Shown piece by piece: positions 1 to 64,000 of a stretch of 64,000 nt of DNA. The notes beneath the pieces are model-generated. The model made no database searches, was not told the DNA's origin, and saw only the letters and a list, made by a program, of their open reading frames with translations. The DNA is taken from the NCBI RefSeq assembly GCF_001719045.1, contig NZ_CP015423.1, positions 4,587,501-4,651,500 on the forward strand. The letters run 5' to 3'. The DNA comes from Paenibacillus polymyxa (GTDB lineage: Bacteria; Bacillota; Bacilli; Paenibacillales; Paenibacillaceae). The position numbers and the translations under genes are program-made. Within the stretch, counting starts at the first letter, position 1; each line of letters starts with the position of its first letter.

Positions 1-1
1 C

Positions 2-1261
2 GGAAAGGATGGAACTATTATCCCTTTAGAGGATTTGATTCAAAAATATATGCCGAATCTGCAGAAGGTATTGAAGGAAGCACCTGAGTACAGATCCATG
101 ATAACCGCACAGGACGGGCACATTTATGCCTTTCCTTGGATTGAAGAACTGGGTTCTGAGAAGGAGAGCATTCATTCTGTAAACGACATGCCATGGATCA
201 ATGTGGAGTGGCTGAAAAAGCTGGGACTTAAAATGCCAAAAACCACCGAGGATTTAAAAAAAGTTCTGCTCGCATTTAAAAATGGCGACCCTAACGGAAA
301 TGGCCAAGCGGATGAAATCCCGCTGTCCTTTATGCTCAATAACGGCAATGAGGACCTGAATTTTCTGTTCGGATCATTCGGTCTTGGGGACAACGGCGAT
401 CATACGGTAGTGACCAATGAGGGGAAAGTGGTCTTCACTGCCGATCAGGATGGTTATAAAGAGGGGATTAAATATCTTAATGAGCTGTATAAGCTGAACC
501 TGATCGACGAAGAGTCATTCGAGCAGGATTACAATACGTATCTGGCCAAAGGCCAGAATGAAAAATATGGTCTCTACTTTCAATGGGATAAGGCGAACAT
601 CTCAGGAGATAACGATAAATATGAATTGATGAATCCGCTCGCCGGGCCAAGCGGTGAAGTCAATGTGACCCGCACGAACAATCTCGGCTTTGACCGGGGG
701 AGAATGGTGATTACCAGTGACAACAAAAATCTTGAGCTTACGGCAAAATGGATTGACCAACTGTATGATCCTATCCAGTCCGTACAGGACAACTGGGGCA
801 CCTACGGCGACAAAACTCAGCAGAACATTTTTGAATACGATGAAGCGAGTCATATGCTGAAGCATCTTCCGCTTAAGGGAACGGCCCCTGTCGAGCTGCG
901 GCAAAAAACGAATATCGGCGGTCCATTGGCAATTCTTGACGAGTATTACGGAAAAGTAACGACCAAGCCCGATGATGCAGTGGGACGGCTTAAGCTCATG
1001 AAGGAAAGACTCGTTCCTTATATGAAGGCTGACCATAATTTCCCGAAAGTCTTCTTCTCGCTGGAGGATCAGAAGCAGATCTCCACATTGGAAACCGATT
1101 TGTTTGCTTACGTTAACCGCAAGCGGGCGGAATGGATCAAGACGGGTAAAGTGGAAGAAGAATGGGCCGAATATAAAGCCGAGCTGTCCAGACTGGGGCT
1201 AGATAAATGGCTGAAAATCAAACAAAAAGGCTATGACAGATATCTTAAAGATCAAGGCTGA
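2..1261 (+). CDS. ABC transporter sugar-binding lipoprotein, C-terminal part (5' end outside window)
   Basis: The reading frame is open from base 2, so the gene starts before the window; the TTG at 35 is internal, not a start. About 420 residues are visible. They resemble family 1 extracellular solute-binding proteins of Paenibacillus (LipO/YtcQ-like), which bind an oligosaccharide outside the membrane and pass it to an ABC permease. Typical signs are the segment around WLKKLGLKMPKTTEDLKKVL and the basic, tryptophan-rich C terminus ending YDRYLKDQG. The signal peptide and lipobox are outside the window. A GH32 fructosidase follows 98 bases downstream, so a fructan or sucrose-type oligosaccharide is the inferred ligand. 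The substrate itself cannot be read from the sequence. Confidence 0.85.
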   Translation, partial: GKDGTIIPLEDLIQKYMPNLQKVLKEAPEYRSMITAQDGHIYAFPWIEELGSEKESIHSVNDMPWINVEWLKKLGLKMPKTTEDLKKVLLAFKNGDPNGNGQADEIPLSFMLNNGNEDLNFLFGSFGLGDNGDHTVVTNEGKVVFTADQDGYKEGIKYLNELYKLNLIDEESFEQDYNTYLAKGQNEKYGLYFQWDKANISGDNDKYELMNPLAGPSGEVNVTRTNNLGFDRGRMVITSDNKNLELTAKWIDQLYDPIQSVQDNWGTYGDKTQQNIFEYDEASHMLKHLPLKGTAPVELRQKTNIGGPLAILDEYYGKVTTKPDDAVGRLKLMKERLVPYMKADHNFPKVFFSLEDQKQISTLETDLFAYVNRKRAEWIKTGKVEEEWAEYKAELSRLGLDKWLKIKQKGYDRYLKDQG

Positions 1262-1359
1262 AACATTTAAATGGTAGTATCTCAAATTCATTTGCAAACG
1301 AGCAAACTCAAATTATTATGTTAAATACCTTATCAACAATCAAAAGGAGAGCGGATACT

Positions 1360-2898
1360 ATGAAAGAATTAAAAAGTAACTATAGTGAAACGTACAGGCC
1401 TCAATTTCATTATTCACCGGAGAAAAATTGGATGAACGATCCCAACGGCATGGTTTACTTTGAAGGAGAGTACCACCTGTTCTACCAGCATACCCCCCAT
1501 GATACGCAACCTGATTTTGGCAACATGCATTGGGGTCATGCGGTAAGCAAGGATCTAGTGCATTGGACTGAGCTTCCACCGGCAATTCCACCTGGGGAGG
1601 ACGGAGCGATCTTCTCGGGGAGTGCGGTGGTGGATAAGAACAATACCAGCGGATTTTTCGACGAGGAAGGATCAGGATTGGTTGCCATTTATACGAATGA
1701 GGGCAACAAGTCTCAGCCTGGAAAGCCGCAGGTGCAAAGCATTGCTTACAGCAAGGATAAGGGTCGAACCTGGACAAAATATGAAGGTAACCCGGTTTTA
1801 TTTCCAACGGACACGCTAGACTTTCGTGATCCGAAGGTGATTTGGCATGATGAATCATCAATGTGGATCATGGTTCTTGCCGTAAGGGACCGTGTAGAAT
1901 TTTACACATCTCCAAACCTGAAAGAATGGTCTTTTGCAAGCGAATTCGGTTCCGACATTCCGCATATCCACCGAGGTATATTTGAATGTCCTGATATATT
2001 TCGAATCCAAGTGGATGAGGATCTTAATACCACGAAGTGGATTCTGATGCTAAGCGTCGGGGATAGAAATGGTGTGAATCCAGACGATCCGGAACCACCG
2101 GCAGGCGGTTCTGGCATGATGTATTTCGTAGGCAGCTTTGACGGTAAGTCGTTCACGCCAGATGAAGCGTTGGAATCTATCGATACTATCAAATGGGTAG
2201 ACTATGGATCAGACTTTTACGCGGCCGTGTCCTGGAATGGCATTTCGAACGAAGACGGACGGAAAATTTGGATCGGCTGGATGAATAATTGGCGTTATGC
2301 TACCACGCTACCTTCAGAGGAATGGCGTGGCAAGATGTCAATTCCTCGTGAGCTACAGCTTAGAACTTATCCGGAGGGACTTCGCCTAATCCAAGCACCT
2401 ATAAATGAATTAAGTCAGCTAAGAAAACCGATTTTGTCTCTGCAAGACTTGACGATTAAGCCAGGTATGAACGTGTTGTCTGATATTTTCGCAGCCAAGG
2501 CAGAAATTATTGCAGAATTTGAAATCGGTACTGCCGTGGAATTCGGGTTTAAAGTACGGAAGTCCGCCAATCAAGAGACGATCATCGGATATAATATCAC
2601 GAATGGGGAATTGTTCGTCGATCGGACGAAGTCGAGCGCCACTGATTTTCATTCCGATTTCACAGCAATACACAAGGCCACTATGAAGCCAGAGCATGAG
2701 AGGATACAGTTGAGCATTTATCTGGATTGGTCAAGTGTCGAAGTCTTCGGCAATCATGGAAAAGCAATCATTTCAGACATGATATTTCCGGACTTCGAAA
2801 GTAAGGGTTTAGAACTCTACGCCATTGGTGGAGAACTAAGGGTCGTGTCGCTTCAGATCAATGATCTGGTAAGCATTTGGGGAAATGAGAATGTGTAG
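1360..2898 (+). CDS. GH32 beta-fructosidase (levanase / inulinase / sucrose-6-P hydrolase type)
   Basis: Hydrolyses beta-fructosides. The three GH32 signatures are present: WMNDPNG near residue 18 (nucleophile Asp), FRDPK near 155 and the ECPD motif near 212 (acid/base Glu). A C-terminal beta-sandwich domain follows (VEVFGNHGKAIISD). The start is ATG 1360 because AAAGGAGA lies 9 bases upstream; an in-frame ATG at 1318 has no ribosome-binding site. There is no signal peptide, so the enzyme is expected in the cytoplasm and would act on imported oligosaccharide, which fits the upstream solute-binding protein. About 512 residues is usual for SacC or exo-inulinase-like proteins. The exact substrate (levan, inulin, sucrose or sucrose-6-P) is not decided by sequence alone. 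Confidence 0.9.
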   Translation: MKELKSNYSETYRPQFHYSPEKNWMNDPNGMVYFEGEYHLFYQHTPHDTQPDFGNMHWGHAVSKDLVHWTELPPAIPPGEDGAIFSGSAVVDKNNTSGFFDEEGSGLVAIYTNEGNKSQPGKPQVQSIAYSKDKGRTWTKYEGNPVLFPTDTLDFRDPKVIWHDESSMWIMVLAVRDRVEFYTSPNLKEWSFASEFGSDIPHIHRGIFECPDIFRIQVDEDLNTTKWILMLSVGDRNGVNPDDPEPPAGGSGMMYFVGSFDGKSFTPDEALESIDTIKWVDYGSDFYAAVSWNGISNEDGRKIWIGWMNNWRYATTLPSEEWRGKMSIPRELQLRTYPEGLRLIQAPINELSQLRKPILSLQDLTIKPGMNVLSDIFAAKAEIIAEFEIGTAVEFGFKVRKSANQETIIGYNITNGELFVDRTKSSATDFHSDFTAIHKATMKPEHERIQLSIYLDWSSVEVFGNHGKAIISDMIFPDFESKGLELYAIGGELRVVSLQINDLVSIWGNENV

Positions 2899-2959
2899 AC
2901 GTTAACTATTGATATCATTCAAATTTTAATTATCTCACGAAGGAACTCATTGAGTAGCG

Positions 2960-2995
2960 AGTGTCAAATTGATTTTTCAATTTGACACTTTTTTA
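2960..2995 (+). terminator. Intrinsic terminator after GH32 gene
   Basis: A perfect 13-bp stem (AGTGTCAAATTGA at 2960-2972 with its complement at 2977-2989) with a TTTT loop is followed by a T run. It closes the sugar-uptake and fructosidase transcript. Confidence 0.9.
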
Positions 2996-3141
2996 TATTG
3001 GATAAGATAATGAGTTTGTGTAAGCTAGATAGCAATAAGACTGTTAAGACTTAATTGTAGATTCATTTTCGAATGAACCTCTCTCGAGTAAATTGTGTAT
3101 TCTTCTTATATAGACTTTTGGATACAAGGAGGCAACGTTCC

Positions 3142-3690
3142 GTGGATTCAATGCAGCATATTATTGGCTCTAATTTGGCTCAAATCAGGAAGACTAGAGG
3201 ATTAAGTTTGGATAAGGTGGCTGAACTGACAGGGGTCAGCAAAGGGATGCTGGCTCAGATTGAGAAGGGGAAATCCAATCCTACGGTAACAACCCTTTGG
3301 AAAATTGCGAACGGTTTGCATGTATCCTTCTCCACCTTTCTCAAAGAAGACCCGCCGCAAATCACGAAAATTCGGAGGGAAGACCTGCATCCGGTTATTG
3401 ATGAGGACGGTAACTATTTTGTTTACCCTGTATTCCCGTATCACGCTGAAAAGAAGTTTGAGGTGTTCACGGTAAGTCTGAAGCCAGGCTTTACACACCA
3501 GGCAGAGAAGCATCTGGGTGAGGAAACGATTCTCATGATCCGTGGGGAGATGTACTTTGAAATGCAGGGGCAACAGCTCAAGCTGAGTGCAGGGGATGCC
3601 GTGCAATTTCAAGTATCTGACATACATACCTACCGCAATGATTCGGAAGAGGATGCCGATTTTTATGTATTGATTTATTATGCGGATTAG
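3142..3690 (+). CDS. XRE-family regulator with C-terminal cupin domain
   Basis: An N-terminal helix-turn-helix (IGSNLAQIRKTRGLSLDKVA, then SKGMLAQIEKGKSNPTVTTL) is joined to a C-terminal cupin (GEETILMIRGEMYFEM ... LSAGDAVQF). This is the architecture of small-molecule-responsive repressors such as PuuR, SutR or YgiT-like MerR/XRE-cupin proteins. The frame is open from 3073, but the best start is GTG 3142, nine bases after AAGGAGG (3126-3132); ATG 3151 is the alternative. The effector is unknown. It is monocistronic, lying between the GH32 terminator and a thioesterase gene, and may regulate either neighbour. Confidence 0.85.
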   Translation: MDSMQHIIGSNLAQIRKTRGLSLDKVAELTGVSKGMLAQIEKGKSNPTVTTLWKIANGLHVSFSTFLKEDPPQITKIRREDLHPVIDEDGNYFVYPVFPYHAEKKFEVFTVSLKPGFTHQAEKHLGEETILMIRGEMYFEMQGQQLKLSAGDAVQFQVSDIHTYRNDSEEDADFYVLIYYAD

Positions 3691-3790
3691 TGGGATGATT
3701 AGCATAGTCTAAAACAGGCTTCCACATCAGGATTTTGCAAAATCCAGAGATATAAAAAGAGAGCAACGAGGAAAAGAGAGGAAAGAACCC

Positions 3791-4306
3791 ATGGAAAGCA
3801 AGTACATCCGAGAAACCTACTGCTTCAAGACGTCCCGAGTATTTCCCAACGATATCAACAATCATAACACGCTCTTCGGCGGCCGATTGATGTCGTATAT
3901 CGACGATATCGCATCTATTGCAGCTGCTAAGCTGTGTCGTACGAACACAGTTACAGCCTCTACGGATTCGGTGGATTTTTTGCTACCTATCCATCCGAGT
4001 GATTCTGTCACGCTGGAAGCGTTCGTAACCTGGACAGGCCGCAGCTCGATGGAGGTGTTCGTAAAGGTAATTCGTGAAGGACTGATGACTGGCGACCGAA
4101 AAATCGCAGCCACCGCCTTCCTGACCTTTGTGGCTTTGGACGAGAACAACCGTAAGGTGACCGTGCCGCAGGTGATTCCAGAAACAGAAGAGCAGTTACA
4201 ATTGCACCAGACGGCTCCATCTCGCGCAGCCATACGGCGTCAGCGGAGGGAAGAAAGCAAGCAGCTGGCTAGTTTTCTGACAACAGATTATCCGTGGGAA
4301 CTGTAA
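3791..4306 (+). CDS. Acyl-CoA thioesterase, hotdog fold (YkhA-like)
   Basis: Hydrolyses acyl-CoA to free acid and CoA in the cytoplasm. The 171 residues match the BACH/YkhA group of hotdog thioesterases. They contain the segment NDINNHNTLFGGRLMSYID, in which the Asn/Asp-rich turn and FGG precede the central helix, then TASTDSVDFLLPI and the strand YVTWTGRSSMEVFVKV-like region. The C-terminal tail is charged (RRQRREESKQ). GAGGAAAG precedes the ATG. No operon partner is evident; a bidirectional terminator follows. Confidence 0.88.
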   Translation: MESKYIRETYCFKTSRVFPNDINNHNTLFGGRLMSYIDDIASIAAAKLCRTNTVTASTDSVDFLLPIHPSDSVTLEAFVTWTGRSSMEVFVKVIREGLMTGDRKIAATAFLTFVALDENNRKVTVPQVIPETEEQLQLHQTAPSRAAIRRQRREESKQLASFLTTDYPWEL

Positions 4307-4341
4307 CGTACTAGAGATTATCAATTTCATCGTTTTACGTA

Positions 4342-4402
4342 AAAAGGAGCCGTCTTTTCCGGTAGCAGTCGACCATGATCTGCTTGGAATACGGCTCCTT
4401 TT
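4342..4402. terminator. Bidirectional terminator between convergent genes
   Basis: AAAAGGAGCCGT (4342-4353) pairs with ACGGCTCCTTTT (4391-4402). A-rich and T-rich flanks on both sides let it serve both the thioesterase gene and the convergent GH43 gene. Confidence 0.85.
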
Positions 4403-4416
4403 GAAAATAACTTGAG

Positions 4417-5883
4417 CTATTCTACTTTAACTACACGGAAATGCTGATTTGTCCCATCGTTATCGCCCCATTGAATGGCTTTAGCTCCATCGGCGGTGGC
4501 GCCTTCAGAAATATCGATCAGCTTGCCGGTTGCCCGATTTTTCAGCTTGTAATAACCACCGGTTACGGATACTAATTGCCAATGCTGACTGGACCAGCCT
4601 CCGTCGCTCCACTGCTCAATAACTGTACCGTCTGTTGTCGTACCGCTTTCAACACCAATTAGCTTTCCGCTGTTGCGGTTTATAATTTTATAATATCCGC
4701 TGCCTGCATCCTTGAGCTGCCATTGCTGGTTTGCTGCCCCGGAATTTGCACGCTGCTCCAGATCTGCGCCGTCCGTCGTTGTATTGCCCATAATGCTTAG
4801 TGGCTTATTGCTCTTGCGATTCACTAGCTGATAATAGTCATCCGGATCAATGGCAATTGGCGTCGTTATCCCCTCGACCACACCACTGGCGGTGTCAATA
4901 TTAATGCTGTCGAACCAATCCATGGCTAATGAAGTCGCTGTTGGAAAACGCAGTGGCAACCATACATATTGAGAATCCTGCACAGGACCGCTCCACGCAC
5001 CCGCCCAACGGTCGCCCAAATACAGGTATGAAGTTGTCTGGGCACCTTCAACAGGGATCACGTAAGCCGACTGTGAACCATATGTCGTACCGTCCCCGAA
5101 GTTTATCGTATTACTCCAGGTTCCTTCAATGCTGGATGCGGTAGCATACTTGGCCTGATTGGGATTCCAGCCGGTTGCCCCGGATGTAATCAGGAAGTAG
5201 ACGTCTCCTTTTTTGAACATCGCCGGAGCTTCACGATATTGTCCAGGCCAAAGTGTAGTCACCAGCGATTCAACTTGCAGAAAATCCGGTGTCAGACGAT
5301 AAATGTTCAGATCTGCGTTTACCCGGGTAGCCGAAATGAGGTAAGCTGTACCGTTATCGTTGTATACGGTCATATCGCGTGAATCGTAATCCAGAGGACG
5401 GAAGCTGCCCTGATACGTGTAATCGCCGTCCACCGTATCGGAAGAGGCGACAGCCACTCGGGCTTCGTTGTAATTAACCCCATTTTCCTTGTGCATCCAT
5501 AATACGTATTTACGTGTTTTTTCATTATAAATCACTTTCGGACGTTCAATATTCGAAACATTCAGCTCTACGGCGGAGCTGCTGGTCAGTACGTTTTTAC
5601 GAAACTCCCAGTTTTTTAAATCAGAGGAACGGTAGGCGGATACCGCCTTGAACGTGCCGTTGGGATTACGATTTTCACCAAACCAATAATAGTAACCTTC
5701 TACTTTAATCATACCACCCCCATGGGTATGGACCACGTTTCCATCTGTATCTTTAAACTGAATGCCATTCACAACATTCGCTGAAGCGGCTGAAGCGATC
5801 TTAGGTGAAAACATCTGAAAAATGCTCAACGTCAGCAAAATAGAGAGCATAATACACAGCAAGCGGGCAAAATCATATTTCAT
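4417..5883 (-). CDS. Secreted GH43 (subfamily 24-like) glycosidase with ricin-B lectin domain
   Basis: Likely an exo-beta-1,3-galactanase. Residues 1-32 form a signal peptide (hydrophobic core, then KIASAAS). The catalytic five-bladed part covers about 37-330, starting FKDTDGNVVHTHGGG and YYYWFGENRNPNG, which is the hallmark of GH43_24 exo-beta-1,3-galactanases. Residues about 350-488 form a CBM13/ricin-type beta-trefoil with repeated Q-x-W motifs (NQQWQL, SQHWQL, NQHFRV). The same GH43-CBM13 arrangement is known from clostridial 1,3-galactanase. GAGGAGG lies before the ATG. It is expected to be exported and to act on arabinogalactan side chains. A cre-like site just upstream suggests carbon catabolite control. 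The substrate is inferred from family membership. Confidence 0.85.
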   Translation of the reverse strand: MKYDFARLLCIMLSILLTLSIFQMFSPKIASAASANVVNGIQFKDTDGNVVHTHGGGMIKVEGYYYWFGENRNPNGTFKAVSAYRSSDLKNWEFRKNVLTSSSAVELNVSNIERPKVIYNEKTRKYVLWMHKENGVNYNEARVAVASSDTVDGDYTYQGSFRPLDYDSRDMTVYNDNGTAYLISATRVNADLNIYRLTPDFLQVESLVTTLWPGQYREAPAMFKKGDVYFLITSGATGWNPNQAKYATASSIEGTWSNTINFGDGTTYGSQSAYVIPVEGAQTTSYLYLGDRWAGAWSGPVQDSQYVWLPLRFPTATSLAMDWFDSINIDTASGVVEGITTPIAIDPDDYYQLVNRKSNKPLSIMGNTTTDGADLEQRANSGAANQQWQLKDAGSGYYKIINRNSGKLIGVESGTTTDGTVIEQWSDGGWSSQHWQLVSVTGGYYKLKNRATGKLIDISEGATADGAKAIQWGDNDGTNQHFRVVKVE

Positions 5884-5910
5884 TGTTTCGTCCTCCTCTG
5901 TATGTGTTAT

Positions 5911-5926
5911 TTTAAAGCGCTTTCAT
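5911..5926 (-). promoter_or_regulatory. Candidate CcpA cre site
   Basis: On the minus strand the site reads ATGAAAGCGCTTTAAA, which fits the cre consensus WTGNNARCGNWWWCAW at all but one conserved position. It lies 28 bases upstream of the secreted GH43 gene, as expected for catabolite repression. Confidence 0.6.
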
Positions 5927-6109
5927 TAATGGACTCTATGAAGTATTTTTAATAGAGCTACTTATCCCAATTGTATCCATATTGAATTGAAAGTGCTAGA
6001 GTAGTATATTGACCATGTACACGGCACACGCCATCCATATCTAACAGACTTCATCGAACGGTGAGTGTTACAAACTGGCTGATATTCATTAGGTATACAG
6101 GAGGCAACC

Positions 6110-6808
6110 ATGAAAATATACGCGATTGATACGAGCAAGCCGGAGGCTGAGGAGCATTACGAATCACTGGTAAATCAGGTTTCGCTGGAAAAGCAGCACA
6201 AGTTAGATCGTTTTTTACATCGGGAAGATGCTTTGAGGGGGTTATATGCCGATGTGCTGCTGAGATGGTTGGCCTGCCGGCAATTGAAGGTATCTAATGC
6301 CAGTCTTCAATTTACATACAATGCATTCGGTAAGCCTTCCTTGATCAATGCACCCGCATTCCATTTTAATGTTTCTCACTCGGGAAAATGGGTGGTATGC
6401 GCTATTGATGATCACCCGCTTGGAATCGACATTGAACAGCTCCGTCCTATTGATTTTGCGGTAGGTAGAGTGTGCTTTTCAGACACAGAGTATGATGCGT
6501 TAATGCGTCAGGACGCAGACAGCCGCTTATCGTATTTTTACGACCTATGGACGCTTAAGGAAAGCTTTGTGAAGGCCGAGGGGCAGGGACTAACCCTACC
6601 GTTGAAGTCTTTTTCATTCGAGCTGAAGGCACAGCCATTCATAGGCTTCACGACAGAGGGCTTTACCACCGAGTATTGTCATTTTAAGCAGTATGAGCTG
6701 GATCAGGATTATAAAATGGCTGTCTGTGCAGCTCATGACCAATTTGCCCAGCAGGTGCAGCAGATAGATATAAATACACTACGCTTGGAAGTGGCAACAC
6801 AGGCGTAA
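6110..6808 (+). CDS. sfp: 4'-phosphopantetheinyl transferase, Sfp type
   Basis: Transfers the phosphopantetheine arm of CoA to carrier proteins of non-ribosomal peptide and polyketide synthases. Sfp motifs are present: FNVSHSGKWVVCA, the metal-binding GIDIEQ, and WTLKESFVKAEGQGL. Length 232 is typical of the Sfp class rather than the shorter AcpS class. AGGAGG lies seven bases before ATG 6110. It stands just upstream of an amidohydrolase gene on the same strand, about 40 bases away. No synthase genes lie in the window, so its targets are presumably elsewhere. Confidence 0.92.
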   Translation: MKIYAIDTSKPEAEEHYESLVNQVSLEKQHKLDRFLHREDALRGLYADVLLRWLACRQLKVSNASLQFTYNAFGKPSLINAPAFHFNVSHSGKWVVCAIDDHPLGIDIEQLRPIDFAVGRVCFSDTEYDALMRQDADSRLSYFYDLWTLKESFVKAEGQGLTLPLKSFSFELKAQPFIGFTTEGFTTEYCHFKQYELDQDYKMAVCAAHDQFAQQVQQIDINTLRLEVATQA

Positions 6809-6847
6809 TATGAAGTGGATATGCGTATAGTTGAATAAAGGAGATGA

Positions 6848-8443
6848 GTGGCGTTGACATTCGTTTTGTTCAAGCACGGCCGGTTGTATGGGGAGTGGGC
6901 TTCCAAAGGAGACTCTATCGTTGTACAGCATGGACGGATACAGGCCATCGGGTATGCTCGGGAGCTTGAATTACAGTTGTCCGGTAAGGAATATGAAACT
7001 GTGGATTGGGAAGACGCCTATGTACTGCCAGGCTTAACCGATTCACATATGCATTTGTCTATGCATGGTATGAAGCTGGCTATGCTGGATTTAACATCAG
7101 CTACCTCCAAGGAAGAGATGCTGGCTATGCTGCGCAAACGGGTCGCTGTAACACCGCCAGGAGAATGGATTTTAGGACTCAACTGGAATGAAAATGCGTT
7201 TATTCCTGTTGAAATACCGGATATAGCCGAGCTGGATGCCATTACAGATCAGCATCCGGTATATCTCACTCGTACGTGCTTTCATACGTTCTTGGCCAAT
7301 TCAGAGGCATTTCGACGTGCGGGTATTAACGAGGACACCCCTGACCCGGCTTCGGGAGCCTATGGGCGAGATGCAGATGGACGGTTGAACGGATTGATTT
7401 ATGAGGAAGCATCCTTTGCCTTTACTAGCGTGCAGCCAGAGCCGGATTATTCGGTTAAGAAGGATACGATTCGGCGGGCTTGCATGGATGCGCTAAGGCT
7501 TGGTTTGACTGCTGCGCACACAGAGGATTTACGTTTTTTGGGCAGCGTGGAGACGATGCAGCAAATTTACAGGGAGCTGAGGGAAGAAGGTCTTCCTTTT
7601 CGCACACACCAGCTTATCTATCATCCATTTTTGGAAGAAGCGAAAGTGCAAGGGCTGCGTGCAGGTACCGGAAATGAATGGTTTAAAATCGGTGCGATTA
7701 AAATGTTTGCCGATGGCGCTATTGGTGGAAGAACGGCATTATTATCCGAACCTTATAGTGATGCTCCACATACCTGTGGAATGGCGATCCAACCGCAGCC
7801 AGAGCTGAATCAGATGGTGGCTGCGGTCAGAGCAACAGGCTATCCGGTGGCTGTGCATGCCATAGGGGATGGGGCGGCGCACATGATTTTGACAGCGATG
7901 GAGGCTCATGCGCTCACGGGGGAAAGCGGTTTGCCAGACCGCCTGATCCATGGACAGGTGCTTAGGGGTGATTTGGTCAAGAGAATGGCGAAGCTGCCGC
8001 TGATCGCGGACATCCAGCCCCGTTTTGTCGCAAGTGACTTCCCTTGGGTACTGGATCGGGTGGGGAAAGAACGGACTGAATATTTATATGCCTGGAAAAA
8101 GCTACTGGAAGCAGGCATTCCATGTGCTGGAGGTAGTGACGCGCCGATTGAGCCGTTAAACCCTTTTCTTGGTATTCATGCGGCCGTGACTCGTGCCAAG
8201 CCGGAAGAAATGCATGAGGGCTATCTTCCCGCTGAAAAGCTGGATGTACATGAAGCCATTCGTTTGTTTACCACGGGAAGCGCGGTAGCAGCCGGTGAGG
8301 CTGATGAAAGAGGGACGATAGCTGAAGGGAAAGCCGCTGACTTTACAGTCATTGACCGTGATGTATCGGAAAGTCCGCAAGCTTTACTTGATGTTAAGGT
8401 ACGAATGACAATTGTAAACGGGAAAGTTGCATATCGGTCATAG
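6848..8443 (+). CDS. Amidohydrolase family protein (YtcJ / NfdA-like)
   Basis: A cytoplasmic metal-dependent hydrolase of the amidohydrolase superfamily (Amidohydro_3). The N-terminal metal motif is TDSHMHLS near residue 60. Other family signatures are KMFADGAIGGRTA, VAVHAIGDGA (His) and the terminal metal-binding Asp in GGSDAPIEPLNP. Length 531 matches the YtcJ/N-substituted formamide deformylase group, whose substrates are poorly defined. The GTG at 6848 lies only four bases after AAAGGAG (6837-6843); the in-frame TTG at 6854 is equally plausible. Probably co-transcribed with sfp. Confidence 0.82.
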   Translation: MALTFVLFKHGRLYGEWASKGDSIVVQHGRIQAIGYARELELQLSGKEYETVDWEDAYVLPGLTDSHMHLSMHGMKLAMLDLTSATSKEEMLAMLRKRVAVTPPGEWILGLNWNENAFIPVEIPDIAELDAITDQHPVYLTRTCFHTFLANSEAFRRAGINEDTPDPASGAYGRDADGRLNGLIYEEASFAFTSVQPEPDYSVKKDTIRRACMDALRLGLTAAHTEDLRFLGSVETMQQIYRELREEGLPFRTHQLIYHPFLEEAKVQGLRAGTGNEWFKIGAIKMFADGAIGGRTALLSEPYSDAPHTCGMAIQPQPELNQMVAAVRATGYPVAVHAIGDGAAHMILTAMEAHALTGESGLPDRLIHGQVLRGDLVKRMAKLPLIADIQPRFVASDFPWVLDRVGKERTEYLYAWKKLLEAGIPCAGGSDAPIEPLNPFLGIHAAVTRAKPEEMHEGYLPAEKLDVHEAIRLFTTGSAVAAGEADERGTIAEGKAADFTVIDRDVSESPQALLDVKVRMTIVNGKVAYRS

Positions 8444-8465
8444 GCTTGTGATAAGTATATATGCC

Positions 8466-8510
8466 AAAAGCCTTCAACTTCACTTTTCATGTGAGGTTGA
8501 AGGCTTTATA
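8466..8510. terminator. Bidirectional terminator
   Basis: AAAAGCCTTCAAC pairs with GTTGAAGGCTTT around an AT-rich loop. It serves the amidohydrolase gene and the convergent SLH-GH18 gene. Confidence 0.85.
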
Positions 8511-8512
8511 TT

Positions 8513-10138
8513 TTATAAACCACGCTGTATAAATCGGTCTGCGTTTTTTACACTGGACCACAGATCAGAGCTTGCTCCGCCCGGATACCAGTAGGCGAAG
8601 CCAGCAAACCCAGCATCCTGTCCCAAGCGATACTTACGAGTGAAGGATCGTCCTTCCTCGAGCCACAGCTTATGAAGCTGCGTGTCTTTGTAAGACACGG
8701 TATACTGCTGAATATCCTCATTCCAGATTGGTTTGGAGGCGGAACGGGATACTAGCTGGTTTTGCTGATCTAGTGAAATATCAGAGGAAGCGATTGACTT
8801 TCCGCTAGCGTTAAGCGTCCAGTTCCGTGTAAATAATGGCAACGCCAAGATCGCTTTCTCCGGATGGGTGGTTTGTACAAAACGCCGCACGCTTTCACGG
8901 AGCCATGGCAGTGAGGACACAGAGCCGGGGATCGAGCTACCTCCCCAATGCTCGTCATATCCCATCAGGATCAGATAGTCTGCCGCAGCGCCAAGCTGTT
9001 TATAATCAAAGGCGGCAGTCCAGTCCGTTCCATAATCAGGAGATACACAAATCGCCAGTACCGTATTCTGACTCTTCAACTTAGCTTTTAATTGTTGGAC
9101 GAACAATGTTAAATTGGCACGATCCTGACCATCTACATTTTCAAAATCAATGACAAGCCCGTTCAAACCGTATACAGATACGGCATTAGCAAGCTGAGTT
9201 ATAGTTGTATTTCGTAGAACCTCACTGGACAGAATTTGGTGCGTCAGTGCCAGGTTGGAACGGTTGCCTACCATCGCCCAGATATTTTTATGATGCTGTT
9301 TGGACCAGGCAAGCAGCGACGAATTGGTATAATCGCTGATAATACCTGTTTCATTTAGAAAAAACCAACGTGGTGATAGGGTGTTGATGTTGGATTGGAG
9401 CACCGTATTTTCAAACTGCTGAACGGTTTGATCATATTGCCAGCCTATTCGGATGGAAGAAGCGGTGGAAGCAGTTTGGTTAGCATGCTTTGTTGAATAC
9501 GTTAGCAGTCGTTCCAGCAAGACTGCTGTTTCTTCACGGGTCAGAGAGGATGCAGGACGGAAATAGTTACTTTCACCTTTCATAAAGCCGTAACGATTTA
9601 CGGTGGTTACCGCATCAAGGGCCCAATCTGCAATTTCGCCAGTATCTGTGAAGGAGGAAGTAGCATATCCTGATCCGCCCGAAGAGCGGATGAGACGTGC
9701 GATCATCAAGGCCGCTTCTTGACGGGTTATGGGACTATTAGGTTGGAATGTCGCAGACGTTCCCCCCTGAACGATATTGAGTTGAGAAGCCGATTCAATC
9801 CATCCATAGTACCACGTCTTTTTGGCAACATCTCGGTAGGAGGAAACGGCCGCTTGTACAGGCTCCAGACCGAGTGTACGGTCCAGTGCGGTAACCCATT
9901 CGGCTCTGGTAACAGCCTTTTTAGGAGAGAAGTAACCAGGTTGTGTACCGTTCAAAATTCCTTTAGCATGCAGGGAAATAATAGACTGATAGGCATAGCT
10001 GTGTGCAATATCTTGGAACGTAGCGCCGGATGCTGCTGCTGGAGCAGCTAAGTATGAAGTGAATGTTGTGAATATTGTGATGGCTGCAGTTGCTGAAAGG
10101 GTGAGCCTGGTTAACCAACGTGATCGTTTGGAACTCAT
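8513..10138 (-). CDS. S-layer-anchored GH18 domain protein
   Basis: A secreted cell-surface protein. After a signal peptide (cleavage near AAPAAASG) come three SLH repeats, about residues 38-215 (FQDIAHSYAYQSI, YRDVAKKTWYYGWI, FTDTGEIADWALDAV). These bind pyruvylated secondary wall polymer. A GH18 barrel follows at about 230-541, with the motif GLVIDFENV carrying the catalytic glutamate and ending GFAYWYPGG. The barrel resembles YaaH/YdhD-type spore and wall glycosidases more than classical chitinases. Expected substrates are peptidoglycan or chitin-like glycans at the cell surface. GAAGG lies before the ATG. Confidence 0.88.
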   Translation of the reverse strand: MSSKRSRWLTRLTLSATAAITIFTTFTSYLAAPAAASGATFQDIAHSYAYQSIISLHAKGILNGTQPGYFSPKKAVTRAEWVTALDRTLGLEPVQAAVSSYRDVAKKTWYYGWIESASQLNIVQGGTSATFQPNSPITRQEAALMIARLIRSSGGSGYATSSFTDTGEIADWALDAVTTVNRYGFMKGESNYFRPASSLTREETAVLLERLLTYSTKHANQTASTASSIRIGWQYDQTVQQFENTVLQSNINTLSPRWFFLNETGIISDYTNSSLLAWSKQHHKNIWAMVGNRSNLALTHQILSSEVLRNTTITQLANAVSVYGLNGLVIDFENVDGQDRANLTLFVQQLKAKLKSQNTVLAICVSPDYGTDWTAAFDYKQLGAAADYLILMGYDEHWGGSSIPGSVSSLPWLRESVRRFVQTTHPEKAILALPLFTRNWTLNASGKSIASSDISLDQQNQLVSRSASKPIWNEDIQQYTVSYKDTQLHKLWLEEGRSFTRKYRLGQDAGFAGFAYWYPGGASSDLWSSVKNADRFIQRGL

Positions 10139-10253
10139 ACCAAATAACCTTCTTTTTTATGATAGATTGTAGACTCATATATCGTTACTCGACGAATAAT
10201 ACTATCAAAAAGAGGAAAGTTATTCATTGCTAAATTGTTGGAAAAACACCAAA

Positions 10254-10282
10254 AAACCCGCCACCTATGCGGAAACGGGTTT
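10254..10282 (-). terminator. Terminator of the degV gene
   Basis: AAACCCG (10254-10260) pairs with CGGGTTT (10276-10282). On the minus strand the hairpin is followed by T residues, just past the DegV stop codon. Confidence 0.7.
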
Positions 10283-10295
10283 GATATTGGATAAA

Positions 10296-11147
10296 CTATG
10301 CTTTTTTGGCATACATAATACCGATGGTCTGTGGACCACAATGACTGGAAATGACACAGCCTGCTGTAGTTAGCAGTACCTCTTGTGCGTTCGTTTCTTC
10401 TTTCAAGCGAGCTTGCAGCATTAGCGCGTCTTCCTCGGCCAAAGCGTGCACGACAATAATGATATCATTATCCATCTGATCTCGTTGATTCAGTGCATTT
10501 TGCAGCATCTGATCCAAAGCTTTTTCACGTTTGCCGCGGACTTTGTAGGCAGGCGTCATTTTTCCGTCAATCACTTTGATCACCGGACGAATTTTGAGCA
10601 GACTTCCGATCAGGTTTTGCATGCCTGAACATCTTCCGCCTTTATACAGGTATTCAAGTGTATCAATGACAAATTCCGTGTCTATGAGCGGCCTGGTTTT
10701 CGTCAACATGTCTACAATCTGCTCTATCGTATTGCCGTTGGTTGCCGCACGAGCAGCTTTCATCACAAGCAGGCCAAAGCCGCACGATAAATTCAAGGAA
10801 TCAAAAACCGTAACGCGGCCTTCCGGAAATTCAGAGGCAGCGAGTAGCGCATTCTGGTACGTCGATGATAGCTCGGAAGACAGACTGATATATAAAATGT
10901 CGTCCCCTTGTTCTATGTAGGGCGCAAAGGCCTGAATAAAATCCGATGGAGAAGGTGCGGCGGTACGCGGTAAATGTCCCTCGCGGCTTACACGTTGAAA
11001 CAATTGTTCCGGGTGAATGTTCACCCCATCCTGCAATGCCTCATCACCAAATACTGTATACAATGGCACAATGCTAATCTCGTACTGTTGACGCCAGTGA
11101 GCAGGAACATCACTGGTACTGTCGGCAAAAATTTTAATTTTGTTCAT
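10296..11147 (-). CDS. DegV family fatty-acid-binding protein
   Basis: Family members bind a fatty acid and hand it to fatty acid kinase (FakA) for incorporation into phospholipid. The 283 residues show the family pattern: ADSTSDVP at the N terminus, the ligand-contact region RTAAPSPSDF, LSSELSSTYQNA, and the late SSHCGPQTIGI motif. GAGAGGA lies upstream of the ATG. FakA is not in this window, and Firmicutes often carry several FakB/DegV paralogues with different chain preference. Ligand specificity cannot be read here. Confidence 0.9.
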   Translation of the reverse strand: MNKIKIFADSTSDVPAHWRQQYEISIVPLYTVFGDEALQDGVNIHPEQLFQRVSREGHLPRTAAPSPSDFIQAFAPYIEQGDDILYISLSSELSSTYQNALLAASEFPEGRVTVFDSLNLSCGFGLLVMKAARAATNGNTIEQIVDMLTKTRPLIDTEFVIDTLEYLYKGGRCSGMQNLIGSLLKIRPVIKVIDGKMTPAYKVRGKREKALDQMLQNALNQRDQMDNDIIIVVHALAEEDALMLQARLKEETNAQEVLLTTAGCVISSHCGPQTIGIMYAKKA

Positions 11148-11179
11148 ACATTGAATCCTCTCTGTGTGATGCAGAAAAA

Positions 11180-11653
11180 TTATAAAGATTGCACGGAGGA
11201 AGGATAGATATCCGCTGTGCTATTCGGAACGGAAAGACCGATGGCCAGAAGAGCAATAAAGCCCACAATAATAAGTGCATTAATGATTAAGCCTGTAATA
11301 GCAAAGGTTTTCTTACGGTTTTTTAACGCAATTCCAATGATACCGACCACAAGTCCGCTACAATTCAGCAACAGGCTGCCTAAAAAAATAAAAGGAAGCA
11401 ATACCGTTCCGGTTTGCTGCAGAGCGACTTCCGGGTTCAACGTTTGGTATTGGCTGAAATGAGCCAGCAGATTAATGACCATAATAGCCAGAATAATATA
11501 TCCGATCAGGCTGACAAGCGACATAATAAAAGAAGCAATTCCGGGACCGGAATGTTTGAGCTTGACCGGAGGCTGAAACACAGGAGCTTCTGAAAAAACA
11601 GGGTGCTCCTCAGACGCAGCAGGTTTTTGCAAATTAGGATCTTGGTAACTCAT
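11180..11653 (-). CDS. DUF4190-like membrane protein
   Basis: A proline-rich, soluble N-terminal tail (about 50 residues) precedes three hydrophobic segments (IASFIMSLVSLIGYIILAIM, LLPFIFLGSLLLNCSGLVVG, FAITGLIINALIIVGFIALL). The final segments contain the GIALKNRKKTFAITGLI pattern typical of DUF4190 proteins. The start is ATG 11653 because AAGGAG is correctly spaced before it; the frame runs 57 bases further upstream without a site. Function is unknown; it is a minor membrane protein next to degV. Confidence 0.7.
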   Translation of the reverse strand: MSYQDPNLQKPAASEEHPVFSEAPVFQPPVKLKHSGPGIASFIMSLVSLIGYIILAIMVINLLAHFSQYQTLNPEVALQQTGTVLLPFIFLGSLLLNCSGLVVGIIGIALKNRKKTFAITGLIINALIIVGFIALLAIGLSVPNSTADIYPSSVQSL

Positions 11654-11872
11654 TTTTTCCACTCCTTGAACATAGTCCGAACAGGTACTAATTTTCCACA
11701 AAATAAACAAAAAAGCAAGCCATCCTACACATTACCCTTCAAAAGACAGGGTCTAATCATCCAATTCTGTATGCGGTCTGTTCACACACGCTGGCTGGTA
11801 AACTTCATACGGTTTCGATAAAATAAGAAGAACATTCGGCTAAAAGGATGAGATGAAAAGGAGTACACAAAC

Positions 11873-12256
11873 ATGCAACGAAAATGGATATTTGTGGGAT
11901 CTATAATGATGATGTTGGCGGTAGCCATTGGAGCGTTCGGGGCACATATTGTGAAAGCCCGGATCAACGCGGATGCTTTGGCCGTGTATGAAACAGGTGT
12001 GAAATATCATATGATTCACGCTGTCGGTTTGCTGATCATTGCGTTGGCTGCCGGACAGTGGGGTCCTTCCAACCGTTTAAGATGGGCAGCGCGTCTGTTA
12101 TTGACAGGTATCATTTTGTTTTCTGGTAGCTTGTATGTGCTAAGTTTGACCGGAATCCGTGTGCTGGGGGCTATTACCCCTCTAGGAGGCGTGTGTTTTA
12201 TTGCAGGATGGATATTGCTGGCATGGGCTGCCATGGGTCTGAAGAAAGAGGATTAG
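11873..12256 (+). CDS. DUF423 membrane protein (YwdK-like)
   Basis: 127 residues with four predicted membrane helices. It contains the family signature GAFGAHIVKARI near residue 21, then YHMIHAVGLLIIALAAG and GGVCFIAGWILLAWAA. DUF423 proteins are widespread inner-membrane proteins with no established function. AAAAGGAG lies upstream of ATG 11873. Monocistronic, with a strong terminator behind. Confidence 0.85.
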   Translation: MQRKWIFVGSIMMMLAVAIGAFGAHIVKARINADALAVYETGVKYHMIHAVGLLIIALAAGQWGPSNRLRWAARLLLTGIILFSGSLYVLSLTGIRVLGAITPLGGVCFIAGWILLAWAAMGLKKED

Positions 12257-12275
12257 AGTTCTTTTCGGATAATGC

Positions 12276-12331
12276 AAAAAAAGAGAATGGACAAGAAAAA
12301 CGTCATGTTTTTCCTGCCCGTTCTCTTTTTT
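12276..12331. terminator. Bidirectional terminator
   Basis: A long hairpin in which AAAAAGAGAA and GAAAAAC pair with GTTTTTC and TTCTCTTTTT. It lies between the DUF423 gene and a convergent gene. Confidence 0.85.
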
Positions 12332-12361
12332 CATGCTTCGTTTTTTTATGAAATATTACAT

Positions 12362-12910
12362 TTACGATGTGATTTCATCGATCTCATTCATTTTAAAGGA
12401 GTACACTTGCTTCTCATCTACATGATACACACTCAGCAGGCTATTATCATGATCCAGATTGAGGATGCGGCAAGGAATGCTGCGCTGTCCGCCATAGCGG
12501 TTCACGATTAACCGTACAAGCGTGTTATCTTGAATATAGCGTTTGATCCATTCATACGTACTAAGGTCTTGTTGAATTGCAGGCTTTGGCTGTACGTGGG
12601 ATTGTTTGATCTCTTGAACGACTGGTGGCTTGTTCGTAATTGCGGCTGATTTCTTTTTAGAGAATTTTTCCGCGAGCGTAGCGGCTGCATTAGATGGGTT
12701 ATTCACGGCCGACTGTTTTTTTAGGTACAGTGCAGCTTCAATTAAATTGCCAAGTTCGATACCGGATTGAATCCGGCTATCCGCAATTTGTTCATTTTGG
12801 CTCAAGAGATTAAGCAGGAACTGAAGGGCCTCTACGTTCGAACGACCTTTAACTAATACATCTACATTAAATAAATAACTGGTTTCGTCTTGATTTGATT
12901 CCTTTTGCAT
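12362..12910 (-). CDS. Hypothetical protein, cytoplasmic, conserved-looking
   Basis: 182 residues from ATG 12910, which has GGAGG shortly upstream; an ATG at 12931 in the same frame has none. The N-terminal 60 residues (YLFNVDVLVKGRSNVEALQF ... IQSGIELGNLIEAAL) look like a folded helical domain. A lysine-rich linker follows, then a C-terminal beta-rich domain of about 60 residues (LVRLIVNRYGGQRSIPCRIL, then VYHVDEKQVYSFKMNEI) resembling a small regulatory or Hfq-like barrel in composition only. No signal peptide. I do not recognise the family. Confidence 0.6.
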   Translation of the reverse strand: MQKESNQDETSYLFNVDVLVKGRSNVEALQFLLNLLSQNEQIADSRIQSGIELGNLIEAALYLKKQSAVNNPSNAAATLAEKFSKKKSAAITNKPPVVQEIKQSHVQPKPAIQQDLSTYEWIKRYIQDNTLVRLIVNRYGGQRSIPCRILNLDHDNSLLSVYHVDEKQVYSFKMNEIDEITS

Positions 12911-12931
12911 ACATCCTCCAGCCCAAGCCAT

Positions 12932-13265
12932 GGGTAATTAGTCTTTTATAGTACCTATCAATATATCATTAAAACGTAATCTATCATAGTGCCTAAGGCC
13001 CTGTTGTTGGATATTAACAAAAATAAAATCTATATAAAGCCCTATGCGTAATATTTTCTCAGATAAGCAAAGCCAGAGTTACATATACAGAGAATAAAGG
13101 AGGTAGGGGGTGAAATCAAGTAGTTTAAATTTCAAATATATTACAGTGGAAAAATATAACGAAGCAGTATCATACATCCAGAAGAAAAGTAAAATCCCCC
13201 TTATTGAGAGGGGGATTGGCATATCAAAAACATGATATATTATAGTAAGCGCAATTAAAGCAATT
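12932..13265. other. Intergenic region without a supported gene
   Basis: About 330 AT-rich bases. Apart from the minus-strand terminator at 13193-13217 I see no coding region with a ribosome-binding site or recognisable product. The missing C-terminal half of the nucleotidyltransferase gene upstream is not here. Confidence 0.5.
13193..13217 (-). terminator. Terminator after truncated nucleotidyltransferase
   Basis: AATCCCCC pairs with GGGGGATT around a short loop; on the minus strand TTTACTTTTC follows. Confidence 0.75.
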
Positions 13266-13727
13266 TTATTTTCGATTAAACTCATACATTTCACCTACAA
13301 GCACTTCGTTGATGGCATGCCTGAAATCTTCCTTTGTTGGGGATTCGGCCGCTTCCTTTAATGTAGAAAAAAAGTTTTTAGGATCATACAGACGAAGTGG
13401 GGAAAAGAAGGGTCCATGTGTCAACGGCCAATCGCCCTCAACAGTAGAGGCAATTTTAAGAAGAATGTCTGAACTACAGACGTTCACCTCAGCTTTCCAG
13501 GGCCCTGCCGACCATTCATGGCTAAATTCTACGGGGCCGTTTGGTTCACTCAGTACGCAAAACATTTCAATATCCGAAAAAGGGCCGTCAGTACCTTTGG
13601 CAACAGATCCATAGATCCCTATAGCCAGAATTTTGTCTCTGTATACTTCATGTAACCTCGCAGCTATTTCGTGGCAAGTCTGAAGTCTCTCACTTCGAGA
13701 AATGTTGACAGGTCCATTCATGTCCAT
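13266..13727 (-). pseudogene. Truncated aminoglycoside nucleotidyltransferase, ANT(4')-like
   Basis: 153 residues match the N-terminal nucleotidyltransferase half of kanamycin nucleotidyltransferase: GIYGSVAKGTDGPFSDIEM with the metal-binding acidic pair, FSHEWSAGPWKAEVNV, and DWPLTHGPFFSPLRLYDP. Full-length ANT(4') enzymes have about 253 residues; here the frame ends shortly after VGEMYEF with a foreign NRK tail, so the whole helical C-terminal half is gone. That half completes the dimer-shared active site, so an active enzyme is unlikely. The start ATG 13727 (MDMNGP) has GGGAGG six bases upstream. The intact translation start and terminator suggest a recent deletion. Confidence 0.75.
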
Positions 13728-13787
13728 TAGTGACCTCCCTCTGTTTCCTAGGGTCAAAGTGACTTTTCCAATTTACGGATTCGCCAT

Positions 13788-14300
13788 TCAGCGCGGGTTT
13801 AATTTCACTTGCGAGCCCTTGCCGCCTGTCTGGATTCCAGTTTCCTTCACTCCGGCTTCCTTCAGATCGACTAGTAGCCGCTCTAGTACCGCTTTGGCGA
13901 CGGGGGCTTCTTTTGCTCCAGACGCTTTAACGACCAACTGCACCGGTTTGCCGGAACGCAGATGTTTGTCTGCCTGACGCAGCTTCGTGTCGTAATCATG
14001 CTCCTCAATATGAGCAGTGAAGCGAAGCTCCTTGACCTTTTCTTTGCCGCTGTTTCTTGCGGCTCGGCCGACATTTTTGCTTGCTGCGGTTTCTTTTTGC
14101 GCCAGCGCTTTTCCTTTGCCCTTTGCGACCAAGCTACAGGGCGGTGGGCTGCTCATGAGTGAGGTACATACCAGGTCCACCCCTTGGGATCGGGCCATAG
14201 CCAAGGCTTCTGACTTGGAGACAACGCCGAGCTTCTCTCCCGCGAGTCCAGTGAGTACCACTTCGTCAGCTTTAATTTGCTCGTTGATTAATACTGCCAC
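13788..14300 (-). CDS. Divergent second translation initiation factor IF-3-like protein
   Basis: 170 residues with the IF-3 layout. The N domain has INEQIKADEVVLTGLAGEKLG and VSKSEALAMARSQGVDLV, with the SSPPP segment where IF-3 has its conserved proline pair. A basic linker (KGKGKALAQKETAASKN) follows, then the C domain (KVKELRFTAHIEEHDYDTKL, LRSGKPVQLVVKASG). It lacks the usual CRIMDYGKF motif after the prolines and is not next to rpmI-rplT, so it is a paralogue rather than the housekeeping infC. The start is GTG 14300, ten bases after AAGGGAGG; the frame upstream has no other site. It is divergent from the Fur-boxed uptake genes. Whether it acts on ribosomes is unknown. Confidence 0.75.
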   Translation of the reverse strand: MAVLINEQIKADEVVLTGLAGEKLGVVSKSEALAMARSQGVDLVCTSLMSSPPPCSLVAKGKGKALAQKETAASKNVGRAARNSGKEKVKELRFTAHIEEHDYDTKLRQADKHLRSGKPVQLVVKASGAKEAPVAKAVLERLLVDLKEAGVKETGIQTGGKGSQVKLNPR

Positions 14301-14414
14301 GTAAATGTAGCCTCCCTTAAACAATGATAAAGCTATCATATACGGAACCTGTTTGTGATTCAATTTTAGATTTATCCGTATTGACAAAAGTCACTAACCC
14401 CTATAATCTTTTAC

Positions 14415-14429
14415 TGATAATGATTATCA
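14415..14429. promoter_or_regulatory. Fur box
   Basis: TGATAATGATTATCA is a perfect 7-1-7 inverted repeat identical to the Bacillus-type Fur box. It lies 40 bases upstream of the siderophore-binding lipoprotein gene. Confidence 0.93.
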
Positions 14430-14468
14430 TTTTCCAATGCAATATACATACAGGGGTGATTGAGAGAA

Positions 14469-15464
14469 ATGAAAAAGATGTTGAATAGCCTATTATTATT
14501 TGTAGTTTTTACTATTGTATTGGCGGGCTGCGGTGCAGCTGGGGATAGCTCGAAGACGGAAGGTACTGCAGGGTCTGAGCAGACATCCACAACGGCTGGT
14601 CCGGTTACGGTTAAGGACGACCACGGGGAAGTCAAACTGGACAAGCCAGCGGAACGTGTCGTGGTACTCGAATGGACGTTTACCGAGGACCTCATTGCAC
14701 TTGGCGTACAGCCGGTCGGCAATGCAGACAATGAAAACTACAAGCTGTGGGTAACACCGGAGGCGAAGCTGGCTGATACCGTAACTGATATCGGCACACG
14801 GGGCGAACCGAATCTAGAAGCGATTGCGGCGCTCAAGCCGGATCTTATTATCTCTAACGCCGATAACAATGCAGCGATCTATGCGCAGCTTAAAGGAATT
14901 GCACCAACGATAGAATTCGATCCTTACAAGGGGAACGGCTATGATTACGACCGTATGGTTGAAATCTTTAAGCAAGTGGCTGTAGCTACCGGAAAAACGG
15001 AACAGGCTGATAAGGTCCTAAGCGAACTTGACCAGCACTATATAGATGCAAAGGCTACATTGGAGAAGGCAGGCAAAGCAGACTTTCACTATGCGCTGAC
15101 ACAGGCCTTTACAGCTCAAAATGCTGCCAGTCTGCGAATGTTCAAAGAAAATTCGGTTGTAGTGGGAACGCTTGCGAAAATCGGCATGGTGAACGACTGG
15201 AAGTCGGACCAGACCGAGAAATACGGGTTTAGCACCGTTGGCATTGAAGCTCTTCCAGCTGTACAGGACAGCAATTTTATCTATATTACACAAAAGACGG
15301 ACGATGTATTTGGAGCCGCGATGAAGAACAACTCGGTATGGAACGGACTGAACTTTGTCAAAGAAAAACGTACCTATCCGCTGGACGGTACAACATGGAC
15401 ATTCGGTGGTCCTATCTCATCCAAAGTACTGGTTGATCAAGTAGTTGGAGCTCTGACGAAATGA
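14469..15464 (+). CDS. Iron-siderophore ABC transporter binding lipoprotein (FecB/YfmC-like)
   Basis: Binds an Fe(III)-siderophore at the outer face of the membrane. The N terminus is a lipoprotein signal with lipobox LAGC near residue 20, then a low-complexity linker. The class III binding-protein fold follows: KPAERVVVLEWTFTEDLIAL, LEAIAALKPDLIISN, and DDVFGAAMKNNSVWNGL near the end. ATG 14469 has AGGGGTGA nine bases upstream; a TTG at 14460 is in frame but poorly spaced. It overlaps the permease gene by four bases (ATGA), so the two are translationally coupled. A perfect Fur box indicates iron repression. Confidence 0.92.
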   Translation: MKKMLNSLLLFVVFTIVLAGCGAAGDSSKTEGTAGSEQTSTTAGPVTVKDDHGEVKLDKPAERVVVLEWTFTEDLIALGVQPVGNADNENYKLWVTPEAKLADTVTDIGTRGEPNLEAIAALKPDLIISNADNNAAIYAQLKGIAPTIEFDPYKGNGYDYDRMVEIFKQVAVATGKTEQADKVLSELDQHYIDAKATLEKAGKADFHYALTQAFTAQNAASLRMFKENSVVVGTLAKIGMVNDWKSDQTEKYGFSTVGIEALPAVQDSNFIYITQKTDDVFGAAMKNNSVWNGLNFVKEKRTYPLDGTTWTFGGPISSKVLVDQVVGALTK

Positions 15465-17509
15465 CCCGAACAGACACAACGGGTTTATCGAAGACTTGGC
15501 GTGTAGGAAGCATCTTTGGGGGCGGATTGATCGTCCTCATCGTGCTTTTTTTTGTAAGCTTGTGTTATGGAGAGGCTTCAATCCCGCTGCATACAGTAAT
15601 TGAGGCGTTGACCCAGCGTCAGAATACGCTTGATCATAACATGGTGTGGGATCTCCGAATGCCGCGTACGGTCATCGGAATCCTAGCAGGTGGTGCGCTG
15701 GCCATCGCCGGTGCTCTGCTCCAGGCCATCACCAAAAATCCGCTGGCGGCTTCTGATACACTAGGAATTAACGCTGGTGCCTACTTTGTGGTCGTCCTTG
15801 GCGCGGTGATGTTTCCCGGATTGCTGCACCAGGCGCCGTTTTTATTTGCTGCTGTCGGCGGCCTGCTAGCAGCGGTACTGGCTTACTTCATGGGTGGGGG
15901 ACGAGCTGGAAGTCCAATTCGGTTGGCGCTTGCCGGCTTGATTGTATCCATGGTTCTCGGTTCGTTTACCGGAGCTTTGCATATCTTTTATTCATTTGAA
16001 ACCCAGGGACTGTTTCTCTGGGGTTCTGGCTCGCTTGTGCAAAACGACTGGAGCGGGACAACTTACGCCTGGCCCTGGGTCGTAGGGCTCTCGGTCATTG
16101 CCGTTCTGCTGTCAAGGCAGTTTGATGTCCTAGATCTGGATGAGTCCACATCCACGTCGCTCGGACAAAAGGTTAGCTTGACCCGGGCGGTGGGAATTGT
16201 ATTAGCTGTCCTGCTATCGACCATTACAGTCAGCGTCATTGGACCCATTGGTTTTGTGGGTTTGGTAGCTCCGCATTTGGTGCGCTTAAGCGGTCTAAAA
16301 ATGCATCGTTGGGTGCTGCCCGGTTCCTTCCTCTGGGGGGCATTGCTGTTGACGGGTGCTGACGTGCTGGCGAAAATGGTCCACCAATCAAGCATGGATC
16401 TGCCGACCGGAGCAGTGATGGCCTTGATCGGTGCTCCTTGGTTAATTTGGCTGATTCTGTGGAAATTGAAGCTGCCTTCTGGTATTAGTGGACAATCTTC
16501 CATGAACATAGGTGTGCGCTCTCGGAAATTACCGTATGGCAGGCTGGTCACGTTGTTTGGATGCGGTGCCGTGCTGTTGACTGTATTCAGCCTGATGTTT
16601 GGAGGGATGCGAATTCCTGTCGGCGATCTATTGTCCGGCCTGTTCGGCGGTGAGAACGCAAATTCGGCCTTGCTGCAGTTTAGAATTCCGCGCACGCTGG
16701 TGGCAGCCGGGGCTGGTATCGCTCTTGCTGTCAGTGGTGTCTTGATCCAATTAGCCGTTCGTAATCCTTTAGCGGATGCCTCGATCATTGGTGTTTCTTC
16801 AGGGGCTGGCTTTGGTGCGCTTGCAGTGATTATCGTTTGGCCTGGGCTACCTGTTTATATGCTGCCCATCGCGGCGATTGCCGGAGCGACGGTGTCGGCG
16901 GCAGTGATCTTCTTTTTATCATGGAACAAGCACCTAAACCCGTCTGTGGTCATCCTACTTGGGATTGCTGTATCAGCGATCGGAGCAGCCGGCATTCAGG
17001 TACTGATTATCCAAGGCTCGCTTTGGGGCAGCACAGGCTATATTTGGCTGACGGGTAGTACCTACGCTCGAAACTGGGGACAGGTGGCGACGATTCTGGC
17101 CTTTCTGCTCGTGTTGTTGCCAATAGCCTGGTGGCTAGCTCGCCGCTTTGATCTTTTGGTGTTTGACGATAGCAGCGCTATGGGACTGGGACTTCCGGTG
17201 CGCCGCACCCGGCTGCTGGCCATGGCAGTGGGTGTGCTGCTGGCGGGTGGAGCGGTAGCCTGTGTAGGTACAATTGGCTTCATCGGGCTGATTGCTCCGC
17301 ATATCGTGCGTACGTTGATTGGGCACCATGTACGCCGCTCCATTGTTCTGTCGAGCCTCTTGGGAGCAGTAATGCTGGTGCTGGCTGATACGATTGGCCG
17401 GACAGTGCTTGCGCCGACTGAAATTCCTTCCGGATTGCTGATCGCACTGATCGGTGCACCGTATTTCCTGTACTTGATGTATCGCTCCAATAAGAGTAAG
17501 TCAGTGTAG
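15461..17509 (+). CDS. Fused FecCD-family iron-siderophore permease
   Basis: 682 residues contain two consecutive FecCD permease domains. The first covers about 10-335 (WDLRMPRTVIGILAGGALAI, GFVGLVAPHLVR) and the second about 350-680 (LQFRIPRTLVAAGAGIALAV, GFIGLIAPHIVR). Each has the LRMPR/FRIPR start and the APH ATPase-contact loop, with about ten membrane helices per half. This is the FhuB-like fused arrangement; most Bacillus systems use two separate genes. No ATPase gene follows, so the pair probably uses a shared ATPase encoded elsewhere (a FhuC/YusV-type situation). Confidence 0.92.
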   Translation: MTRTDTTGLSKTWRVGSIFGGGLIVLIVLFFVSLCYGEASIPLHTVIEALTQRQNTLDHNMVWDLRMPRTVIGILAGGALAIAGALLQAITKNPLAASDTLGINAGAYFVVVLGAVMFPGLLHQAPFLFAAVGGLLAAVLAYFMGGGRAGSPIRLALAGLIVSMVLGSFTGALHIFYSFETQGLFLWGSGSLVQNDWSGTTYAWPWVVGLSVIAVLLSRQFDVLDLDESTSTSLGQKVSLTRAVGIVLAVLLSTITVSVIGPIGFVGLVAPHLVRLSGLKMHRWVLPGSFLWGALLLTGADVLAKMVHQSSMDLPTGAVMALIGAPWLIWLILWKLKLPSGISGQSSMNIGVRSRKLPYGRLVTLFGCGAVLLTVFSLMFGGMRIPVGDLLSGLFGGENANSALLQFRIPRTLVAAGAGIALAVSGVLIQLAVRNPLADASIIGVSSGAGFGALAVIIVWPGLPVYMLPIAAIAGATVSAAVIFFLSWNKHLNPSVVILLGIAVSAIGAAGIQVLIIQGSLWGSTGYIWLTGSTYARNWGQVATILAFLLVLLPIAWWLARRFDLLVFDDSSAMGLGLPVRRTRLLAMAVGVLLAGGAVACVGTIGFIGLIAPHIVRTLIGHHVRRSIVLSSLLGAVMLVLADTIGRTVLAPTEIPSGLLIALIGAPYFLYLMYRSNKSKSV

Positions 17510-17527
17510 TTAAATATGTACTTGAAC

Positions 17528-17570
17528 AGGCTGCTTCCCAGCGGATTTTGCGTGGGGAAGCAGCCTTTAT
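17528..17570 (+). terminator. Terminator of the iron-uptake operon
   Basis: AGGCTGCTTCCC (17528-17539) pairs perfectly with GGGAAGCAGCCT (17555-17566), followed by T-rich sequence. Confidence 0.92.
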
Positions 17571-17603
17571 TATTAATTTTCTACGTAATCAATGGACTTT
17601 ATA

Positions 17604-17631
17604 TTTACAAATCTAATAAAATAGATATAAT
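17604..17631 (+). promoter_or_regulatory. Promoter of the ArsR-like gene, possibly giving a leaderless mRNA
   Basis: TTTACA (17604-17609) and TATAAT (17626-17631) are 16 bases apart. The predicted transcription start, about seven bases further, coincides with ATG 17639, and no ribosome-binding site is present. Between the two boxes lies an inverted repeat, ATCTA-ATAAAA-TAGAT, a candidate autoregulatory operator. Confidence 0.6.
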
Positions 17632-17638
17632 GTTTTAT

Positions 17639-17950
17639 ATGGAACCGTCATTGATTTATAAAGCATTGTCAAACGAAACTCGTCGTCTAATTATGCTGTG
17701 GTTAAAAAAACCAGAAGAGTTTTTTGATGAACAGGCTTATCTAAAGCAAGGGCTTAATTTTCAAATTGGTGTATGTGTGGGAGATATACAGGCTAAATCG
17801 GGACTTGCGCAGTCTGTGATTTCAAGTTATTTATTAACGATGCAAAAATCCGGTTTGTTAGAGTCTGAGCGTATTGGGAAGTGGACGTACTATCGTCGGA
17901 ATGAAAAAACAATCCGGGAATTTGCCGAGTACGTTCAAAAGGAACTATAA
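17639..17950 (+). CDS. ArsR-type winged-helix transcription regulator
   Basis: 103 residues with the ArsR pattern: MEPSLIYKALSNETRRLIML at the N terminus, a recognition region KSGLAQSVISSYLLTMQKSG, and a wing LESERIGKWTYYRRNEK. The single cysteine (ICVGDIQ-like region near residue 48) does not form a known metal motif. The frame is open further upstream across the previous terminator, which cannot be coding; ATG 17639 or ATG 17630 is the start, with no ribosome-binding site. The next gene is an MFS exporter, and the motif TACAAATCT occurs in both promoter regions, so this protein probably represses itself and the exporter. Confidence 0.8.
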   Translation: MEPSLIYKALSNETRRLIMLWLKKPEEFFDEQAYLKQGLNFQIGVCVGDIQAKSGLAQSVISSYLLTMQKSGLLESERIGKWTYYRRNEKTIREFAEYVQKEL

Positions 17951-18026
17951 ACTGAAAGGAGGTTTTTTTTCACATAACATATCTACAAATCTGTATATAT
18001 AATTAAATTGGAGGCTTATACTTAAA

Positions 18027-19202
18027 ATGAAAAAGGTTAACCCGTTACTTATTATCATTCTGGCTTTAGGCGTATTCGGCATTATTACAACGGAAATGGG
18101 GATTATAGGCGTTCTCCCTCAAGTAACCCAAAAATTCAATGTATCAGCTGCCCAGGCTGGTTGGCTCGTTAGTATTTTTTCTTTAGTTGTTGCCATTTCA
18201 GGTCCGTTCTTGACCTTACTCGTTTCCGGCATGAATCGTAAAGTCATTCTATTAAGCGCTGTATTCAGTTTTGTCATTTCTAATATTGTCTATGCCTATA
18301 CCACTCATTTTGAGGTCATGCTCATTTTTCGTGTTCTTCCTGCTATTTTTCATCCTGTCTTTTTTTCGGTCGCTCTCGTGACTGCATCTCATCTTGTCCC
18401 CCCTGAAAAGAGTAGTAAAGCCGTCACCAAGGTTTTCGCTGGAATTACAGTAGGATTTGCGTTTGGCGTGCCTTTGACTTCCTATCTTGCTGAAAAGATA
18501 TCGTTAGAAGCTGCTTTCTTGTTTGGAGCTGTCGTAAGCATGATTGCATTTGTGGGAATACTCGTATGGCTTCCTTCCCTGCCCGTTCAGGAAAAGATGT
18601 CTTATGGCAAACAGCTTGGTATATTACGTAAACCTCAATTGTGGTTCAACATTGTGACTGTTATTTTTATCTTTGCAGCTATGTTTTCGGTGTATAGCTA
18701 CTTTGCCGAATATCTTGGAGAAGTAACTCTTATGAACGGGTCATGGATCAGTATGATGTTGATGGTCTTTGGAATCGTCATGATTTTTGGGAACTTTTTA
18801 TTTGGAGGATTATTACATAAAAATCTGACAAAGACCGTCATCATGTTCCCATTGCTATATATGGTCATTTACGTATTCACTTATGCTCTGGGAGCTTCTT
18901 TCCTACCGATGATTGTGGTTGTACTCATTTGGGGGGCCGTGCATTCCGGGGGGCTAATTATTAGTCAAACATGGTTAACCACTGAAGCGAAAGAAGCTCC
19001 AGAGTTTGGTAACAGTCTGTTTGTCTCATTTTCTAATCTGGGTATTACGATAGGGGCTGCTATGGGCGGGTGGTTTATCTCTCACTTGGGAATACACCAG
19101 CTCATCTGGAGCGGATTGATGTTTGCACTGCTAGCGTTTTTATCTATGATTTTAAAAATAAAATTGTTCAATTCGAATGCAACGGAAGTCAACGTGCGTT
19201 AA
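18027..19202 (+). CDS. MFS transporter, DHA1 drug-exporter type
   Basis: 391 residues with 12 predicted membrane helices. It resembles the AraJ/YtbD/PbuE group of proton-driven exporters: TTEMGIIGVLPQVTQKFNVS at the end of helix 1, GMNRKVILL in loop 2-3, and RVLPAIFHPVFFSVAL in helix 4. GGAGG precedes the ATG. It lies 77 bases after the ArsR-like gene and is probably controlled by it. Substrate unknown. Confidence 0.88.
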   Translation: MKKVNPLLIIILALGVFGIITTEMGIIGVLPQVTQKFNVSAAQAGWLVSIFSLVVAISGPFLTLLVSGMNRKVILLSAVFSFVISNIVYAYTTHFEVMLIFRVLPAIFHPVFFSVALVTASHLVPPEKSSKAVTKVFAGITVGFAFGVPLTSYLAEKISLEAAFLFGAVVSMIAFVGILVWLPSLPVQEKMSYGKQLGILRKPQLWFNIVTVIFIFAAMFSVYSYFAEYLGEVTLMNGSWISMMLMVFGIVMIFGNFLFGGLLHKNLTKTVIMFPLLYMVIYVFTYALGASFLPMIVVVLIWGAVHSGGLIISQTWLTTEAKEAPEFGNSLFVSFSNLGITIGAAMGGWFISHLGIHQLIWSGLMFALLAFLSMILKIKLFNSNATEVNVR

Positions 19203-19272
19203 AATATGGAGAGATATTAGAAGAGTACTCTAGAAGATGATGACCATAAAATGATGCATGGGGTGATGTTGA

Positions 19273-19377
19273 TTGAATTTCGTATGGACTTCGATCTTAA
19301 TGACATTCGTAATCGTTATCGGGATTTTGGCGTTGCTCATCTGGGGAGTGATATCCTTAATTAAGCGTTTTCGCTAA
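19273..19377 (+). CDS. Small single-helix membrane protein (34 aa)
   Basis: TTG 19273 follows GGGGTGA at a spacing of seven bases and encodes MNFVWTSILMTFVIVIGILA, then a short hydrophobic stretch and the basic tail SLIKRFR. One transmembrane helix with a positively charged C terminus is predicted. A second frame (from ATG 19266) is also open for about 30 codons, but its product is not recognisable. Confidence 0.5.
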   Translation: MNFVWTSILMTFVIVIGILALLIWGVISLIKRFR

Positions 19378-19418
19378 TCGCAATGAAGGGGTAGGCATCT
19401 CTATGTACAGGTGTAACC

Positions 19419-19763
19419 TTGCATCAATACGTTCAAATTCTCAATTATAACGGGCATACTCAGCGGTCAGTAGAGCTTTTAAATGAGGAGATTTTAGATT
19501 TGGAAGGTACAGGGTACCGGATTATACATGCTGAACCTTATATTCAGATGGCGGAAACACTTCTTCATCAGAGCAATCCTGTATTAGCTCATGAATATCT
19601 CCAGAAGGCATACTTGATTGGAAGTGCAAGAGCATTTCGGGACCAGCCCAAGCTCTATCAAGAAATGGCGAAAAGTAAATCTCTGGATGAACAGGATATA
19701 CTACTTCAATTTGCGGCGTTGGATGTGAACGCCAAACTTCTAACCGATTTAAAGGATAATTAA
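19419..19763 (+). CDS. Hypothetical protein, helical, possibly a gene remnant
   Basis: 114 residues, all-helical by composition, with a TPR-like flavour (RSVELLNEEILDLEGTGYRI ... MAETLLHQSNPVLAHEYLQK). The only possible start is TTG 19419, with no convincing ribosome-binding site, and a stop codon lies nine codons upstream. It may therefore be the 3' part of a decayed TPR-type regulator. I do not recognise a close family. Confidence 0.35.
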   Translation: MHQYVQILNYNGHTQRSVELLNEEILDLEGTGYRIIHAEPYIQMAETLLHQSNPVLAHEYLQKAYLIGSARAFRDQPKLYQEMAKSKSLDEQDILLQFAALDVNAKLLTDLKDN

Positions 19764-19862
19764 TAACCAATGTAATGAACCTCATACAGTCTGAGATAAA
19801 ATGCTGATCTGGATACGACGGACTAATGGGCTTCAATATTATTTATGGGGAGGACTAATGCA

Positions 19863-20540
19863 TTGAAATTAAAAGAAGTGCTCTTAGGCACCCACAGTTT
19901 CGAAGCGATGAAAGCTTTTTACGGCTCTCTCTTGGATTTGCAGGTTGTGGAGGAAAGCTCTTTGCGGTTGTCGTTTCAAGTAGGAGAATCAGTTCTTGCT
20001 TTCCAGGAATCCCCCCATATGGAGAATGGATTTTATCATATTGCGGTTACGATTCCAACGAATAAATTCATAGAAGCAAAACAGTGGGTAATCGACCGTG
20101 GGATTTCATTGATTTCAAGATCCGAAGAAGATGAGTTTTTTTTCGAAAACTGGAATGCAACAGCACTTTACTTCTATGATCCAGATCATAACCTCGTTGA
20201 ATTCATTGCCCACCATACACTCGATAATGCAGTCGCTGAAGCTTTCGGACCCAACTCTATACTTCGTATAAGCGAGATTGGTCTTCCGGTCGATGATGTT
20301 CCAGAGGTATCTAGAATAATTACCGAAACGTTCCAACTTAATTCATGGGGAGGGGCTGGACAGAAATTCGCGCCGCTAGGGGATGTAGAAGGATCATTTA
20401 TAGTCATAGACAAGCAACGGCCTTGGTTTCCTGATGATAGGCTTCCGACCGTGTTCAGCATCAGTGTCTTGTTTGAAGCTCCACACTCTGCCAGTCTTTC
20501 ACTGCATAATGGTTTGTATGAATTGAGAGCAGACGGATAG
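19863..20540 (+). CDS. VOC (glyoxalase/bleomycin-resistance) superfamily protein
   Basis: 225 residues with two vicinal-oxygen-chelate modules. The first has LGTHSFEAMKAFYGSLLDLQ ... FYHIAVTIP and ALYFYDPDHNLVEFIAHH; the second has RISEIGLPVDDVPEVSRIIT and is shorter and degenerate. GGGGAGG (19847-19853) is nine bases from TTG 19863, which I take as the start; the ATG at 19845 contains that site itself. Metal ligands His and Glu are present in the first module. The substrate is unknown. Confidence 0.82.
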   Translation: MKLKEVLLGTHSFEAMKAFYGSLLDLQVVEESSLRLSFQVGESVLAFQESPHMENGFYHIAVTIPTNKFIEAKQWVIDRGISLISRSEEDEFFFENWNATALYFYDPDHNLVEFIAHHTLDNAVAEAFGPNSILRISEIGLPVDDVPEVSRIITETFQLNSWGGAGQKFAPLGDVEGSFIVIDKQRPWFPDDRLPTVFSISVLFEAPHSASLSLHNGLYELRADG

Positions 20541-20557
20541 TGCTTCCCATCTCCACC

Positions 20558-20607
20558 ATCCCCGGATTTCTGGAATAAAGCTTACGATGGAGTGGAAATC
20601 CGGGGAT
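20558..20607. other. Perfect 13-bp hairpin without T tract
   Basis: ATCCCCGGATTTC (20558-20570) pairs exactly with GAAATCCGGGGAT (20595-20607). It lies between the VOC and GNAT genes, 24 bases before the GNAT start. There is no T run, so it may be a processing, stability or regulatory hairpin rather than a terminator. Confidence 0.6.
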
Positions 20608-20631
20608 CATAATACATACAGGAGAGAATAT

Positions 20632-21087
20632 ATGAATATTAGACTACTTCATTCAAATGAAAAATATCCAATAGAGCTTTTGTTACTAGCTGATCCATCG
20701 CACCAACTTGTTGAGGAATACTTAAAGAGAGGGGAGTGTTATGTAGCAGAGATTGACCAACATATTGTTGGAGTCTATGTTCTTTTACCTACAAGACCTG
20801 AAACAGTTGAGTTAGTGAATATAGCAGTGTCAGAAGGTATGCATGGTAAAGGAATAGGCAGACAATTAGTAACACATGCAATTGAAACAGCCAGGGCACA
20901 AGGTTATAAAACGATGGAAATGGGTACAGGAAACTCTAGCATTGGGCAGTTAGCTCTCTACCAAAAATGTGGGTTCAGAATTGTTGGTGTAGATCTAGAT
21001 TTCTTTGTCAGACACAACTATCTAGAAGAAATTTATGAGAATGGCATACAGTGTAGAGATATGATTCGTATGTCTCAGGATTTATAG
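20632..21087 (+). CDS. GNAT family N-acetyltransferase
   Basis: 151 residues with the acetyl-CoA-binding core: VELVNIAVSEGMHGKGIGRQ contains the R/Q-x-x-G-x-G/A loop (GKGIGR), followed by a helix and ALYQKCGFRIVGVD of motif B. ATG 20632 has AGGAGAG correctly placed. The acceptor substrate cannot be deduced. Confidence 0.85.
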   Translation: MNIRLLHSNEKYPIELLLLADPSHQLVEEYLKRGECYVAEIDQHIVGVYVLLPTRPETVELVNIAVSEGMHGKGIGRQLVTHAIETARAQGYKTMEMGTGNSSIGQLALYQKCGFRIVGVDLDFFVRHNYLEEIYENGIQCRDMIRMSQDL

Positions 21088-21135
21088 AGCTTAAATTCTT
21101 TGCAAGCCCATCAAAGGTATCTTAAGTAAGGTTCT

Positions 21136-21169
21136 GAAAGGTATATGATATTGTGCCAAAAGATGGTAC
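21136..21169 (+). promoter_or_regulatory. Conserved element upstream of receptor gene, copy 1
   Basis: GGTATATGATATTGTGCC followed by AAAAGATGGTAC. The same block, GTATATgAtttTGTtcCaaA with an ATGGTA-like end, lies 90-150 bases upstream of all four receptor loci in this island. It is a candidate promoter or operator for the peptide-receptor family. Confidence 0.55.
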
Positions 21170-21184
21170 AATAAATTGCGGAAA

Positions 21185-21220
21185 GGCTATACAATCATTG
21201 GATTGCAATAGTCCTTTTTT
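21185..21220 (+). terminator. Imperfect terminator-like hairpin in the leader of receptor 1
   Basis: GGCTATACAATC pairs with GATTGCAATAGTCC around ATTG, followed by six T residues. It lies between the conserved promoter element and the start of receptor gene 1, so it could end the upstream GNAT transcript or attenuate the receptor transcript. Confidence 0.5.
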
Positions 21221-21264
21221 AATAAGTTGATATCCTACTAAGTTCCTGATAAGGGGTGGTTACT

Positions 21265-22641
21265 TTGTACAACACAACAACCACGATACTCACAGAGATA
21301 ACAAAACATATGAGAGATAATGATTTAATCCTAAGTGATTTAGCTAGAGCAGCCGAAATGAATCCGGGCACCATGAGCAGTATTATTAATGGGAACCGCA
21401 CACTTTCAGTGGATCAGCTAGATCGAATTACACAAGCGATGGGCTACCCCGTTGGTTACTACTATGAACGCTATGTGTCTGAGTATTTAGCAGAGGCTAA
21501 TCCGAATTGGCGTCGAATGAGTCCTTTCATACATAACTGTGCGAAATTAAACAAACTGGACTGCATTCATGATGTGGTCAATCTATTGATGGACAAGTTG
21601 GGCTATTCAGAATCCTTATTTGAGCTTGCTGAAGAGCTGTTTAAAGAAGAATGTTATGAAGCGGCAACTATTCTGTACGAGAATGTAGCTATGAGTGAGA
21701 AAAAACAGTATTCGGAACGTTTAGCAATTTGCCAATATCGACTGTTCCAAACGAGGCAAGGAGATAATCAAGAGAAAAACTATGATGCGGTTGTTCAATT
21801 TGAGGCTTACGTGGAACGTTTGGATGAAGCGGACCAGTTAGATGCGTTAAGAGATTTAGTAAATACTTGTCGTTCATTGCGAAAGTGGGATAAGGCAAAT
21901 AACTTTGCTACGGCCTTGGGCAATAAAGCTGAAATACAATATAAAATTGACCAGCAGCATACAAAGAGTGAGCAAACAAAGAAGCCTTTGTATCCTCCAT
22001 TTGTTTATTGGGCATTTTCGCATTTAATTCGTGCTGAAATTTGTGATGCTAATAAAGATTATGAGACAGCGCTTCAGCATATTCAAAAGTATGCCGATTT
22101 AAGCTGGGTAGAAGAAAAAGATGATACAACTTTAAAATGGAAAAATCAATTTAAAGAATGGGCCGACGCCAATACTTATGTGAATAGGCTTATGTCTGGC
22201 GATGTAAGCGTACTCTCTGATTATGTTGCTTATTTTTCTTCGAAGGAAGATGAAATACTTCCCGCAATAGATAACATAATCGAGGCGGCTAATCGATACA
22301 ATATAAATGTAGATCATATACTTGCATTGTTTGAAGTAGAAATTCAATCTTTTTTGAATGAACAAAATCGAGTAGGCGTATATACTCAACAAATTATTTT
22401 AGAACGTTTTACTCATTTCTCCAATGAATTAGCAAAATACTATTTAAATAAAGGGATTTATTCAGAAGGTTTTCGTTTTTTGTTGAGTTGTTTGGAAAAA
22501 TCTACAGTTATTAATAATAAATCATATATAATCAAATGTGTAAGGCTCTATGAGTCTTATCAAGAATATGCATCATCTGAAACAAAGGCAGTGTATAGAA
22601 AGTTGATTAAAGAGGTGGAGGAAGATGAAGATGAAGCGTAA
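21265..22641 (+). CDS. RRNPP-type quorum-sensing receptor, XRE helix-turn-helix plus TPR-like repeats (receptor 1)
   Basis: An N-terminal XRE helix-turn-helix (residues about 10-65: LSDLARAAEMNPGTMSSIIN, GNRTLSVDQLDRITQAMG) is followed by about 390 residues of helical repeats (ESLFELAEELFKEECYEAAT, QYSERLAICQYRLFQTRQGD). This is the layout of cytoplasmic peptide receptors of the RRNPP group (PlcR, Rgg, AimR). The very short secreted-peptide gene overlapping its 3' end completes a receptor/peptide pair, like the systems described in P. polymyxa (called Alo). TTG 21265 has GGGGTGG six bases upstream. It shares extensive identity with receptor 2. DNA targets are unknown. Confidence 0.85.
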   Translation: MYNTTTTILTEITKHMRDNDLILSDLARAAEMNPGTMSSIINGNRTLSVDQLDRITQAMGYPVGYYYERYVSEYLAEANPNWRRMSPFIHNCAKLNKLDCIHDVVNLLMDKLGYSESLFELAEELFKEECYEAATILYENVAMSEKKQYSERLAICQYRLFQTRQGDNQEKNYDAVVQFEAYVERLDEADQLDALRDLVNTCRSLRKWDKANNFATALGNKAEIQYKIDQQHTKSEQTKKPLYPPFVYWAFSHLIRAEICDANKDYETALQHIQKYADLSWVEEKDDTTLKWKNQFKEWADANTYVNRLMSGDVSVLSDYVAYFSSKEDEILPAIDNIIEAANRYNINVDHILALFEVEIQSFLNEQNRVGVYTQQIILERFTHFSNELAKYYLNKGIYSEGFRFLLSCLEKSTVINNKSYIIKCVRLYESYQEYASSETKAVYRKLIKEVEEDEDEA

Positions 22642-22759
22642 AATTGTTCTAACCTTATGGGTGACTAGTTTTCTAGTATTGACGATAATGGTTCCTCCTT
22701 TCCAATATCAAGATGATGGGTTTAATTACGAACCGACAGGGCACCACGGAGGAATCTAA
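22631..22759 (+). CDS. Secreted signalling pro-peptide (partner of receptor 1)
   Basis: 42 residues from ATG 22631, nine bases after GGAGG (22617-22621), overlapping the receptor gene by 11 bases. An N-terminal KRK precedes a hydrophobic export helix (IVLTLWVTSFLVLTIMV). A polar tail follows, PPFQYQDDGF and then NYEPTGHHGGI at the C terminus. This is the organisation of Phr/AimP-type pre-peptides; the mature signal is presumably cut from the C terminus and re-imported by an oligopeptide permease. ATG 22625 is an alternative start. A terminator follows. Confidence 0.78.
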   Translation: MKRKIVLTLWVTSFLVLTIMVPPFQYQDDGFNYEPTGHHGGI

Positions 22760-22817
22760 GAATAAAAAGTCTCCAGTATAAGGCACAGTAGGACCTAAAA
22801 AATTACTATTATTAAGT

Positions 22818-22848
22818 GGTTAGACGGAATGATCCGTCTAACCTTTTT
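22818..22848 (+). terminator. Terminator of the receptor 1/peptide unit
   Basis: A perfect 11-bp stem, GGTTAGACGGA with TCCGTCTAACC, a four-base loop and TTTTT. A related sequence is found fused behind the broken kptA copy at about 45109-45160. Confidence 0.93.
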
Positions 22849-22947
22849 ATTATCTGTTTTGCTGTATATAAGCAATATGAGGAAATCTTCTTTTGAGAAA
22901 TATATGTAAAAAGTGCAAAAATGTTATGTGTGCTGTTGTAAACAACT

Positions 22948-22980
22948 GAAGGGTATATGACTTTGTTCCAAAAGAAAATG
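22948..22980 (+). promoter_or_regulatory. Conserved element upstream of receptor gene, copy 2
   Basis: GGGTATATGACTTTGTTCC followed by AAAAGAAAATG, matching the copies at 21136, 32778 and 41085. Confidence 0.55.
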
Positions 22981-23071
22981 ATGGGCTAAAGTAATTCTTA
23001 CTAACTGTTTCTCATTACATGGTTTAATTATGTATCATATGCCGAGTCTACGTTGAAAGGGTGGTTTATCT

Positions 23072-24445
23072 ATGGAGATCACACCTACGATTAGAGCAGA
23101 AATTCAAACCTATCTGATAAGAAAAAGCTTAACCATGACCGAGTTTGGTCACATTATTGATTTGAATGTAGGAACGGTTAGTGGCATTGTGACGGGCAAC
23201 CGACCTATTTCTGTTCACCAGCTAGATCGGATCACTATGGGAATGAATTTACCATCGGATTATTTTTATGAACGTTATATTGATGAATGTATTGAAGAAG
23301 AACCGCTTAACTGGCGAAGAATCAGCCCTTTTTTGTACCGGTGCGCGGAGTTAGGGCGACTTGATTGCTTGCGAAGAGTTGTAGGTATGTTGCTAGATAA
23401 TCCTGTTTATCTTCCTTCACTTTTTGAAGTAGCCGAGGATTCTTTTAAAAAGGGTAATACTAGAGCAGCGGCGTTCCTTTATGAAAACGTGTCAGAAGGG
23501 GAAAAGTATCAGTATTCAGAACGATTGGCGGTTTGCCAGTATCGATTGTTTACGATTCGTATTGGAGACGATCAAGAGAAAAACTATGATGCAGCCATTC
23601 AATTTGAGCCTTACGTTGATCGATTAGATGAGGTAGATCAGTTAGATGCCTTAAAAGACTTGGCGAATACATACCGCTCGTTACGAAAATGGGATAAAGT
23701 AGAACTATTCGCTAAAGCAATGGGAGACAAGGCAAAAATTCAATACAAACTGCAACAACAGCGGCATCATGTACACAAAGACAATTCGAAGAAACCAAGC
23801 TTCCCTCTGTTTGCTTATTGGGCATTTTCTCATTTGCTTCGGGCAGAAGCTTGTGAAGGAAGGAAAGACTACGAGAAGGCACTTCAGCACACTTATGCTT
23901 ATTCCGATTTGAGCTGGGTAAATGCTACAGATGAAACTGCTCTGAAATGGAAAAAAAAGTACGAAGACTGGGCAGTAGTAAATACGTACTTAAATAAGCT
24001 GCTTTCTGGCGATAAGAGCGTTCTTTCTGATTATGTAACTTATATTTCTTCAAGAAAAGATGAGATTCTTCCCGCACTTGATATTATGATCGAGGCAGCT
24101 AACCGATATCATTTTGATGTAGATGATATTTTAAAGCAATTTGAAGAAGAAATCATCTCCTTTCTGGAACAGAAAAAAGTTGAAGGATTGTATTCTCAAC
24201 GATTCACAACGGAGCGATACACTCATTTCTCAAGGGAATTGGCAATCTATCTTTTGCGTAAAGGGAAGTTTTCAGATGGATTCACATTTTTGTTCAGTTG
24301 TTTGGAAAAGTCGGCTGAAGCTAATAATAGAATACAAGCAATTAGATGTATGAGGTTGTTTACACATTTTAAAGAACATGCATCTGCTCACACGAAGGAA
24401 GTCTATGGAAATCTGATTAAAGCGGTTAACGAAGATGAAGAGTAA
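23072..24445 (+). CDS. RRNPP-type quorum-sensing receptor (receptor 2)
   Basis: 457 residues, clearly paralogous to receptor 1: helix-turn-helix at 10-65 (TEFGHIIDLNVGTVSGIVTG, then PISVHQLDRITMGMNLPSDY), then helical repeats including QYSERLAVCQYRLFTIRIGD and DQLDALKDLANTYRSLRKWD. ATG 23072 follows GGGTGG. The expected pro-peptide gene at its 3' end is degraded (see next entry), so this may now be an orphan receptor, or one that listens to the peptide of system 1, whose C-terminal sequence is similar. Its DNA targets are unknown. Confidence 0.83.
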   Translation: MEITPTIRAEIQTYLIRKSLTMTEFGHIIDLNVGTVSGIVTGNRPISVHQLDRITMGMNLPSDYFYERYIDECIEEEPLNWRRISPFLYRCAELGRLDCLRRVVGMLLDNPVYLPSLFEVAEDSFKKGNTRAAAFLYENVSEGEKYQYSERLAVCQYRLFTIRIGDDQEKNYDAAIQFEPYVDRLDEVDQLDALKDLANTYRSLRKWDKVELFAKAMGDKAKIQYKLQQQRHHVHKDNSKKPSFPLFAYWAFSHLLRAEACEGRKDYEKALQHTYAYSDLSWVNATDETALKWKKKYEDWAVVNTYLNKLLSGDKSVLSDYVTYISSRKDEILPALDIMIEAANRYHFDVDDILKQFEEEIISFLEQKKVEGLYSQRFTTERYTHFSRELAIYLLRKGKFSDGFTFLFSCLEKSAEANNRIQAIRCMRLFTHFKEHASAHTKEVYGNLIKAVNEDEE

Positions 24446-24556
24446 GCTGATCCCACCATTCCAGTTTTATGTTAGTAGCCAGTGGAGGCACCTCCTATTG
24501 AGCATTGAGAGAATGGCTCGAATTACGGACCAACGGGTCACCACGTGGCAGTCTGA
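24435..24556 (+). pseudogene. Degenerate pro-peptide gene of receptor 2
   Basis: Like the intact peptide gene it starts inside the end of the receptor gene (ATG 24435, MKSK). Only fragments remain: PPFQF in the first frame, and NYGPTGHHVAV then TGA in another frame (24521-24556), which align with PPFQY and NYEPTGHHGGI of the intact peptide. The hydrophobic export segment is missing and the tail frame contains TAG and TGA stops. No single frame gives a secreted peptide. Confidence 0.6.
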
Positions 24557-24606
24557 GAATAAAATGCTCTCAAGTTAAAACCACAGCCATTAGAAGGAGT
24601 AAGAGT

Positions 24607-25009
24607 ATGAAGACAGATAAAATAAATGATACCTACTATGCTGGATTTGAAGGAGAACCAGAAATAAGAGTGATTTATACAAATTCAGAAGAGCTATGTA
24701 TTGAAGATATGGAATGGATACTTTGATACATTATTGGATTGTTTGGTTCAACTAGAATCTGCACAAAGTAATATACTAAGTGAATATTATGCCCACGAAG
24801 GCTGGTATAAGGAAAGTTCATGGGAAGCGGAAAATATTGGAGATGCCCTACAATTATTTGATTCATTTGATATTAGATATTTGACTAAGGAAGAAGCGAA
24901 AAGTTTGACTAATATATTACCTGTACTTCCTGATCTTAAGAACGATATAATTATATTGTTACAGAAAGCCGTCAATGGAAACGGCAATGTGTTCATTGAG
25001 TATGATTAA
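24607..25009 (+). pseudogene. Frameshifted small acidic protein, immunity-like
   Basis: ATG 24607 follows AAGGAG and gives MKTDKINDTYYAGFEGEPEI..., stopping at 24726. The next frame (from about 24701) continues with YFDTLLDCLVQLESAQSNIL to VFIEYD at 25009. Joined, they make an acidic, cytoplasmic protein of about 130 residues. It is followed by the same terminator that follows two toxin-immunity genes in this island, so I infer an immunity-type protein. No toxin lies next to it. Confidence 0.5.
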
Positions 25010-25017
25010 TATTTTAT

Positions 25018-25056
25018 AAGCTTGCTCCTAAACATTAAAATGGGAGTAGGCTTTTT
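25018..25056 (+). terminator. Repeated immunity-gene terminator, copy 1
   Basis: AAGCTTGCTCC and GGGAGTAGGCTT form the stem, with a T run after it. Closely similar hairpins follow the immunity genes at 33972 and 42270, and a half copy (GTGGGAGCAAGCTT) is at 25405. Confidence 0.8.
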
Positions 25057-25162
25057 TGCATAGTTAGTCAATCAAATAAAGGGTACGAATTTTTGAACAC
25101 AGCAAACAACAATATTTCCGATATAATCCTTCAAAGTCCATCTTAGTTTCTAGACGATCATA

Positions 25163-25376
25163 TTATTTGTTTTCATGATGTTTATAATTATAAATCCCAT
25201 CATCTACTCCTTTAACGGGGGGTTGGTTATACTGAATGATTTTACTCTGCTCTTTTTTATTAAAATACCTTGAATTTTTACAAGATAGCTGAGTATTTCT
25301 TTTTGAGTACGACTTTAGTTGTGTAGCTACTAAGTATCCAAATGCTTGCAAATATAATTACAATAAAGATTGGCAT
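25163..25376 (-). pseudogene. Remnant of a small one-helix membrane protein
   Basis: On the minus strand MPIFIVIIFASIWILSSYTT starts at 25376 and stops after about 32 codons. A second frame ending at 25163 carries the tail KIIQYNQPPVKGVDDG and YNYKHHENK. The same tail, KIIQYNQAPRKGVDDG and YNYKHHKSN, occurs at 38070-38145 on the minus strand. Two independent copies with conserved residues show the tail was once coding. Confidence 0.55.
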
Positions 25377-25467
25377 TCCATATTTCTTTATAACTATCTC
25401 CTTTGTGGGAGCAAGCTTAAAGCGGCGCTAGCTGTGACGCAATATTTGCTTTGAACCGTCAATAAAG

Positions 25468-25500
25468 AAAAGGAGCTATTGCGATTGGATGGCTCCTTTT
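25468..25500. terminator. Bidirectional terminator
   Basis: AAAAGGAGC pairs with GCTCCTTTT. It lies just after the minus-strand small membrane protein gene. Confidence 0.8.
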
Positions 25501-25523
25501 GCTTTGAGATTACTCTGGGAAAT

Positions 25524-25754
25524 CTACTTATTTCCTTTTATACATAAAAAAACGATTGTATACACCGCTCCAGCAATGAGGCTTAGTATAAACGAGATGG
25601 ATAAAGTTCTGAAAATAAAAGTAGAAGTGGGTACTGTATAAAATTCAAACATACCGTTGATTGAAGAACTCGTTGTTGTTGGCCCTTTAATAAAGGAATA
25701 ATAAATTCCTACACAAAAACCGTAAGACAAATACTTAATTAGATTTTTTTTCAA
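25524..25754 (-). CDS. Small membrane protein, possible frameshift at the start
   Basis: 76 residues with two hydrophobic segments (YLSYGFCVGIYYSFI and FILSLIAGAVYTIVFLCI). The open frame starts at TTG 25754, which has no close ribosome-binding site. A proper GGAGG lies before ATG 25764 in another frame (MSKFEKKSN, then stop). Removing one A from the run of eight A residues at 25744-25751 (minus strand) would join the two as MSKFEKNLIKYLSYG. It is therefore either a recent frameshift or a slippage site. Function unknown. Confidence 0.45.
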   Translation of the reverse strand: MKKNLIKYLSYGFCVGIYYSFIKGPTTTSSSINGMFEFYTVPTSTFIFRTLSISFILSLIAGAVYTIVFLCIKGNK

Positions 25755-25867
25755 ATTTACTCATTTACTAGCCTCCAATAATGTTTATGGGCAAGGAGAA
25801 TTTGTGTACTATGAAGCCATTCAAATTAGTATAGGAAAAGCCTAGTATTTAAAAGAAATCCTTGTTA

Positions 25868-25890
25868 AGCTAACGGGAAACGCTAGTTGA
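25868..25890. repeat. Short hairpin repeat, copy A
   Basis: AGCTAACGGGAAACGCTAGTT. It is one of four copies of a palindromic element with consensus GCTAACGGGAAACGTTAG in this window. Confidence 0.65.
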
Positions 25891-25920
25891 AATTTGTTCA
25901 TTGAGAGGAATGTTACATGA

Positions 25921-26376
25921 ATGAAAAACAAAGTTATGAAGATTATTGTTACCACTGCATCTATTTTACTTATTATTGGCGTTTCAAGTGCCTTGAAAAA
26001 TAATGTTGATTTAAAATCCAAAGAAGAAAATGAAATCTTTGAAAGCAGTCCTGATGCACTCGAAGATACACTAACTTGGGATTTAGCGGGTGATAAAGTG
26101 GACCCTGAAAAAGATTATTCTGTGACAGTTGGATATCCACATATTAAACTTAATGCAAAAAATACTGGAGCACACTCTTTTAGGGTCGAAGTAAAGCACA
26201 ATAGCAAGAATACGGTTATTTTTAATGCAAGGGTTGCAGCAGACGCAACAGTAGAACTTGTAAATAATGATAGTATGCCACTTGTTCCTTCAGGCGCTTA
26301 TAAAGTGACTATTTACGGTGGGACAGGTCTACCAAAAGGACAAGTTCTTCTTACACAGTCAAACGCACCATATTGA
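25921..26376 (+). CDS. Exported beta-rich protein of unknown function, paralogue A
   Basis: 151 residues with an N-terminal export or anchor helix (MKIIVTTASILLIIGVSSAL) and a linker. The beta-rich domain contains HIKLNAKNTGAHSFRVEVKH and PSGAYKVTIYGGTGLPKG. The same spacing of KLN...KN.G...V.VK.N and SG.YKV.IY is present in the secreted protein at 32172-32651, so the two are paralogues. A GAGAGG box precedes the ATG. I do not recognise the family; it may bind cell surface or another protein. Confidence 0.6.
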   Translation: MKNKVMKIIVTTASILLIIGVSSALKNNVDLKSKEENEIFESSPDALEDTLTWDLAGDKVDPEKDYSVTVGYPHIKLNAKNTGAHSFRVEVKHNSKNTVIFNARVAADATVELVNNDSMPLVPSGAYKVTIYGGTGLPKGQVLLTQSNAPY

Positions 26377-26472
26377 AGAGACAGAAATTTGTTCCTATCA
26401 AAAGTCGAGTTGTCGAGGGACAAGAACTTGTACCGATCGACGATTAGATATACATTTAATAAGTTACTTTAG

Positions 26473-26503
26473 CTCATTACGCTAGCGGGCAAGCTAGGTA
26501 ATC
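26473..26503. repeat. Short hairpin repeat, copy B
   Basis: A diverged copy, CTCATTACGCTAGCGGGCAA followed by GCTAGGTAAT. Confidence 0.5.
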
Positions 26504-26553
26504 ATATAGCGAACACATCAAAGTGCTGACTGTTTATGTGGAGGTCACTATAT

Positions 26554-26800
26554 ATGAAATATGCATGTCCATGCTGTGGTTATAAGACACTGGATTATGA
26601 ACCACCAGGTACCTATGACATTTGTGATATTTGTTTTTGGGAGGATGATGTTTCAATATCACGATCCCGATTATGAAGGGGGAGCAAATATTGAATCGCT
26701 AAGGCAATATCAAAAAGCTTATTTACAAGGACGTGTTAATCGTAAGCCAACGATTAACGATGAGCGTAATGAGAACTGGAAACCACTTTTAAAAAAGTGA
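26554..26800 (+). pseudogene. CPCC family cysteine-rich protein, frameshifted
   Basis: ATG 26554 after GGAGG encodes MKYACPCCGYKTLDYEPPGT and YDICDICFWEDD, the four-cysteine signature of Cys-rich CPCC proteins (PF14206). One extra T near 26652 moves the frame. The remainder (FQYHDPDYEGGANIESLRQY, then QKAYLQGRVNRKP) continues in the next frame to 26800. Family members are common near toxin and immunity loci. The intact length would be about 81 residues. Confidence 0.75.
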
Positions 26801-26804
26801 CAGT

Positions 26805-26837
26805 CTCATTACGCTAACGGGAAACGTTAGTTCAATG
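26805..26837. repeat. Short hairpin repeat, copy C
   Basis: ATTACGCTAACGGGAAACGT then TAGTTCAATGA, immediately before a long terminator hairpin, the same arrangement as copy D at 44214. Confidence 0.7.
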
Positions 26838-26841
26838 ACAA

Positions 26842-26889
26842 CAGCGGCGGACACAAGACTTTATTTATCAAGTCTTGTGTCCGCCGCTG
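26842..26889. terminator. Very long perfect hairpin (20-bp stem)
   Basis: CAGCGGCGGACACAAGACTT (26842-26861) pairs base for base with 26870-26889 around an eight-base loop. It probably ends transcription from both sides. Confidence 0.75.
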
Positions 26890-26943
26890 CTCCTTTAATA
26901 TACTGGTCCATATTTAGCTGGTGTTAGATCTGAAAGAGAAGAA

Positions 26944-28188
26944 TTATGGGTTTTTCTTGGTTTTAGGCAACACTTCGACTGCTATCTCAGCCCATTTGAC
27001 AGAGCCGTACGGTGAACTACCTCCCACGAATACATCTGGACTTAGAATATTGACCAAATAAGTACCGGGTTTTCGAATAACGATAGAACCGTTAAAGGAT
27101 TTATCCTGTTTGAGTGGGACAACGGTCTTTTTATCAACTTCAATAAAATCATCGTTTTGAAATGCTGCCACACCAAAAGAAACTTCATTGCTTTCCAGAT
27201 ACGTAGCTGTCACGACTCCAGCAATTGCTATTGGATCTCCAGCCTGTACACGGAGGTACCCCTGTGTCGGATTGGTGAAGCGGATGTCTTGCTCGTTCTC
27301 GGGATGGTTGTATCTGATAGGAACGGAGGACGGGTTTAATACTTTACGATGGACCATTATCTTAGCAGATCCTTTATCATTTGTCGTAATTTCCAGTGGA
27401 TTTGGACCAGGGCGAAGGCCTACTGAATATTCAATCCGCTGAAATGTTCTTCCATTCACTATAATTGACTTTTCAGTTGTTTTTTCTGTTCCCTTAAACG
27501 TGCTTATGCCACCTCCAATGGAGCTTGTCATACCACCGTGTCCTGTATTCACCAAAACATAAGCATGCCCGAACTCTTTTTGTACTAATGCGCTAAAAGT
27601 GATGTTTTCCTTGTCCGTTGTATACGTTGGATGAAGCGCTTTGACTACTTTATCGTTCCACATCCAGTGCATGACTCCATTACTCCATGTATAATTTATT
27701 CCCATCTTAGGCAGGAGTGACGCTGGAATATACAATTGACCGTTTTTCATAAATGTTTTAGGGATTGACTCATCAAGCGCTGTCATTGTTCCGTCTGAGT
27801 ACCTGAAAATCTTTGATTGGTTAGGGATCAACCGAAATGAGGAAAAAGGTACCGAGTTCTCAGTGTCAAACTCCGCCCACGTGCTGCCTGTCTTTGCATC
27901 TCGCTTGATGGTTGCCAAGTGAGCTGTTTCCAGCCATTTGAACGGGAAATACAAATGATTATTTTTCCTCAGCAGTGGAGCGGCCTTTAGGGAGACGGAA
28001 TCCAGCGATAAAGAAGACTTGTTTAATTTGGCAGTCAGTTGGTGCGGAACCAGATAGAACACAGCCGCATCCTCTGCTACAACGGGAAGAGTGGAATTTG
28101 AATTCTCCTCATAACTCAGAGCCGTTGGAAGCAGGCCAGAAATAAGAAGGCAGGAAGCTACAAGTAGAGAAACAAAAATTCGTCTCAT
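26944..28188 (-). CDS. Secreted copper-amine-oxidase N-domain (stalk) protein
   Basis: 414 residues. A signal peptide (RRIFVSLLVASCLLISGLLP, then TALS) precedes a copper-amine-oxidase-N type stalk domain (LRKNNHLYFPFKWLETAHLA, then LYIPASLLPKMGINYTW). Two beta-sandwich regions follow, including RIEYSVGLRPGPNPLEIT and VNILSPDVFVGGSSPYG. Such stalk domains are non-catalytic and common in Paenibacillus surface proteins. A weak AGGTG box precedes the ATG. The role is unknown, probably at the cell envelope. A broken paralogue lies at 31468-31935. Confidence 0.75.
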   Translation of the reverse strand: MRRIFVSLLVASCLLISGLLPTALSYEENSNSTLPVVAEDAAVFYLVPHQLTAKLNKSSLSLDSVSLKAAPLLRKNNHLYFPFKWLETAHLATIKRDAKTGSTWAEFDTENSVPFSSFRLIPNQSKIFRYSDGTMTALDESIPKTFMKNGQLYIPASLLPKMGINYTWSNGVMHWMWNDKVVKALHPTYTTDKENITFSALVQKEFGHAYVLVNTGHGGMTSSIGGGISTFKGTEKTTEKSIIVNGRTFQRIEYSVGLRPGPNPLEITTNDKGSAKIMVHRKVLNPSSVPIRYNHPENEQDIRFTNPTQGYLRVQAGDPIAIAGVVTATYLESNEVSFGVAAFQNDDFIEVDKKTVVPLKQDKSFNGSIVIRKPGTYLVNILSPDVFVGGSSPYGSVKWAEIAVEVLPKTKKNP

Positions 28189-28407
28189 TCAATAAACACC
28201 TGATTTCATTTTTTTATCATATATACCAGAAAAACGAAAGGAAGTTGCACAGATATATTATTTTATTCTGACCACTAGCCTTTTTGAATAACTTAGTTCT
28301 TTCATTCAACTGCTTTCTTATTTTGTTTCATGACAAGCTTCATGATACTTCGACACGACTCTTACTATAGGATAAATATAAGGCTAATTTACTTTGGAGG
28401 TGTCTTT

Positions 28408-28569
28408 TTGGAGTTATTTCTATTTATACTTAATATTTTAGTTATTCTCCTTTCTATTGCTGGTGGAGTGCTTTTAATTGGATTATTGTACAGAGGATAT
28501 ATACTGCTAGGTTTACTTATTGCTGAGAAAAAGAGAAGAATAACGGCTCAATCTCAGAATCAGGCTTGA
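28408..28569 (+). CDS. Small membrane protein (53 aa)
   Basis: TTG 28408 follows GGAGG (28396-28400) by seven bases. The product has one long hydrophobic region (LFLFILNILVILLSIAGGVL, then LIGLLYRGYILLG) and a basic tail EKKRRITAQSQ. The frame is open further upstream, but no site supports a longer form. Function unknown. Confidence 0.6.
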   Translation: MELFLFILNILVILLSIAGGVLLIGLLYRGYILLGLLIAEKKRRITAQSQNQA

Positions 28570-28960
28570 CTATCAGCCCAACATCCGATGGCGGTTACAT
28601 TCAATGAGAATGCCTGCTTTATAGCGGCTACGCTTGTTGCCATCGGCATATAAATCCCCCCTCAAAATGAATGCAAAAAAGCCGCCATAGCTTTGGCGGC
28701 AGTAGTTGGTATGTTTATACCGTTGATAAAACTGAGAAATCCAAGCGGACAAGATACCTAATCAGATTCTAGGGAAACAGATTTAATTCAAAGTACTTCA
28801 ACTTTGATTACATCGCCATGCGCCTGCACGCCCTTGCGATGTATTTTTTATCGTCCGAAGTCAACACGGAGTCAATGCTTCGCTTCAACTTTTTCAGCGC
28901 AGGATGAATCGAGCGTTCGCTCGTATTCGTCCCGATCATCCTCGAAAAAGCTACGCTGCA
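28570..28960. other. Intergenic region after secA2
   Basis: About 390 bases. It contains the minus-strand terminator at 28675-28700. An 82-codon minus-strand frame at 28872-29120 overlaps the end of secA2 and shows no ribosome-binding site or family, so I do not call it. Confidence 0.5.
28675..28700 (-). terminator. Terminator downstream of secA2
   Basis: GCCGCCA pairs with TGGCGGC; on the minus strand TTTTTT follows. Confidence 0.75.
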
Positions 28961-31237
28961 TCAAAACTTTGATAGTTTGAATATCGGCCTCAAAATCTTG
29001 CGAATCCCAAAAGCAAATACAGTCATTGCGGTCCATGAGCTGCGCATATTCTGGATGTATTGATCGTTGATTATATAAGTCCGAGTGGAAGTAGGACTCT
29101 TCAGACCGAACTCTTCCCACTTCGCCGGATCATTCGAACCTCCGAGCCTTACAAGCATATTCGCCGACTCGCTATTTACTTTAGCTGGAATTTGCTCGTA
29201 TGCTTGGGTGATTTGTGCATGAAATTCGTCGATCGGATTGCCGCTGACAAGGCTTTCCAAGTGGATGCCTTCACGAAGGTAAGAAACGTATGCTAGATGG
29301 TCGGCCCAGAACTTGTCGATATAAAAAAGCCGTACGCGCTGCTCCAAAGGACTCATCGGCTTCTTGCCTTTTAAAATTGCGAGCCGCTCCTCGTATAGAA
29401 TTCGCCTCTGATCCTCCACCATATCCGAATAACAGTTCAGTTCCTGCTGGATATCGAAGTTTTGGCCCATAATAACACGTTGAATATGCGCGATTTTGCT
29501 GCGTAGCGCTGGGTCTTCGAGAGCCTCATCCTGCCTGTGGGCGCGAATCGCTTTATGGATGCCGAACCGAAGTAACAACTCGTCCTCCAAGCTTACGAAA
29601 AATACGGAAGCTCCAGGGTCGCCTTGGCGCCCAGAACGCCCGCGCAGTTGGTCGTCGATCCGCACGCTTTCGTTTACATGCGTACCAATCACGTATAACC
29701 CTCCCAGCTTGGCGACAACTTCTGCTTGCGTAGGGTTGCCACCGCCGAGCCGAATGTCGACGCCGCGTCCCGCCATATTCGTAGACACCGTCACGGCGCC
29801 GATTTCTCCCGCTCTTGCAATGACCTCGGCTTCTTCTGCATCGTTTTTCGCATTCAGAACATGGCAGGGTACGCCGGCAACTGCTAGCGCCTCTGCCAGC
29901 ATGTCAGACTCCTCCACACTTGACGTACCAATGAGAATCGGCCGTCCCATCGCATGGACGGACAAGATTTCTTGGACAAGCGCCTTAAGCTTGGCTTCCT
30001 TATGGGTATAAATCCGATGCGGTTGATCGATCCGTATGTTTGGCCGGTTCGGTGGAATTTGCACGACCTGCAGTGCATAAATCTCTTTGAATTCCATTGC
30101 GGAAGCGTACGCGGTAGCCGTCATTCCGCAAATTTTTGGATACAGGCTAATGAAGTGTTGAAGGGTGATCGTTCCGAGAATTTTCCCGCCGACTTTCGAG
30201 TACAGCCCTTCTTTAGCTGCAAGCGCGGCTTGCAGTCCTTCTGGCAAATGCCTGTTCTCCGCCACGCGGCCGGTATATTCGTCTATCAGCTCGATTTTAC
30301 CGTTCCGGACGATGTAATCGACGTCTTTTTTCAATAACGTTTCCGCATACAACGCGCAATTTAACGACGACAACAAATGACTATTATGGCTTTCGTACAA
30401 ATTACCGCATCCCAGCAGCGACTCCGCTTTCGCAGCGCCCGCCTCATTCAAATAAACGTTCCGCTTGAACTCGTCGAAGTCGTAATACTTATCTTGCTCA
30501 AGCTGCCTAGTCACATCTGCGAAACGAATTACGTCGTTGCCGGAAGAATCCGGCTCGCCAGCGATGACTAGCGGCACCCGAGCTTCGTCGAGAAGCAGTG
30601 AATCCGCTTCGTCGACGATAACGTACTGGAAAGGACGATGCACGGTATCGGCTTCGCTTAGTGTAATCGTGTCGCGCAAATAATCGAATCCCGCTTCTTT
30701 GGCCGTAACATAGGTTATATCCGCGGCGTACGCTTCTCGTTTCTCGGACAAGCTCAAGCCCGCTTGAACCGATTTTACCGTTAACCCGAGGAAACGATAG
30801 ATCGGACCCATCCACTCCGCATCCCGATTTGCCAAATAATCGTTAAAAGTGAGCACATGAACGCCTTCGCCGGTCAGCGCATTTAGATAAGCAGGCATAA
30901 CAGCAGAGAGCGTTTTTCCTTCGCCGGTATGCTGCTCGATCACAAATCTCTCGTGCAGAGCGATGGCAGCCATGATCTGGACATCATAAGGCTGTAATCC
31001 GAGCTTTCTCTTCGCTGCCTCGCAGACTAACGCATAAGCATCGACAAGCAGCTCATCCAAAGGGGTACCCAATTTTGCATCCTTTTTCAGCCGGAGAGAT
31101 TCCGCTTTCAGCCGCTGATCGTCCCATGCTTCCAAATTCCGTTTCCTAATGAGCTCCGCTTTGTCCCGATAGCCTTTCAGCTTATTCTGGGTATCGCGGT
31201 CTTTGAATTTTTGCATCAACTTGACGGCTAAATCCAT
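28961..31237 (-). CDS. secA2: Accessory Sec translocase ATPase SecA2
   Basis: 758 residues with all SecA motor motifs: GEGKT (Walker A), VIVDEADSLLLDEARVPLVI (Walker B), KICGMTATAYAS, NMAGRGVDIRLGGG and QLRGRSGRQGD. It is shorter than housekeeping SecA (about 840) and lacks the C-terminal zinc-binding CxC...CH motif, ending instead with VFAFGIRKILRPIFKLSKF. That fits accessory SecA2 proteins, which export a small set of substrates through SecYEG or SecY2. GAGGAGGG precedes the ATG. By eye its composition is more GC-rich than the genes on either side. No secY2 is present; substrates may be nearby surface proteins or flagellin. Confidence 0.85.
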   Translation of the reverse strand: MDLAVKLMQKFKDRDTQNKLKGYRDKAELIRKRNLEAWDDQRLKAESLRLKKDAKLGTPLDELLVDAYALVCEAAKRKLGLQPYDVQIMAAIALHERFVIEQHTGEGKTLSAVMPAYLNALTGEGVHVLTFNDYLANRDAEWMGPIYRFLGLTVKSVQAGLSLSEKREAYAADITYVTAKEAGFDYLRDTITLSEADTVHRPFQYVIVDEADSLLLDEARVPLVIAGEPDSSGNDVIRFADVTRQLEQDKYYDFDEFKRNVYLNEAGAAKAESLLGCGNLYESHNSHLLSSLNCALYAETLLKKDVDYIVRNGKIELIDEYTGRVAENRHLPEGLQAALAAKEGLYSKVGGKILGTITLQHFISLYPKICGMTATAYASAMEFKEIYALQVVQIPPNRPNIRIDQPHRIYTHKEAKLKALVQEILSVHAMGRPILIGTSSVEESDMLAEALAVAGVPCHVLNAKNDAEEAEVIARAGEIGAVTVSTNMAGRGVDIRLGGGNPTQAEVVAKLGGLYVIGTHVNESVRIDDQLRGRSGRQGDPGASVFFVSLEDELLLRFGIHKAIRAHRQDEALEDPALRSKIAHIQRVIMGQNFDIQQELNCYSDMVEDQRRILYEERLAILKGKKPMSPLEQRVRLFYIDKFWADHLAYVSYLREGIHLESLVSGNPIDEFHAQITQAYEQIPAKVNSESANMLVRLGGSNDPAKWEEFGLKSPTSTRTYIINDQYIQNMRSSWTAMTVFAFGIRKILRPIFKLSKF

Positions 31238-31467
31238 CGGAATTTGATCCCTCCTCGGTAGAAATACGCGATTCTATAGTGGCTAAAGTATAATCAAACT
31301 CTATAACAATAGCAAAGTTTGGAATAAAAAAACAACTCCCTTGCTTTATTCTTATTATTAGGCAACGATGTATGGACTCACAGGAAAATTACATCTTGGA
31401 GGTCAGAAAGATATATCTTTTCAGTAAATTGATAATTTTGTGATTTTAACAAAGGGAGAGCTGCATC

Positions 31468-31935
31468 GTGAAAAGATTCTTTACGGTTTCCGTATTCCTT
31501 ATTTTTATACTTGTACTAAGCGTACAAGCCAGTGCAAAACATCCTTATAATTACACAATTAATATACAGGTAAACGGTGTTCCTATTAATTTTGGAACTA
31601 ATTCAGATTCACCTCCATATAATTGAAAATGCTACAAATACAGCTTTTGTTCCTCTTCGCTTCGTTTCTGAAAATCTAGGGGGAAAGTAAGGGACTGGGA
31701 CAAAACTTTACAACAAGTCACCATCGAATCAAAGGATGGAACTATAATTAAATTGGCGATCGGTAGTAAGATTGCGTATGTCAACGATGAAAAGAAAACC
31801 ATGTTAGCTGCGCCGCAGATTCCTACAACTCGTGTTCAAGTTCCTTTAAGAATTGTTTCTGAAGTGTTGGGAGCAAAAGTGGATGCCAAAAAAATAGGTG
31901 AAACATTAAATGTGAACATTACAACTTCTAATTAA
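31468..31935 (+). pseudogene. Copper-amine-oxidase N-domain protein, two frameshifts
   Basis: GTG 31468 after GGGAGAG encodes a signal peptide (KRFFTVSVFLIFILVLSVQA) and a first strand, NYTINIQVNGVPINFG, stopping near 31626. The frame resumes with IENATNTAFVPLRFVSENLG, shifts again near 31688 (VRDWDKTLQQVTIES) and runs to 31935 with QVPLRIVSEVLGAKV. The repeated VPLRxVSExLG motifs are the copper-amine-oxidase-N signature. About 155 residues if repaired. Confidence 0.75.
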
Positions 31936-32171
31936 TATTTTTAAATCTAGAGTATACTATTTATAAAGTATAATGATTGAAGACTATTGATATTGTACAT
32001 CAAACGGCAACACACATAATCCAAGCCTTTGAGTAGTTGGAAACCAATGTGCGATTTTTTTACACATGGTCTAATTTTACGACTTAGCTTCCATACAAAT
32101 TTCAAAATGGAATTTAAGACGTTCGAATGAAAACAGGAGTCTATCTTACAAAAGAGACAAACCACTTGTAA

Positions 32172-32651
32172 TTAGAATTGTCTAGCACTTATGTTAAGGT
32201 CATAGAGAGAGCCGTCATTGTTGTAAATATATACTTTATAGTTACCTGATAAGCCAATACCAACTAATTGTTCAAAATTCCTAGTTTTTTGTCCACCAGC
32301 AGGAATAGTTGTTTCTCCGAAGTCCTGACCGTTGACTTTTACACTAAGATAAACTGTTGACGAACCATTATTTTTAGTGTAAATATTCAATTTTTTACCG
32401 TTCTGAGGAGAGAGTGTGAAGAAATCTTTGAAAGCTCCTTTTCCTATATGATGAACAGCAGGAATAGTTATAACATCCATAGGTGTAATTAAACAGGTAT
32501 CCTTGACTTCATTACCATCAGCATTACCTTGATCTTGAGTTGCAGATATTGATTGCTCCGCATTTGCTATGTAACTGTTATCTGCAAAAGATGTAGCGGA
32601 CAAAGATAACATTAATGCAGCAGACAATGATACTGTTAGTATTTTCTTCAT
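32172..32651 (-). CDS. Secreted beta-rich protein, paralogue B
   Basis: 159 residues with a clear signal peptide (KKILTVSLSAALMLSLSATS, cleaved near SFA-DNS). The mature part contains LNIYTKNNGSSTVYLSVKVN, TTIPAGGQKTRNFEQ and LSGNYKVYIYNNDGS. Strand spacing and the SGxYKVxIY motif match the protein at 25921-26376. AGGAG precedes the ATG. Both paralogues lie within 2 kb of a receptor of the RRNPP family, so they may be regulated outputs, but this is only positional. Family not recognised. Confidence 0.7.
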   Translation of the reverse strand: MKKILTVSLSAALMLSLSATSFADNSYIANAEQSISATQDQGNADGNEVKDTCLITPMDVITIPAVHHIGKGAFKDFFTLSPQNGKKLNIYTKNNGSSTVYLSVKVNGQDFGETTIPAGGQKTRNFEQLVGIGLSGNYKVYIYNNDGSLYDLNISARQF

Positions 32652-32777
32652 AAGATGAATTCTCCTAAAATATTTTTTGCAAATACTAAGTAAAATACAA
32701 AAGATCTAGTATTCAAAATGATCTATTTATCAGAAAAATTTTGAAAAATTTCCAAAAAGGTATCTCGAGTACTGCAT

Positions 32778-32810
32778 GAAAAGTATATGATTTGTTCAAA
32801 AAGATGGTAC
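32778..32810 (+). promoter_or_regulatory. Conserved element upstream of receptor gene, copy 3
   Basis: AAAAGTATATGATTTGTTC then AAAAAGATGGTAC, matching the copies at 21136, 22948 and 41085. The start region (TATGCATCATATAGTGAG at 32872) is also conserved with copies 2 and 4. Confidence 0.5.
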
Positions 32811-32910
32811 CATCAGAGCGCTAAACCATTTTATTACTTGTTTCACAATTACATAATAATTTTAACTATGCATCATATAGTGAGTTCACGCTGAAGGGTG
32901 GTTTATCCAT

Positions 32911-33159
32911 GTGAAAATTACACCCACGATTACGATTAGAGCAAAATTAGAACACTATCTACAACAAGAAGGCTTGAATTTATTGGAATTTGCTCATATT
33001 TCAGGCATGAATAGGGGGATAATAAGTAACATAGTTTCAGAGAATAAGCCTATGTCTATTAATCAGCTCGACTTAATTACCGAGGCTCTGGGGTTACCAA
33101 AACTTTTGTTAGCATGTTTTGAAGATCGAGATTTAAAAGCGATGACTGCTATATTCTAG
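32911..33159 (+). pseudogene. Receptor 3: RRNPP receptor reduced to its helix-turn-helix
   Basis: 82 residues matching the first 65 of receptors 1 and 2 (LLEFAHISGMNRGIISNIVS, then PMSINQLDLITEALGLP) and then 17 unrelated residues (KLLLACFEDRD...) before the stop. A base inserted after the ancestral ATG makes ATG TGA; the overlapping GTG 32911 could still start translation. The peptide-sensing domain and pro-peptide are absent. If expressed, it would be a bare DNA-binding domain able to compete with intact receptors. Confidence 0.7.
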
Positions 33160-33325
33160 CTTAGACATTCTCTAACATGGACATACAATACTTAAGACAT
33201 AATAAATCTGTTTATTTCAGTTCACATGTCACATGGATTACGAGGAAATAACAGGATAGTAGATTTCCCTAAATCACCCCTTCTGATAGGATTATTTCCA
33301 TCAAAATTAAAGCGGGCGTGATAGT

Positions 33326-33707
33326 ATGTGGAGAATATTGGTTCCATCTAATAAAATTGATGGAAGTGGCTGAATAGTTCTTACACGGAAAGCATGAAAT
33401 GGAACGTATGCTGAATTGAACGAATTGATTTTGTCCAACAAGGCTGGTCTGGAGCTACCCGAGAAAGTTTTAGGAATTTCAGGGTTCTCGACAATCCATG
33501 CAGGAGCGAGGCGTAACCAAAGAAATGGCAGATTCTTGGGTGGAGAATGGGAAGGCCCTTTCCCAGAATAATGGTAGTAAGCATTTGTTTTTTTCAAAAG
33601 AAGGTGCTGTTGTAGTTGCTAATGATGGGGCACTTGTTACAGTTATTCCTAAGAGTAAGTATGATGATGCATATAAAGCACTATCTAAATCGTTATTTGG
33701 AGAGTAG
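33326..33707 (+). pseudogene. WXG100-type polymorphic toxin remnant with DUF4258-like C-terminal domain
   Basis: Bases 33326-33497 are a decayed copy (one inserted base, TAG and other stops) of the N-terminal part of the toxin at 36538. They include the segment encoding FVQQGWSGAT. At 33498 the sequence jumps straight to an open 69-residue C-terminal domain: ERGVTKEMADSWVENGKALS, then VVVANDGALVTVIPKSKYD. It resembles DUF4258/BECR-type RNase toxin domains. The domain keeps its own ATG but no good ribosome-binding site. Its immunity gene follows 12 bases later and is intact. Confidence 0.65.
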
Positions 33708-33719
33708 GAGTGTATAGAA

Positions 33720-33962
33720 ATGAACGATGATATTGTACAAATGATTAATGAATGGAACCCAGTCGAAATATATCCTCTATTAGAAGATGAATATTATTCA
33801 GAAATACGTAGAATCCATGAAAAAAGTAAGGAAACAAACTCTGTTGAAGAATTAGCAGAGCAGATTCATTTTGTATTCGCTCAATCTTTTAAAAAGGAAT
33901 TCGATAAAAGTATTGAAGAATGTCGGTTAATCGCTGAAAAGATAATTAATGTTACAAAATAA
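33720..33962 (+). CDS. DUF1871-like immunity protein
   Basis: 80 residues: MINEWNPVEIYPLLEDEYYS, EIRRIHEKSKETNSVEELAE and FDKSIEECRLIAEKII. This matches the DUF1871 pattern (N-terminal W-x-P, E-D-E-Y, C-terminal C-x-x-IAE-I) found in toxin-immunity loci. It is acidic and cytoplasmic. GGAG precedes the ATG. It directly follows the DUF4258-like toxin domain and is the inferred antidote; a repeated terminator ends the unit. Confidence 0.65.
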   Translation: MNDDIVQMINEWNPVEIYPLLEDEYYSEIRRIHEKSKETNSVEELAEQIHFVFAQSFKKEFDKSIEECRLIAEKIINVTK

Positions 33963-33971
33963 TTTATTTTT

Positions 33972-34013
33972 GAGCTTGCTTCCTTAACAATAAAAATGGG
34001 AGTAAGCTTTCTT
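33972..34013 (+). terminator. Repeated immunity-gene terminator, copy 2
   Basis: GAGCTTGCTTCC and GGGAGTAAGCTTT, with the same loop AACAATAAAAAT-type sequence as copies at 25018 and 42270. Confidence 0.75.
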
Positions 34014-34158
34014 CATCTGAGCTTGCTACAAGCAACTTCTATAACGGATAGAACGCACAAATTAAAATAGGAAGAAAGTATTTGGGTACTGACGGGAATT
34101 TGTATAGGAACAATCAGCAAAATATTACCCATATACCAGTGGATCTTGGGAAGTAAAC

Positions 34159-34565
34159 ATGAATTTGAATGAAATTAAACAATTGCCTGATGTTATGTCT
34201 AAAGAACAGTTAGAGTCATATATTATTCAATATTTAGACTCCATTGAAAATTTAGAGAAATAAATATTCTTGAAACGTTGGAATGTTTTTCGGAATTTGC
34301 TGACAGGAAGACTTATACTTACGAATTGTTAAGTGATTCGTTGAGAAAAAGATTAGACAGCTTTCTCCAGAAAATATGGAATGATACATCTTCAGAGATA
34401 GTAGATGTATATTCTTCAGTTGTTGTTAATCTGAACTTAAAAAATAGCTATAACTTGATGAAAGAATCTTCAAACAAAGATTTGGATGAAGATGTAAGGG
34501 AAATCATCGAGGAAACTGTAGATGAAATTGGTGAAGATATAGAGGTTCCATTTAAAATAAACTAA
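34159..34565 (+). pseudogene. Immunity-type protein, frameshifted
   Basis: ATG 34159 gives LNEIKQLPDVMSKEQLESYI and IQYLDSIENLEK, then a stop. A shift near 34258 continues with NILETLECFSEFADRKTYTY through to VREIIEETVDEIGEDIEVPF at 34565. Joined, about 136 acidic residues. No toxin gene lies next to it. It looks like an orphan immunity gene left behind when its toxin was lost; the family is not recognised. Confidence 0.5.
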
Positions 34566-34760
34566 TATGTGAGAGTTCAGAGCTAAGTTCCAAATGCTTG
34601 CAAAAGTATTTAATGGATTTTGTTTATTATTTGTTTTGCATTTCTATTATAATCATTCTAACGCTTCCTTAGAAATATCATGATAATAAAACAAGACATA
34701 TTGCCTATTCCCTTCATTTCCCTTATGATAATTGCACTACTACCAAAGAAGGAGATACAT

Positions 34761-35306
34761 ATGAAGAAAGCTATTCTACTACTATTAATGTTTGCTATCT
34801 TAATTCCATCACAAGTATTAGCAGCAAAAGCTACAAAAGCTATGTCAACAAGTGAAATCGAAAAATTATACTTTGAGGATTACAAAGATCGTGTCAAAGA
34901 AATTAGAATTGCACAGAAGCGTCTAAATACTGTACTAGGGGCAGAAGTTCGTGAGCTAACTCAGAGATTAAGTCAAGCATCAGCGCGCTATAAAAACGAA
35001 GTGAAAAATAAGTCAAGTAAAGCGGTAATAGCTCAAGCCAAGGCTGATTGTGATAAATTAAAGAAGCAACTCGGCGTGGCTAAGGTGGAACTAAATAAAA
35101 CAGTTAAAAATTATAAAAAAGAAAGCGAACAAGCATTAAAGGATATTGCAAATCAGAAAGCAGAGCTTATAAAATTTATTAAGAATCACACAGCAGGAAA
35201 AGATAAACTTACAGAGTCTCAATTTAGCAAGCAAGTTAATGGAGGTATTATGCCGATTGACGGCTCATTTACTGGCATTTTAAAAATGTTGACGGAAGCT
35301 GAATAA
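34761..35306 (+). CDS. Secreted coiled-coil protein
   Basis: 181 residues from ATG 34761, which has AAGGAG upstream. A signal peptide (KKAILLLLMFAILIPSQVLA) is followed by a long lysine-rich helical region (about 30-160) with heptad character (LTQRLSQASARYKNEVKNKS, DKLKKQLGVAKVELNKTVKN). It is probably an exported, elongated protein. No domain is recognised. A terminator follows directly. Confidence 0.65.
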   Translation: MKKAILLLLMFAILIPSQVLAAKATKAMSTSEIEKLYFEDYKDRVKEIRIAQKRLNTVLGAEVRELTQRLSQASARYKNEVKNKSSKAVIAQAKADCDKLKKQLGVAKVELNKTVKNYKKESEQALKDIANQKAELIKFIKNHTAGKDKLTESQFSKQVNGGIMPIDGSFTGILKMLTEAE

Positions 35307-35317
35307 TTGTGAGTAAA

Positions 35318-35345
35318 GGCAGCAGGTATCACCTGTTGTCTTTTT
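35318..35345 (+). terminator. Terminator
   Basis: GGCAGCAGGT pairs with ACCTGTTGTC across a three-base loop, followed by TTTTT. Confidence 0.8.
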
Positions 35346-35483
35346 AATTTAGGCTTAGAATGAAAGTTATTGTTGGAGACTTTGGATTGGTGTGAAATGG
35401 GGACAAAGAGGATATATGGATATGGATGAAATAAATTTGTTCGTTTTTATATAATGAAGTACGATTAGCGAGGAGAAAAATGT

Positions 35484-35684
35484 ATGAATCGTAAGTTTTT
35501 TATCATGGCTTTAATAAGAGGTATTTTCGGGTATTTCCCTTGTGGGCTGGGAGTTGCAGTATTATTGGAGGCTTATAGCAGATATAGTCTAAGAGGTTTT
35601 TTAATTGGAGCTACATTTTTCCTTATCGGGGGATTAGTGCTTTACTTCACAAGACGCTATGAATCATCAGATTGGTTACTTTAG
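35484..35684 (+). CDS. Small membrane protein next to kptA, copy 1
   Basis: 66 residues with two hydrophobic stretches (GIFGYFPCGLGVAVLLEAYS and GFLIGATFFLIGGLVLYF). It is the intact member of a duplicated pair; the other copy, next to the broken kptA at 44363, has lost its start codon. Function unknown. Confidence 0.6.
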   Translation: MNRKFFIMALIRGIFGYFPCGLGVAVLLEAYSRYSLRGFLIGATFFLIGGLVLYFTRRYESSDWLL

Positions 35685-35714
35685 ATAAAGCAAATATTAC
35701 ATTAGAAGGAGTAT

Positions 35715-36263
35715 ATGATGTTATCACCAAAACAAGAAGAGAGCCTTAGTAAATTTATGAGTAAAATTCTTAGGCATACACCAGAACAGTTTGGAATTAA
35801 GTTGGACCATGAAGGTTATTGCCACGTGCAAGACTTAATTTCAGCAATTAAATCAGAGAATAGATGGTCGGATATAGGAGAAGCAGGGATTGATCAAGTC
35901 GTAACTAATTGTCCAAAGAAGCGATACCACATGGTAAATGGATACATACGAGCGAACTACGGGCACAGTGCAGGAAGATTAGATTACAAAGAATCCATTC
36001 CGCCAACTGCTCTTTATCACGGAACAAATAGGAAAGTAGTTGATAAAATTATTACCGAGGGAATTAAACCAATGGGGAGAAAATATGTTCATCTATCTGA
36101 GACACTTGAATTTGCAACATTGGCAGGTAAGAGACGTGGTGAATTAGTCATTCTTGAAGTCGATACAGTAAAAGCGCTGGATAATAATGTGAAGTTCTAT
36201 ATCGCTAACAATGGTGTTTGGCTTGCCGATTTTGTGCCTCCACAATATTTTAAAAAAATTTAA
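35715..36263 (+). CDS. kptA: RNA 2'-phosphotransferase KptA/Tpt1
   Basis: Transfers a 2'-phosphate from an RNA splice junction to NAD, giving ADP-ribose 1'',2''-cyclic phosphate. The family motifs are in order: LSKFMSKILRHTPEQFGIKL, then RYHMVNGYIRANYGHS, LYHGTNRKVVDKI, GRKYVHLSETLEFA and NNGVWLADFVPPQYF. Arg and His of the NAD/RNA site (LRH, RANYGHS, LYHGT) are present. AAGGAG precedes two adjacent ATG codons (35715, 35718). Bacteria have no tRNA splicing of this kind, so the role may be repair of damaged RNA. It follows a small membrane protein, an arrangement duplicated at 44.4-45.1 kb. Confidence 0.9.
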   Translation: MMLSPKQEESLSKFMSKILRHTPEQFGIKLDHEGYCHVQDLISAIKSENRWSDIGEAGIDQVVTNCPKKRYHMVNGYIRANYGHSAGRLDYKESIPPTALYHGTNRKVVDKIITEGIKPMGRKYVHLSETLEFATLAGKRRGELVILEVDTVKALDNNVKFYIANNGVWLADFVPPQYFKKI

Positions 36264-36537
36264 CACTGATATTTTCGTTTATATTAAAAAGTCAGTTGCA
36301 TTACTTGAATCTGTTAGTGAATCTATTATTTCTATAAAATTGGATGCTATCAAAAGAGTGAAGTCAAATAATTTACTTTGCAAGGCATTTATACAATACT
36401 TTTGACATAGTACATCCGTTTATATCAGTCCATTTGTCACATAATATAAAAGGAAATTTCAGGATAACAGGTGGATATCTCTAAACATCTCCTTCTGATA
36501 AGATTATTTCCATCTAAATTAAAATGGACGTGATCAA

Positions 36538-37665
36538 TTGGGGAGAATATTGGTTCCACCTGATAAGCTAATGGAAGTGGCTGACCAGTTCTTGCATGGT
36601 AAACACGAAATGGAACGTATGTTGAATTTACTGAATGGAAGAATTGATTTTGTCCAACAAGGCTGGTCTGGAGCTACCCAGGAGAGATTTTTTCAAGAAT
36701 TTCAGGTTTCTCGACAATCCATGAATGTAACGATTGAACGACTATCGACAGTAGCACAAGAACTTATTTTTATTTCAAAAAACTTTACACAGGTGGACAG
36801 GGAGAAAGTCGTACTGGATGTGCCGTGGCTTGGTACCCCTGTTAAAACGGCATCCACAGGTGGAGGCTGGTTACATAAAATATTTGAACAAATGGGACGA
36901 GCTGAGATCACCAAGGCTGAAGCTCAATTGGAAGCTAGCAAACTTCAAGGAGAAATCCTTTGGGATACTGCACAGGGAGCAAAAGGAGCTATTCAGGGAA
37001 ATTTGACATTGGGGATGCTGCCAGATAAAGAACGGGATTATGATCATCCCATGGCAGCTAAAGTAGGAGAAATTCTCGGGAATGTAGCTACAACATTGCA
37101 AGGGGCTGGTGAGGTAGTAGCTGGAATAGGTGGGGAAGGATTATCAGTTGCTGTTTCATCTACAGGTGTAGGGAGTATAATCGGAGTACCCGGATTAATT
37201 GGATCGGCAGCTTTGGCGACGCACGGAGCTACAACTGCGGTTAAAAGTGCAAATGGAGTAGGAGAAAAAACAGCAGAACTATGGCAAATGGTAAAAGGGG
37301 AAGGTGCTCCTTCTTATGGGAAGAAATCTGTTCCATCAGGTCCTTACCGTGAAGTAGACGGTTACCCTATAAAAGTAAAACATGGGGATCAGGAGAAGCA
37401 TATTGTGGGGACACCCAACTACAAACAAGACTTAGCAAATGGTAAGAACAAGAGTATTCTCTATGGTGATAACAAAACCGCACAAGAATTGCTTGATAGT
37501 TATTCTGGAGAAGGTGATATGTTTAAAGCCGGACGGGAAAGGATTGATTTCGGAAAACCTATTGGGAAATACTATAATAGAGATACTGGTATGTTCGAGG
37601 AAACCACAAAAGGAATTATTCATTATAGTAAAGATGGCGCACATATTGTACCAGCAGCGCCTTAA
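36538..37665 (+). CDS. WXG100-type polymorphic toxin with Ntox50-like C-terminal domain
   Basis: 375 residues. Residues about 1-90 form a WXG100-like helical hairpin (QGWSGATQERFFQEF) that targets the protein for type VII secretion. A glycine-rich pre-toxin region at about 160-250 follows (GEVVAGIGGEGLSVAVSSTG). The C-terminal 100 residues match polymorphic toxin type 50: VKHGDQEKHIVGTPNYKQDL, ERIDFGKPIGKYYNRDTG and IHYSKDGAHIVPAAP, whose conserved His residues suggest RNase activity. The start is TTG 36538, inferred from the family N terminus (MGRILVPP); the ribosome-binding site is weak. The immunity gene follows 16 bases later. The 130 bases upstream are duplicated at 33.2 kb. Confidence 0.8.
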   Translation: MGRILVPPDKLMEVADQFLHGKHEMERMLNLLNGRIDFVQQGWSGATQERFFQEFQVSRQSMNVTIERLSTVAQELIFISKNFTQVDREKVVLDVPWLGTPVKTASTGGGWLHKIFEQMGRAEITKAEAQLEASKLQGEILWDTAQGAKGAIQGNLTLGMLPDKERDYDHPMAAKVGEILGNVATTLQGAGEVVAGIGGEGLSVAVSSTGVGSIIGVPGLIGSAALATHGATTAVKSANGVGEKTAELWQMVKGEGAPSYGKKSVPSGPYREVDGYPIKVKHGDQEKHIVGTPNYKQDLANGKNKSILYGDNKTAQELLDSYSGEGDMFKAGRERIDFGKPIGKYYNRDTGMFEETTKGIIHYSKDGAHIVPAAP

Positions 37666-37681
37666 ACCAAGGAGGAATATT

Positions 37682-38011
37682 ATGGGATATGATTCTTTAA
37701 TTAAAGCTATTATTTCAGTACCAAAAGAAGAATTAACTATTTATTGGGAAAGTGGATTAAAGATTATTGGTACTAGGGACACCATCTATGAAACAAACAA
37801 TGGCTTAGATGAAGATGATAATGGGTTCTTTGAATATGATGCTGCGGTTGTTGAAGTTAAAAAAATAGTATCTAAGCCGATTACCGATGAAGGAAGTATA
37901 TATAAATGGTTACAAAAAGGAAAAAGCTCCTTTATTGAAATTTCTCTGCATGATGACCCCCCTAGCATGATCACATCTTCTGACGGGTCTATTATTTGGA
38001 AAAATGAATAA
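37682..38011 (+). CDS. Inferred immunity protein for the Ntox50-like toxin
   Basis: 109 acidic residues from ATG 37682, which has AAGGAGG at good spacing: YDSLIKAIISVPKEELTIYW, ETNNGLDEDDNGFFEYDAAV and SSFIEISLHDDPPSMITSS. No signal peptide. Position directly after the toxin, small size and acidity are typical of cognate immunity proteins. I do not recognise the family from sequence alone. A terminator follows. Confidence 0.65.
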   Translation: MGYDSLIKAIISVPKEELTIYWESGLKIIGTRDTIYETNNGLDEDDNGFFEYDAAVVEVKKIVSKPITDEGSIYKWLQKGKSSFIEISLHDDPPSMITSSDGSIIWKNE

Positions 38012-38015
38012 TTTA

Positions 38016-38068
38016 GATCATCCTCCTCAATTGAGTATTTTCCACTGAGTTGAGCATGATCTTTTCCT
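38016..38068 (+). terminator. Bulged terminator after the toxin-immunity pair
   Basis: GATCAT, CTCAA and AGT on the left pair with ACT, TTGAG and ATGATC on the right, followed by CTTTTCCTTTT. Confidence 0.6.
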
Positions 38069-38069
38069 T

Positions 38070-38145
38070 TTAATTACTTTTATGATGTTTATAATTATAA
38101 GTTCCATCATCTACTCCTTTCCTGGGAGCTTGGTTATACTGAATA
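38070..38145 (-). pseudogene. Second remnant of the small membrane protein tail
   Basis: Minus-strand codons give KIIQYNQAPRKGVDDG, YNYKHHKSN and stop at 38070. The sequence is nearly the same as the tail at 25163-25240, both in DNA and protein. Everything upstream of the tail is missing. Confidence 0.5.
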
Positions 38146-38286
38146 ATTTTTTGTAACTAAGCATCTAGCAATAGGCGTTATTTATTCTCAATTTACTATA
38201 GTTATCCAAAAATAATTGGGAAATTGTACCTATCTGTTGTATTATAAGGAAGTGTAAAAAGGGTTTCGAGTAGCTAAGGAGGAGCA

Positions 38287-38925
38287 TTGTTGTCTACATT
38301 TGTGATAGTGTGTGTCATTGTTGTATTAATTGCTTTGGTATTGCTACGCTTATTTAAAAAGCCTAGAGTTCAAGACCGATATAAAGTAACGCAGGATATT
38401 GATCCTTATAAAATTAGCATTAACGAAATAGATCGTATGGAGGATGGCAAGGACTTTGAAATGTATCTGTTCAGGTTCTTCCTGTGTTTAGGCTATGGTG
38501 ATGCGTATAAAACACAAGACAGCGGAGATTTTGGAACAGATTTGGTATTTACGGATAGAGAAGGATACCGCAATGTCATTCAGGCTAAACGGTATGCAAT
38601 AAGCAATCCTGTTGGTTTGAGCGCAGTTCAGGAAGTGTATAGTTCTATGCGATTTTATAGAGCTAAGAAATCTATTGTCATTACTTCAAGTAAATACACT
38701 CCTTCATGTGAAAAGTTGGCCAGTTTTAATGGAGTGAAGCTGTTGGATCGCAACGATTTAATTAAAATGATTGAACTATTTCAAGCGCAGCAACATAGTA
38801 AGGTAAAAGATATAATTGAAGCGGAGCCTTATTTGAGTCTCGATTCATGGGACGATTATAGAAATAACGGTAAAGTGATTAAAAAGGATCGTAAGGCTGA
38901 AAAGCTTATCGCTTCAGAAAACTAG
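38287..38925 (+). CDS. Membrane-anchored Mrr-like restriction endonuclease domain protein
   Basis: 212 residues. One N-terminal membrane helix (FVIVCVIVVLIALVLLRLF) is followed by an Mrr-type PD-(D/E)XK nuclease domain: DGKDFEMYLFRFFLCLGYGD, then GDFGTDLVFTDREGYRNVIQ and QAKRYA, giving the D...QxK active site, and VITSSKYTPSCEKLA. TTG 38287 or 38290 follows AAGGAGG. Membrane-tethered Mrr-cat proteins are common in Firmicutes and may degrade foreign or modified DNA entering the cell; no methylase accompanies it. Confidence 0.8.
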   Translation: MLSTFVIVCVIVVLIALVLLRLFKKPRVQDRYKVTQDIDPYKISINEIDRMEDGKDFEMYLFRFFLCLGYGDAYKTQDSGDFGTDLVFTDREGYRNVIQAKRYAISNPVGLSAVQEVYSSMRFYRAKKSIVITSSKYTPSCEKLASFNGVKLLDRNDLIKMIELFQAQQHSKVKDIIEAEPYLSLDSWDDYRNNGKVIKKDRKAEKLIASEN

Positions 38926-39017
38926 ATACTGGAGACTCCAGTAGCAAAACGATGGTTTTCTGAAACAATATAATGTACTTAAAAATCTTATGAAGACAGA
39001 GAATTACGGGAGAACAT

Positions 39018-40289
39018 ATGATTATCAATACGAACATTGTGGCAACAGTTGCAAGTAACAACTTAAAAAAGCGTGCAGGTTTTGTCAATAAAACGATGGA
39101 GAAGTTATCATCAGGACTACGTATTAATCGTGCGTCTGACGATGCGGCTGGTTTAGCAATATCAGAGAGCATGAGAGCGCAGATTCGTGGATTACATCAA
39201 TCTTCACATAATGCTCAAGATGGTATTTCTCTCCTACAAACAGCAGATGGAGCCTTGGCAAGTGTTAATAATTCTTTGCATAGAATCAGGGAACTAATTA
39301 TTCAGAAGGAAAATGGGACACTACAAAATAGTGATAAAGAGAATATTCTTAATGAGATGGTTGAATTGCTTGATCATATTGATGGTATAACTAGCAATAC
39401 TGAGTTCAATGGAATTAATTTGTTTGATGGCTCGTTCTCTAAGAATGTTTACGCTGATGGTAATATTCCAATTACAATAAATAACATGGATTTCGGCTTA
39501 TACTATAAAGAAAACTTTGACGATCATAATAAATTCTCACAGTGGTTTTCCGATGCTGGGCAGTGGAGTGTGAAGAATGGAGAACTTAGGCAAGAAACAT
39601 TAGGAATAGGAGACAAAACAATATTGTCTCAAGTGATTAAGGATAATGAGATGACAATAACTGTAGATGCAGAATTTACATCTGCTGATAAAGACGGTAA
39701 TGTAGGAATTATTATAAAGGGTAAGGACTTTAATAATCAGGTGTTTGGTTGGTATAGTCAGTATGGTGGGATATACTTAGGTGAAAGAGTGAATGGAGTA
39801 TACAGAAATATCGGACTAGTAGGGGCAGAAGCAGCGAATGTGGGAAAGACTTATAAGCTTTCCGCTTCAGTTGTTGAAGACTATTATACCTTCTCGGTTG
39901 AAGGGATAGGTGACATAAACGGCTACTCTGTTAACTCAAGTATGGTTGAAGGATATACAGGAGTGTTTACAGCTTTTTCAGAGAGTTCATTCGATAACTA
40001 CAAAGTGATCCCTTCAATTACTGTAGAAGATATTGATAACGCTACTAATAAAGTGTTATCAGAACGTTCTAAATTGGGAGCTTACCAAAATCGCTTGGAG
40101 CATGCAATTAACAATATCAACAACTATACGGAGAATCTCACTTCTGCGGAATCTCGCATTCGTGATGCTGACATGGCTAAACAAATGACCCAGTTGGCTA
40201 AAAATCAGATTATGCTTCAGACATCACAAGCAATTCTGACACAGGCTAATATGCAGCCAGAGAGTATGTTGCAATTGCTCAAGCCTTAA
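39018..40289 (+). CDS. Flagellin with a concanavalin/laminin-G-like insert
   Basis: 423 residues. The conserved N-terminal D0/D1 region (1-145: MIINTNIVATVASNNLKK, SSGLRINRASDDAAGLAISE) and C-terminal D1/D0 region (335-423: SAESRIRDADMAKQM, LAKNQIMLQTSQAILTQANM) are standard flagellin. Residues about 160-332 replace the variable domain. They contain ENFDDHNKFSQWFSDAGQWS, VKNGELRQ, GNVGIIIKGKDFNNQVFGWY and SFDNYKV, the pattern of a laminin-G/concanavalin-like jelly roll. The filament would display this domain on its outside. GGGAGA precedes the ATG. The gene is isolated from any flagellar operon and sits beside a recombinase scrap, so it is an accessory flagellin. Confidence 0.85.
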   Translation: MIINTNIVATVASNNLKKRAGFVNKTMEKLSSGLRINRASDDAAGLAISESMRAQIRGLHQSSHNAQDGISLLQTADGALASVNNSLHRIRELIIQKENGTLQNSDKENILNEMVELLDHIDGITSNTEFNGINLFDGSFSKNVYADGNIPITINNMDFGLYYKENFDDHNKFSQWFSDAGQWSVKNGELRQETLGIGDKTILSQVIKDNEMTITVDAEFTSADKDGNVGIIIKGKDFNNQVFGWYSQYGGIYLGERVNGVYRNIGLVGAEAANVGKTYKLSASVVEDYYTFSVEGIGDINGYSVNSSMVEGYTGVFTAFSESSFDNYKVIPSITVEDIDNATNKVLSERSKLGAYQNRLEHAINNINNYTENLTSAESRIRDADMAKQMTQLAKNQIMLQTSQAILTQANMQPESMLQLLKP

Positions 40290-40318
40290 ATTGTTAATTA
40301 TAATGGTTTTATGCTATA

Positions 40319-40662
40319 GGCGCACATATAGTTATTCTCGATATTCCAATTCTTGACACTAGACAATACCATAATGGGTTAGAGAAAGTTATATCCAGTA
40401 TTGTGCTTGAAATGTTTAGCTACATGGCAGAACGTGAACGCGAGAAGATCAAAGGCAGACAAAAGAAGGGATAGCAGCAGCTAAACAATGGTGTGTATTT
40501 GGTCGGCCTAAACAGGCAATAAGCGAGGAGTTCATTACAGTGTATGAGGAATGGAAGCAAGGCTGCATAACAGCAGTGGAAGCCATGAAACGTGTGGATA
40601 TGAAACCAAACACATTTTACCGTAGGATAGAGGAATATGAGCAACAGCAACAAGCAGGATAA
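40319..40662 (+). pseudogene. Serine recombinase/resolvase remnant
   Basis: The frame GAHIVILDIPILDT ... LEMFSYMAEREREKIKGRQK is followed, after a one-base shift near 40464, by EGIAAAKQWCVFGRPKQAIS and a helix-turn-helix-like end (MKPNTFYRRIEEYEQ). It corresponds to the middle and C-terminal part of a Tn3/Hin-type serine recombinase. The catalytic N-terminal part is absent. It marks a lost mobile element behind the flagellin gene. Confidence 0.7.
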
Positions 40663-41084
40663 AATAATAATTATGTACACACCAGTACACTGTTACTGCC
40701 CAGACGATTATGTCTAGTTTTTTTGTCATGTCTGCTGATCAATATTAACAGGTGCAATAAAAAAGGGTGGGGGGATTTTACATCGTAAACGTCTATTTAA
40801 TTTCCAGAATTGCCTCTAGCACATCCACTTTCACACTCGAGTTATTTTTTGACTCGGTACCATCCCGAATATCGTTAAGGTTGCTTATATGCTATACATC
40901 AAATCTAAGGTAAATCCATAGATAAATTACAAGGGAATACGAACATGACTATTCAATTAGGTAACTTTGTAAGCCTTGAGTTGCATTCTGATTTTCCAAA
41001 TAAATTATACATAAGCATAAAGATGATACTTTTAATTATGAAATCATCGCAGACTATCTCAAAAGGTATCTTGATACCAAATAT
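40663..41084. other. Intergenic region
   Basis: About 420 bases, AT-rich. A weak hairpin with a T run is at 40702-40727 (AGAC...GTCT). On the minus strand at 40796-40885 a short open stretch ends VKVDVLEAILEIK, possibly the tail of a lost gene. Nothing else is supported. Confidence 0.35.
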
Positions 41085-41118
41085 GAAAAGTATATTATTT
41101 AGTTCCTGAATATGGTAA
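41085..41118 (+). promoter_or_regulatory. Conserved element upstream of receptor gene, copy 4
   Basis: AAAAGTATATTATTTAGTTCC then TGAATATGGTAA, the most diverged of the four copies. The start region of copies 2-4 is again conserved (TATGCATCATATAGTGAG at 41183). Confidence 0.45.
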
Positions 41119-41225
41119 AAAATAAGAGTGATAAAGAAAATATGTTTTACTACTTGTTTCATAACTAAACAATATATTTAACTATGCATCATATAGTGAG
41201 TTCACGCTGAAAGGGTGGTTTATTC

Positions 41226-41435
41226 ATGAAAATTACACCTACGATTCGGGCGGAATTAGACAAATACCTAAAACAAGAAGGTTTAAACATAGCCCAATTT
41301 TGGCTAATTGCAGGTATGAATGGGGGGCAGTAAGTGCTATTGTGTCAGGAAATAAGCCTAATCTATTAACCAGCTTGACCAAATTAGTGAGGCTATGGGT
41401 TTACCGGAAGGCCACTTTTACGACTTATTTATATC
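41226..41435 (+). pseudogene. Receptor 4: broken RRNPP receptor, N-terminal part only
   Basis: ATG 41226 gives KITPTIRAELDKYLKQEGLN then stops (TAA 41332). Other frames continue AVSAIVSGNKPN and INQLDQISEAMGLPEGHFYD, matching the helix-turn-helix of receptors 2 and 3. At least two frameshifts are needed. The sequence then joins a toxin-domain remnant with no sensor domain between. Confidence 0.7.
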
Positions 41436-41757
41436 ATCGATTTCCCTCCTGGTGTTGGACAAAAAATATTAAAGAAAGATGGCCAATTTGCAGGTGATTT
41501 AGATGTAGTTACATACAACTAATGAATTAATTGAGGTTAAGGCTTCAATCAAAGCAGTTAAAGAAGGACAACTGGAGAAAATGACAATTACGACTAATAA
41601 GCTTTATTTTAATCCAGAACAGAAGAAAGTTATACTTTATATCGATAAGCCTTTGGGCAATCTATCTCAAAGTAATAAAGAAAAATTAGATAATATCAAG
41701 AAGCTAGGAGTAACTGTTGTAAATTCCTTAGAGGAATTAAGAAAGGTGGTTAAGTGA
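41436..41757 (+). pseudogene. PD-(D/E)XK-like nuclease toxin C-terminal domain, frameshifted
   Basis: Codons give IDFPPGVGQKILKKDGQFAG then DLDVVTYN and a stop. After a one-base shift at about 41520 the frame runs ELIEVKASIKAVKEGQLEKM to VVNSLEELRKVVK and TGA 41755-41757. The pair GDLDVV...IEVKAS gives the D...ExK active site of the restriction-endonuclease fold seen in many polymorphic toxin tips. The stop overlaps the start of the immunity gene (TGATG). No N-terminal secretion domain remains. Confidence 0.65.
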
Positions 41758-42374
41758 TGGGAAGTTCGGCTTTTATTTTAATAGAACGAGAAAAATATAC
41801 ACCTGAGAAATTACTGGGAGATGCAATCGTAGCTGCCTTTCATGCAGATGCTGGATTATATTTTGACAATGATAAAAAATATAAGAACGAACAGTTTTTT
41901 TCAACAACTCTAAATATATCTTATAACCCACTGGGTGCTGAAAATAACCAGCAGTTTATATTCTATATTGACGGAATTGATAATTACGAAATTAATTATG
42001 AGCATGATGAAGATATTAGTGGATTAGATTCAAGCTTGTCCTTGTATCAAGTAGGATGTATTGAAGATGTTTATGGTGTTGAAGAGCTGATTTTTCGATT
42101 TATATATGAATATCTCAAGCTAAATCCTACTGACTATTTTTGGATTCCTGATTACGATTGGGTCTACAGTTGGGAAGATATGCAGAAGTTCAGATCTCTG
42201 CCCTATGATCCAAACTGGGCTATAAAAATCCTAAATCAATATAACTCACAGCAATTGATAAATATTTATAAGCTTGCTCCTTTAACAGTAAAATGGGAGC
42301 AAGCTTTTTTCATAGTAATTTATCTGATAAAGAAGATAATTTGCATGCACCTAAGAATTAAGAGGCGGGTTTAA
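41757..42374 (+). CDS. Immunity protein for the nuclease toxin, C terminus altered
   Basis: About 205 residues from ATG 41757, overlapping the toxin stop by one base with AAAGGTGG upstream. It is acidic: AFILIEREKYTPEKLLGDAI, IFYIDGIDNYEINYEHDEDI, then ELIFRFIYEYLKLNPTDYFW. It is inferred to neutralise the nuclease domain before it. The frame reads through the repeated terminator at 42270 (giving IYKLAPLTVKWEQAFFIVIY), which cannot be native, so a frameshift near the 3' end has removed the original stop at about 42260. Family not recognised. Confidence 0.55.
   Translation: MGSSAFILIEREKYTPEKLLGDAIVAAFHADAGLYFDNDKKYKNEQFFSTTLNISYNPLGAENNQQFIFYIDGIDNYEINYEHDEDISGLDSSLSLYQVGCIEDVYGVEELIFRFIYEYLKLNPTDYFWIPDYDWVYSWEDMQKFRSLPYDPNWAIKILNQYNSQQLINIYKLAPLTVKWEQAFFIVIYLIKKIICMHLRIKRRV
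42270..42312 (+). terminator. Repeated immunity-gene terminator, copy 3
   Basis: AAGCTTGCTCC and GGGAGCAAGCTTTTTT form a perfect stem around TTTAACAGTAAAAT. It is the best-preserved copy of the three. Confidence 0.85.
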
Positions 42375-42848
42375 ACAGGAGAGTCTTCAATCAGGCTACT
42401 AACTTAGCGATATGGGTAAAAGTATACGGAAGGTGCGTGAATGTTATGAAGTATGATACATTCTTAAAATTATGGGAAGAACAAAATAGTCTAATGAGAC
42501 TATTGTTCTGTGAAAATAAAGTGTTAGACTGAAAAACAAAGCATTAGACCGTGAAAAATAAAGTTGTAGAATGGCAGCCGGCATTAGCCAACGGGCAGGA
42601 TAACGCAACCATTAGATGGACTTATGGTTCTAATATGCTACAATTTATCCCAGAAGTATCTTCGCGGGTTCATGAAAAGCAGCGGTGATGAACTAATAGG
42701 AGACCAACACAAAAAAGTGGTAGTTTTATGGATATGCAATAGTCTACTATAGGGTCTTATTCCTCGGTTCGTCTAACCGATTGTAACGGAGACTTCATGA
42801 AGTGCCTGGAGAGATGGAAATAAAAGTGTTGCCTGACAATGGACATAG
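42375..42848. other. Unassigned 470-base stretch
   Basis: No convincing gene. Short open stretches lack ribosome-binding sites and recognisable products. The sequence contains small direct motifs (AAAATAAAGT, GTTAGACTG/GCATTAGACC) and may be leftover from an inserted element. Confidence 0.4.
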
Positions 42849-43043
42849 CGGGACTGGAAGAGCGGAAGTGACAAAGCCCATAAGCGTAGGTCACAGCTCA
42901 TAATACGAACGGAGAACTATTGCTTAACAAAGAAATTACTGGAAAGTGCGGAGGATATTTGGATCGCAATTCGCTGGAATCGAGTGGAGATTCACTTCGC
43001 AGACAACTGGTGGCACTACGCGCCGAATGGAACTTGGTACTAA
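42849..43043 (+). other. Open frame, probable 3' end of a lost gene
   Basis: The frame is open for 64 codons and ends EDIWIAIRWNRVEI, HFADNWWHYAPNGTWY, stop, exactly before the AAAAGGAGGGG site of the next gene. The aromatic-rich end looks like a real protein terminus. No start is visible and the family is unknown. Confidence 0.35.
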
Positions 43044-43060
43044 AAGGAGGGGCAGGACAC

Positions 43061-43738
43061 ATGCAAGAAGAACAGGAAATATTCGCGGGCGACGGATATA
43101 ACAGGTCGTACGCAATGGCTACGGGTATGCCGATTTTGAATCTTAGGGGTAGCATACCGCGTGAAAGTAACGGCCAACTACCGTTTCCGTGGGTGACAAC
43201 GGGCATCAGGATTGATAAAGAACAGATGTTGGAAACCGTTATGAAGCAAAAGACACTCGAGTATTTGTTTAATATGCAATTCAGTAAGGAGGAAATGACC
43301 GACCGCAATTTGGTTGTAGGCTGTTATGAATACAGGAATCCAAATGACAAGGAACAAATAATGCTATATGCGCTGGTTTCGTTGAAGGAATTTCTCGCGA
43401 GATACGGCGATGAACGGGCATTGGAGATTCTGATGCGAGTTGGCTGCACATACGAGAAGATTATGGAGGAATGTGATGAAGCTATTAAAGAACACTTTGC
43501 AGTGTTGCGCCGGTCACTTCATTTAAAGAATTTGAGGGACAAATATGATGTCGTTTACGAGTGGAGTGAAGAGGAAGGGGTAAAGACGTACATAATCAGA
43601 TACACCAAATCGAGTTATACGAAGATTAAAGCTAAATCATTCGAAGAGTTGACCAAACTCTATGATGAGCAACGGAAGAAGGATGCGAAGAAGACGTTCG
43701 CGACTCTGGAACCGTTAGAAGCATTTATGCAAGCCTAA
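43061..43738 (+). CDS. Hypothetical protein in the accessory island
   Basis: 225 residues from ATG 43061, eight bases after AAAAGGAGGGG; the frame upstream of this overlaps another open frame and is unlikely to be used. The sequence is charged and mostly helical (MLETVMKQKTLEYLFNMQFS, LEILMRVGCTYEKIMEECDE), with a C-terminal beta/alpha part (YIIRYTKSSYTKIKAKSFEE). No signal peptide or membrane segment. GC content looks higher than its neighbours. Possibly phage- or plasmid-derived; I do not recognise it. Confidence 0.55.
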   Translation: MQEEQEIFAGDGYNRSYAMATGMPILNLRGSIPRESNGQLPFPWVTTGIRIDKEQMLETVMKQKTLEYLFNMQFSKEEMTDRNLVVGCYEYRNPNDKEQIMLYALVSLKEFLARYGDERALEILMRVGCTYEKIMEECDEAIKEHFAVLRRSLHLKNLRDKYDVVYEWSEEEGVKTYIIRYTKSSYTKIKAKSFEELTKLYDEQRKKDAKKTFATLEPLEAFMQA

Positions 43739-43741
43739 GAA

Positions 43742-43766
43742 AACCGCCCCTTTACGGGGCGATTAT
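43742..43766. terminator. Short GC-rich hairpin
   Basis: CGCCCC pairs with GGGGCG around five bases, four bases after the stop of the preceding gene. T residues follow only on the minus-strand side. Confidence 0.5.
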
Positions 43767-43838
43767 TCAACATTTCATCGAACGAAGATTCGAGGAATAT
43801 CCAGCGATAGAGAGGATTCTCGACAGTCGCATCGGAAA

Positions 43839-44140
43839 TTGCTGACCCGTACGCCAGATATGGTCGAATGGGGACTGATGGAAGACGTTGATCCAGCCGA
43901 TTATTTCGGCAAAACCATAGAGGTAGAACGATTTAAGGCGATTGGAAGCCTAGCGATTCAGGGAGAAATTATTGCCTGGGCGTTTCTTACTGACGGCAGC
44001 CGATCGGCAGGACCGAAAGGGTTGTGGTTATCAACGGGGATGGCATGTTCTCGCTCCCCAGTGGCAAGCTGCTGCAGAGTATAAGTGGCAATTCCTTCGA
44101 GGCGTGGCAGCGCGACTGGCTGGATCGGTACGGCGGATGA
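43839..44140 (+). pseudogene. Remnant of an unknown gene, frameshifted
   Basis: One frame gives PADYFGKTIEVERFKAIGSL and AIQGEIIAWAFLTDGSR, and a second frame continues VVINGDGMFSLPSGKLLQSI and FEAWQRDWLDRYGG then TGA at about 44140. Both look like natural protein sequence but do not join without a shift near 44020. Family unknown, perhaps a phage structural gene. Confidence 0.4.
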
Positions 44141-44213
44141 CAAGAACCTCATCTTGTATCAAATAAACTTTATCAAAACAGCCAGTCTTATCACATGAAG
44201 TAATTTTGCACCA

Positions 44214-44249
44214 CTTGTTACGCTAACAGAGAACGTTAGTTCAATAAAC
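44214..44249. repeat. Short hairpin repeat, copy D
   Basis: TTACGCTAACAGAGAACGTT then AGTTCAATAAAC, the same element as 26805, and again directly before a long hairpin. Confidence 0.7.
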
Positions 44250-44297
44250 GAGCGGCAGTCTAGGACTTTATTTTCAGGTCCTTGACTGCCGCTCGTT
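44247..44297. terminator. Long hairpin after repeat D
   Basis: AACGAGCGGCAGTC pairs with GACTGCCGCTCGTT and the inner AGGAC with GTCCT, with one T-T mismatch; TTTATATTT follows. Confidence 0.75.
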
Positions 44298-44362
44298 TTA
44301 TATTTGGGTCAGTCTAAATCTTTATTTTCATCGGACAACTATTAGAGAGGAGGGATTTAAGA

Positions 44363-44562
44363 ATCAGAAATTTTTTATCATGGATTTGATAAGAGGTATT
44401 TTCGGTTATTTTCATTGTGGGCTGGGACTTGCAAAAATATTGGAGGCTTATAACAGATACAGTCTAAGAGGTTTTTTTAATTGGAGCTACATCTTTCCTT
44501 ATCGGAGGTTTGGAGCTTTACTTCACAAGGCGCTATGAATCATCGGATAGGTTATTATAGAT
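44363..44562 (+). pseudogene. Small membrane protein copy 2, start lost
   Basis: It is nearly identical at DNA level to 35484-35684. The start codon has become AAG (after an intact AGGAGGG site), and a run of T residues near 44476 adds a frameshift. Confidence 0.7.
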
Positions 44563-44591
44563 AGACAAATATTTTATTAAAGGAGTATACA

Positions 44592-45110
44592 ATGTTAACA
44601 CCAAAACAAGAAGAGAGCCTCAGTAAGTTTATGAGTAAGATTCTGAGACATACACCAGAACAGTTTGGTTTGAGCTAGACCATGAGGGTTATTGTGACAT
44701 ACAAGACCTGATTCAAGGGATAAGATCAGAGAATAGATGGGCCGATGTTAGTGAGTTGGGTATCAAGCAAGTAGTAAACCATTGTTCAAAGTAAAGATAT
44801 GAGATTGTTAATGGGTACATAAGAGCTAATTATGGTCACAGTACAGACAGGTTAGATTATAAGAAGGCTACTCCACCAACCATTCTCTATCATGATACAA
44901 ACACAAAGGTAATCCATAATATTTTCAATGAAGGAATTAAGCCAATGGGCAGGAAGTATGTACATCTGTCTGAATCCCTTGAGTTTGCAATTTTAGCAGG
45001 CAAAAGACGTGGGAAACTAGTGATCCTCGAAGTAGACACAGAAAAGGCATTAGCCAATCAAGTAAAGTTTTATAAAGCCAATCATGGTGTTTGGCTTACC
45101 AACCTTATAG
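44592..45110 (+). pseudogene. kptA copy 2, decayed
   Basis: Same order as at 35715: ATG 44592 gives LTPKQEESLSKFMSKILRHT, then a frameshift near 44668, a TAA in place of the codon before RYEIVNG-like sequence (44793), and loss of the LYHGT motif His-Gly (LYHDT). The C-terminal part (GRKYVHLSESLEFAILAGKR to NHGVWLTNL) is still open. After that the sequence changes to one resembling the receptor-unit terminator at 22818. Confidence 0.8.
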
Positions 45111-45264
45111 ATGGAATGATTCGTCTAGTCTTTTTGATATTGCCTGTTTTGTTGTAAACACATAATCCTCCTATATTTTGAACGTATCCACGAGCGTCCA
45201 CACTTACCCGCAAATGCCGCATAAAATATCCCGGGTGAACAAAGAGGAGGTGCATGTAATAACC

Positions 45265-45567
45265 ATGATACACATGGAACCCGTAAAAGTGGGTGAGCAT
45301 ACATTTATCGGAGTCGAAGTCAAACTGCCTAAAACAACGCTGCTGACTATCTCCAACTCCCGTGGTTACATCATGTGTGGTGCACTGGATGTTGGACTGC
45401 TCAATGAGCGGCTGGCGGATCGGAAAATTCTTGCTGCACGAGCTGTGGGGGTAAAAACGCTGAAAGAATTGTTGGAAGCGCCGATGGAATCGGTGACGAC
45501 AGAAGCGGAGCAGCTGGGGATTAAGCCGGGGATGCCAGGCTACGAAGCATTATTGAAACTGGTGTAA
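45265..45567 (+). CDS. yunC: DUF1805 protein YunC
   Basis: 100 residues from ATG 45265; GAGGAGG lies 14 bases upstream, which is a little long. The family core is present: VEVKLPKTTLLTISNSRGYI, MCGALDVGLLNERLADRKIL. YunC is a small conserved Bacillus protein of unknown function whose gene neighbours yunD there; here yunD is 15 kb away. The normal terminator of the gene is interrupted by an IS element. Confidence 0.85.
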   Translation: MIHMEPVKVGEHTFIGVEVKLPKTTLLTISNSRGYIMCGALDVGLLNERLADRKILAARAVGVKTLKELLEAPMESVTTEAEQLGIKPGMPGYEALLKLV

Positions 45568-45613
45568 TGAAGCCTATGTGCACATGTTGTATAAAAGTAG
45601 AGGAACAAGAAAC

Positions 45614-45633
45614 GAAAAAAACCGGACTTTTTG
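45614..45633 (+). terminator. Left half of the yunC terminator, split by the IS
   Basis: AAAAAACCGGA at 45614-45625 would pair with TCCGGTTTTTT at 46927-46938, now on the other side of the IS3-family element. Confidence 0.65.
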
Positions 45634-45717
45634 GTCATACCCCTGTCAAGTAGACAGAACTAAAAAGACATCTTTAAGCGGCAACCGTTTCTCGGTATTC
45701 AATCGGGGAACGGTTGT

Positions 45718-46539
45718 TTAATTTTTTTGAAATCTATTTTCATTATAAAATGAAATGTACTCCCGTACGTGTTGTTCTACCTCCGCTAGGGTTCCGGGTT
45801 TCGTTAAATAAATCTTCTCTGTTTTAAGATGGGAGAAGAAGGATTCTATACAGGCATTGTCTAGGCAATTTCCACGCCTTGAATGGCTCCCAAGCATTCC
45901 AAGCCGCTTGAGTTTGCGGTTAAACGGCTTGGAGGTATACTGAAACCCCTGGTCTGAATGGAGAATGACACCCTCCATGTTCACGTTCTTACTTAGAACG
46001 TCTAGCGTCTCGCTAACTAAAGCAAGGTCATTTCGTTCCGAAAGACGCCAAGCCACAATTTCATTGTTAAACAGATCTTGAATGACAGAGAGATATACAA
46101 ACCGCTCTCCAGCTCGTATGTATGTAATATCGGTAACCAGCTTGGATAAAGGAGAATCTGCCTGAAATTGTCGATCTAATCGGTTGGCATTTACCACAGA
46201 TGCCTGTTTGCCGAAAAAGCGCCGCTTCTTTCGAATGACGGAACGGATCCCCAATTTCTTCATTAGGCGGTACACCTTTTTGTGGTTGACCAAGATACCT
46301 TCTCTACGTAAAGCAACGGTCATACGCAGATAACCAAAATAGGGATGAATCCGGTGTATCGACAACATATGCGATTCCAGGAGCTCTTCCTCTTGCTTAC
46401 GCTGCTGGATTGTTTGCTGAGTCTTTCTCCATTTATAATATCCTGCCCGAGAAACATGGGCTAATTCAAGTAACCATTTCAACGAATATCGTGTTCGCAT
46501 TTCCTCAATAATTTCAAACCTTGCTTCTTTCCTCGTCAC
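45718..46539 (-). CDS. IS3-family transposase OrfB (DDE integrase core)
   Basis: 273 residues. An N-terminal helical region (YSLKWLLELAHVSRAGYYKW, HMLSIHRIHPYFGYLRM) precedes the DDE domain: LVTDITYIRAGERFVYLSVI (first Asp), GVILHSDQGFQYTS (second Asp), and SRRGNCLDNACIESFFSHLK (Glu). GTG 46539 overlaps the orfA stop as GTGA, and production as an OrfAB fusion by -1 frameshifting is known for this family. Confidence 0.92.
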   Translation of the reverse strand: MTRKEARFEIIEEMRTRYSLKWLLELAHVSRAGYYKWRKTQQTIQQRKQEEELLESHMLSIHRIHPYFGYLRMTVALRREGILVNHKKVYRLMKKLGIRSVIRKKRRFFGKQASVVNANRLDRQFQADSPLSKLVTDITYIRAGERFVYLSVIQDLFNNEIVAWRLSERNDLALVSETLDVLSKNVNMEGVILHSDQGFQYTSKPFNRKLKRLGMLGSHSRRGNCLDNACIESFFSHLKTEKIYLTKPGTLAEVEQHVREYISFYNENRFQKN

Positions 46540-46835
46540 TCCTTGTGTAGATTTGGATACTGCTTTTTTAAATATTCAATCTCCGCCCGTAGATACGCCA
46601 TCTCTTCTTCCATACTGGAAAATTTCGTTTTGGGTCGTCCCTGCCTTGTGGTCGTTGGCTGGAGGTTCTCCCCCGCTCGATGTTTCATCACCCAGCTTTG
46701 CACTTGGGATTTATTACGAATGTCCAATTGTTTCGTCACTTCATGAATACTCATATGTTCTTCGTTCACCAACCGGACTGCCTCCATCTTCACATCTAAG
46801 GAGTATTGCCGGAATGATTGTCCCTTTTTAGCCAT
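46536..46835 (-). CDS. IS3-family transposase OrfA
   Basis: 99 residues with an N-terminal helix-turn-helix (YSLDVKMEAVRLVNEEHMSI, HEVTKQLDIRNKSQVQSW) and a C-terminal leucine-zipper helix (EEEMAYLRAEIEYLKKQYP). It binds the IS ends. GGAGGGG precedes the ATG. It overlaps orfB by four bases. Confidence 0.92.
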   Translation of the reverse strand: MAKKGQSFRQYSLDVKMEAVRLVNEEHMSIHEVTKQLDIRNKSQVQSWVMKHRAGENLQPTTTRQGRPKTKFSSMEEEMAYLRAEIEYLKKQYPNLHKE

Positions 46836-46920
46836 GAAAAATCCCCTCCGTTCAACAAGATTAAGTCCATCTTACCAGATGTCTTTTCTCTCTTGTCTAC
46901 TAGAAGGGGATAATACCATT

Positions 46921-46938
46921 TTGGCTCCGGTTTTTTTC
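46921..46938 (+). terminator. Right half of the yunC terminator
   Basis: TTTGGCTCCGGTTTTTTT. See the left half at 45614; together they form a terminator whose loop is now the whole IS. Confidence 0.6.
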
Positions 46939-47008
46939 TATAAAAAGTTTTATTCTATCGAGTAGAATCATTTGACTTATATACGAACTATATAACCTGC
47001 AAGAACAA

Positions 47009-48124
47009 TTAATCGGCAAACAAATTAGTCAGGTTCTCGCTAAAAGGTGCTTGTACAATTCCTTTTTCGGTAATGATGGCGCTAATGTACTCATGAGGTG
47101 TAACGTCGAAAGCTGGGTTGTAGACTTTGATGCCCTGCGGGGCGGTCCTTTTACCAAAGCTTTCGGTAACTTCCTCCGCAGAACGCTCCTCGATCGGAAT
47201 ATCTGCGCCTGTTGCGGTCTGCAAATCAATGGTAGATAGTGGGGAAGCGACATAAAAAGGAATGCCATGCGCCTTCGCTAGCACAGCTAGACTGTAGGTG
47301 CCGATTTTGTTGGCCACATCGCCATTAGCAGCGACTCTATCTGTGCCGACAATAACGGCCTGTACCCATCCTTTGGACATCACCATGCCCGCCATATTGT
47401 CACAGAGCAGGGTGACATCAATGCCTGCCTGCTGAAGCTCGAAAGCGGTCAGGCGCGCACCTTGCAGCACAGGGCGGGTTTCGTCAGCAAATACTTTGAG
47501 GTGGATGCCATTCTCTTGCGCTAGATACATCGGTGCCAGCGCTGTTCCGTATTTCGCTGTCGCCAATCCGCCTGCATTGCAGTGAGTGAGTACGCCCATC
47601 CCGTCCTCGAACAGAGGTAAAGCATGGATGCCGATCTGGCGACATACTTCTTCATCCTCTGCCTGAATGGCTATGGCTTCACGCTCCAGCCCGGCATTCC
47701 AGTCTTCGACCTGGCCTCCGCCAGCTTCAACGATGAGTTCCCCGGCCCGCTTCTTCATGCGGTCCAGAGCCCAGAAGAGGTTCACGGCTGTCGGCCGTGA
47801 GGTAGCCAAATGTCCGCACACGGCATGTACATGCTCCAGCCACCCAGCAGCGTCGGTGCCGTCGTAGGCGGTAGCTCCTAGCACAACGCCGTAGGCCGCT
47901 GCCATCCCGATGGCGGGCGCACCGCGTACCTTCATGGCATGTATGCCATCCCATACTTCATCGGCCGTGAATAAATCCAACATGACAATCGTTTCGGGCA
48001 GCAGACGCTGATCCAGCATGGACAAATGGTTACCTTTCCACACCAGCGAAGATAGAGCCTGCCTGGACACTGCAGTTTTCCCAGAGGTTACGGGTGCCAA
48101 TTCTTTCTCTTCACTCATATTCAT
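47009..48124 (-). CDS. mtnA: S-methyl-5-thioribose-1-phosphate isomerase
   Basis: Converts methylthioribose-1-phosphate to methylthioribulose-1-phosphate in methionine salvage. Catalytic motifs are present: [16 protein letters not shown], the Cys in [16 protein letters not shown], and the Asp in [20 protein letters not shown]. 371 residues is slightly longer than usual because of an N-terminal extension. It overlaps the mtnK stop by one base (TAATG). The ATG at 48118 is better spaced from AAAGGAG than that at 48124. Co-transcribed with mtnK. Confidence 0.95.
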
Positions 48125-49347
48125 TAAGCTCCTTTAGTTTGGGCAGCTGTTGCTGTCCGAACAATGTCTCCCAGTTCCCAAATCGAATGAAGCTCGCGAT
48201 TGCGAAGAACCAAGGATTTACCGATAGATAACGCCAGACGTTCCGCAGCTTCCTTGATAGCAGGATCGGCAATGGTGTCGATATCTGCTACATGCGATAG
48301 GCTGATGATACGGCGAATCACTTTGCACCCTGCAAAACCAATCGTATCTTGCAGTACTTTCTGGAGATACAAGTCCTGATATCCAGCTGTACGTGCCATA
48401 TGGTCGGTTACATGCTCGTCCCACAGTTTACGGAACCTACCCTCAAACTGCTCCCATACCTGAATGGCAGTCTCCAGAAGCCAGTCACGTCTTTCCTTTA
48501 GAGCTTTCTCGCCAGAGGTCCATCCGGGCTGAGCTGCGTAGTTCAACAGCAGATTGGCGATCACCGCTCCGATGTCAAAGCCCATGGGTCCGTAGTAGGC
48601 AAATTCAGGATCAATGACTTTAGTCGATTCGGTCGTTACGAAAATGCTGCCAGTATGAAGGTCACCGTGCAGAAGCGCTTCGGTTCGTGTCAAAAACTTT
48701 TCTCGCAGCAAAGCCACTTCCAGGTGAAGCACTTGATCTGTACGTAGTGCCTCTGCTTCGTCTTCGATGTAGGCACCATAGTTGTTATTATCTGAGAACC
48801 GATACGGTTCATCCAGAATCAGATCTTCAGTTATTTTGCAGAGATCAGGGTTGATAAAGCGTTTAACTAGGTCTTTTTTATCTTGCTGATTCATGCCCAA
48901 ATCTGAGGTGAAGAAGAGCGTGCGTGCCAGAAACTCCCCAATATGATTAGCGAAATATGGATAGGTGTTTCCTTCTATTAGTCCCTTGCGCATGATGGTG
49001 TGTGAGCTAAGATCCTCCATCACGGTCAACGCAAGCTCATCGTCATACGCCAGTACCGCAGGAACCAATTCGGGGCAAATATGGTGTTCCTGCTGAAGGG
49101 CCTCGCGTTCAATACGGGCACGATCCAGTGAAAGCGGCCAGGATTCACCCACAATTTTTACATAGGGAAGTGCCTGCTTGGCAATGATACTCTTGTTAGA
49201 TTCAGAATCCGTAATATGAAAAACCAGATTTAAGTTACCATCACCGATTTCTCGGCATTCCAGACGGGCTTCCTGACTAAAAAATCCGGGGATGTTCTTC
49301 ACGAATTCGATTGCTTCTTCAGTCGTTAAAGGATGATATTGGGACAA
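48124..49347 (-). CDS. mtnK: Methylthioribose kinase
   Basis: Phosphorylates 5-methylthioribose with ATP, the step before MtnA. Kinase motifs are [12 protein letters not shown] (ATP lysine), [12 protein letters not shown] (catalytic loop) and [20 protein letters not shown] (metal-binding DPE). The start is TTG 49347 (then [15 protein letters not shown]), eight bases after GGAGG; the ATG at 49362 contains that site. About 407 residues. No S-box riboswitch is visible upstream on this strand, unlike the Bacillus subtilis operon. Confidence 0.94.
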
Positions 49348-49515
49348 CGAAGTCACCTCCATAAATTGTGCGCATGTAAATAGTTAAAAAATATCACAAG
49401 ATTAAACCAAGTATTTTGATAGGATAGAGAAAGTATAACGAAAATCATTGAATTTTTGTACATTTTTTTTATGGGGATTGAAAGAGGAAGAAAGGAGTAC
49501 TCTTCTTTTTGTTTC

Positions 49516-49604
49516 GACTCCGTATAGAGAGGGTAAATATGAGACAGACGTCCGGCAGGTGATATTAGGATGCCCGCTGGAGTCTTACCGTCAGCAATGA
49601 CGGT
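49516..49604 (+). ncRNA. Candidate structured 5' leader upstream of dps
   Basis: Three nested or adjacent pairings: GACTCC (49516-49521) with GGAGTC (49579-49584); CCGGCAGG with CCCGCTGG (49552-49580), which shares two bases with the first pairing; and a perfect seven-bp hairpin ACCGTCA-GCAA-TGACGGT (49587-49604) with a GNRA tetraloop. The tetraloop reads correctly only on the plus strand. It ends 53 bases before the dps start. I recognise no known riboswitch class. Confidence 0.45.
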
Positions 49605-49656
49605 GATGGATACGTAAACGTTCCTGAAAATCAATTTGATGAAAAAGGAAGGGATT

Positions 49657-50130
49657 ATGATGGCTAAAACAACAAGTAACTCGAAAAATACGCAAACCAA
49701 ATCGGTGGAGGAACTTTTAAACCGTCAAGTCGCTAACCTCAATGTGTTATATGTAAAAATTCATAACTATCACTGGTATGTGAAAGGCTCCAGTTTCTAC
49801 ACACTCCATGTTAAATTTGAAGAGTTATACAATGAAGTGACATTGAAAATGGATGAAATCGCCGAGCGTTTGCTCGCGTTGAAAGGTTCTCCTTCCGCAA
49901 CGTTGAAGGAATACCTGGAGCTGTCGTCGATTCAGGAAGCAAACGGCAACGAAGATGCTCCCAAGATGGTACAAACCTTGATCGAGGATTTTGCAACTGT
50001 ATGCGAGGAGTTTCAGGAAGGTATCGAACTGGCGGAAAGCAATTCCGACCAGCCAACTGCAGATTTACTGATTGGTTATAAAGCGGATCTGGAGAAACAT
50101 ATGTGGATGCTTCGCTCTTATTTGGGCTAA
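49657..50130 (+). CDS. dps: Dps-family ferritin-like DNA-protection protein
   Basis: 157 residues. The ferroxidase ligands of Dps are visible: LYVKIHNYHWYVKGSSFYTL (His residues) and HVKFEELYNEVTLKMDEIAE (Asp/Glu). Dps dodecamers oxidise and store iron with H2O2 and shield DNA. AAGGAAGGGA precedes two adjacent ATG codons (49657, 49660). A structured leader lies upstream and a terminator downstream. It fits with the neighbouring suf operon and the manganese catalases as a peroxide/iron stress group. Confidence 0.92.
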   Translation: MMAKTTSNSKNTQTKSVEELLNRQVANLNVLYVKIHNYHWYVKGSSFYTLHVKFEELYNEVTLKMDEIAERLLALKGSPSATLKEYLELSSIQEANGNEDAPKMVQTLIEDFATVCEEFQEGIELAESNSDQPTADLLIGYKADLEKHMWMLRSYLG

Positions 50131-50230
50131 TTGGCAGAATTTCGCTCCATCACTCAATGCCTAGTTCGGTGAATTTAATTCCACTCCATAGTGATGGGGT
50201 TACGCTCTGAAATAAACTCTCTACATGTAA

Positions 50231-50266
50231 AACGCTACTGACGTCATGCTGTCAGTAGCGTTTTTA
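50231..50266 (+). terminator. Terminator of dps
   Basis: AACGCTACTGAC pairs perfectly with GTCAGTAGCGTT around eight bases, followed by TTTT. Confidence 0.92.
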
Positions 50267-50440
50267 TGGCTGGAAAGAGATCATGCATCTCATGTTTATT
50301 GTATAAATTTATAATTATATGAACAACCACAGGATGAATTTTGCCATTTGTGTGCCTGGTAGGGTGAACATTTTATGAAGAAAGTTGAATAACGTGTGTA
50401 TGTTGGTTGCACCCTTAAAGATATTTATTATAAAATAACT

Positions 50441-50476
50441 TGAGAATCATTGAGAATCAGTTTAGAATGATTATAA
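50441..50476. promoter_or_regulatory. PerR/Fur-type operator region upstream of suf
   Basis: TTAGAATGATTATAA (50462-50476) matches the PerR box TTATAATNATTATAA at all but one base. It is preceded by two direct copies of TGAGAATCA at ten-base spacing, so up to three half-site arrays are present. The first suf gene starts 100 bases downstream. Confidence 0.6.
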
Positions 50477-50575
50477 ATAAATTTTTAAATATTACTTGAA
50501 ATCAGGGGGCTCCCCTGTTTAAATATACTTTCTGATTTCGACACCACACTACATTTTTTGGAGGGTATTGCGAAT

Positions 50576-51358
50576 ATGGCTACAAACTTTAAGATTGAAG
50601 GTCTCAAAGCGACCATTGAAGGCAAGGAAATTTTGAAAGGTATTAACCTCGAAATGAAGGGCGGAGAAATCCATGCCATCATGGGTCCTAACGGTACGGG
50701 TAAAAGTACACTCGCGTCTGCTTTGATGGGTCATCCTAAATATGAAGTCACAGATGGCAAAGTAACTTTGGATGGAGAAGACGTGCTGGATATGGAAGTG
50801 GATGAGCGTGCACGTGCAGGATTGTTCTTGGCGATGCAGTATCCGAGTGAAATTGCAGGGGTAACGAACTCCGACTTTTTGCGTAGTGCAATCAACGCGC
50901 GCCGTGAAGAAGGACAAGAAATCTCCCTGATTAAGTTTATCCGTCAAATGGAAAGCAAAATGAAAGAGCTTGAAATGAACCCAGAGTTTGCTCACCGTTA
51001 CCTGAACGAAGGCTTCTCTGGTGGTGAGAAAAAACGGAATGAAATTTTGCAAATGATGATGATTGATCCGAAAATTGTCATTCTTGATGAAATCGACTCC
51101 GGTCTGGATATCGATGCTTTGAGAATCGTGGCTAGCGGTGTCAACGCTATGCGTTCCGAAGAGCGTGGTTTCCTTATCATTACTCACTATCAACGTCTGT
51201 TAAACTACGTTAAACCAGATTATGTACATGTGATGATGCAAGGACGTATTGTTAAATCCGGTGGTCCTGAGCTTGCTGAGCGTCTGGAAGCGGACGGTTA
51301 CGATTGGATCAAGGAAGAACTGGGTATCGTTGATGAAACTGTAGGACAAGAGGCGTAA
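50576..51358 (+). CDS. sufC: Fe-S assembly ATPase SufC
   Basis: ABC-type ATPase of the SufBCD scaffold that builds Fe-S clusters. Walker A GPNGTGKST, signature FSGGEKKRNEI, Walker B VILDEIDSGLDIDAL and the H-loop ITHYQRLL are present. ATG 50576 is nine bases after GGAGGG; the TTG at 50558 contains that site. 260 residues. First gene of a sufCDSUB operon. Confidence 0.97.
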   Translation: MATNFKIEGLKATIEGKEILKGINLEMKGGEIHAIMGPNGTGKSTLASALMGHPKYEVTDGKVTLDGEDVLDMEVDERARAGLFLAMQYPSEIAGVTNSDFLRSAINARREEGQEISLIKFIRQMESKMKELEMNPEFAHRYLNEGFSGGEKKRNEILQMMMIDPKIVILDEIDSGLDIDALRIVASGVNAMRSEERGFLIITHYQRLLNYVKPDYVHVMMQGRIVKSGGPELAERLEADGYDWIKEELGIVDETVGQEA

Positions 51359-51381
51359 GCCGGAAGCGAGGAGGAAAACTA

Positions 51382-54318
<2,937 letters not shown>

Positions 54319-54348
54319 TTTAAATAAAACAGAGGAGGTTTGAGAAAC

Positions 54349-55746
54349 ATGGCCAAGAAAGCACCGGAAATGGAAGAGTATAAATACGGCTTTCGTGACG
54401 AGCACAAGTCCATTTTCCAAACAGGTAAGGGTCTCACTCCGGAAATCGTAAAGGAAATCTCCAAAATTAAGGATGAGCCAGAGTGGATGCTGGAGTTCCG
54501 TCTGAAGGCACTGAAGCAGTTTGAAAAAATGCCAATGCCAAACTGGGGCGGAGATATGGATGAACTGGATTTCAACGATATCCAGTACTATGTAAGACCT
54601 TCCGAGAAACAAGGGAAGACATGGGAAGAAGTTCCGACGGAAATTAAAGAAACCTTTGATAAACTGGGTATTCCTGAGGCGGAGCAAAAGTTTTTGGCTG
54701 GTGTATCTGCACAGTATGAATCCGAGGTTGTCTACCACAGTATGCAAAAGGATCTGGAAGATCAGGGCGTTATTTTCATGGATACCGATACGGCGTTGCG
54801 TGAGCATCCTGAGATTCTGAAAGAGTATTTTGCAACAGTTGTACCTCCTGCGGACAATAAGTTTGCAGCACTGAACAGTGCGGTATGGTCAGGCGGGAGC
54901 TTCATCTATGTACCAAAAGGTGTGAAATGTGAAGTTCCATTGCAGGCTTACTTCCGTATCAACTCGGAAAACATGGGTCAATTCGAGCGTACGCTCATTA
55001 TTGCTGACGAAGACAGCTTTGTGCATTATGTAGAAGGCTGTACGGCTCCAATTTACAGCACGAACTCGCTGCATAGTGCGGTGGTCGAAATTATTTGTAA
55101 GAAGAACGCACGTGTTCGTTATACAACGATCCAGAACTGGGCACCAAACATCTATAACCTGGTAACCAAACGTGCGGTTGCGGAAGAAAATGCAACGATG
55201 GAATGGGTCGATGGTAACATCGGTTCCAAGTTAACGATGAAGTATCCAGCCGTTGTATTGAAAGGCCGTGGGGCGAAAGGGATGGTCCTGTCCATCGCTG
55301 TTGCAGGCAAAGGCCAGCATCAGGATGCAGGTGCGAAAATGATCCACTTGGCACCAGACACCACCTCCACAATTGTATCCAAGTCGATCAGTAAGCACGG
55401 CGGTAAAGTAACGTATCGCGGATTAGCTTCATTCGGTCGTCAGGCTCAAGGTGCAAAATCGAATATCAAGTGTGATACGCTGATTTTGGATAATCAATCA
55501 ACTTCAGATACTATTCCTTATAATGAAATTATGAATGACGACATCACGCTTGAGCATGAAGCAACAGTTTCCAAGGTATCGGAAGATCAGCTGTTCTATC
55601 TGATGAGCCGTGGTTTGACTGAAGCAGAGGCAACGCAAATGATCGTTATGGGCTTTATTGAGCCGTTCACCAAAGAACTGCCGATGGAATATGCGGTAGA
55701 GATGAATCGTTTGATCAAGTTCGAGATGGAAGGTTCCATCGGTTAA
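54349..55746 (+). CDS. sufB: Fe-S assembly protein SufB
   Basis: 465 residues, the core scaffold subunit. Conserved regions include [53 protein letters not shown] and the 3'-end region [27 protein letters not shown] precedes ATG 54349. Last gene of the suf operon. A piece of its 3' end is duplicated behind ymaF. Confidence 0.97.
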
Positions 55747-55843
55747 AACGCAGTAATCCTTGGCGTGACAAGGTACTTGAGGTAATTAAAGCTGTTAGAT
55801 CGGAGTCGTGCCGATTTATGCTGACTCGGATTTTCTCTAGTAT

Positions 55844-55880
55844 AGAAGGCGAACTTTTTAAGTTCGTCTTCTTTTATTTT
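55844..55880 (+). terminator. Terminator of the suf operon
   Basis: AGAAGGCGAACTT pairs with AAGTTCGTCTTCT (one G-T pair), followed by TTTATTTTTT. Confidence 0.9.
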
Positions 55881-56024
55881 TTCTGTGATGCCTAAGTTCA
55901 TAAGCCTTCTTTCTACTACATAAAAAAATTTATGCTTAGGACCGGAGATACTTGCCTAGCACTTATGTATGTTTGCTTAATAGGATGTTGTGAGTGACAT
56001 AAACATAAGGAGGCATACCAACAG

Positions 56025-56387
56025 ATGCAGAAGAATAAAACTGGAGTGGAGAAGAAACCCCTCTCTTCTAAACAGACACAGAGGCATGTACATGAATTTG
56101 AAGGTAGTACCAAACTGGCTGAAGAAGGCGCAGACCGACATAACCACCGCTTTGCAGGTGTTACTGGGCAAGCGATTCGAGTTGGAAGAAGTCATGTCCA
56201 TGAAATCGATCTTACAAAAACTGATTTCGTGAACCACTTTCATAATCTGAAAAAAATTAGAACAGGACCAGCTATTCCAGTCGGAAATGGAAAACACGTA
56301 CATTTTGTTACGGGCCAAACTACATTAAATGATGGTCATGTACACCAGTTTAATTTTGCAACATTAATTCAGGCACCTCTTATTTAA
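56025..56387 (+). CDS. ymaF: YmaF family histidine-rich protein
   Basis: 120 residues with many His pairs: RHVHEFEGSTKLAEEGADRH, NHRFAGVTGQAI, SHVHEIDLTKTDFVNHFHN, GNGKHVHFVTGQTTLNDGHV, HQFNFATLIQAPL. This repeated HxH pattern is the YmaF signature; metal binding is plausible but unproven. AAGGAGG is 11 bases before ATG 56025. It lies between the suf terminator and a duplicated sufB fragment. Confidence 0.85.
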   Translation: MQKNKTGVEKKPLSSKQTQRHVHEFEGSTKLAEEGADRHNHRFAGVTGQAIRVGRSHVHEIDLTKTDFVNHFHNLKKIRTGPAIPVGNGKHVHFVTGQTTLNDGHVHQFNFATLIQAPLI

Positions 56388-56440
56388 TGAACGGTGGTTT
56401 GACCGAAGCTGAGGTAACACAAATAATTGTTATAGACAGC
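56387..56440 (+). repeat. Duplicated fragment of the sufB 3' region
   Basis: About 50 bases encode MNGGLTEAEVTQIIVI, against [16 protein letters not shown] of sufB (55603-55649). The frame is kept, then ends after DSCS. It starts within the last base of the ymaF stop codon. Confidence 0.75.
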
Positions 56441-56505
56441 TGCTCATAAAGAATGAGAGCATCGTCTTCGATTTTTCGGTGATGTGTAAATTACTCGAAA
56501 TAAAT

Positions 56506-56546
56506 CAAAAAGCTCTGCTAACCATAAATGGTCGGCAGGGCTTTTT
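56506..56546. terminator. Terminator behind ymaF
   Basis: AAAAAGCTCTGC and ACCAT pair with ATGGT and GCAGGGCTTTTT; it can work in both directions. Confidence 0.85.
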
Positions 56547-56712
56547 AGTCTTACATTGATTCTGTACTTCTTGATTAATGACCGGCTATGATTTTATGCC
56601 TTATGATAAGCCGCCTTATTCGAATTTTAAGTATATATTTTTTGTTTCATTTTTATGGTCAGTATCACCAATTAGCAATCTTTAATGTTGAGACAGCTCG
56701 TCTGCTACTTGT

Positions 56713-57552
56713 TTATTTATCTGAAGTTTTATGGTCTAAGTCATGATGTAATTCGGTTGCTGGTATTTTGGCACTATAGATTTGACCTTTGGCAACAGGC
56801 TTAGAGATGTACACATAGCTCCCGCTTCCATCCGGCGCACTTCCTGTTGCCCACAAACCTTCACTAGATTCTTCGCCTTCAGACAAATTCCAAAACTCAT
56901 AAGCTTCAGGCTGAGACTCTTGCTCTGCTTCAGGAGGAAAAGAAGCCGGGACCACAACACCGTTTTTTTCTTCTAATTCTTGGATTGCCGCCATCCATTG
57001 GTACTGGTGATAGCGGTCACGTGCTAGCATTTTCCGTAGTGTAGCTCTGACGCTTTCATCTTGTGTCATATGATATAGCCTTGCTACCTGCAACCGACCC
57101 TGACTCTCAGCGTGCAAATTAGACCGCATATCCGCCAAAAGGTTACCACTTGCGACGATATAAGAGCCGTTCCATGGAACTCCATTTGAATTACTAGGTA
57201 ATCCACCAAGACCGCTGACCAGCAAGTGCTGCGGGTTAATTCCCCCCATAATGGCAGCTGTAACAGGGTCTTTTGCAGCTTGTTCTTGATCTTCTGGTTT
57301 AGCTCCATCAAGTAGTTGACTAATTAAAGCACACAGCATCTCCACATGCCCTACTTCTTCAGTTCCAATGTCCATTAGCATATCTTTATATTTTTCCTCA
57401 CCGCGACAGTTAAACCCTTGAAATAAATATTGCATCATTACGGTCATTTCTCCAAATTGCCCCCCCAAAACTTCTTGTACCTGCCGGGCAAAAAGAGGAT
57501 CAGGACGCTCCACTTTCACTTCAAACTGCAACTCTTTTTGATGTCTAAACAT
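56713..57552 (-). CDS. Manganese catalase 1
   Basis: Dimanganese catalase disproportionating H2O2. 279 residues with the ligand helices: VQEVLGGQFGEMTVMMQYLF (Glu), GTEEVGHVEMLCALI (Glu-Glu-x-x-His), and MLARDRYHQYQWMAAIQELE (His). The C-terminal tail (EFWNLSEGEESSEGLWATGS) is the extended type seen in full-length YdbD/KatN-like enzymes. GGAGGAG precedes the ATG. It is divergent from a second Mn catalase gene. Confidence 0.93.
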   Translation of the reverse strand: MFRHQKELQFEVKVERPDPLFARQVQEVLGGQFGEMTVMMQYLFQGFNCRGEEKYKDMLMDIGTEEVGHVEMLCALISQLLDGAKPEDQEQAAKDPVTAAIMGGINPQHLLVSGLGGLPSNSNGVPWNGSYIVASGNLLADMRSNLHAESQGRLQVARLYHMTQDESVRATLRKMLARDRYHQYQWMAAIQELEEKNGVVVPASFPPEAEQESQPEAYEFWNLSEGEESSEGLWATGSAPDGSGSYVYISKPVAKGQIYSAKIPATELHHDLDHKTSDK

Positions 57553-57715
57553 AATTACTCCTCCTATAGTTAAGCAGCTTAGTAAATTCTAACTGTATTT
57601 AACCTTTTCAAGATGTAATAAAACGAGGATCAGCATAACAACAATCTGATAGGAGTCTTTACATTTAACTATCTGTTTGTGTGGTTTGTATAAAAATTAT
57701 TAAGGAGGGAAGCAT

Positions 57716-57781
57716 ATGTTCACGTTTAAAAAAAAGTTTAAGGAGGTTTTTTTACATTGTATTTTTATAAAGAAGATCTAA
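57716..57781 (+). CDS. Possible 21-codon leader ORF before Mn catalase 2
   Basis: ATG 57716 follows TAAGGAGGGA and encodes FTFKKKFKEVFLHCIFIKKI. It contains the ribosome-binding site and start of the catalase gene in another frame and ends 22 bases inside it, so it could couple or control translation. Confidence 0.3.
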   Translation: MFTFKKKFKEVFLHCIFIKKI

Positions 57782-58611
57782 TTAACATAATAGTACCCGA
57801 TAAGCCCGACCCGGCTGCTGCTAAAGTGATTCAAGAAGTATTGGGTGGTCGATTCGGAGAAATGCGTACCATGATGCAGTTTTTCTTTCAAAGTAATAAT
57901 TTTCGTGGTAATGCTGTGCAGTTTAGGGATTTGATACGCGGAGTTTTTCTAGAGGAGCTTAGTCATGTTGAACTGGTCCAACATACTATTAATCAACTTC
58001 TGACTGGCTCAGGCGCAGACCAAGCCGGCGATGCTGGAATTGATCATGCTCCTTTAGATGAGGCGATAAAACACGCAAATCCTCATCATTTTATTATGGG
58101 AGCTCAAAGTTCCTTACCTGTTGATGCAAGTGGAAACCCTTGGCTAGGTAGTTATGTTTATTCCCACGGCAATCTGATTAGTGATTTGCTTGATAATCTC
58201 GTACTCGAATCTACAGGGGTTCTGCAAAAATCCCGAATTTACGAAATGAGCTCGAACAAAACATTCCGGGAAACGTTGGCTTTTTTGATTGTGCGGGATA
58301 ATGCTCATCAAAATGCGTTTGCCAAAGCTTTAGAGACACTTGGAGTTGATTGGGGAAAATTGTTCCCGGTTCCAAACTACGATATTAACAAGTATCCAGA
58401 ATGCCGGAAGTATGTTGAAATGGGCTTTCACAATGCACAGTTTAATTTTCGATTGGATTCTACCCGTATTGGAGAAATATTCAATGGGCAAACTCCAAGC
58501 AGAAACGGTGGGGATTTGAGTGTAGTGGATCCTCCAGAAGGGTTTCCTCTTCCGTATATGCCTGAATTGCCTAATGAACATAGCCCAGGTCTGCATGATC
58601 TTAACACTTAG
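57757..58611 (+). CDS. Manganese catalase 2 (CotJC-like)
   Basis: 284 residues with the same dimanganese ligands: VIQEVLGGRFGEMRTMMQFF, GVFLEELSHVELVQHTI and FLIVRDNAHQNAFAKALETL. The tail (PSRNGGDLSVVDPPEGFPLP) resembles the CotJC/spore-type manganese catalases. TTG 57757 is the start, 11 bases after AAGGAGG. The two catalases are clearly homologous but well diverged, so they probably serve different phases of life. Confidence 0.9.
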   Translation: MYFYKEDLINIIVPDKPDPAAAKVIQEVLGGRFGEMRTMMQFFFQSNNFRGNAVQFRDLIRGVFLEELSHVELVQHTINQLLTGSGADQAGDAGIDHAPLDEAIKHANPHHFIMGAQSSLPVDASGNPWLGSYVYSHGNLISDLLDNLVLESTGVLQKSRIYEMSSNKTFRETLAFLIVRDNAHQNAFAKALETLGVDWGKLFPVPNYDINKYPECRKYVEMGFHNAQFNFRLDSTRIGEIFNGQTPSRNGGDLSVVDPPEGFPLPYMPELPNEHSPGLHDLNT

Positions 58612-58659
58612 GTTTAAACAAATAAGTAAGGATAGTAGCTAGGTTAATGTCCGTAACAT

Positions 58660-58712
58660 AAAAAGAGGCTGTCCTTCGTAAAGAACCTACGAATCAAGGA
58701 CAGTCTCTTTTT
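58660..58712. terminator. Bidirectional terminator
   Basis: AAAAAGAGGCTGTCCTT pairs with AAGGACAGTCTCTTTTT between the catalase gene and the convergent HD-GYP gene. Confidence 0.9.
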
Positions 58713-58783
58713 ATTCGCGTAGCCTGTGCTTCGGCAAAACATTTCGTTCTACCGAAGTAACGCCGGGAGGCAGTAGTAGTGGA

Positions 58784-59848
58784 TCAGGATTCCAAATAAA
58801 TTTCATCAATGGATACATGGCGTTCTCTAGACAAATCTACATATTCATTATCGGTAATTCTCACTAAGGGTCTGAAGTAATCAGCAGGATTGTTTAGAAT
58901 AATCGTTCCTGTCTGACCTGTAGTCAGCAGAACCTGCTTATTAATGAAATTAGGAAGCATGTGTCTGATGAACACTTGGGTAGCTTCTGGGTTTAGATGT
59001 CCAAAACTCATGCTGTGCAGCTCACGTAATACGGTGAGCAGCTCCTGCTTCGTCTGGTACACACGATTGGAAATCATCGCGCTATACACGTCGGCAATAG
59101 CTGTTATGCTGGCAAAAGGATGAATATCTTCCTTGAACAGTCCATGGGGATATCCACTTCCATCTTCACGCTCGTGATGCTGCAGGGCGACAATTGCAGA
59201 AATCTCATCGCTGGTTGAATTGCGAATAATATCATAGCCATATAGCGAATGTTTTTTCATCTCATGGAATTCTTCGGGTGTCAGTTTATCCGGTTTGTTC
59301 AAAATTTCATCCGGTATCATGGACTTGCCTATATCATGTAAATATCCAGCTTTACCGGCGGCATATGCTTCTTCTTCCGTATATCCAAGCCATGTGGCAA
59401 TGTAATATGACAGTACGCCTACTTGGAGAGAATGATTATAGGTATAGTGATCTCCCCGTTCCATAATTAATAGCAGAGATACGACATCTTTTTGACGAGC
59501 CAGCTCTGAAACGAGAGGGCCGAACAGCTCATCCACTCGATATTCATCAAATTTTCCAGTTGAGGAGGCTTCGAGAAACATGCTTTCAAAGCCACTGATC
59601 GTCTGCTCCATGAGAGGAACGGCACGTTTGAGGGACTCGGGGGAAGCTGGGACATCGGGGGCAAAGTCAACCGGAATGCTCGCTGAACCGGCATCAATGT
59701 CGATATAATCGACACCGTGCATAATGAGTTTGGAAATATCGTCATGCTGTAGCTCGGTGCCCTGAATCATGACAGGTACACCGTGCCCGTTGTATGTATC
59801 GGATTTGAGGCGATCTCCCGGTTTGGCATCGGTAACGTGTACTCTCAT
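58784..59848 (-). CDS. HD-GYP domain c-di-GMP phosphodiesterase-like protein 1
   Basis: 354 residues: an N-terminal domain of about 125 residues, then an HD-GYP domain. Metal and signature motifs are YNHSLQVGVLSYY (His), GYLHDIGKSMIP (HD), LQHHEREDGSGYPHG (HHE..GYP) and ITAIADVYSAMISNRVYQ (Asp). HD-GYP enzymes cleave c-di-GMP to GMP or pGpG. AAGGAGG is seven bases from the ATG. A second HD-GYP gene is 1.8 kb away. Confidence 0.92.
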   Translation of the reverse strand: MRVHVTDAKPGDRLKSDTYNGHGVPVMIQGTELQHDDISKLIMHGVDYIDIDAGSASIPVDFAPDVPASPESLKRAVPLMEQTISGFESMFLEASSTGKFDEYRVDELFGPLVSELARQKDVVSLLLIMERGDHYTYNHSLQVGVLSYYIATWLGYTEEEAYAAGKAGYLHDIGKSMIPDEILNKPDKLTPEEFHEMKKHSLYGYDIIRNSTSDEISAIVALQHHEREDGSGYPHGLFKEDIHPFASITAIADVYSAMISNRVYQTKQELLTVLRELHSMSFGHLNPEATQVFIRHMLPNFINKQVLLTTGQTGTIILNNPADYFRPLVRITDNEYVDLSRERHVSIDEIYLES

Positions 59849-60166
59849 GCGCTAACCTCCTTATTGTCGTAAATTTGTCGAAAATACGAAACAAACTTAA
59901 TATATCAAGAATTAAATGGGATGACAACGACTAATTTACTATTATTCCAAGCTGTAAAATAGGTCCCAGAACCCGTTTCCTATCAGATACCTACAGTAGA
60001 TAACGTCAATACTTTTCACTATGTTTATGATATGAGATTGCCCAGAGACTACAGCGAAGCTTAAGGACTATGTCCACTCATATGTACCATATTGCTAAAT
60101 AACATGGTATGCTTAAACATTAGAAGCTCCAAAGTCGATATATATAAAGTATAGAGGAGGGCGGTT
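59849..60166. other. Divergent intergenic region
   Basis: About 318 bases between divergent genes. It must hold both promoters (AT-rich TATATATAAAG near 60138), but no operator or RNA element is recognised. Confidence 0.4.
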
Positions 60167-61621
60167 ATGGAGATGACGACTCGGCAAACGTTGACCATTT
60201 TGCATACCAATGATATCCATAGTCATTTTGGCAGTATGCCTTCGATAGCCGCGATGATCGATGAACGAAGAGCCGCATCACGGGATGCGCTGCTTGTGCT
60301 CGACATAGGAGACCACATGGACCGGATGGCCCCCGAAACGGAAGGAACGCTCGGTGGGGCAAATGTGGATGTGATAAATCTAACAGGATACGATGCAATT
60401 ACGATCGGTAACAATGAGGGACTGACTTTTACCCCGGATATGATTGAACAGGCATATGCGGGGATTCATTGTCCGGTCGTATGCGGCAATATAACAGAGC
60501 GTGCCACGGGGATGAGCCCTTCGTGGATGAAGGAATCCCTTATCGTAGATAAAGCAGGAATCAAGGTCGGTTTACTTGGTGTGACGGCTCCTTTTGTAGA
60601 GTTTTATCAATTGCTGGGTTGGGATGTGCTCAATCCGTTTGAGGTGCTGGGGAAGCAGATCGCGGCACTGAGAAAGCAGGTTGATGTTTTGGTTGTGATG
60701 TCGCACCTGGGTCTACCTTCCGATAAAAAATTAGCGTCGCAGTTTCCTGAAATTGACGTTATCCTTGGAGGTCACACCCATCATGTGCTGGAAGAACCGC
60801 TTTGGATCGGAAAAACAGCTTTATGTGGGGCGGGTAAGTTCGGAACGCTGCTGGGTGAAGTGACACTAAGTCGTAACAATAGCCTCGAACCGTTTCGAGT
60901 CACGTCGGGCGGCGTAGTTCCTGTGGATCAGACACTACTGGACGAAAAAGTGGCATCGGCCATTGTGGTGCATCGCAGACAAGCAGAGCGCGCCATGGAG
61001 AGCACAGTTGCGGTGGCGGATCGGAAACTGGAGATCGCATATGATCAGGAATCCCCTTTCGGGAATATGCTGGCACAAGCGGTGTCCCATTTTACAGGAA
61101 CAGAAATTGCCCTCGTCAATGCGGGACAACTGCTCGGCCCATTACCTCAAGGGGATATCAGCAAAGGAATACTACATTCCTTATGCCCTTCGCCGATTAA
61201 TGCCTGTGTTATGAAGTTGCGGGGAAGAGATATTCGGTTGGCGCTGGAGCAGTCCTTGCTGCCTGAATTTACAGACAAGCCCATGACGGGGTTTGGCTTC
61301 AGAGGCAAAGTGCTTGGCACGATGTGTGTGGAAGGCTTGGCCATTCAGTATGGCCCTGGCCGTGCTCCTTATGAAAAAGTGACGGACATTCGTGTAGCGG
61401 GTCAACCTTTGGAAGAGGATGAGGAATACACAGTGGGCACGTTGGATATGTTCACTTTCAAAGCAGGTTATGAGGTGCTTGCGAACGGAACAGATCTCCG
61501 ATTTATGCTTCCAGAATTTTTACGGGATATGATTGAAATGGAGTTGAAGCGTCCGGGCGCGATGGAAGAATGTTTTGCAGCTAGGTGGCTTCAGGTATCA
61601 AAACAATCGGGAGAGGATTAA
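60167..61621 (+). CDS. yunD: Metallophosphatase / 5'-nucleotidase YunD
   Basis: 484 residues. The calcineurin-like metallophosphatase part comes first: ILHTNDIHSHFGS, LDIGDHMDRM, TIGNNEGLTF, VMSHLGLPSD and ILGGHTHH. The 5'-nucleotidase C-terminal domain follows (PFGNMLAQAVSHFTGTEIAL, YTVGTLDMFTFKAGYE). No signal peptide, so it is cytoplasmic, unlike UshA. The next gene starts two bases after its stop. Confidence 0.9.
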   Translation: MEMTTRQTLTILHTNDIHSHFGSMPSIAAMIDERRAASRDALLVLDIGDHMDRMAPETEGTLGGANVDVINLTGYDAITIGNNEGLTFTPDMIEQAYAGIHCPVVCGNITERATGMSPSWMKESLIVDKAGIKVGLLGVTAPFVEFYQLLGWDVLNPFEVLGKQIAALRKQVDVLVVMSHLGLPSDKKLASQFPEIDVILGGHTHHVLEEPLWIGKTALCGAGKFGTLLGEVTLSRNNSLEPFRVTSGGVVPVDQTLLDEKVASAIVVHRRQAERAMESTVAVADRKLEIAYDQESPFGNMLAQAVSHFTGTEIALVNAGQLLGPLPQGDISKGILHSLCPSPINACVMKLRGRDIRLALEQSLLPEFTDKPMTGFGFRGKVLGTMCVEGLAIQYGPGRAPYEKVTDIRVAGQPLEEDEEYTVGTLDMFTFKAGYEVLANGTDLRFMLPEFLRDMIEMELKRPGAMEECFAARWLQVSKQSGED

Positions 61622-61622
61622 G

Positions 61623-62735
61623 CTGCGACTGGTACCTGTTACATTATTGAGAGCCGGCATGAAGCTGGGCAAAAAAATATACAATGAAAACGGAATGGTG
61701 CTGCTCTCGGAAGGTGTTGAGCTTACTTCGCGATTGATTGAACGTCTAGGCCAAGTCGGTATTGGATATGTATACATTGAGGATGCTGTGACTGAAGATA
61801 TCGTCATTCCTGAGATGATCCATGAACAGACAAGGGCCGCGGCGCTACAGGAAATCAAAAAGCAGTTTCAAGGTTTATCATCCTACTCCGTAGATCATAA
61901 GCACAAATATTTTGGCAAGTCATTTTATAAGGTGATGGAATCCATTCTGGACGATATTGGAGGCCGTCAGGACGCCGTCATTATGTTGATGGATATCGGG
62001 GCCGCGGATCAGGATTTGTATCATCATTCTTTGAACGTATGTTTATATTCACTAGTACTTGGGATATCCAATGGCTACGATAATAACCAGCTCATGGAGC
62101 TGGGGATAGGTTCACTACTGCACGATATTGGTAAAATGAAAATTTCACCTCAAGTACTCTATAAGCCGGGTAAATTGACGGATGAGGAATATGAGCATAT
62201 GAAAACACACACGGTGATCGGCTACAAGCTGCTCAAAGACGAACCTGGCATTCCCTTATTGTCGGCTCATTGTGCATTACAGCACCATGAGCGTATCGAC
62301 GGCAGTGGATACCCACACGGTTGGAAAAAGGACCAGATCCACGAATATGCGAAATGGATCGGTCTGGCCGACTCGTACGACGCAATGACAGCAAGTCGGA
62401 TATACAAACAGGCTTTGTTGCCCTATGAAGCGATGGAAGTGCTGTACGCCGGGGCAGGAACGTTATATGAGCAGCGAATGCTGGAAGCCTTTCGTGACTG
62501 TGTAGCTATTTACCCCCTGGGACTCTCTGTGGTGCTCAACACGGGGGAAGAGGGGGTCGTGGTGCGTATACATCCCAAAATCCCGCAAAGACCCGTCATT
62601 CGCATTGTAAGAGACCGGGATGGGCAGGAAGTGAAGGCACCTTATGATGTGGATTTGTCCGTATCCCTCTCGGTTATGATTACAAACACATTGGGTGCTA
62701 CTGTCGCCCCTTTCGGAGGAGTACACGTAGATTAG
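61623..62735 (+). CDS. HD-GYP domain c-di-GMP phosphodiesterase-like protein 2
   Basis: About 370 residues. The N terminus (RLVPVTLLRAGMKLGKKIYN) is typical of Paenibacillus/Bacillus HD-GYP proteins. Motifs are YHHSLNVCLYSLVLG, SLLHDIGKMKISPQVL, LQHHERIDGSGYPHG and IGLADSYDAMTASRIY. The family start maps to CTG 61623, six bases after GGGAGAGG; no ATG, GTG or TTG fits there, and the longer frame from 61575 lies inside yunD. So translation starts at a rare codon or depends on coupling with yunD. Confidence 0.88.
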   Translation: MRLVPVTLLRAGMKLGKKIYNENGMVLLSEGVELTSRLIERLGQVGIGYVYIEDAVTEDIVIPEMIHEQTRAAALQEIKKQFQGLSSYSVDHKHKYFGKSFYKVMESILDDIGGRQDAVIMLMDIGAADQDLYHHSLNVCLYSLVLGISNGYDNNQLMELGIGSLLHDIGKMKISPQVLYKPGKLTDEEYEHMKTHTVIGYKLLKDEPGIPLLSAHCALQHHERIDGSGYPHGWKKDQIHEYAKWIGLADSYDAMTASRIYKQALLPYEAMEVLYAGAGTLYEQRMLEAFRDCVAIYPLGLSVVLNTGEEGVVVRIHPKIPQRPVIRIVRDRDGQEVKAPYDVDLSVSLSVMITNTLGATVAPFGGVHVD

Positions 62736-62832
62736 CAGATGATGTGGAAGAAAGTATGCAGACACTTTACACATCATGATATGATAATTATACGTCTTTT
62801 GAGGTTAATAACAGAAATAAGGTGAAAACATA

Positions 62833-63963
62833 ATGACAGTTCTACAAAATAACACGCTACCCCAAATATCGCCAACCTATGATCCGTGGGACCCGATTGT
62901 CTCACTGCGTACACATGGTCGTCATTTGCTTACGAGTGTGGAGATGACCGTAACGCATCTATGTAATATGCGCTGTGAGCATTGCGCTGTTGGCGATATG
63001 CTGGTTATGAAGGAGGCCCCTTTCCTTCGGCTAGACCTAATGCTGAAGCGTTTGGATGAAGTCGAGCATCTGGAGACGATCAGTATTACAGGTGGGGAAC
63101 CTGCTTTACTCGATAAAACAGTGGATGAAGTAATCGTTCCACTGCTGAAATATGCCAAGGAGCGCGGTATTCGCTCGCAAATCAACTCCAATCTGACATT
63201 AGATATTCGCAGATATGAGAAGATGCTTCCTTATCTGGATGTGATGCATATTTCATTTAACTATTTGAATGCAGACGATTTTTATGAAGTGGGTTTTGCA
63301 AATACCGGCCGGCCGACTCCGCGTGCGGGTGCTGTTCGCCTGTATGAAAAAATGATGGAAAATGCCCGCAGATTGAGTGAAATGGGGATGTTCATTTCAG
63401 CTGAATCCATGATTAACTATCGGACACACACGAAGCTGGAGGGCATTCATCAATTAATCAACGAAATGGGATGCCGACGGCATGAGGTTCATCCAATGTA
63501 TGCGTCGAATTTTGCCTCTGCTTTGCCTGTGCTTTCACTCGACGACATGCGGAACTCTATCCATAAGCTGCTGGATGTACGTAATCAGGACATGTGGATG
63601 TTGTTTGGTACATTACCGTTCTTTGCTTGTTCGGATCGGGAAGAAGACCGCAAACTGCTTCGACGCTTGCGTCAGGAACCGAATATTACGGTGCGTAATG
63701 ATCCGGACGGAAGAAACCGTGTGAATGTGAATATGTTCACGGGTAGCGTGTATGTGACAGATTTTGCAGACATACCGGCTTTCGGAAATATTCAGGAAGA
63801 TAGTCTGGACGATATTTTTGGTGAATGGCTGAATGAGCATCCGCTGAATCAGACTGTGAACTGTCATTGTGATGCCGCTGCCTGTTGTGGACCAAATCTG
63901 CTCGTGGCGGATATGTATTACAAAGGAATAGATTTTAAATCAAGAAAAGCATTACAACTATAG
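62833..63963 (+). CDS. yfkAB: Radical SAM/CxCxxxxC protein YfkAB
   Basis: 376 residues. The radical SAM cluster motif is VTHLCNMRCEHC (CxxxCxxC), with SITGGEPALLD for SAM binding. The C-terminal extra cysteine motif CHCDAAACC gives the CxCxxxxC signature that names the family. YfkAB is a conserved Bacillus protein of unknown reaction. Weak ribosome-binding site (AAGGTG) before ATG 62833. Confidence 0.92.
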   Translation: MTVLQNNTLPQISPTYDPWDPIVSLRTHGRHLLTSVEMTVTHLCNMRCEHCAVGDMLVMKEAPFLRLDLMLKRLDEVEHLETISITGGEPALLDKTVDEVIVPLLKYAKERGIRSQINSNLTLDIRRYEKMLPYLDVMHISFNYLNADDFYEVGFANTGRPTPRAGAVRLYEKMMENARRLSEMGMFISAESMINYRTHTKLEGIHQLINEMGCRRHEVHPMYASNFASALPVLSLDDMRNSIHKLLDVRNQDMWMLFGTLPFFACSDREEDRKLLRRLRQEPNITVRNDPDGRNRVNVNMFTGSVYVTDFADIPAFGNIQEDSLDDIFGEWLNEHPLNQTVNCHCDAAACCGPNLLVADMYYKGIDFKSRKALQL

Positions 63964-63979
63964 AAATGGGGAGTTCGTA

Positions 63980-64000
63980 TTGGATGGTCATACCGAGTTT
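63980..64000 (+). CDS. Start of the next gene (cut by window edge)
   Basis: TTG 63980 lies six bases after GGGGAG and begins MDGHTEF. Too little is visible to identify it. Confidence 0.4.

Follow-up and report, generated by a model that had tools for sequence, protein, structure and literature searches.

An isolated accessory flagellin of Paenibacillus polymyxa with a predicted CBM66-like module in its variable region

Here, an accessory (orphan) flagellin of Paenibacillus polymyxa is described, in which the outer domains D2/D3 are replaced by a module resembling those of the CBM66/PF06439 type. This protein probably joins the flagellar filament and binds polysaccharide there as a multivalent adhesin. 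The gene lies within a stretch of 64,000 nucleotides (4587501-4651500 of the contig), which is called the window throughout. Flagella are known to stick to surfaces, and as a rule they do so with no binding domain dedicated to this task. An enzyme-type carbohydrate-binding module on a flagellin would offer a clean and separable test case for the adhesion of flagella to polysaccharides, as well as a natural scaffold displaying modules along the filament.

Cargo-bearing flagellins are already known as a kind, since 61 domain types, including peptidases, vWFA and sialidase, are reported for flagellin variable regions in PMC5595980. The flagellinolysins and other domain-bearing flagellins treated there likewise carry a foreign functional domain in the variable region. 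The cargo of the orphan flagellin differs in being of a carbohydrate-binding and not a catalytic type, and it is outside the top-10 domain list of that source. Among the matches listed in a search of literature titles and abstract openings, no description of a flagellin with a carbohydrate-binding module was found.

Gene and Domain Layout

Reading of the open reading frames in the window gave a flagellin of 423 amino acids with an ATG start, which is organized as follows:

39018..40289, + strand: accessory (orphan) flagellin gene, 423 aa, with a CBM66-like middle (ORF and Pfam)
39018..39449, + strand: N-terminal flagellin region, residues 1-144, D0/D1 (PF00669 at 3-140, E 8.2e-42)
39450..39488, + strand: linker, residues 145-157, located after the Pfam N match and before the aligned module
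39489..40013, + strand: CBM66/PF06439-like beta-sandwich module, residues 158-332 (profile, BLASTP and fold comparisons)
40026..40286, + strand: C-terminal flagellin region, residues 337-423, D1/D0 (PF00700 at 337-421, E 9.5e-25)

An earlier note on this DNA had proposed a flagellin with a foreign middle, and this is borne out by the exact reading frame and by both flagellin ends, which score far above their Pfam cut-offs (Flagellin_N 143 bits against 26.6, Flagellin_C 87.2 bits against 23). Between them, an insert of about 175 residues replaces D2/D3. The only further Pfam row for the protein is DUF155 at residues 344-408, below its cut-off. The motifs ENFDD (165-169) and SFDNYKV (324-330), on which the note had relied, are both present in the insert. 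Flagellinolysins carry the HExxH motif of zinc metallopeptidases in their insert. This motif is absent here, and the insert holds a single histidine, located within DDHNKF.

The genome of the strain (5.76 Mb, one contig) harbors three Flagellin_N loci, which are the orphan gene, the main flagellin and a frame of 303 amino acids adjoining the main flagellin gene, taken as FlgL-like by its position. The main flagellin at 2280351 comprises 256 amino acids counted from the first MIIN and is close to csrA and fliW. Since this gene and the 303-aa frame are both 2.3 Mb away, the orphan flagellin gene is isolated, as had been stated before.

Homology of the Insert to Modules of Polysaccharide Enzymes

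On Pfam level, residues 158-332 gave no match, also not to PF06439 (3keto-disac_hyd; cut-off 26.8 bits). Seven other inserts were scanned one by one, and three of them matched this family, all below the cut-off. The best is the insert of P0007, which covers profile positions 6-186 of 187 (E 4e-5) and with 24.2 bits is just below the threshold, followed by two inserts at E 0.0014 and 0.0041. Due to this, the module is named CBM66-like and not a CBM66 member.

A profile of eight inserts (A2) was searched against 394 Paenibacillaceae genomes and matched at E ≤ 0.01 in at least 37 of them, a lower bound since at most eight candidates per genome were scored. Three of the listed matches are the CBM flagellin itself. 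The other 36 are located in open frames between 77 and 2454 amino acids long, and many of these matches are partial and weaker, whereas full-length matches include those in G355 (E 9.9e-8, positions 3-173) and G204 (E 7.3e-7, positions 6-173). The Pfam architecture was read for seven of the 36 and for L011, a pectate lyase of the strain's own genome, which has PF06439. In six of the seven PF06439 is above its cut-off, and five of these six also contain an enzyme-type domain above cut-off, namely a beta-helix (L034), GH28 (L037), a GH2-type TIM-barrel (L038), GH127 (L049) and an arabinofuranosidase (L044). L035 contains PF06439 and lacks an enzyme domain, whereas L033 lacks a PF06439 match and contains GH42. 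Furthermore, the own genome encodes six PF06439 domains above cut-off in three frames of 747-1651 amino acids, which belong to two GH32 proteins and one pectate lyase. The longest of these lengths is also that of a frame about 9 kb beyond the left end of the window (G000:C1:4576015-4579008), which contains GH32 and three PF06439 matches.

The likeness between inserts and enzyme modules was seen by BLASTP (P0007 insert against the L034 module, 28% identity, 48/171, E 3e-10 for the single comparison) and by hhalign. Here, comparing A2 with five enzyme modules that had been realigned without insert rows gave Prob 98.6, E 1.2e-15 and a score of 97.2; when the columns of the insert profile were shuffled, the highest score in 200 rounds was 21.3. 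Set against the initial alignment of the five modules, the reversed insert profile scored 15.3. Variable regions from ten other Paenibacillus flagellins, entered as single sequences and not as profiles, and in the case of L026 and L027 taken from proteins read from inner methionines, scored no more than 18.2 there. Four of the five enzyme modules had been picked because the insert profile had found them, which may bias the result; taken singly against A2, four of the five scored 36.5-51.5 and the module of the own-genome pectate lyase 20.7 (Prob 2.8). A set of six own-genome modules not selected by the insert (A3, with L016 omitted as below cut-off and one module cut by eye from L014 instead of using the tool-named domain there) gave a weaker result, with Prob 75, E 2.5e-5 and a score of 36.9 against a shuffle maximum of 29.6. 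Thus, as the shuffles show, the likeness is beyond chance, and judged by the profile comparisons the insert is homologous, in the sense of common descent, to the CBM66/PF06439 modules of secreted Paenibacillaceae polysaccharide enzymes.

As to a known family member, the CBM66 of the levanase SacC from B. subtilis, A3 matches it at E 1.2e-54, and a profile combining three inserts with five enzyme modules does so at E 1.4e-19, to which the enzyme rows contribute. The insert alone, as sequence or as profile, does not retrieve it.

The identity to the window insert amounts to 62-95% for the flagellin inserts and to 16-26% for the five enzyme modules, so the flagellin inserts form a subfamily of their own. 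This would also fit an insert which descended from a carbohydrate-binding module and is now a purely structural or stabilizing outer domain with no sugar binding. Flagellin outer domains can indeed be structural, as the title of one study, 'Flagellin outer domain dimerization modulates motility', indicates (PMC8931119). Nevertheless, we regard this explanation as unlikely, since the module type elsewhere in these genomes sits on polysaccharide enzymes; the conservation data discussed below bear on it as well. Binding of polysaccharide stays the preferred function, and Paenibacillaceae modules such as those of L034 (beta-helix), L037 (GH28) and L049 (GH127) are sequence homologues of the insert, although attached to enzymes.

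Predicted Fold

The model of the full-length flagellin was poor (mean pLDDT 56.8), therefore the insert was folded alone, which gave a mean pLDDT of 58.1. In this weak model the insert consists of nearly all beta strands and one helix of four residues. The top matches in both Foldseek and VIA-align were the CBM66 chains of the SacC levanase (PDB 4azz, 4b1l, 4b1m; Pfam PF06439). These chains are of similar length (161-165 residues versus 175) and show 14-16% identity in the structure alignments. They differ in the carrier, which is a GH32 enzyme for SacC and a flagellin for the insert. Fold matches to galectin, thrombospondin, laminin/neurexin and GH43 proteins were read as general beta-sandwich likeness. 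By sequence, nothing reliable was found in the PDB (best E 0.14 for the insert and 0.15 for the insert profile).

The earlier note had predicted a concanavalin-like jelly roll in place of D2/D3. This is supported by the sequence profiles and more weakly by the fold comparison, with the model limiting the latter; the nearest kin, however, are CBM66/PF06439 modules and not laminin-G or GH16 domains as had been suggested. A regular D2/D3 domain did not show up: neither the 50 matches listed per fold search nor the PDB search with the insert profile included a flagellin, a missing match not being a proof, and the low scores of other flagellin variable regions agree with this.

Distribution and Origin of the Fusion

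The same fusion is present elsewhere. In 5.8 billion protein clusters, 11 proteins with the insert and both flagellin Pfam domains were found. The search covered proteins that share short exact words with the query and have 0.55-1.75 times its length, so that fusions in much longer or more divergent flagellins would escape it. Five of the 11 carry an organism name, and all five are from Paenibacillus. Near-identical orphan flagellins are found in proteins named P. jamilae and P. polymyxa. A later profile search added three shortened P. polymyxa proteins (P0013, P0014 and P0015), for which sequencing errors are possible; in P0015, the flagellin end continues into the recombinase remnant. Within the genus, three of 75 genomes contain the fusion, the own genome included. 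A scan of genome contigs with the insert profile confirmed one case, from P. illinoisensis, and a scan with the single insert none. In viral contigs 195 stretches matched the pattern, and none was confirmed. Twelve phage records match the flagellin, none across more than 80% of its length. A flagellin of Acetoanaerobium noterae (100% coverage, 38% identity) was set aside because its variable region was unlike the insert by eye.

A tree was calculated from the flagellin ends alone, with eight of the 11 CBM flagellins (three near-copies were omitted, as were L026 and L027); 15 loci were fetched, of which L020, L021 and L024 yielded no ORF by the filter. All eight CBM flagellins are placed on one side of a branch with a support of 100/98, separate from both the main flagellins and the other large orphan flagellins. 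Since the root is a midpoint root only, a single origin of the fusion fits this tree and is supported but not proven by these sequences.

In other Paenibacillus genomes, large orphan flagellins of a second kind occur, with 601-623 amino acids (L018, L019, L022, L023, L025). All five are unlike the CBM66-like module, and the middles of L018 and L025 have no Pfam match. A third kind, L026 and L027, has a different uncharacterized middle (L026 was scanned with Pfam).

Conservation and Selection

In the usual flagellin pattern the center is hypervariable, according to PMC7018530. Measured against this description, the conservation of the orphan flagellin is reversed, with the insert more constrained than the ends. 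Among seven of the 11 fusion proteins, for which identities were tabulated, the insert core is more identical than both the N- and the C-terminal region in 20 of 21 pairs, the exception being the close pair P0001-P0006. The orphan inserts of P0001 and P0010 or P0012 are 62.8% identical. Between the own genome (G000) and G012, the ends of the main flagellin are 81% and 83% identical and those of the orphan flagellin 59% and 55%.

Silent sites are saturated between the window and two other loci, so that only the pair G012-G055 counts for dN/dS. Here, values of 0.153 for the N-terminal region, 0.069 for the insert and 0.183 for the C-terminal region were obtained; those for the main flagellin ends in three genomes are 0.114-0.164. 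These low values indicate that the whole orphan gene is under purifying selection in this pair, strongest on the insert. The tighter constraint on the outer domain than on the core points to selection acting on a function of this domain. The reversal is directly testable.

The strong conservation of the insert is also compatible with packing between subunits, as expected for a structural domain. However, co-evolution with D0/D1 would be expected of a packing module, whereas the insert diverges more slowly than D0/D1, and D0/D1 of the orphan flagellin also diverge faster than those of the main flagellin of the same genomes.

Proposed Role

The preferred reading remains that of a multivalent, polysaccharide-binding filament. 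Based on the intact N- and C-terminal regions, we infer export and filament assembly of the orphan flagellin, and presumably the gene is expressed. Most likely, it would be exported via the flagellar secretion system and mixed into the filament with the main flagellin. As the latter, with 256 amino acids, corresponds to roughly D0/D1 only, the modules would project from an otherwise smooth filament. Projecting modules would bind a polysaccharide, with fructans (for instance levan), pectic polymers and other matrix glycans as candidates, and a filament carrying them would be a multivalent adhesin.

Sugar binding and specificity of the insert are predicted from its relatives. According to PMC11002231, one long-known CBM66 binds the non-reducing fructose ends of levan and inulin, while a second (CsCBM66) binds xanthan-lyase-treated xanthan (XLT-xanthan) and not levan or inulin; further relatives on pectate lyases, levanases and arabinanases are of uncharacterized specificity. 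These ligands, together with the PF06439 domains on GH32 proteins and a pectate lyase in the own genome, suggest a fructan or a pectic polymer as a first guess, and no more than that. Flagella with the predicted module may stick to plant or microbial sugars. The adhesion to roots or cellulose considered in the earlier note would be a further step, for which cellulose has no specific support. More tentatively, and with somewhat less than even confidence, the protein might form a natural lectin flagellum, whose array of CBM66-like modules has been selected for binding and not for swimming and attaches to, or senses, fructans or pectic polymers of the root or of the biofilm matrix.

Genomic Slot and Neighboring Genes

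The orphan flagellin gene is flanked by the following features:

38287..38925, + strand: Mrr-type restriction endonuclease gene, left neighbor of the slot, given as context (PF04471, E 5e-25; conserved in G061 and G045 beside other cargo)
40304..40659, + strand: serine recombinase remnant without start, the rest in two frames; right edge of the slot (homology to an intact ORF of G045)

The recombinase scrap mentioned in the earlier note is real. Its two pieces, 40304-40471 and 40438-40659, are in different frames; the first matches the Resolvase domain weakly (E 0.022) and the second does not match it. The stretch 40316-40852 shows 80% DNA identity to a stretch of G045 that holds an intact ORF of 183 amino acids with a Resolvase domain (E 2.2e-17), and because of this identity the remnant is assigned to the serine recombinases.

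In G061 and G045, the Mrr gene and the right-hand stretch are conserved and lie 4.0-4.5 kb apart, with no insert match. The slot holds other ORFs there, including the intact Resolvase-family recombinase in G045 and one ORF that is tyrosine-recombinase-like by eye in G061, and there is no flagellin among the ORFs of at least 100 amino acids. These conserved flanks with other cargo indicate that the orphan flagellin occupies an exchangeable slot. In G012 and G055, the gene is located beside guaA (GMP synthase confirmed in G012).

A slot of this kind, with a broken recombinase adjoining, could hold a surface-variation gene, that is a rare alternative filament coat which changes antigenicity or phage sensitivity. 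The patchy presence in three of 75 genomes and the other location in two of them would fit. However, the outer domain of such a coat should vary most, and here the insert is the least diverse part in nearly all pairs, and its dN/dS is the lowest of the three segments in the only pair that could be used, which renders this explanation rather improbable.

Even less probable is a silent or decaying gene from horizontal transfer that is not built into filaments. Its distance from the flagellar genes, the fast-evolving D0/D1 and the shortened copies in other strains would speak for this, as would the upstream region: with a sigma-D consensus, seven matches occur in the window versus 4.9 expected, none of them near the orphan gene. 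Sigma-70-like sites are at chance level in the window (7 versus 6.4 expected). On the contrary, the open frame is full-length in all three copies whose DNA was read, and for the pair G012-G055 all segments have dN/dS values far below 1. An active, filament-forming adhesin is thus still preferred.

Further genes were noted around the slot. The gene at 36538-37665 combines a WXG100 N-terminus with an Ntox50 C-terminal domain, by architecture a type VII secretion polymorphic toxin, and a small ORF following it in the frame 37439-38011 could be its immunity protein. At 35715-36263, an RNA 2'-phosphotransferase of the KptA/Tpt1 type (PF01885) is encoded. Next to the serine recombinase of G045, an ORF consists nearly entirely of lysine codons (L069:5985-6446), which probably reflects either a poly-A run or an artefact of the assembly.
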